Source: a bacterium (GTDB lineage: Bacteria > CG2-30-53-67 > CG2-30-70-394). Taken from it: a stretch of DNA of 12,961 nt. The notes under the pieces are model-generated. The model made no database searches. It worked only from the letters and a program-made list of their open reading frames with translations, and was not told where the DNA came from. Below are positions 1-12,961 of this stretch, piece after piece. Within the stretch, counting starts at the first letter, position 1. Every line of letters starts with the position of its first letter. The stretch is taken from the NCBI GenBank assembly GCA_024278555.1, contig JAJRSX010000025.1, positions 1-12,961 on the forward strand, in the 5' to 3' direction. The translations under genes were made by a program, and so were the position numbers.

Positions 1-230
1 CGGCCAAGCCCCCCCTCCCCCCCGCCGCCCTCACCCTCCCCGCCTCGCTCCACGAGCGGCTGATAGCGGCGGCGCGCCTCAACGCCTTCACCGAGATCGA
101 CGCCCTACTCACCGAGGTGGCGGCCACCGGCGACCGCGGCGAGGTCCTCGCCGCCCACCTGCGGACCCTGCTCGATCGCTACGACAGCGACGCCATCCTC
201 ACCACCCTGGAGCGTGTGACCCATGGCTGA
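1..230 (+). CDS. C-terminal fragment of a probable hybrid sensor histidine kinase
   Basis: An open frame enters the window from the left and ends at TGA 228-230, giving about 75 visible residues. It is a Pro/Ala-rich linker (AKPPLPPAALTLPASL) followed by an amphipathic helical segment with a pattern of 'L..L..AA..NAF.EIDALL.E' and then 'LRTLLDRYDSDAILTTLE'. This pattern is common at the extreme C-terminus of hybrid sensor kinases, after their receiver domain. The stop overlaps the start of the next gene by 8 bp (ATG at 223), so the two are translationally coupled and probably act in one pathway: kinase first, response regulator second. No catalytic motif lies inside the window. The kinase assignment therefore rests on tail resemblance and gene context. 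It could instead be the tail of another two-component protein. Confidence 0.6.
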   Translation, partial: AKPPLPPAALTLPASLHERLIAAARLNAFTEIDALLTEVAATGDRGEVLAAHLRTLLDRYDSDAILTTLERVTHG

Positions 231-1395
231 CCCCCCTCCCACGGCGCTGCCCGGCGCCAAGATCCTCATCGTCGACGACACCCCGGCGAACCTCGACCTC
301 CTGCGCGACATCCTCGCCCCGATGGGCTACCGGATCTTCTTCGCCACCGGCGGCGAGCAGGCGGTGCGGGTGGCGACCGATGCCCTCCCCGACCTGATCC
401 TGCTCGATGTGAACATGCCGCAGGTGGACGGCTTCGAGACCTGCACCCGGCTGAAGAGGGTGGAGGGGGTGGCGGAGATCCCGGTGATCTTCGTCACCGC
501 CCGCACCGACGTGGACGACCTCGCCCGCGGCTTCGCGGTCGGCGGGGTCGACTACATCACCAAGCCGATCAAGCAGCCGGAGGTGGAGGCGCGGGTGCGC
601 ACCCACCTGCGAATCCAGGGGCTGATCGCCGAGCTGCGCGAGCTCAACGCCACCAAGGACCGCTTCTTCTCCATCCTCGCCAAGGAGCTGCGGCCGGCGG
701 TCGCCGCCCTCGCCGAGGCGGGGACGACCCTGCACGGGGCCGCCCGCCACGACCACCCGGCGCCGCCGCCGGGGGAGCTCCTGGCAATCACCGACGGCGC
801 CGAGTCGGTCCTCACCCTCATGGAGAACCTCCTCGAGTGGCCGCGGGTGGGGCGGGGGCAGAAGCTCGACCTCTACGACTCCCCGGTCACCGATGCCACC
901 CTGGCGAGCCTCGCCGACGGGCTGCCCGAGCTGCGCTTCCTCTCCCTCGCCGACACCCGGGTGACCGACGCCGGCCTGGCCCACGTGGCGCGCCTCACCG
1001 GCCTGCATGAGCTCCACCTCGACAACACCCCGGTGACCGACACCGGCGTCACCCAGCTCACCCCGCTGACCGACCTGCGCATCCTCGACCTGAAGGGGAC
1101 GCGGGTGACCGACGCCGGCCTGGCGATCGTCCGCTCCTTCCCCCGACTCCAGGCCCTCTACCTCACCCGCGCCCCGATCACCGACGCCGGCCTGGCCCAC
1201 GTGGCGACCCTGGCCGACCTGCGCACCCTGATCCTCTGGGACACCCCGATCACCGACGCGGGGCTCGACCACCTGCGCGGCCTCACCCGCCTCACCGACC
1301 TCATCTTATGGAGCACCCAGGTCACCGACGCCGGCGTCGCCGCCCTCGCCGAGGCCCTACCGGAGTGCGACATCAGCGCCCACATGGCCGGGTAG
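223..1395 (+). CDS. Response regulator with degenerate kinase DHp helix and C-terminal leucine-rich repeats
   Basis: A 390-residue protein in three parts. Residues 13-130 form a CheY-like receiver with the full active site: D18/D19, phospho-acceptor D62 (LLDVNMP), T92 and K114 (KP). Residues 138-212 look like a histidine-kinase dimerisation helix pair: 'LNATKDRFFSILAKELR' matches the usual 'KDKFFSIIAHDLR', but the phospho-accepting His is replaced by K154 (codon AAG 682-684). The second helix ends in 'LMENLLEWPRVGRGQ'. No ATPase domain follows. Residues 213-390 instead carry seven leucine-rich repeats of about 24 residues with the core [VI]TDAGL..L..L..L..L.L. The likely role is a phospho-receiver that signals through an LRR protein-binding surface, with no DNA-binding or enzymatic output visible. 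It starts inside the end of the upstream kinase-like gene, its probable partner. Receiver and LRR calls are firm; the pseudo-kinase origin is inference. Confidence 0.9.
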   Translation: MADPPPTALPGAKILIVDDTPANLDLLRDILAPMGYRIFFATGGEQAVRVATDALPDLILLDVNMPQVDGFETCTRLKRVEGVAEIPVIFVTARTDVDDLARGFAVGGVDYITKPIKQPEVEARVRTHLRIQGLIAELRELNATKDRFFSILAKELRPAVAALAEAGTTLHGAARHDHPAPPPGELLAITDGAESVLTLMENLLEWPRVGRGQKLDLYDSPVTDATLASLADGLPELRFLSLADTRVTDAGLAHVARLTGLHELHLDNTPVTDTGVTQLTPLTDLRILDLKGTRVTDAGLAIVRSFPRLQALYLTRAPITDAGLAHVATLADLRTLILWDTPITDAGLDHLRGLTRLTDLILWSTQVTDAGVAALAEALPECDISAHMAG

Positions 1396-1709
1396 GGGCG
1401 AGCGGACAGCGGACAGCCTTCAGCGGTCAGCTTGCAGGTGACCCGAGGGGTAGCGTCATCGGCGGCGCGAGGGGGGAGCAGGTGGCGGCCTTGAAGGCGG
1501 GACCACGCGAAGAGGCGAGGGCGCGCAGGTCTCATCTCGAACTGCGGACGGCGCATGTGCCACGACTGGGACTCCAGCTTGCCTGGCGGGAATTGGCCAC
1601 GGAATCCACGGAAGCACACGGAAGGGGCGAGAGCGCACCGCGAGGGCAAGAAAACGAGGTGACGCCTACCGTGTTTCGAGGAGGAAAGGGGTCCGGAACT
1701 CTTGCTCAA
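1333..1709 (+). repeat. Segmental duplication, unit 1 (spans the 3' end of the LRR regulator gene)
   Basis: About 377 bp recurring at 1818-2195 in the same orientation with roughly nine bases in ten identical. Unit 1 begins inside the last LRR of the regulator gene, includes its stop codon, and continues through non-coding DNA that ends at GTCCGGAACTCTTGCTCAA. The non-coding part contains a CAGC-rich short periodic tract (about 1403-1435) and a tract with CCACGGAA-type periodicity (1596-1624). Confidence 0.9.
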
Positions 1710-1742
1710 GAAACATTGGGGTCACAAGAAACATTGGGGTCA
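1707..1742 (+). repeat. 18-bp tandem direct repeat at the edge of the palindromic element
   Basis: CAAGAAACATTGGGGTCA occurs twice back to back (1707-1724 and 1725-1742) with no mismatch. The unit includes the terminal GGGGTCA of the adjoining palindrome, so one end of that element has been duplicated. Confidence 0.85.
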
Positions 1743-1814
1743 GGCTTGCAAACTTGCAAGTTTGCCCATTGATGGACAACAGCGAGGTCCAAACTTGCAA
1801 GCCTGACCCCAATT
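1733..1814 (-). mobile_element. Nested-palindrome element (REP/RAYT-like), copy 1, one arm shortened
   Basis: The ends are ATTGGGGTCAGGCTTGCAA on the left and TTGCAAGCCTGACCCCAAT on the right, which are inverted repeats. The left arm also contains the self-complementary 16-mer CAAACTTGCAAGTTTG (1749-1764), while the right arm lacks one 8-bp unit. The unpaired centre (about 1765-1790) is the reverse complement of the centre of copy 2 at 9047-9130, including GGACCTCGCTGTTG. The two copies are therefore one element family in opposite orientations. GGGGTCAG...CTGACCCC termini are known from non-autonomous palindromes associated with REP-associated tyrosine transposases. No transposase is encoded here, so the RAYT link is inference. 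Confidence 0.75.
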
Positions 1815-1817
1815 CCG

Positions 1818-1880
1818 GGCGTCGCCGCCCTCGCCGAGGCCCTACCGGAGTGCGACATCAGCGCCCACATGGCCGAGTGA
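1818..1880 (+). pseudogene. Duplicated 3' tail of the LRR response regulator gene
   Basis: Twenty codons plus a stop (GVAALAEALPECDISAHMAE) repeat the end of the regulator at 223-1395, differing only in the last residue (E for G) and the stop (TGA for TAG). There is no start codon or upstream coding sequence; the reading frame abuts the palindromic element. It is a non-functional gene fragment carried along by the segmental duplication. Confidence 0.85.
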
Positions 1881-2195
1881 GGGGGGGGGCGGACAGCGAT
1901 CAGCCGTCAGCGGTCAGCTTGCAGGGGACCAAGGGAGGCGTCATTGGCGGCGCGAGGGGGGAGTAGGTGGCGGCCCTGAAGGCGGGACCACGCGAAGACG
2001 CGAGGGCACGAAGGTCTCATCTCGAACTACGGACGGCACAAGCGCCAGAACTGGAACTCCATCTTGCCTGGCAGGGAATTGGCCACGGAATCCACGGAAG
2101 GGCACGGAAGGGGCGAGAGCGCACCGCGAGGGCAAGAAAACGAGGTGACGCCTACCGTGTTTCGAGGAGGAAAGGGGTCCGGAACTCTCGCTCAA
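1818..2195 (+). repeat. Segmental duplication, unit 2
   Basis: Second copy of the 1333-1709 segment. The first 58 bases are identical to unit 1. Substitutions and small indels are confined to the part after the stop codon. It begins immediately after the palindromic element and ends at GTCCGGAACTCTCGCTCAA. Confidence 0.9.
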
Positions 2196-2242
2196 CCCAG
2201 CGGAAGCCCCCTACTTCCGTGCCCTTCCGTGGGTTCCGTGGC
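2082..2242. repeat. Long inverted repeat with CCACGGAA-periodic arms
   Basis: The 29-nt arms are at 2082-2110 (begins GCCACGGAATCCACGG) and 2214-2242 (ends CCGTGGGTTCCGTGGC). They are complementary at 28 of 29 positions and the remaining pair is a G-T wobble. The arms are themselves periodic (CCACGGAA / CCACGGAA / GCACGGAA). The loop of about 100 nt includes the end of duplication unit 2. Unit 1 carries only the left arm (1596-1624). A related motif lies at 10142-10161. It resembles the widespread intergenic periodic repeats of proteobacterial genomes; the function is unknown. Confidence 0.75.
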
Positions 2243-2322
2243 TAAAAACCCGCCTTCCAGGCGCGTTGCGGGCCGGTTGGCGGCACCGGTGACGGCAGAC
2301 TGGAGGCGCCCACTATTCGCGT

Positions 2323-2355
2323 CCATTCGCGCCCTATTTGCGGCTTGATCTATGG
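2323..2355 (+). repeat. 33-bp dispersed repeat, copy A
   Basis: This segment (CCATTCGCGCCC...TTGATCTATGG) recurs inverted at 5783-5815 with 29 of 33 positions matching. It lies in the 2246-2448 gap before the toxin-antitoxin operon, which otherwise shows no gene. Confidence 0.7.
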
Positions 2356-2413
2356 ATTGGCCTTCCGGGCCACGTCCCAACTGCGTTGCAGCACTGGTGA
2401 GGCCCTCGTCCCG

Positions 2414-2442
2414 TTGTCATATGTGGCGCTCGTAGCTACATT
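2414..2442 (+). promoter_or_regulatory. Putative sigma-70 promoter of the antitoxin-toxin operon
   Basis: TTGTCA (2414-2419, 5/6 of TTGACA) is followed after 17 bp by TACATT (2437-2442, 4/6 of TATAAT). The -10 box ends six bases before the antitoxin ATG, so transcription would start at or next to the start codon. No Shine-Dalgarno sequence is present (TTCTCTCC precedes the ATG). The 8-bp palindrome GTAGCTAC (2432-2439) overlaps the -10 box and is a candidate operator for autoregulation by the antitoxin. Confidence 0.55.
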
Positions 2443-2448
2443 CTCTCC

Positions 2449-2760
2449 ATGCGTGTGGCCGGTATTCGTGAGGTGAAGAATCAGTTGAGTGCCTTTTTGC
2501 GCCTCGTGCGCGAGGGCGAGACGGTGCTCATCAGCGACCGGGGCAAGGTCGTCGCCCAGCTCCTGCCGCCCCCCGCCTACCCGACCTCACCCTACGAGGG
2601 GGAGGTCGAGGCGCTCCACCGCCTGGCGCGGGCCGGGATTCTCCGCGTCGGCAGCGGTGAGCCCGCCAGCGTCCACGAGCCGCCGGTGGCGCTGCCCGAG
2701 GGGGAGGTCGATCTCGACGCGGTGCTGGACGAGACCCGGAGCGAACGGGGTCTCGGGTGA
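2449..2760 (+). CDS. Phd/YefM-family antitoxin
   Basis: 103 residues. The N-terminal 40 residues have the family pattern 'VAGIREVKNQLSAFLRLVREGETVLISDRGKVVAQLLP': a sheet-helix DNA-binding domain in which 'I.E.K..L..FL..V..GE.V.I.DRGK.VA.L' is diagnostic. The acidic C-terminal part (about 60-103, ending DLDAVLDETRSERGLG) should wrap and inhibit the toxin. It overlaps the PIN toxin gene by four bases (GTGA), the standard translationally coupled arrangement. Antitoxins of this family normally repress their own promoter, alone or with the toxin. The ATG is preceded by no ribosome-binding site but by a well-placed -10 box. The pairing of a Phd-type antitoxin with a VapC-type toxin is known. Confidence 0.88.
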   Translation: MRVAGIREVKNQLSAFLRLVREGETVLISDRGKVVAQLLPPPAYPTSPYEGEVEALHRLARAGILRVGSGEPASVHEPPVALPEGEVDLDAVLDETRSERGLG

Positions 2761-3161
2761 TCTACCTCGACACCAGCGTCTTGCTCCAGCTCTATCTCCG
2801 CCAGCCACGGGCGGAGGAGGCACGAGCGATCCTGGCGACGAACGAGCCCAAGGTCGCCTCCTGGCTCCTCGCCGTGGAGGCGGTGGTGGTCCTGCGTCGC
2901 GCCCTCGGCGACGCGGCGGGTGCACTGCTCACCCGCCTCGACCTGGACCTGAAGGCCCTCTCCCTCGTGGACCGCCTCTCTGAGGTCGCCGAGCGGGTGC
3001 GCCAAGACCCCCGTCTCGCCCACTGCCGCAGCCTCGATGCCCTGCACGTCGCCACCGCCCTCGAGCTTCAGGCGATGGCCGGCCACGCGGTGCGCCTCGC
3101 CACCTTTGACAGCCGCCTCGCCGCGGTGGCACGCGAGGTGGGGCTCACCGTCGTCGGGTGA
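2757..3161 (+). CDS. vapC: PIN-domain ribonuclease toxin (VapC type)
   Basis: 134 residues, a normal length for VapC toxins. It opens with MIYLDTSVLL, and the four acidic metal-binding residues of PIN nucleases are visible: D5, E41 (LLAVEAVVVL), D94 (SLDALHVATA) and D118 (ATFDSR). PIN toxins cleave specific RNAs, often tRNA or rRNA, when the antitoxin is degraded. It starts at GTG 2757, overlapping the antitoxin stop. An ATG is absent at this position and GTG places MIYLDTS correctly at the family N-terminus. It converges on lon with 22 bp between the stops and no clear terminator. All key residues are intact, so the toxin is probably active. Confidence 0.9.
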   Translation: MIYLDTSVLLQLYLRQPRAEEARAILATNEPKVASWLLAVEAVVVLRRALGDAAGALLTRLDLDLKALSLVDRLSEVAERVRQDPRLAHCRSLDALHVATALELQAMAGHAVRLATFDSRLAAVAREVGLTVVG

Positions 3162-3183
3162 GGCGCCCTCCCGGCCGTTGCCC

Positions 3184-5628
3184 CTACCGCCCCCTTTTTG
3201 CCCCGCGCTTGCGCGGCATAAAGGCGATGGCGGCGACCTCCGCGTAGGTGGAGGCGAAGTGGACGGTGAGCCCCTCCGTGATGTGGTCGGGGAGCTCCTC
3301 CACGTCGCCCCGGTTGGCCTCCGGGAGGATGAGCTCGTGGATGCGCACCCGGCGGGCGGCGATCACCTTTTCGCGGATGCCGCCCACCGGCAAGACCTGG
3401 CCGGTGAGGGTGAGCTCGCCGGTCATCGCCAAGGGTCGGGCGATCTTCTTGTTGCGCGCCAGCGACAGGAGCGCCGTGGCCATGGTGACCCCGGCCGAGG
3501 GGCCGTCCTTGGGGGTCGCCCCCTCGGGGACGTGGAGGTGGAGGAAGGCGTCGTCGAAGTAGTCCGCCTCCACCCCGAGGCTCTCGGCGTGGCCGGCGAC
3601 AAAGCTGTAGGCGATCGACGCCGACTCCTGCATCACCTCGCCGAGCTTGCCGGTGAGCTTGAAGCCGCGCTGCTTGCCGTGCACCCGCGCCGCCTCCACA
3701 TCCAGGGTGACCCCGCCCATGGGGGTCCAGGCGAGGCCGGTGACCACGCCGACCCCGCGCTGTGGCTGCTCGGTGTGGAAACGCTGCTTGCCGAGGTAGG
3801 GCTCCAGGCCGCCGCGGGCGATGCGGATCGGCGCCTTGGTGCCGTCCAGCAGCGCCACCACCGCCTTGCGGGCGATGCGGCCGAGCTGCTTCTCCAGGGC
3901 GCGCACCCCGGCCTCGCGGGCGTAGCCGTCGACCAGCTCGCGGAGCGCCGCGTCGGTGATCCGTAGGTCGCCGCGCTTCAGCCCCACCTTCTCCAGGGTG
4001 CGCGGCCAGAGGTGGTTCTTGGCGATCGCTACCTTCTCGCGGGTGATGTAGCCGGCGAGGTGGATCACCTCCATCCGGTCGAGCAGCGGCCGGGGGATGG
4101 TGTCGAGCTGGTTGGCGGTGCAGATGAAGAGCACCTGGGAGAGATCGATGCGGACGTCGAGGTAGTGGTCGAGGAAGTCGCAGTTCTGCTCCGGGTCGAG
4201 GACCTCCAACAGCGCCGAGGCCGGGTCGCCCTGGTAGCTCGCGCCCACCTTGTCGATCTCGTCGAGGACGATCACCGGGTTGGCCACCTCCACCTCCTTC
4301 ATGGCGTGGATCAGCTTGCCCGGCATGGCGCCGATGTAGGTGCGCCGGTGACCCTTGATCTCCGCCTCGTCGCGCATCCCCCCGAGGGAGAAGTGGTACA
4401 TCTTGCGCCCCACCGCCTCGGCCACGGAGCGGGCGATGGAGGTCTTGCCCACCCCCGGCGGCCCCACCAGGAGCAGAATCGAGCCGGCGATCTCCCCCTT
4501 GTGGGCGCCCACCGCGAGGAGCTCGAGGATCCGCTCCTTCACGTCGTCGAGCCCCTCATGGTCGCGGTCGAGGATGGCGCGCGCCTCCTTCAGGTCGAAG
4601 CGATCCTCAGAGGTCACCCCCCACGGGAGCTGGGTGAGCCAGTCGAGGTAGTTGCGGGTGACCCCGTACTCGGGCGAGCCGACGTCGAGGACGGAGAGCT
4701 TCTCCATCTCCTCATCCACCCGCGTCTGCGCCTGCTCCGGCAGGGTGAGACCGTCGAGGCGCTTGCTGAACCGCTCCAGCTCGGCGGTCTTGTCGTCCTT
4801 GGAGATGCCGAGCTCCTTCTGGATCTCCTTGAGCTGCTCCTTGAGGAAGAAGCGGCGCTGCTGCTCGGTCATCTGCTCCTGCACCGAGTCGCGGATCTTG
4901 GCGTGCAGCTTCGCCACCTCCAGCTCCTTTTTGAGCAGGCCGAGGACCCGCTCCATCCGCTCCACCAGGGGGAAGGTCTCCAGAACCGCCTGCAGCTCCT
5001 CCTTGGTGGCGGTGGTGATGGCGGCGGCGAAGTCGGCAAAGGGGCCCGGCTCGCCGAGGCCGAAGCGGCCGAGAAAAAGCTTCAGCTCCTCGCTGTAGAC
5101 CGGATTCAGCGGGATGAGCTCCTTGAGGGTGGTGGAGATCGCCATGCCGTAGGCGCGTAGCTCCTCGTCGCTGGGGGTGGCGATCTCCGGGTACTCGACC
5201 CGCGCCACCAGGGGCAGCTCGGTGGAGAGCCACTCGACGATCCGAAACCGCTCGATCCCCTGGGCAATGAAGCGCACCACCCCCTGGCGCTGCCCCGGCT
5301 CGTGGACCCGTGCCACGCAGCCGACCTCGTAGGCGGTGTCGGTGGAGAGGTCACCGCCCTCCTCGCCACGGGCAAGGAGCAGGCCGGCCATGTGGTGGCC
5401 GGTCTCGCCGATCGCCTCGATCGTCTTCAGCCACCGCTCCCCCTCCAAGAGGATGGGCATCCCCTGACCGGGGAAGAAGGGGCGCTCCCAGACCGGGATG
5501 ATGTGGAGGATCGTCGGCAGGACATCGCCCTGGCGGGCGATCTCGGTGGTGTCGACGCTCTCCTCGAGGGTCTCGCCGGCCGCGTCGGGCTCCTCGGTCG
5601 GGTCCTGCTCGGATGGATCGCGCTCCAT
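3184..5628 (-). CDS. lon: ATP-dependent protease Lon (LonA type)
   Basis: 814 residues; E. coli Lon has 784. Order: an acidic leader (1-35), the N-terminal substrate-recognition domain (about 36-230), a coiled-coil region (about 232-310), the AAA+ module with Walker A GPPGVGKTS (K395) and Walker B VIVLDEID (D456, E457), then the protease domain with catalytic S711 in KDGPSAG and K754 in GGIREKV. It ends in a basic tail (MPRKRGAKRGR). Lon degrades misfolded and regulatory proteins, including many antitoxins, in the cytoplasm. The start at 5628 was chosen because GGAGA lies six bases upstream and the protein then has a normal Lon N-terminus. The frame stays open to 5850, but that extension is low-complexity and unlike Lon. 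The gene stands alone, without clpX or hupB beside it. It is convergent with the toxin gene and divergent from rnfA. Confidence 0.97.
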   Translation of the reverse strand: MERDPSEQDPTEEPDAAGETLEESVDTTEIARQGDVLPTILHIIPVWERPFFPGQGMPILLEGERWLKTIEAIGETGHHMAGLLLARGEEGGDLSTDTAYEVGCVARVHEPGQRQGVVRFIAQGIERFRIVEWLSTELPLVARVEYPEIATPSDEELRAYGMAISTTLKELIPLNPVYSEELKLFLGRFGLGEPGPFADFAAAITTATKEELQAVLETFPLVERMERVLGLLKKELEVAKLHAKIRDSVQEQMTEQQRRFFLKEQLKEIQKELGISKDDKTAELERFSKRLDGLTLPEQAQTRVDEEMEKLSVLDVGSPEYGVTRNYLDWLTQLPWGVTSEDRFDLKEARAILDRDHEGLDDVKERILELLAVGAHKGEIAGSILLLVGPPGVGKTSIARSVAEAVGRKMYHFSLGGMRDEAEIKGHRRTYIGAMPGKLIHAMKEVEVANPVIVLDEIDKVGASYQGDPASALLEVLDPEQNCDFLDHYLDVRIDLSQVLFICTANQLDTIPRPLLDRMEVIHLAGYITREKVAIAKNHLWPRTLEKVGLKRGDLRITDAALRELVDGYAREAGVRALEKQLGRIARKAVVALLDGTKAPIRIARGGLEPYLGKQRFHTEQPQRGVGVVTGLAWTPMGGVTLDVEAARVHGKQRGFKLTGKLGEVMQESASIAYSFVAGHAESLGVEADYFDDAFLHLHVPEGATPKDGPSAGVTMATALLSLARNKKIARPLAMTGELTLTGQVLPVGGIREKVIAARRVRIHELILPEANRGDVEELPDHITEGLTVHFASTYAEVAAIAFMPRKRGAKRGR

Positions 5629-5782
5629 GGCTCGTCTCCGCCTGTGGTGGGTAGTCCCGTTCAGGATGGGGACACAAGGGCGAAGGCGCCACCCCGGGGG
5701 GAGCGGTCCGCGGTCGGCCACCGGCGTGGGTGGCATCTCCAGCGTTGAAGAGCGGGGGGAGGGCGCGGCCCGGCAGGCCGAG

Positions 5783-5815
5783 CCATAGATTGAGCCGCAA
5801 ATGGGGCGCGAACGG
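5783..5815 (-). repeat. 33-bp dispersed repeat, copy B (inverted)
   Basis: The reverse complement of this segment matches 2323-2355 at 29 of 33 positions. It lies upstream of lon, between lon and rnfA. Confidence 0.7.
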
Positions 5816-5880
5816 CTTGCGCGGGGAGCGGGGCGTCGTTGCCGGGCCACCGGATCACCGCCACAGCGTGTTGCTCCGAC

Positions 5881-5900
5881 CTGTCAAACCGGTTTGGCAG
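5881..5900. promoter_or_regulatory. 20-bp near-perfect dyad, candidate operator between lon and rnfA
   Basis: CTGTCAAACCGGTTTGGCAG is self-complementary at nine of ten base pairs, the tenth being T opposite G. It lies 253 bp before the lon start and 187 bp before the rnfA start. Read on the minus strand it contains TTGACA (5887-5882), a perfect -35 hexamer facing lon, but I see no good -10 box at 16-18 bp. The rest of the 5629-6086 gap holds the dispersed repeat at 5783, a GAA-loop mini-hairpin at 5967-5979 and short CTTCCTGG repeats (about 5928-5945). Confidence 0.45.
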
Positions 5901-5966
5901 TCCTATTGCCGCTGCAGCTTTCGAGGTCTTCCTGGCCTTCCTGGTCTTGCCCGGGGGAAGGGGTTT

Positions 5967-5979
5967 TGCCCGAAGGGCA
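5967..5979. repeat. Mini-hairpin with GAA triloop
   Basis: TGCCC-GAA-GGGCA has five-base-pair arms. It is a weaker member of the set of GNA-loop hairpins seen at the right end of the window. Confidence 0.4.
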
Positions 5980-6017
5980 CCGGATGGCGTCGACGATTAC
6001 GGGGCGGCAGCCCCTGA

Positions 6018-6047
6018 TTGAGCAGTGCAGGGGGCGGCGGGTAGACT
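6018..6047 (+). promoter_or_regulatory. Possible weak promoter of rnfA-rnfB
   Basis: TTGAGC (6018-6023) and TAGACT (6042-6047) each match four of six consensus bases and are 18 bp apart, about 40 bp before the rnfA start. The matches are modest, so this is tentative. Confidence 0.3.
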
Positions 6048-6086
6048 GTACGGCCCGTCCCCGTTTGGCTTCCGCGGAGGTACCCC

Positions 6087-6689
6087 ATGCTCGACGCCTT
6101 GGTGCTGGTGATCGGCGCCATCCTGGTCAACAACTTCGTTCTCGCCCGTTTTCTCGGGATCTGCCCCTTCCTTGGGGTCTCCCAGAAGGTCGAGACGTCG
6201 CTCGGGATGTCCGCCGCAGTGACCTTCGTCATGACCATGGCGGCGATCGCCACCTGGCTCGTCTACCGGATGATCCTGGTGCCGCTGCACATCGAGTACC
6301 TGAAGACCATCGCCTTCATTTTGGTGATCGCGTCGCTGGTGCAGCTCGTGGAGATGGTTCTGAAAAAGACCAGCGAGGCGCTCTACGAGACCCTGGGGAT
6401 CTACCTGCCGCTGATCACCACCAACTGCGCCATCCTCGGGGTCGCGCTCCTGTCGTTGCAGCAGCAGGACAGCTTCATCGAGGCGGCGATCTTCGGCTTT
6501 GCCGCGTCCGTGGGCTTCGCCCTGGCGTTGCTCCTCTTTGCCGGCCTGCGCGAGCGGATCGTCCTGTCGAAGGTGCCGGAGGCGTTTCAGGGCAACGCCA
6601 TCAAGCTGGTCACCGCCGGCCTCCTTTCCCTGAGCTTCATGGGGTTTGCCGGGATCGACAAGGGGATCGCGCGGGTCTTCGGCGGATAA
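6087..6689 (+). CDS. rnfA: Rnf electron transport complex subunit RnfA
   Basis: 200 residues, almost entirely hydrophobic, with about six membrane segments as in RnfA/NqrE proteins. Family signatures are visible: '[19 protein letters not shown]' near the N-terminus (C26) and '[15 protein letters not shown]' (C114). These two cysteines correspond to the ligands of the membrane-embedded iron-sulfur centre in this family. RnfA is one of the core inner-membrane subunits of the complex that couples electron flow between ferredoxin and NAD to ion transport. The start has a GGAGG (6076-6080) six bases upstream. rnfB follows after 75 bp, so the two form a short operon. The other Rnf genes are absent, which is unusual. 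The identification is secure. Confidence 0.97.
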
Positions 6690-6764
6690 GGGCCCGAAAA
6701 CTTGGGGCGTTACTCGCGTGTGCCATGGCCCCTCCCCTCCATTTGCACCGATGAGGAGAACGAC

Positions 6765-7610
6765 ATGATCGAGGCAGTCCAGGCAGTTGCAGGTCTCGGT
6801 GGGATGGCGCTGGCCGCCAGCTTTGGACTCGGAGTGGCGGCGCGGAAGTTCTACGTCCCGGTCGACCCGAAGGTCGACGAGATCGACGACGCCCTCCCCC
6901 ACGCCAACTGTGGCGCCTGTGGCTTCCCCGGCTGCCGTCCCTTTGCGACCGCGGTGGCCAAGGGCGACGCGGAGACCGACGGCTGCCCGGTGGGCGGTGC
7001 CGGAACCGCGATGGAGGTGGCCAAGATCATGGGGATGGAGGTGGTGGAGGGCTCCAGCGATCCCCTGGTGGCAATGGTCTACTGCGCCGGCGGCACCCAC
7101 AACGCCTCGGACAAGATGGTCTACGAGGGGCCTCACGACTGCCGCACCCTGGCGCTGATCGGCGGCGGCCAGAAGGACTGCTCGTTTGCCTGCATCGGCC
7201 TCGGCACCTGCACCGTCGAGTGCCCCTTCGACGCCATCCACATGAACGCCTTCCTCCTCCCGGAGGTGGACTACACCCGCTGTACCGGCTGCCGCATCTG
7301 CGCCGAGGTGTGTCCGAAAAACGTCATCGACATGGTACCGATCACCCAGGACGTCCACATCGCCTGCTCCTCCCACGACAAGGGCAAGGCCACCAAGTCG
7401 GTCTGCCTGGTCGGCTGCATCGCCTGCAACAAGTGTGTCAAGGCGTGTCCGGTGGACGCCATCGCGATCAACAGCGACCTCGCGGAGATCGACTACACCA
7501 AGTGCGACAACTGCGGCGAGTGCATCCAGGTGTGTCCCACCGACATCATCGTGAACTACAGCCACAAGCGGAAGCAGGCCGCCGAGCTGGCGGCCCTCGC
7601 CGCGGCGTAG
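6765..7610 (+). CDS. rnfB: Rnf electron transport complex subunit RnfB, long multi-cluster form
   Basis: 281 residues. Residues 1-25 form a membrane anchor. The Fes-type cluster follows: C49, C52, C57 and C74 (ANCGACGFPGC...CPVGG). Further cysteine sets are C139/C143/C149/C153, C173/C176/C179/C183, C218/C221/C224/C228 and C247/C250/C253/C257, with extra cysteines at 107, 126, 201 and 214. At least five [4Fe-4S] clusters are thus predicted. Short RnfB/RsxB of enterobacteria is about 190 residues with three. The long form is typical of acetogens, Bacteroidetes and delta-like lineages. RnfB receives electrons from ferredoxin and passes them into the complex. The ATG at 6765 was chosen for its GAGGAG six bases upstream; the same frame is open from 6702 but without a site. 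It is the last Rnf gene here and no rnfC follows. Confidence 0.97.
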   Translation: MIEAVQAVAGLGGMALAASFGLGVAARKFYVPVDPKVDEIDDALPHANCGACGFPGCRPFATAVAKGDAETDGCPVGGAGTAMEVAKIMGMEVVEGSSDPLVAMVYCAGGTHNASDKMVYEGPHDCRTLALIGGGQKDCSFACIGLGTCTVECPFDAIHMNAFLLPEVDYTRCTGCRICAEVCPKNVIDMVPITQDVHIACSSHDKGKATKSVCLVGCIACNKCVKACPVDAIAINSDLAEIDYTKCDNCGECIQVCPTDIIVNYSHKRKQAAELAALAAA

Positions 7611-7635
7611 GGGTGCGACGACGGAACCACAGGGC

Positions 7636-7641
7636 TATATT
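7636..7641 (+). promoter_or_regulatory. Candidate -10 box (TATATT) upstream of the hypothetical gene at 7649
   Basis: TATATT matches five of six -10 bases and lies seven bases before the GTG at 7649. The corresponding -35 position (GTGCGA at 7613 for a 17-bp spacer) is poor. If used, it would give a leaderless or nearly leaderless transcript. Confidence 0.3.
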
Positions 7642-7648
7642 GGGCTTT

Positions 7649-8323
7649 GTGAACGGGCGCATCCATCGATGGGGTGGCAATGACGGTGTTGCCGGGCGGC
7701 GCGACTACCTGATCCTCTTCTGGACCCGGGTCGCCGATGCCGAGCGCCGCTGGCGCCCGCCCCTCTCCCTGGTCGCCCTGGCGCCGCGCCGGACCCTCTC
7801 CGGCCTCTACCTCTCCGCCGCCCCCTCCGTCAGTCGGGCAGCATATCGGTGCCGGGTCGTGGTCGGGGTGGTGCGCCAACACAAGCGGCTGGCGGTTCTC
7901 CTTGGCGCCTCCCTCTCCACCGGCGCCACCGACGTCCACGTTGGGACGGAGCGGAGACCCCACGGTGTCGGCCGATTCGAGATCAGCGTCACCAGCGGCC
8001 GGCAACGGTGTCTGGAGGTGCGCGGACGCCTCCACGCCCTGCCGTCGCGTCTCTCCATGCCGGTCAACTTCGTCCAGTGGAAGCCGTCGGGCACCCTCGT
8101 GACCCTGCCGGAGTGTGCCCAGGAGGTCGCCCTCGGGCGACCCCACGTACAGACGCGGCCGCCCAAGGCGGACCTCCCCTTCGGCACCCCCTTCCTGGTC
8201 CTCGGGTGGGGATCGAGCCGGGTCGCGGACGAGGAGGAGGGGAGACTCCCCGCCTCCATGCGTATCTCCATCGAGGGCATCCGTCGGGTCAGCGACGCCA
8301 TCCCGGCCTGCAAGGTACGTTGA
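7649..8323 (+). CDS. Hypothetical protein, possibly beta-barrel of the acetoacetate decarboxylase-like superfamily
   Basis: 224 residues from GTG 7649; GTG 7613 in the same frame is an alternative. There are no membrane segments or signal peptide. After an N-terminal 'DYLILFWTRVADAERRWRPPLSLVAL' region (in part aromatic), the protein is rich in alternating hydrophobic strands ('YRCRVVVGVVRQ', 'RFEISVTSGRQRCLEVRGRLH'). A middle 'TERRPHGVGRFEI' faintly resembles the 'GRE..G.PKK' segment of acetoacetate decarboxylase-like proteins, but the catalytic lysine is not evident, so any enzymatic role is doubtful. I do not recognise the gene with confidence. It shares one base with the downstream lipoprotein gene (TGATG), so the two are co-translated and probably act together. 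No Shine-Dalgarno sequence precedes either candidate start convincingly. Confidence 0.65.
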   Translation: MNGRIHRWGGNDGVAGRRDYLILFWTRVADAERRWRPPLSLVALAPRRTLSGLYLSAAPSVSRAAYRCRVVVGVVRQHKRLAVLLGASLSTGATDVHVGTERRPHGVGRFEISVTSGRQRCLEVRGRLHALPSRLSMPVNFVQWKPSGTLVTLPECAQEVALGRPHVQTRPPKADLPFGTPFLVLGWGSSRVADEEEGRLPASMRISIEGIRRVSDAIPACKVR

Positions 8324-8805
8324 TGCGGCGCCCTTTCCTCCACCTCTTCCTGGTAGTGGCGGTGGCGGCGTGTGTCGCCAACCGGGTCCACTACGTCGCC
8401 CTCGACCATCCGACCTACGCCACTGAGGCGATTGTCGACGCCCCGCGAGCGCGGGCGTGGGCGGCGGTCAAGGCGGTCATGGCGGCCTACCCCATGGCCG
8501 AGGTGGATGAGGCGGCGACCACCCTCACCACCGAGTGGAGCTTCGGCAAGAGCGACACCACCCGCGAGGTGGTCCAGCTCGGCGACCAGGTGGAGAGCCG
8601 CTGGGTGGAGACCCGCGAACGGATCACCGTGGCGGTCGCCACCGTCGGCGTCGGCAGCCGCATCACGGTTCACCGCCAGGTTCTGGAAAATCGCCGCTAC
8701 ACCGAGGGGATCCGCCGCTACTACGCCGCCGACCACTACGTCGACTCCCCCTCCTCCACCGTGGTGGAGCACCGCCTGCTGGAAGAGATTCAGCGGCGGC
8801 TGTGA
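8323..8805 (+). CDS. Predicted lipoprotein of unknown function
   Basis: 160 residues. The N-terminus 'MRRPFLHLFLVVAVAAC' is a lipoprotein signal: basic start, hydrophobic core, lipobox VAAC with the lipidated cysteine at C17. The mature part begins with a strand-helix unit ('TEAIVDAPRARAWAAVKAVM'), continues with strands ('EATTTLTTEW'-like) and ends in a helical tail ('TVVEHRLLEEIQRRL'). This resembles the helix-grip layout of BamC/NlpB-like or SRPBCC-like domains, but only as a fold-level guess. It starts at ATG 8323 inside the stop of the upstream gene. The protein should be anchored to a membrane facing the periplasm. The specific function is unknown. Confidence 0.75.
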   Translation: MRRPFLHLFLVVAVAACVANRVHYVALDHPTYATEAIVDAPRARAWAAVKAVMAAYPMAEVDEAATTLTTEWSFGKSDTTREVVQLGDQVESRWVETRERITVAVATVGVGSRITVHRQVLENRRYTEGIRRYYAADHYVDSPSSTVVEHRLLEEIQRRL

Positions 8806-9046
8806 GCGTCCTCAGCGCCCCCCTCTCACTCCATCGGGGGTGAAACCGTGGCGGGGCTGCCCTTTCGGCGACTGATGCAGCCGGCAGACCCCGGGTCCGT
8901 TTGTGACGTTGCACTCCGGCTTGACCCCGAGGCAGAGAGAGCGGATTGGCCTTGAAGGCGGCGCACCGCAAAGGCACCAGGGCGCAAAGAGGGGGAGGCA
9001 GGGGGGGGAGGATGTGTCGCCGGTGGTGGCCCGGGGGCTCGTGCTC
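8806..9046. other. Non-coding gap with degraded dispersed-repeat sequence
   Basis: No convincing gene. 8952-8998 (CCTTGAAGGCGGCGCACCGC and following) resembles the 1490-1530 part of the segmental duplication (CCTTGAAGGCGGGACCACGC and following), so the same repeat family is present here in degraded form. A 1-nt-loop palindrome GACCCCGGGTC lies near 8887. I see no terminator with a T-run for the lipoprotein gene. Confidence 0.5.
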
Positions 9047-9130
9047 TGGGGTCAGGCTTGCAAACTTGCAAGTTTGGACCTCGCTGTTGGCCACCAACGG
9101 CAAACTTGCAAGTTTGCAAGCCTGACCCCA
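9047..9130 (+). mobile_element. Nested-palindrome element (REP/RAYT-like), copy 2, intact
   Basis: The 30-bp arms (9047-9076 and 9101-9130) are perfect inverted repeats. They begin TGGGGTCAGGCTTGCAAACT and each ends in the 16-bp self-complementary CAAACTTGCAAGTTTG. The 24-nt centre matches the reverse complement of the copy 1 centre and contains GTTGG-CCA-CCAAC. The element sits 31 bp past the stop of the minus-strand permease gene, in a gap between convergent genes. No transposase lies beside it. Confidence 0.85.
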
Positions 9131-9161
9131 ATTTTGAAAGCTGAGAGCTACAAGACCCCCG

Positions 9162-10103
9162 TCACCCCCGGAGCTTCGGGTTGGTGGCCTCCCGCAACCC
9201 CTCCCCGGCCAGGTTGAAGGCGAGGACCACCACGAAGATCGCCAGCCCCGGCAGGTAGGTGAGCCACGGGGCATCGAAGAGGAAGCTGCGACCGTCGGCG
9301 AGGATGTTGCCCCAGGTGGCGTACGGCGGCGGCACCCCAAAACCGAGGAAGGAGAGGGCGCTCTCGGTGAGGATCGCGTCCGCCACCCCGAGGGTGGCGG
9401 CGACGAAGACCGGGGCGAGGCCGTTGGGGACCAGGTGGCGGAAGATCAGCCGCCACTCGGGCAGCCCAAGGCAGCGCGCCGCGAGGACGAAGTCGCGCTC
9501 GCGCAGGGAGAGGAGCTCGGCGCGCACGAAGCGCGCCGTCCCCATCCACGAGGTCGCGCCGATGATCGCCATGATCGTGTAGATCGACGGAGGCAGCAGC
9601 GCCACCGCGGCGAGCAGCAAAAAGAAGGTGGGGAAGCAGAGCATCACCTCCACCAGGCGCATGACGAGGGAGTCGACGCTCACCCCGAGGAGCCGCACCT
9701 GGCCGTAGTAGCCGGCCACCGCCCCCAGGGAGATGCCGATGAGGAGCGAGATCGACACCGCGATAAAGCCCACCGAGAGCGACACCGACGCCCCCTGGAG
9801 CATCCGGGCGAAGACATCGCGGCCGAGGTCGTCGGTTCCCAGGGGGTAGAGACCCAGGAGCGGCCGCGCCTCCGGGGCGAGGAGGTCGCTTGGCCTGCTG
9901 AGGGGGGGCCGCAGGCGGTCGACCAGGCGGACGGTGGCCGGGTCGAGGAGCGGCCACCACTCGGTGAGCGCCTTGCCGACGATCGCCGTGGTCACCAGCA
10001 GCAGCAGCACCGCCGCCGCGCCGACGGCGAGGCGGTCATGGCGAAAGGCGCGCCAGGCGGCACGCCACGGGCCGGGGGCGACGGCGGCAAGCCGCGGCCC
10101 CAT
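9162..10103 (-). CDS. ABC transporter permease, DppC/OppC family
   Basis: 313 residues. An N-terminal cytoplasmic stretch and first membrane helix (about 24-43) are followed by a periplasmic loop and the family signature 'HPLGTD'-like 'YPLGTDDLGRDVFARML' (86-102). About five more helices follow. The EAA loop that contacts the ATPase is at about 204-227 (VLAARCLGLPEWRLIFRHLVPN). The C-terminal 'ESALSFLGFGVPPP..TWGNIL' is also typical. It forms the second half of a peptide, nickel or similar uptake channel with the DppB-type protein encoded upstream. The ATG at 10103 has GAGAGGAGG just upstream; the frame can be extended to a GTG at 10136, which lacks a site. The substrate cannot be told from the permease. 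No ATPase or binding protein gene is adjacent. Confidence 0.93.
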   Translation of the reverse strand: MGPRLAAVAPGPWRAAWRAFRHDRLAVGAAAVLLLLVTTAIVGKALTEWWPLLDPATVRLVDRLRPPLSRPSDLLAPEARPLLGLYPLGTDDLGRDVFARMLQGASVSLSVGFIAVSISLLIGISLGAVAGYYGQVRLLGVSVDSLVMRLVEVMLCFPTFFLLLAAVALLPPSIYTIMAIIGATSWMGTARFVRAELLSLRERDFVLAARCLGLPEWRLIFRHLVPNGLAPVFVAATLGVADAILTESALSFLGFGVPPPYATWGNILADGRSFLFDAPWLTYLPGLAIFVVVLAFNLAGEGLREATNPKLRG

Positions 10104-10182
10104 CGCGCCTCCTCTCTTGCCTCTCTCATCTACCACGGCTGTTCCCCTTCGTGCCCTTCGTGGTTTTGCCCTTAACGGGCCT
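10104..10182 (-). repeat. Intercistronic CCACGAAGG-type repeat between the permease genes
   Basis: Read on the minus strand, the spacer between the two permease genes contains CCACGAAGGGCACGAAGG (10161-10144), the same periodic pattern as the arms of the inverted repeat at 2082-2242. It is followed by the Shine-Dalgarno sequence of the second gene. A short GCCC-GTTAA-GGGC dyad follows the first stop. Confidence 0.5.
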
Positions 10183-11154
10183 TCACTCCAGCCGGATCCG
10201 CGGATCCGCCACCGCGTAGAGGAGGTCGCTCACCAGGGTGCCGGCGAGGGTGAGGGCGGCGGCGAAGAAGTTGATCGTGAGGACCACCGGGAAGTCGCGC
10301 GACAGGATCGCGTCGTAGCCCAGCCTGCCCATCCCCGGCCAGGCGAAGATCGTCTCGAAGATCACCGAGCCGCCGATCAGCGCCGGCAGCATGAGGCCGA
10401 ACATGGTGATGAAGGGGAGCAGGGCGTTCCTCAGGGCGTGGCCGTAGGTCACCGCCTCCTCCGGCACCCCCTTGGCGCGGGCGGTGCGCACGTAGTCCTG
10501 GGCCAGGACCTCCACCATCTGCGACCGGACGTAACGCGACAGGACCGCGATCCCGGCAAAGGCCGACATGATCGACGGCACCACCAGGTGCCAGAGGCGA
10601 TCATTCACCCGGAACCACCCGGAGACCCCCTCGAAGCCGAAGGTGCGCATCCCCACCACCGACACCTGCAGGTGGGTCACCGTCCACAGGATCAGGAGGT
10701 AGGCGAGGAAGAAGCCGGGGATGGAGATCATCGCGAAGGCGGCGAAGGTGGTGGCGCGGTCGAAGGTGGAGCCGCGCGCCACCGCCGCCCGGATCCCCAC
10801 CGGAAACGACAGGAGCCAGGTGATCACCGTGCCGGTGAGAAACAGGGGCAGGGAGTTGAGGAAGCGCTCCCAGATCTTCCCCACCACCGGCTGACCATCC
10901 TTGAAGGAGACCAGGCGGCCGGTGGCCAGATCGCGGACCCAGTAGCCGTACTGGGCGTAGAGGGGCTCGTCGAGATGGAAGGCGGCGCGGATCTTTGCCA
11001 CATCCTCCGCCTTCAGCCTCGGGTTCGACGGATCCACCAGCGACGGCTCCCCCGGCGCCAGGTGGACCATGGCAAAGGAGATGATCGAGATCACCACCAG
11101 CAGCACCAGCCGCTGGCCGATCTGGCGGAGGGTGAAGCGAACCATGGGCGCCAT
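10183..11154 (-). CDS. ABC transporter permease, DppB/OppB family
   Basis: 323 residues with about six membrane helices. Family marks in order: an N-terminal helix at about 12-31 (RLVLLVVISIISFAMVHLAPG), 'D.P...QY..W' at 62-72, the EAA loop at about 222-247 (VRTARAKGVPEEAV...RNALLP), 'FETIFAWPGMGRLGYDAI' at 266-283 and a C-terminal 'D.LYAVADPRIRL'. It pairs with the DppC-type protein encoded 79 bp downstream to form the channel of a peptide/nickel-type importer. The start may be ATG 11154 or ATG 11145 three codons later; GGCGGA lies just before the first. Upstream lies a divergent PEP-CTERM gene, so the operon is only these two permease genes. The substrate is unknown. Confidence 0.93.
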   Translation of the reverse strand: MAPMVRFTLRQIGQRLVLLVVISIISFAMVHLAPGEPSLVDPSNPRLKAEDVAKIRAAFHLDEPLYAQYGYWVRDLATGRLVSFKDGQPVVGKIWERFLNSLPLFLTGTVITWLLSFPVGIRAAVARGSTFDRATTFAAFAMISIPGFFLAYLLILWTVTHLQVSVVGMRTFGFEGVSGWFRVNDRLWHLVVPSIMSAFAGIAVLSRYVRSQMVEVLAQDYVRTARAKGVPEEAVTYGHALRNALLPFITMFGLMLPALIGGSVIFETIFAWPGMGRLGYDAILSRDFPVVLTINFFAAALTLAGTLVSDLLYAVADPRIRLE

Positions 11155-11169
11155 GTTCCGCCAGCGGCG

Positions 11170-11209
11170 CCGGCCGCGTCCACGCCATCACTCTGCAACC
11201 GGCCGCGTC
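11170..11209. repeat. Pair of 11-bp direct repeats in the divergent promoter region
   Basis: CCGGCCGCGTC occurs at 11170-11180 and 11199-11209, 29 bp start to start, between the permease gene and the PEP-CTERM gene. Next to it is an AT-rich stretch (11214-11249), which stands out in this GC-rich DNA and probably holds promoter elements. I could not fix a -35/-10 pair. The repeats could bind a regulator or be chance. Confidence 0.35.
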
Positions 11210-11256
11210 GGTCGCTAACATGACTTACCGTAATCATTTATTAGCAATAGGAGGTC

Positions 11257-12123
11257 ATGCGGCTTCTGACACCCCATTACCCCTGGTGGCTCGCTCTCTT
11301 CGGTAGCGCACTCCTCGCGGCCGCCCCACCGGCCGTTGCCATCACCCTCCCCCTCACCGACTTTCCCCAGGCGATCCAGGACGGCGTCGCGGCGGGAGCG
11401 ACCCTCAATACCTCCACCGGCCTCGATTCGAACGGCCGCAGCGCATTTCCGTACGTCCCAGTGGGCGGCTCGGTCGAGTGGCTCCTCCGCTACCCCCTCG
11501 ACCCCGCCTCGAGTCGGGTGGCCGCCACCGACGACGGCTCGGGCACCTGGACCACGGTGACCACGCCGCTTACCGGCTACATCTGGCTGGAGGCGCCGGA
11601 CTCCATGCCCCCGGACCCCTTCGGGCCGGCGCTCACCCAGGTCCCCTTCACCCTCTACACCGACTTCGTCACCCCCACGCCGGACAACCTGTGGTTTGGC
11701 GGTGACCGATTCGCGGGCAACGGCTCCCCCAACCTGCCGGTGACCATGCCCTCTGCCGACGCCGTCGCCGTCGCCGGCCACGCGAGCCGGCGGATTGGTC
11801 TCGATTTCTACAACGGTGACTACGACACCGGCACCCTCCGCACGGTGGGCTACCCCGGTGGTGAGGGGCTCCTCCCCTGCCTCGACGACACCTGCGAGGT
11901 GAGCGCCGAGCTCAACCTCGTGGGGCTCGATTACAGTCTCGGTGGCCCCCCCTTCAACCCCGTCGACCCGACCGCCCTCCTCTACCGCCAGAACAGCCAG
12001 TACTTCGGCAGTTCGGGCTGGAACACCACCCAGTCCTACTACGTCGCCCCGGTCCCGGAGCCGGTGAGCCTCCTGCTCCTCGCCCCCTGCCTCGCCCTCC
12101 TGGTGGTGCGGCGGCGCGCCTGA
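11257..12123 (+). CDS. PEP-CTERM sorting domain protein, secreted
   Basis: 288 residues. An N-terminal Sec signal peptide (about 1-28, cleavage after AVA) is followed by a polar region rich in Pro, Thr, Gly and Asp with no recognised domain. The C-terminus is a PEP-CTERM tail: 'VPEP' (PEP at 267-269), a hydrophobic helix (270-284) and a basic end RRRA. Such proteins are exported, then processed by an exosortase, usually in organisms that make extracellular polysaccharide. The exosortase is not in this window. Two cysteines (LLPCLDDTCEV, about 208-213) may form a small disulfide loop. The start has a strong AGGAGGT (11249-11255), but unusually close to the ATG, one base away; no better downstream start exists. 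The function of the middle region is unknown. Confidence 0.88.
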   Translation: MRLLTPHYPWWLALFGSALLAAAPPAVAITLPLTDFPQAIQDGVAAGATLNTSTGLDSNGRSAFPYVPVGGSVEWLLRYPLDPASSRVAATDDGSGTWTTVTTPLTGYIWLEAPDSMPPDPFGPALTQVPFTLYTDFVTPTPDNLWFGGDRFAGNGSPNLPVTMPSADAVAVAGHASRRIGLDFYNGDYDTGTLRTVGYPGGEGLLPCLDDTCEVSAELNLVGLDYSLGGPPFNPVDPTALLYRQNSQYFGSSGWNTTQSYYVAPVPEPVSLLLLAPCLALLVVRRRA

Positions 12124-12132
12124 AGGTTGCCC

Positions 12133-12149
12133 GGCGGGCGCAGCCCGCC
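12133..12149. terminator. GC-rich hairpin with GCA triloop downstream of the PEP-CTERM gene
   Basis: GGCGGGC-GCA-GCCCGCC has perfect seven-base arms 9 bp after the stop codon. It has no T-run, so alone it is a poor intrinsic terminator; it is followed directly by the larger hairpin at 12153. Confidence 0.5.
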
Positions 12150-12152
12150 CTC

Positions 12153-12183
12153 AGCTTTTCCGGAGCGCAGCTCCGGAAAAGCT
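12153..12183. terminator. Bidirectional terminator hairpin between the PEP-CTERM gene and def
   Basis: AGCTTTTCCGGAGC-GCA-GCTCCGGAAAAGCT has perfect 14-base arms. The A-run and T-run lie inside the stem, as in symmetric terminators of convergent genes. The right end overlaps two bases of the def stop codon (12182-12184). Confidence 0.75.
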
Positions 12184-12685
12184 ACCGGTACCGCTTGCGC
12201 GGGAAGACGTCGCGCTTCTTCGACACGACCCGGTCGATAAACAGGGTCCCTTCGAGGTGGTCGAGCTCGTGCTGGAGGGCGCGCGCCTCGAACCCCTCGG
12301 CGTGGGCCACCTGCTCGTTGCCCTCCCGGTCCTGGTACTGGCACACCACCTCGGTGGCGCGCACCACGTTGGCGGTGAAGTCGGGGAGGGACATGCACCC
12401 CTCGCGCCCCACCTCCATCCCCGACCACTCGACGATCTCCGGGTTGATCAGCTCCAGGAGGCCGTGGTTCACACACGGCCTGCGCGACTTGGAGCAGTCC
12501 ACCAGGCAGATGCGCACGCACCGGTCCACCTGCGGCGCGGCGATCCCCACCCCGCCGGGGCCGGCGGCCATGGTCTCGGCCAGGTCTCCAAGCAGGGCCG
12601 CCAGGTCCGGCCCGAAGTCGGTGACCGGTTCGGCGATCCGCTTCAGGCGCGGATCGGGGTAGGTGAGGATGGGGAGGATGGGCAT
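12182..12685 (-). CDS. def: Peptide deformylase
   Basis: 167 residues, the normal length. All three signature motifs are intact: GVGIAAPQ (45-52), EGCMSLP (95-101, metal ligand C97) and QHELDHLEG (138-146, metal ligands H139 and H143, catalytic E140). The enzyme removes the formyl group from the initiator methionine of new proteins in the cytoplasm and is normally essential. The N-terminus 'MPILPILTYPDPRLK' is a standard def start, which fixes ATG 12685; only a weak ribosome-binding site is visible (the upstream sequence is GCGAGC-rich). fmt, the usual partner gene, does not follow; the convergent PEP-CTERM gene does. The 12686-12881 stretch upstream holds no gene, only three mini-hairpins. 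Confidence 0.97.
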   Translation of the reverse strand: MPILPILTYPDPRLKRIAEPVTDFGPDLAALLGDLAETMAAGPGGVGIAAPQVDRCVRICLVDCSKSRRPCVNHGLLELINPEIVEWSGMEVGREGCMSLPDFTANVVRATEVVCQYQDREGNEQVAHAEGFEARALQHELDHLEGTLFIDRVVSKKRDVFPRKRYR

Positions 12686-12733
12686 CGGCTCGCTACGCTC
12701 GCAGTGATTGAGAATTGGGGGGTGAGGGACGGA

Positions 12734-12748
12734 CAGCCCCTCGGGCTG
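12734..12748. repeat. Mini-hairpin with CTC triloop
   Basis: CAGCCC-CTC-GGGCTG has perfect six-base arms, in the gap upstream of def. Confidence 0.5.
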
Positions 12749-12785
12749 ATGAGATGCCGGTAGGAGCCCTCACGAGATCATTTGC

Positions 12786-12802
12786 TGGCCGCGAAGCGGC
12801 CA
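12786..12802. repeat. Mini-hairpin with GAA triloop
   Basis: TGGCCGC-GAA-GCGGCCA has perfect seven-base arms. Its core GCGAAGC is the sequence known to form an exceptionally stable DNA mini-hairpin. Confidence 0.6.
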
Positions 12803-12854
12803 ACCCCTCCCGCATCCCCCATCCCCCACCCCGCGAGCGCCGTGAGCCCATCCC

Positions 12855-12871
12855 GCCGGCCGCAGGCCGGC
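12855..12871. repeat. Mini-hairpin with GCA triloop, downstream of the last gene
   Basis: GCCGGCC-GCA-GGCCGGC has perfect seven-base arms and lies 11 bp past the stop of the minus-strand gene at 12882. It could take part in 3'-end formation, although no T-run follows. Confidence 0.55.
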
Positions 12872-12881
12872 CCCCGTCCAT

Positions 12882-12961
12882 TCACAACGGATACTCCTCG
12901 ATCTCCTTCACCGACACGTCGCAGGCGAGCTCTTGGGCGATGGCGGCGAGCCCCTGCTCCA
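12882..12961 (-). CDS. C-terminal fragment of an unidentified protein, possibly ACT-domain
   Basis: A minus-strand frame enters from the right edge and ends at TGA 12884-12882. Visible residues are EQGLAAIAQELACD then VSVKEIEEYPL. The helix 'LAAIAQELACDVSV' followed by a strand recalls the end of ACT domains such as those of glycine-cleavage repressor-like proteins, but 25 residues are too few for a firm call. It lies upstream of def on the same strand, 197 bp away, so it may or may not share an operon with it. Confidence 0.55.
   Translation of the reverse strand, partial: EQGLAAIAQELACDVSVKEIEEYPL

Follow-up and report, generated by a model that had tools for sequence, protein, structure and literature searches.

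In the DNA analysed here, a window of 12,961 bp from contig JAJRSX010000025.1, the second gene of a putative signalling operon encodes a 390-residue protein in which a receiver (REC) domain and a DHp-family hairpin are followed by leucine-rich repeats (LRRs) in place of the ATPase domain of a histidine kinase. We propose, with a probability of about one half, that the gene derives from a Rec-HK in which the phospho-acceptor His was lost and LRRs took the place of the ATPase domain, and that its product is a phosphorylation-controlled dimeric LRR adaptor. We document below the domain content of the protein, its homology, the domain junction, the helix phase, the operon order and the conservation of the arrangement in two species (Table 1).

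Table 1 Coordinates of the gene, its parts and the kinase fragment upstream of it
Feature	Position	Strand	Basis
C-terminal 75 codons of TM-PAS-HisKA-HATPase-REC hybrid kinase	1..230	+	74% identity to sister kinase C-terminus
REC - pseudo-DHp - LRR protein, 390 aa	223..1395	+	ATG overlaps kinase stop by 8 nt
Receiver domain, residues 12-128	256..606	+	Pfam Response_reg E 5e-28; five signature residues
Signalling helix alphaS, about residues 118-141	574..645	+	AlphaFold helix 118-175; K114-154 spacing
Pseudo-DHp hairpin, residues 131-213	613..861	+	Profile 63 bits; HHalign E 1.3e-21; alignment
Lys154 codon AAG, phospho-acceptor His position	682..684	+	AAG in sister species too
Seven 24-residue LRRs, LxxLxLxxTxVTDAGL type, + C-terminal strand, residues 214-387	862..1383	+	Pfam; AlphaFold

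A putative Rec-HK descendant that carries leucine-rich repeats

The start codon at position 223 is preceded by GGAG at 209-212. Pfam recognises a receiver and LRRs in the protein (Response_reg, E 5e-28; LRR_4, E 7e-16) and returns no match to HisKA or HATPase, even at E<10. A preliminary description of the locus had given the coordinates and residues D18, D19, D62, T92, K114 and K154 exactly as we find them, and it was right that the phospho-receiver is complete, all five of its signature residues being present, and that the ATPase domain is missing with seven 24-residue LRRs in its place. Structure prediction, which that description had suggested as a check, bears this out: AlphaFold gives a receiver at ~95 pLDDT, a helix at residues 118-175, a loop, a helix at 183-210 and an LRR solenoid at 214-387 (~95 pLDDT), with low values, ~50-75, for the hairpin and for the hinge between DHp and LRRs. 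The receiver matches PleD, PhoP, PhoB and others by sequence and fold. A reading of the gene as part of a defence system was rejected, PADLOC giving only weak matches, both inside the receiver.

Beyond one ortholog, the nearest relatives of the protein are REC-HisKA-HATPase proteins of 370-390 aa from Spirochaetes, Bacteroidetes, Deltaproteobacteria and other groups; all nine relatives scanned with Pfam have REC, HisKA and HATPase_c (in one of them HisKA scores below the curated threshold). Among Rec-HKs, LvrB serves as the structural prototype (PMC13269768; PDB 8vc9, 9qqw, 9qr2). Like LvrB-type Rec-HKs, the protein has an N-terminal receiver, a homologous DHp and a gene beside that of a hybrid kinase, and its length is similar (390 aa vs 382 aa for LvrB); unlike them, it has Lys154 in place of the phospho-His and an LRR solenoid in place of the catalytic domain, and has no kinase output. 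A Rec-HK with a replaced catalytic half is the best account of these features, in line with the preliminary description, which saw a hybrid kinase with its catalytic half swapped for a protein-binding surface. Judged by its sequence, the protein would be a descendant of the Rec-HKs that now falls outside the class, because it has neither the phospho-His nor the CA domain.

The gene overlaps the end of a hybrid kinase gene

The window opens on the end of a gene whose product, over 68 residues of the 75-residue fragment, is 74% identical to a kinase of a sister species, Nitrospirae bacterium CG2_30_70_394, with the Pfam domains TM-PAS-HisKA-HATPase-REC. Together with the 8-nt overlap, this agrees with the earlier suggestion of a hybrid kinase encoded by an overlapping gene. 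The remainder of the kinase lies at positions 3422-5369, at the end of another contig (C45) of the same genome. The last bases of that contig are CGGCCAAGCCCCCCC, matching the first bases of the window, followed by a poly-C run that looks artificial; the break (window positions 1-25) lies in a C-rich tract inside the kinase gene. Because C45 ends, just before the poly-C, with the same first 15 bases, the two contigs are adjacent and the kinase gene is split by the contig break.

The preliminary description had also envisaged a phosphorelay. Pfam detects no HPt domain in the sister species' upstream hybrid kinase, and an HPt in the kinase tail was considered and rejected, there being no Pfam HPt match and the tail's His being Asn in a related kinase tail (L010). 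Since no HPt was detected and direct transfer is enough, the phosphorelay is unsupported as stated. Direct His-to-Asp transfer would be the simpler route, by analogy with LvrA and LvrB, between which transfer of phosphate from the LvrA His to the Asp in the LvrB receiver has been measured (PMC5863495). A hybrid kinase with a receiver is also encoded directly upstream at about ten Rec-HK loci, a gene order that the LvrA-LvrB plan of a hybrid kinase plus a Rec-HK matches, and because of this we read the locus as an apparent Rec-HK operon, the second gene of which has had its catalytic domain exchanged for LRRs. Gene order, the one aspect tested here, fits phosphorylation of the protein by the upstream kinase.

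A DHp-family hairpin with lysine at the phospho-acceptor position

By several comparisons, residues 131-213 are a real hairpin of the HisKA/DHp family. Against a DHp profile of the subfamily the segment scores 63.3 bits, somewhat inflated since the profile was built from relatives found by similarity to the query, whereas the best of 200 shuffles scores 1.4 bits. When HHalign compares the query pair with 15 bona fide DHp sequences, 80 columns align with an E of 1.3e-21, and the 15-sequence profile itself recognises HK853, RetS, LvrB and other solved histidine kinases. BLAST with the DHp segment alone finds ~100 histidine-kinase DHp segments, and the motifs NATKDRFFSI and ENLLEW are common to the query and its DHp relatives. 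A chance match, which would have undone the HisKA-like assignment of the preliminary description, is ruled out by the profile tests. The junction between DHp and LRRs falls at residues 212-214, where the relatives go from the DHp towards the ATPase domain.

Alignment confirms that lysine replaces the phospho-accepting His, as had been claimed, and Lys154 is found in both species; His occupies this position in 21 of the 21 distinct REC-DHp proteins measured outside this genus. The H box reads KELRPA here and HDLRxP in relatives, and the stretch after the His position is KELRPAVAALAEAG, against a Rec-HK consensus of HDLRxPFxxxxG. A further change, absent from the preliminary description, is at His+5, where the expected Pro is replaced by Ala159 and a Pro stands at 158 instead. 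The missing phosphatase Thr/Asn at His+4 was dropped as evidence of a dead DHp because Rec-HK relatives vary at that position (G/S/A/N/T). In two other loci, L073 (frame from 5335) and L079 (frame from 5059), DHp segments of the subfamily likewise lack the His (H-box sequences ANDLKIP and ARDLQSP, with ~157 residues still after them), so that the phospho-acceptor appears to have been lost more than once in this DHp subfamily.

A DHp without a phospho-acceptor is known from DivL of Caulobacter, which has Tyr for His, keeps its DHp, binds DivK~P by protein-protein contact, and depends on neither DHp phosphorylation nor the CA domain for what is essential in vivo (PMC4211667). The pseudo-DHp could, on this precedent, dock a partner response regulator or the kinase's own receiver while the LRRs hold a further partner, and the protein would then read the phosphorylation state of another protein and not only its own. 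Identity of 90% between the two species in the first DHp helix, around the lost His, speaks for such docking. The residues after the His position diverge from the consensus, however, and a protein whose own receiver is intact has no need to read another; we consider this reading unlikely. DivL also differs from the present protein in having a PAS input, Tyr rather than Lys and a CA domain, and in having neither a receiver of its own nor LRRs.

The signalling helix appears to remain in register

In the AlphaFold model the signalling helix alphaS runs unbroken from REC alpha5 into DHp alpha1, and, as in Rec-HK relatives, it is continuous with alpha5 and has the same heptad phase. Counted from the receiver Lys to the His position, the spacing is 40 residues in 19 of 24 distinct REC-DHp proteins, a set that includes the two LRR proteins (both 40); the remaining five spacings are 33, 47 (two), 54 and 68, all of them 40 plus a multiple of seven. 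A heptad rule for REC-DHp spacing has likewise been described for Rec-HKs in the LvrB study (PMC13269768). Because the K114-154 spacing equals the Rec-HK mode of 40, the signalling helix is still in register. That the phase was retained after the chemistry was lost is the best single argument that a mechanical switch is still in use, an argument rather than proof since it comes from one origin in two closely related species.

The LvrB study explains the heptad rule by phosphorylation of REC turning alphaS into a coiled coil, straining the junction with the constitutive DHp dimer, and short helices lost the coiled coil in the LvrB simulations (PMC13269768); by our estimate alphaS is here probably about two heptads shorter than that of LvrB. 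Up to the DHp, the protein probably works like a Rec-HK. The proposed adaptor would have arisen when an LvrB-like Rec-HK lost its phospho-acceptor His and an LRR solenoid replaced the ATPase domain at the DHp boundary. Most likely, the upstream hybrid kinase would phosphorylate Asp62 directly; on phosphorylation the paired REC domains would change their arrangement, and the alphaS coiled coil would form above the constitutive DHp dimer, both as in LvrB. In LvrB this movement sets the catalytic domains free. In the present protein it would alter how far apart, or how accessible, the two LRR arms are, and would thereby switch the binding of proteins on or off. What we infer in this scheme is phosphotransfer, dimerisation, the switch and that there is a protein ligand, and it counts against the adaptor explanation that candidate partner genes for the LRRs are linked to it by proximity only. 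Given the pLDDT of ~50-75 in hairpin and hinge, passage of the signal from the DHp to the LRRs stays a proposal.

The low confidence at the hinge, and the fact that the switch is reasoned from homology, would also suit a constitutive dimeric LRR scaffold, with a receiver that helps it dimerise or acts as a phosphate sink and with LRRs that bind independently of phosphorylation. Retention of all the catalytic receiver residues and of the exact alphaS phase argues against it. This unswitched scaffold, which we find as improbable as the DivL-like reader, is with that reader the main rival of the adaptor.

The leucine-rich repeats

The repeats score well above the Pfam cut-offs (LRR_4, 58.4 bits, cut-off 27; LRR_6, 37.7 bits, cut-off 23.4). 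The LRR_4 match is unique to this gene within its genome, and the LRR part finds no match in the six other genomes of the class. The closest LRR sequence that we found, 52% identical over 143 residues, belongs to a protein of genome G042 in which Pfam recognises LRR domains only. We infer that the LRRs were gained by fusion with a foreign LRR. The repeat length of 24 residues and the consensus are those of bacterial LxxLxLxxTxVTDAGL-type LRR proteins; unlike the G042 protein, the present one has a receiver and a pseudo-DHp. Between the two species, LRR substitutions number 3 of 54 in the concave strand segment and 15 of 90 elsewhere (Fisher p 0.07), which is a trend only towards avoidance of the concave strand face.

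In joining a receiver to an output that, from its sequence, would be neither DNA-binding nor enzymatic, the protein resembles protein-binding response regulators such as DivK, CheY and RssB; unlike them, it has as its output a dimer hairpin derived from a kinase, together with LRRs. DivK and CheY are single-domain response regulators that act through protein binding (PMC12471899). Among the loci fetched, no other LRR protein has a receiver, and no match convincingly spanning both DHp and LRRs was found in 386 genomes across the domain or in 119 genomes of an LRR-rich phylum. No second REC-DHp-LRR family was found in the genomes sampled, by a contig scan that reaches close relatives only; among plasmids, no place covers 80% of the query; and our literature search found nothing relevant on REC-LRR or LRR-output response regulators. 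The earlier surmise that the architecture may be undescribed is consistent with these searches, which sampled the databases rather than exhausting them.

Conservation in a sister species, and neighbouring genes

CG2_30_70_394, the only other genome of the genus in our genome set (eight genomes for the phylum), encodes the same fusion with 85.6% identity, the same junction and K154, and with D18, D19, D62, T92 and K114 all kept in both species. Its gene has the same 8-nt overlap with an upstream TM-PAS-HisKA-HATPase-REC kinase gene, and lon is convergent to it. The reading frame is unbroken in both species, and dN/dS is ~0.38 overall, compared with 0.41 for the kinase and 0.30 for lon. By parts, with wide intervals, it is 0.26 for REC, 0.35 for the DHp helices (90% identical) and 0.36 for the LRRs, and 0.96, also with a wide interval, for the hairpin loop (64% identical); REC, DHp helices and LRRs thus look constrained, whereas the hairpin loop does not.

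The loss of both the His and the ATPase domain, and the partial duplication of the 3' tail of the gene downstream, might be expected of a decaying pseudogene or of a chimeric assembly joining a Rec-HK to an unrelated LRR gene. In the other species, however, an independent assembly shows this fusion with the same junction and the same operon, dN/dS is near that of the kinase and lon with the frame intact in both, and the genome has no other LRR_4 with which to chimerise, so that this explanation is largely refuted and highly improbable. The preliminary description had allowed that homologs with His at 154 plus an ATPase domain might exist and this copy be a misassembly: such homologs do exist, but because an independent species has the same fusion, evidently under purifying selection, the gene is not a misassembly.

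The duplication is a tandem one (1333-1709 and 1818-2195, ~485 bp apart, ~92% identical) of a unit comprising the gene's last 20 codons and ~310 bp downstream; the 1818-2195 copy keeps the open tail with a different stop at its end, and the sister species lacks the duplication. An interspersed repeat of ~320 bp lies at about 2066-2404, with >20 further full or partial copies (74-88% identity) on contigs genome-wide; it may be an intergenic element of a mobile or MITE-like kind. At 1715-1816 and 9047-9135 there is a partly palindromic element (~80 bp, AACTTGCAAGCCTGACCCC core), of which the genome has at least 10 copies, on both strands. Overlapping genes for a Phd/YefM antitoxin and a PIN-domain toxin (2449-3161) lie with the repeats between our gene and lon, where the sister species has merely ~190 bp. 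Further along the window are a two-gene unit for an Rnf/Nqr membrane subunit and then an RnfB-like ferredoxin with FeS and several 4Fe-4S domains (6087-7610), and a gene for a secreted-looking protein that has no Pfam match and a PEP-CTERM-like tail, VPEPVSLLLLAPCLALLVVRRRA (11257-12123).

RssB, a response regulator that acts through protein binding, is a receiver-based adaptor that delivers clients to ClpXP, and the present protein might similarly deliver LRR-bound clients to Lon. Besides the RssB precedent, this would fit the position of lon, which in the window is the closest conserved gene downstream and, in the sister species, the next gene, ~190 bp away and convergent. Convergent adjacency in two related genomes is by itself weak evidence, however, and the operon partner is the kinase; a role in Lon proteolysis is very unlikely.

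Discussion

The activation of Rec-HKs has been resolved only recently, with LvrB. In a natural homolog that has the receiver, the helix phase and the DHp without the chemistry, the mechanical switch and catalysis come apart, and it becomes possible to ask directly whether phosphorylation of REC moves whatever the DHp carries. Tentatively, the REC-alphaS-DHp unit may be a portable phosphorylation-controlled dimer switch, detachable from kinase chemistry, with the non-catalytic LRR arms found here as a previously undescribed class of output. The finding is of small scope: two species are known to have the fusion so far, and the genome set contains only eight genomes of the phylum. LRRs would join the outputs of bacterial two-component proteins, and the arrangement would yield rules for the design of proteins in which a receiver is coupled to a binding domain. 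Our analysis suggests that a kinase switch may have been reused, in this bacterium and in one sister species, to control protein binding.
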